DNA of 5,845 bases from Candidatus Poribacteria bacterium (GTDB lineage: Bacteria; Poribacteria; DTPJ01; WJIO01), in NCBI GenBank assembly GCA_014730235.1, contig WJIO01000295.1, positions 1-5,845 of the forward strand. The letters are read 5' to 3'. Position numbers and translations under genes: made by a program. This document shows, piece by piece, positions 1 to 5,845 of this stretch (the stretch's first letter is position 1; each line of letters begins with the position of its first letter). The notes beneath the pieces are model-generated. The model made no database searches. It saw only the letters and a list, made by a program, of their open reading frames with translations, and was not told the DNA's origin.

Positions 1-5
1 CAGGC

Positions 6-54
6 TGTCATTCCTGCTTCAAGCTTTTTCAAAAAGCTTGAAGCAGGAATGACA
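6..54. repeat. Perfect 49-bp palindromic repeat, copy 1 (TGTCATTCCTGC family)
   Basis: The arms at 6-29 and 31-54 are perfect reverse complements over 24 bp around a single central C at 30. The ends are TGTCATTCCTGC and GCAGGAATGACA, and the core is TTCAAGC followed by five T, C, five A and GCTTGAA. The same ends recur at 1761-1829 and 4815-4891, so this is one member of a dispersed intergenic family. Neither strand has a T-tract after the stem, so it is a poor intrinsic terminator, although the RNA hairpin could still protect or end an upstream transcript. No transposase and no convincing target-site duplication is visible; only five bases remain on the left side. Confidence 0.9.
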
Positions 55-190
55 TAGAACTATATTCTTTGAGCATTTTCATCTGTTTCTTAATACTGAA
101 TTCTTATAAATATTGGTTTTAGAGATTTTTTAGAATTCTCAGTTAAAGATATGATAAAATAGATTTTAAGGTGTTGTCAACTAAATAAAA

Positions 191-223
191 GGAATTGAAT
201 TCCAATCCGATACAATATATAAT
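191..223 (+). promoter_or_regulatory. Candidate promoter for livG-livF with palindrome over the -35
   Basis: TTGAAT at 195-200 and TATAAT at 218-223 are separated by 17 bp, a sigma-70-like arrangement. A second TATAAT overlaps at 223-228. This would place the transcript start near 230, about 24 nt ahead of the livG ATG. A perfect palindrome GGAATT-G-AATTCC (191-203) covers the -35 element and could be an operator, but no regulator is identifiable. AT-rich sequence produces such matches by chance, so this is a candidate only. Confidence 0.4.
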
Positions 224-253
224 ATAATAAAACAGGCTTTGTTAGGAAATAAT

Positions 254-1021
254 ATGAATCCACTTTTAGAAATACGAAATATGGATCACTATTTTGCAGG
301 ATTAAAAGCCGTCTCAGATTTTAATCTATCACTGCAAAACAATGAAATTGTCGGACTTATTGGACCAAATGGGGCAGGAAAAACAACTGTTTTCAATCTT
401 ATTACAGGTCTTCATAAACCAACAAGTGGAGAAATTATTTTCAGAAAACAACCAATTCATGGTCAAAAGCCTTATATAATAGCGGAATTAGGCATTGCCA
501 GGACTTTCCAGAATATACGCTTGTTTCTGGACATGACAGTGATCGAGAATATAAAAGTTGCCTATCATTATCAGCGCAAATATGGTATATTCTCGGCTTT
601 TATGTCAAGTAAATCCGCAGAAGAGCATGAAATAGAAATGAGTGATGCTGCAATTGATTTGCTGGAAATATTTGATCTGGATAAATATGCACAAAATAAA
701 GCCGGTTCACTTCCTTATGGACAACAGCGAAAGCTGGAAATAGCCCGGGCACTGGCCACACAGCCTGCCTTGATTTTACTGGACGAACCAGCGGCAGGCA
801 TGAATCCAGTCGAAGCAGACCAACTCCTGCATACTATACATGACCTGCGTAACAGATTTAAAGTTACAATTCTAATGATTGAACATCAAATGCGGGTTGT
901 TATGGGGGTATGCGAAAGAATAAAGGTTATGGACTTTGGTGAAACTATAGCGGAAGGATTGCCAGAGGAAATACAGAAAAATGAAAAGGTTATAAAAGCC
1001 TATCTTGGAGAAAATACATGA
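254..1021 (+). CDS. livG: Branched-chain amino acid-type ABC transporter ATP-binding protein LivG
   Basis: This is a cytoplasmic ATPase subunit of a HAAT-family importer, which hydrolyses ATP to drive uptake through LivH/LivM-type permeases. The 255-residue product is normal length for LivG. It shows Walker A GPNGAGKTT (37-45), the Q-loop glutamine in FQNIRLF (Q86), a LivG-style signature LPYGQQRKLEIARAL (153-167, PYGQQ in place of LSGGQ), Walker B ILLDEP with D177 and E178, and the H-loop histidine in IEHQM (H211). The C-terminal VIKAYLGE is the typical LivG tail. I chose the ATG at 254 because AGGAA lies 5 nt upstream and family proteins start about here; an in-frame TTG at 239 has no good ribosome binding site. 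The stop overlaps livF by 4 bp. The substrate may be branched-chain amino acids, but related systems carry urea or other amides, and nothing here decides between them. Confidence 0.95.
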   Translation: MNPLLEIRNMDHYFAGLKAVSDFNLSLQNNEIVGLIGPNGAGKTTVFNLITGLHKPTSGEIIFRKQPIHGQKPYIIAELGIARTFQNIRLFLDMTVIENIKVAYHYQRKYGIFSAFMSSKSAEEHEIEMSDAAIDLLEIFDLDKYAQNKAGSLPYGQQRKLEIARALATQPALILLDEPAAGMNPVEADQLLHTIHDLRNRFKVTILMIEHQMRVVMGVCERIKVMDFGETIAEGLPEEIQKNEKVIKAYLGENT

Positions 1022-1722
1022 TCCTGGAGGTAAAAAACCTATCCGTAAATTACGGTGCTATTCGTGCTCTACATGATGTCAGTCTGGAAATCAATCCGGG
1101 CGAAATTGTAAGTATCATCGGATCAAATGGCGCGGGTAAGTCCACACTGCTGAGGACTATATCCGGTTTATTGAAACCCGAAAATGGCTATATCAAGCTG
1201 GAAGATGAAGACATTACAGGCGTATCTCCCCATCGAATAGCAAAGATGGGAATTTCCCATGTGCCTGAAGGGCGGGGAATATTTTATAACCTTACTGTTA
1301 TAGAAAATCTGCAACTTGCAATTTCAGGGCGCTCAGAAAAAAGTAACCTGAAAGAAGATATTGATAAAGTATTTAAGCTTTTCCCGCGACTGGCTGAAAG
1401 GAAAAAACAGATGGCCGGTACCCTCAGCGGCGGTGAACAGCAGATGTTGGCTATGGGCCGCGGGCTGATAATGAAAGGGAAGGTCATGCTTCTGGATGAG
1501 CCATCTATGGGCCTTGCGCCTAATCTGGTGGACATGATCTTTGAAACTATTACACGACTTAATCAGGATGGTGCGACTATTTTGCTGGTAGAGCAAAACG
1601 CTCATAAAGCTGTTAATGTCGCTAATCGGGTATATGCACTTAAAACAGGCTCTATCGCATTTAGCGGATCACCTGATCATGAGGATATTGATGATATTCT
1701 GCATAGTGCATATCTTGCTTGA
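1018..1722 (+). CDS. livF: Branched-chain amino acid-type ABC transporter ATP-binding protein LivF
   Basis: This is the second ATPase of the same importer, expected to pair with LivG as a heterodimer on the inner face of the membrane. The 234-residue product is of usual LivF length. It contains Walker A GSNGAGKST (35-43), the LivF hallmark VPEGRGIF (82-89) where other ABC proteins carry a Q-loop, signature LSGGEQQMLAMGRGL (136-150), Walker B VMLLDEPSMGLAP with D160 and E161, and VEQNA with Q193 in place of the H-loop histidine, which is also normal for LivF. The C-terminal AYLA is typical. The start ATG overlaps the livG stop as ATGA, which implies translational coupling. No intrinsic terminator is seen directly after the stop; a palindromic repeat follows 38 nt later. 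The adjoining permease and binding-protein genes are absent downstream, so they lie upstream or elsewhere. Confidence 0.95.
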   Translation: MILEVKNLSVNYGAIRALHDVSLEINPGEIVSIIGSNGAGKSTLLRTISGLLKPENGYIKLEDEDITGVSPHRIAKMGISHVPEGRGIFYNLTVIENLQLAISGRSEKSNLKEDIDKVFKLFPRLAERKKQMAGTLSGGEQQMLAMGRGLIMKGKVMLLDEPSMGLAPNLVDMIFETITRLNQDGATILLVEQNAHKAVNVANRVYALKTGSIAFSGSPDHEDIDDILHSAYLA

Positions 1723-1760
1723 TCAATGTCCGTAATTGGTGATTAAAAATGTTCTCAGCT

Positions 1761-1829
1761 TGTCATTCCTGCTTCAAGATTTTTCAAAAAGCTTGAGCAA
1801 AAAGGAATAAGAGTTTCGCAGGAATGACA
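1761..1829. repeat. Imperfect palindromic repeat, copy 2 (mosaic of the family)
   Basis: The terminal 12 bp at 1761-1772 and 1818-1829 are perfect reverse complements and identical to the ends of the copies at 6-54 and 4815-4891. The first 18 bases (1761-1778) match copy 1 exactly. The last 16 bases (TTTCGCAGGAATGACA, 1814-1829) match the right end of copy 3. A smaller hairpin, TCAAG-A-TTTTT / AAAAA-G-CTTGA (1774-1796), remains inside with one mismatch (A1779 against G1791). The stretch 1797-1813 has no counterpart in copy 1 and includes AGGAATAA, which resembles a decayed second right end. The element fills the livF-eno gap and has no T-tract. Confidence 0.85.
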
Positions 1830-1897
1830 GCATAAAGAATTTTCTTATCTTTACCACATTCAACCCGGAAAGACCTAAATTTTTTATTATTGCCAAA

Positions 1898-1926
1898 TTA
1901 AAATCAGAAAAACCAAATTTTATAAA
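1898..1926 (+). promoter_or_regulatory. Weak candidate promoter for eno
   Basis: TATAAA at 1921-1926 lies 17 bp after TTAAAA at 1898-1903, and a start near 1933 would give a leader of about 40 nt. A better -35 match, TTGCCA at 1890-1895, is 25 bp from the same -10, which is too far. The leader would hold a small hairpin, GCTTC-TAT-GAAGC (1934-1946), just before the ribosome binding site AGGAGG at 1957-1962. CCAAATT occurs twice, at 1893-1899 and 1913-1919. A promoter is expected here because eno follows a repeat and an unrelated operon, but its exact position is uncertain. Confidence 0.25.
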
Positions 1927-1951
1927 GTTCTTAGCTTCTATGAAGCGATAA

Positions 1952-3256
<1,305 letters not shown>

Positions 3257-3288
3257 GTGACTCCGGTCAATGAAGTTATAGAGATATT

Positions 3289-3331
3289 GTGTAGGTTGGA
3301 TTTTGTAGATTTAAACCAACCTACACTTTTT
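3289..3331 (+). terminator. Intrinsic terminator after eno
   Basis: GTGTAGGTTGG (3289-3299) pairs perfectly over 11 bp with CCAACCTACAC (3316-3326), and five T residues follow at 3327-3331. The loop is 16 nt. The structure begins 32 nt after the eno stop codon, the classic place and form for a rho-independent terminator. It separates eno from the next gene on the same strand. Confidence 0.88.
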
Positions 3332-3336
3332 ATAAT
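3331..3336 (+). promoter_or_regulatory. Possible -10 box for the ftsB-like gene
   Basis: A consensus TATAAT directly abuts the T-tract of the eno terminator, 24 nt before the next ATG. No good -35 box is seen at 16-18 bp spacing; that position falls in the terminator loop. Some promoter is needed here if the terminator is efficient, but this hexamer alone is weak evidence. Confidence 0.2.
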
Positions 3337-3360
3337 TAATAACTTTTATGGAGTTTTTGA

Positions 3361-3696
3361 ATGCGGCGCAATAAGCGAATAAACAGTAATACAAAACATT
3401 GGAAAAGAATAACCGGAATCATTCTGAAATATATTGTATATGCCGCAATACTTTTTTTTGTTTTCACAGGCGGATATAGATTCATTCAAATGATGCAATA
3501 CTGGCATAAAAACTCGCTAATCAAAGAAAAATATGTAATCCAGGTCGAAAGATTAAAACAGGAACAGGAAGCGCTGAAAAAACGCATTGATGACCTTAAT
3601 AATAATCCAGTGGTGTTGGAAAAACTTGCCAGGGATATAGGCTTTGTTAAACCCGGTGAGGTTATCTATAGGCTTCCCAATAAAGGTGAAAAATAG
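3361..3696 (+). CDS. ftsB: Septum formation initiator family protein (FtsB/DivIC-like)
   Basis: This is a small bitopic division protein. Family members bridge early and late divisome proteins (the FtsQ-FtsB-FtsL or DivIB-DivIC-FtsL complex) and help activate septal wall synthesis. The 111 residues show a basic cytoplasmic N-terminus (1-18), one transmembrane helix (about 19-38), a charged heptad-like coiled coil (about 54-81) and the typical end NNPVVLEKLARDIGFVKPGEVIYRLP split across 81-106, where the GxVKPGExxYRLP pattern is the family hallmark. GGAG at 3350-3353 lies 7 nt before the ATG. The position after eno matches an order found in many bacteria, which supports the name. The next gene begins 2 nt after the stop, so the two are probably co-transcribed. 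Sequence in this family diverges quickly; DivIC would be an equally fair label. Confidence 0.87.
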   Translation: MRRNKRINSNTKHWKRITGIILKYIVYAAILFFVFTGGYRFIQMMQYWHKNSLIKEKYVIQVERLKQEQEALKKRIDDLNNNPVVLEKLARDIGFVKPGEVIYRLPNKGEK

Positions 3697-3698
3697 AT

Positions 3699-4700
3699 AT
3701 GGAATTGAATTTATTTGCATTTATTTGTATTTTATTGTTTTTAACAGCTATCACAACAACACAGATTTGTGCCGAGGAAACGAAATCTAAATTACCCGAA
3801 TATAACAACGGGATCGCTGCCAGATATCCGGGTGATGTGGGTATTGAGGAAAATCCCAGCGTTATTTTCTTTGAAGATTTTGATCGGGAATCCGTTGACG
3901 CTGCGGCTGAGAGATGGGATAATTGCAGCACCAAAGAGACTATGAAACTTACTTCGGATACTCCCAAATACAGCAGTGATGGAAAATCACTTATGATCAC
4001 CCATGTTGGTGGTGAGGGCACAGGTGGGCAGTTTTACACCCGTCTGCTACCCGGATACAAGCAGATTTTTGCCCGATTTTATGTGAAATTTCATCCCGAC
4101 TGCTGGCCCATACACCATTTCGGCACACATCTTGGTGGATATAATCCTCCAACCCCCTGGCCACAAGGCGGTGCAGGAAAAAGACCTGATGGCAACAAAC
4201 GATTTACAACCGGTGTAGAGCCATATGGCAAAAACTGGAACTGGGATTTTTACACCTACTGGCAGGGAATGCACGTTCATGGTGACGGCAACTACTGGGG
4301 TACTCCATTTCTTCAAGGTGTTAAAAAACCCAAAGTCATATTGGGTGAGTGGATATGCGTGGAAATGATGGTAAAGGTAAACGACCCGGTGGACGAATCC
4401 AACGGTGAACAGGCTTTCTGGATTGACGGCAAACTGTGGCGATATGATGGCCAGATTGTCAGTCACATTGGCAAGGGATTTCCAAAAGGCAAATGGACAG
4501 GCGGATGGTGGCATCCTGATAACACCAGTGAAGAAGGATTTGAGGGGTTTAAATGGCGCAGCATTGAAGAGCTGGCTGTAAATTATGTGTGGGCTTACCT
4601 GTATATCACCAAAGCTCCTGAAGGTTATGTGAGTAAAGTTTGGTTTGATAATATTGTTATTGCTACAGAATATATCGGACCTATTGAAGGGAATAATTGA
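3699..4700 (+). CDS. Secreted polysaccharide lyase-like (jelly-roll) protein, function unproven
   Basis: The 333-residue product has an N-terminal hydrophobic segment (about 5-20) followed by TQICA-EE, a plausible signal peptidase I site after A25; no lipobox is present. The mature part begins with GIAARYPGDVGIEENPSVIFFEDFD (split over 38-62), a pattern I recall from uncharacterised proteins of Planctomycetes and Poribacteria. The rest alternates beta-strand-like segments: GGQFYTRLL (109-117), IFARFYVKF (123-131), GEWICVEMMVKVND (216-229), GEQAFWIDGKLW (236-247), VWFDNIVIATEYIGPI (314-329). The layout fits a concanavalin-A-like jelly roll, as in polysaccharide lyase families such as PL14 or PL20. 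A tryptophan-, glycine- and histidine-rich middle (139-200, with HFGTHLGGYNP, WPQGGAGKRPDG and MHVHGDGNYWG) could form a sugar-binding groove. Catalytic residues cannot be assigned. AAGGTG at 3683-3688 lies 10 nt before the ATG, inside the end of the ftsB-like gene. A non-catalytic carbohydrate-binding role is possible. Confidence 0.85.
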   Translation: MELNLFAFICILLFLTAITTTQICAEETKSKLPEYNNGIAARYPGDVGIEENPSVIFFEDFDRESVDAAAERWDNCSTKETMKLTSDTPKYSSDGKSLMITHVGGEGTGGQFYTRLLPGYKQIFARFYVKFHPDCWPIHHFGTHLGGYNPPTPWPQGGAGKRPDGNKRFTTGVEPYGKNWNWDFYTYWQGMHVHGDGNYWGTPFLQGVKKPKVILGEWICVEMMVKVNDPVDESNGEQAFWIDGKLWRYDGQIVSHIGKGFPKGKWTGGWWHPDNTSEEGFEGFKWRSIEELAVNYVWAYLYITKAPEGYVSKVWFDNIVIATEYIGPIEGNN

Positions 4701-4742
4701 GATCATACTGAAATTATGTCTATCAAAATATGCATGCTCTCC

Positions 4743-4927
4743 ATTAATGTAATCGTTAAAAAATGGAAAATGTGTTTAGAAAATACCTTTATAATGATGG
4801 TAAATTACAAAATTTGTCATTCCTGCGAAAGCAGCAATCCAGTCTCCCAAGACAGTGTTTTTTCTGGATTCCTGCTTTCGCAGGAATGACAACTAAATTA
4901 TATCCATTTTTTAACGATTACATTAAT
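4743..4927. repeat. 185-bp structure bounded by a perfect 25-bp inverted repeat
   Basis: Positions 4743-4767 (ATTAATGTAATCG... ending ATGGA) and 4903-4927 (TCCAT... ending ATTAAT) are exact reverse complements over all 25 bases. The match stops cleanly on both sides (C4742 against T4928, A4768 against A4902). The copy-3 palindrome (4814-4892) lies inside, off-centre: 46 nt from the left arm and 10 nt from the right. The size and terminal repeats resemble a miniature inverted-repeat transposable element, but no flanking duplication is evident and no transposase is present. It lies between convergent genes and ends 9 nt before the oxidoreductase stop codon, so a role in 3'-end formation is also possible. 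Confidence 0.85.
4814..4892. repeat. Palindromic repeat, copy 3, with two-level hairpin symmetry
   Basis: The arms at 4814-4842 and 4864-4892 pair over 29 positions with one mismatch (C4835 against C4871), around a 21-nt loop ending in six T. Each half is also a hairpin: 4868-4887 is a perfect 8-bp stem ATTCCTGC / GCAGGAAT with a TTTC loop, and 4819-4838 is the same stem with a GAAA loop and one mismatch (C4822 against C4835). A single G-to-C change at 4835 explains both mismatches. The ends match copies 1 and 2. The 20-bp ATTCC...GGAAT unit is similar in plan to the dRS3 repeats of Neisseria, though not identical to them. No T-tract follows the stem on either strand. Confidence 0.9.
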
Positions 4928-4936
4928 TCAAAAATA

Positions 4937-5845
4937 TTAAAAAGTATGTATTTCTACATTTTCTTTTTTATTACTTTCCCTGGATACTAAAGCTGCATGT
5001 AATATCTCATTTGTGCGAAGACCTTCCAGTTCACTGGCATATAATGGAGTTCCTTTCTCAATAGCTGATATAAGATTCAGATAGGCTTCAGCCCGTCCGG
5101 GATATTTGTCTTTGGTTGATTCAAACTTACTTGGTCCATCTGGTGTATGGATATTTGTACCGTTTGCATCCATAGATATTACCGCGTTCCTGCAAACTAT
5201 ATGGGTTGTCTGATGACCTAATTTAACCTGGGGTGGGAACGCCCATGACTTTGTGAATTCACCAATAGTTCCGCTTTCATATTCCACCATTAGAACTGCG
5301 TGGTCGTCGCTCTTTACCCTGTTGGTAACATCTACGCCAACATATGAAACCTGTTTAGCTTCCGACATCATGCAGGCCCGGGCAAATTCGATGAAGTGTA
5401 TGGAATAATCGAAGATAGGTCCGCCGCTTTTTTCCATGTCGTGCATCCAGTGATCCAGGGAAACCCACCCATAAGGTGTGGAAAGGTTTGTATGTATAAA
5501 TGCCGCAGGAGCACCAAATTTCCCGCCTTCTATAGCCTTGACAATTTTACGCATCCCGGATGAAACAGCTCGGGCAAAGGGTATAAAGCATTTTACACCA
5601 TTATCTCTTACAGAATCACATATAGTCAGAGCATCTTCCAATGTCCTGGCCATAGGCTTTTCCACCATCAGATGCTTTCCGGCGGCACATGCTTTTTTAA
5701 CATACTCAGCCCGGGCAAAAGGAGGGGTGGCAAGGGTTACAATATCCACATCATCAGATTCAAATATAGCATCCGGATTATCAAGAGTCTTTGCACCAGT
5801 TTCAAAAGCCGCTGATTCAGCTAATTCAGGTTTAATATCATATAC
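4937..5845 (-). CDS. Gfo/Idh/MocA family oxidoreductase, N-terminus outside the window
   Basis: This is a predicted NAD(P)-dependent sugar or cyclitol dehydrogenase. The open frame continues unbroken to the window edge, giving 302 visible residues (first codon at 5845-5843). About the first 30 residues, with the GxGxxG dinucleotide-binding loop, are missing. Visible residues begin VYDIKPELAESAAF, the second strand and helix of the Rossmann fold. They continue through DDVDIVTLATPP (31-42) and GKHLMVEKPMA (56-66), which holds the catalytic-lysine EKP motif (62-64). The C-terminal alpha/beta domain has EGGKFGAP (106-113) and GGPIFDYSIHFIE (141-153), whose Asp146 and His150 fit the conserved active-site D-xxx-H. 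A GTG at 5747-5749 is in frame but is not the start, because homologous sequence runs upstream of it. The substrate cannot be told. The gene converges on the lyase-like gene across the nested repeats. Confidence 0.93.
   Translation of the reverse strand, partial: VYDIKPELAESAAFETGAKTLDNPDAIFESDDVDIVTLATPPFARAEYVKKACAAGKHLMVEKPMARTLEDALTICDSVRDNGVKCFIPFARAVSSGMRKIVKAIEGGKFGAPAAFIHTNLSTPYGWVSLDHWMHDMEKSGGPIFDYSIHFIEFARACMMSEAKQVSYVGVDVTNRVKSDDHAVLMVEYESGTIGEFTKSWAFPPQVKLGHQTTHIVCRNAVISMDANGTNIHTPDGPSKFESTKDKYPGRAEAYLNLISAIEKGTPLYASELEGLRTNEILHAALVSRESNKKENVEIHTF

Follow-up and report, generated by a model that had tools for sequence, protein, structure and literature searches.

A perfect 25-bp inverted repeat in a Candidatus Poribacteria genome as a probable copy of a dispersed MITE family

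Described relatives in kind and the Poribacteria locus

The Correia or NEMIS elements (CREE) of Neisseria come in sizes of ~154-156, 105-107 and 69-73 bp, which differ by an internal block (PMC2649163, PMC2229807). In Acinetobacter, the ~113-bp MITEAba12 has ends that match those of the co-resident insertion sequence ISAba12, and its movement has been seen (PMC6382973). The repeat family that we describe here, from a Candidatus Poribacteria genome (5.53 Mb, fragmented into 451 contigs), resembles both. Like Correia/NEMIS it is short and non-autonomous, with terminal repeats of similar length, a target duplication, a high copy number and discrete sizes. The Neisseria elements differ in their unrelated ends and their insertion at TA, and their mobiliser is not established in the two papers cited above. 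In place of a TA duplication, the Poribacteria family shows 5-7-bp duplications of various words, and it comes with a candidate transposase and an internal near-perfect hairpin. The likeness to MITEAba12 lies in the match between the ends of the MITE and those of a resident insertion sequence, but MITEAba12 has 16-bp ends, 9-bp duplications, a parent present in several copies and an unrelated sequence. Because ends and duplication lengths differ, the family belongs to neither Correia/NEMIS nor MITEAba12 and is a new example of a known element type. A literature search found no description of this repeat.

The copy from which we started lies in the window, by which we mean the whole 5,845-nt stretch analysed (contig C234). 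Its two apparent arms, at 4743-4767 and 4903-4927 with 135 nt between them, are reverse-complementary at every one of their 25 positions. In 500 first-order Markov windows of matched composition no exact inverted repeat within 300 bp was longer than 16 nt, which bears out the initial annotation in placing the 25/25 match beyond chance. That annotation was also correct about the convergent neighbours, which are a protein of 333 aa with no match in Pfam (3699-4700, + strand) and a Gfo/Idh/MocA oxidoreductase (4937-5845, - strand), and about an off-centre inner palindrome, whose arms (4814-4842 and 4864-4892) are 97% complementary. The parts of the locus are as follows.

4743-4748, no strand: left target-site duplication ATTAAT, same as 4922-4927 (5-7-bp duplications in 48/59 copies)
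4749-4767, + strand: left 19-bp terminal inverted repeat GTAATCGTTAAAAAATGGA (318 sites at no more than 3 mismatches, 9 for the reversed pattern)
4768-4813, + strand: long inner arm of the MITE, from an alignment of 52 copies
4814-4892, no strand: inner hairpin of the long type, stems 4814-4842 and 4864-4892, loop 4843-4863, inverted relative to other long-hairpin copies
4893-4902, + strand: short inner arm of the MITE, from the alignment of 52 copies
4903-4921, - strand: right 19-bp terminal inverted repeat, family end sequence
4922-4927, no strand: right target-site duplication ATTAAT, identical to the left one
4763-4990, + strand: 75-aa ORF crossing the element, which we take to be spurious

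Each 25-bp arm thus consists of the 19-bp terminal repeat and the 6-bp duplication, and the arms reach 25 bp because ATTAAT is its own reverse complement and adds 6 bp to each; the element itself measures 173 bp between the duplications. Palindromic duplications of this kind make up 2 of the 19 six-base ones in the family. The aligned copies mostly pair an A at position 18 of one terminal repeat with a G at that position of the opposite one, leaving most of them imperfect over the 19 bp; the window copy has G in both ends, which completes the match. The perfection of its arms is therefore partly an accidental extreme of the general pattern, and the selection on 25-bp pairing that had been suggested gives way to a terminal repeat extended by a palindromic duplication.

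Copies, target duplications and distribution

The block gave 165 BLAST matches in the host genome. The end pattern GTAATCGTTAAAAAATGRA is present at 318 genome sites when up to three mismatches are allowed, compared with 9 sites for the reversed control, and its first 17 bases occur exactly 144 times, against none in the control. The family comprises over a hundred copies in the host genome, and the arm is far from confined to a single site. Our census of copies drew on 554 kb of contigs together with the loci around the matches. From these we rebuilt 61 end pairs, 59 of them shorter than 300 bp; the reconstructed copies span 57-202 bp and fall mainly into classes of 84-91, 120-134 and 169-183 bp, with sizes of ~91, ~124 and 173 bp corresponding to no hairpin, a short one and a long one. 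Identical flanking words of 5-7 bp border 48 of the 59 elements (26 of 5 bp, 19 of 6 bp and 3 of 7 bp), whereas shuffled right flanks gave a mean of 1.5 and a maximum of 8 in 2000 shuffles. These duplications, 85% A+T, were found in each of the three size classes. A further 39 ends had no partner in the sampled contigs, so many copies must have been rearranged or cut.

Two copies interrupt recognisable repeats. L002, on contig C161, is inserted in another member of the family, and its flanks, once joined, agree with the uninterrupted locus L083 in 64 of 65 positions across the join and contain ATAAT only once. The repeat that L013 interrupts belongs to a third family, several copies of which are uninterrupted. 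These empty sites are paralogous, lying inside other repeats of the host genome, the nearest genome compared being of the same order only. Many copies are 0-1.6% off the arm consensus, and some, such as L052, L002, L004 and the window copy (L001), are under 1%; such low divergence fits a recent spread, and the family has apparently been active recently.

The elements are therefore short, lack a transposase gene, share dispersed terminal repeats and target duplications, and have filled and (paralogous) empty sites in L002 and L013, while an autonomous element with matching ends resides in the same genome (C228:12327-13637). This upholds the MITE-like or composite reading of the initial annotation, as do the searches it had proposed: the arm and the block recur through the host genome, forms with the inner palindrome (~124 and 173 bp) and without it (91 bp) both exist, and a transposase gene with matching terminal repeats was found. 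We consider it very probable that the feature is a copy of a non-autonomous DNA transposon, most likely mobilised by the C228 element, with arms brought to 25 bp by the palindromic ATTAAT and with the hairpin as a passenger.

A search of 83 further Poribacteria genomes did not return the family. In 57 relatives the inner hairpin alone gave matches (in G001, G003 and G040), and the ends gave none. End look-alikes are few in other Poribacteria; the 20 regions that we read, from 9 genomes, mostly lie at gene starts, and we rejected them as family members, as they are unpaired and none has a target duplication. As far as sampled, the family appears to be confined to the host lineage, and the hairpin would seem to be older, or wider in its spread, than the family.

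Candidate mobiliser and competing explanations

The 1311-bp insertion sequence at C228:12327-13637 has the same ends as the MITE around an ORF of 402 aa. The ORF matches DDE_Tnp_1 above the Pfam cut-off and DUF772 just below its cut-off, and IS1182 is its best NCBIfam match at 46.4 bits, far under the cut-off of 270. It is thus IS1182- or IS5-like in having DUF772-like and DDE_Tnp_1 regions, and its nearest named relative, an Alicyclobacillus transposase, is 28% identical. In the alignment with the latter, D143 (WDSVP), D245 (LLVDQ) and E358 (RRLIE) are conserved and would form the predicted catalytic triad. The duplications of IS1182 are reported to be variable, from 2 to 60 bp (PMC7335449). 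No relative of the C228 transposase was found among the 83 other genomes of the phylum or in the genome collection, and a plasmid search returned one distant relative whose ends were not recognisable. The element is likely to be the mobiliser of the family. The little-studied phylum thereby gains a defined MITE family and, for it, a named candidate mobiliser, which makes transposition directly testable. A longer candidate element, at L114:2977-5766, was set aside: its genes resemble sugar-nucleotide and sugar-transfer enzymes, and it has neither a transposase nor a duplication.

We envisage that a transposase acting in trans, most likely that of C228, binds and cuts the element at its 19-bp terminal repeats, and that the element enters AT-rich sites with duplication of 5-6 bp of the target. 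At the window locus the target would have been ATTAAT, a palindrome that would have brought each arm of the inverted repeat to 25 bp. The inner TGTCATTCC hairpin would travel as a passenger, in short and long forms and with loss in some derivatives, and probably has no required function. The window copy probably lies where it does because a gap between convergent genes can take an insertion without harm.

Several features of the C228 element leave room for the possibility that another transposase, from an element with identical ends, moves the MITE: the C228 element is present in a single copy in the genome, has no matching target duplication at its ends and has only its terminal repeats in common with the MITE. 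The contigs that we read contain no second transposase element with these ends, however, the remaining genome having been searched with the C228 transposase alone, and we regard a different source as rather unlikely. Far less credible is the proposal, also made in the initial annotation, that the block is a bidirectional terminator serving the two converging genes and maintained by selection for base pairing. Its RNA would indeed fold very strongly (-81.7 kcal/mol, z -16), and its DNA strongly too, and the distances from the element to the ends of the two genes are 48 and 15 nt. Against this, there is no terminator-like site in window positions 4500-5200 and no T-tract after the stem, so the region lacks the GC-rich stem and trailing T run that mark an intrinsic terminator. 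By simple ORF calls, moreover, only 2 of 50 family copies with a clear gene context lie between convergent genes (37 are in tandem and 11 in divergent contexts), compared with 43 of all 345 intergenic gaps; location between convergent genes is not a property of the family. The outer pairing is accounted for by terminal repeats and a palindromic duplication. For want of a convergent excess and a terminator-like site, and with no Rfam match for the block at the gathering threshold, we rejected the terminator and RNA-element readings; a side effect of the window copy on transcription is possible.

The remaining alternative makes the TGTCATTCC palindrome itself mobile, inserted into an older, hairpin-less MITE of 91 bp, much as had been suggested for this element. 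It draws on the existence of a 91-bp form with target duplications and on the recurrence of the same hairpin in relatives as well as in another MITE family. Yet we counted 77 TGTCATTCC hairpins in the 554 kb of contigs (~770 if scaled to the genome), and every one of them adjoins sequence of a larger repeat on one or both sides, with none free-standing. The hairpin also occurs in all divergent subfamilies of the main MITE, while the 91-bp copies fall within one, for which loss between AATTACAA and AATGACAA is the simpler account. The hairpin thus looks ancestral to the main family and not newly inserted, and the 91-bp form appears to have arisen by deletion between those two motifs, on an argument of parsimony as opposed to a full tree. 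We therefore hold insertion of a mobile palindrome to be decidedly improbable, and keep the reading of the hairpin as an old passenger of the MITE.

The inner hairpin beyond the main family

A second MITE family, whose ends resemble GGYTCTTCCGGGTTTAGTGTGG, accounts for many of the TGTCATTCC hairpins. For this family we reconstructed 43 pairs; 16 of these have an exact duplication (8 bp in 12 cases), against a shuffled mean of 1.2. The palindrome occurs in both families and is therefore a common module. One 121-bp element of the second family (L111:7230-7350) is nested in the end region of a main-family copy (L111:7104-7369) and is flanked by the 8-bp duplication TCATTTTT.

The stems of the hairpin show an unusual pattern of change. 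Among 17 long-hairpin copies (loci L002-L030), seven stem pairs carry pairing-preserving changes on both sides (8 cells, a level that none of 500 shuffles reached). Our preferred explanation is templated correction of one stem arm by the other, since selection at the RNA level is unlikely to act on each of these scattered MITE copies. In the window copy the loop (4843-4863) is inverted with respect to all other long-hairpin copies that we read, and in the short-hairpin class both loop orientations are present. Together, the compensatory changes and the loop inversion suggest homogenisation of the palindrome at the DNA level. That such compensatory changes occur in scattered copies, which probably have no function, also carries a more general caution, namely that covariation in a DNA palindrome is not by itself proof of a functional RNA.

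A main-family flank on one side and an other-family flank on the opposite side were present in 11 of 30 sampled hairpins with a main-family flank, which suggests that mixed-family elements arise by exchange at hairpins, though assembly errors are possible. It is conceivable, and we put this forward only tentatively, that the TGTCATTCC hairpin is a DNA-level hot spot in several unrelated MITE families, at which stems are repeatedly corrected to match each other, the loop inverts and recombination between hairpins of different families yields elements with an end from each and reshuffles the chromosome.

Individual loci with one main-family end, the hairpin and an other-family arm are L085, L089, L102, L104, L109, L112 and L119. 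The window itself holds two further hairpins. The stretch 1761-1875 comprises a second TGTCATTCC hairpin and, after it, the right half of an element from a different MITE family, with the end CCACATTCAACCCGGAAAGACC at 1854-1875 and the left end missing; members of that family measure ~120-164 bp and have 8-bp target duplications. At 6-54 lies a hairpin of the TTCAAGC type with perfect 24-bp arms, and its flank, beginning TAGAACTATATTCTTTGAGC, recurs beside other hairpins and probably represents yet another repeat family.
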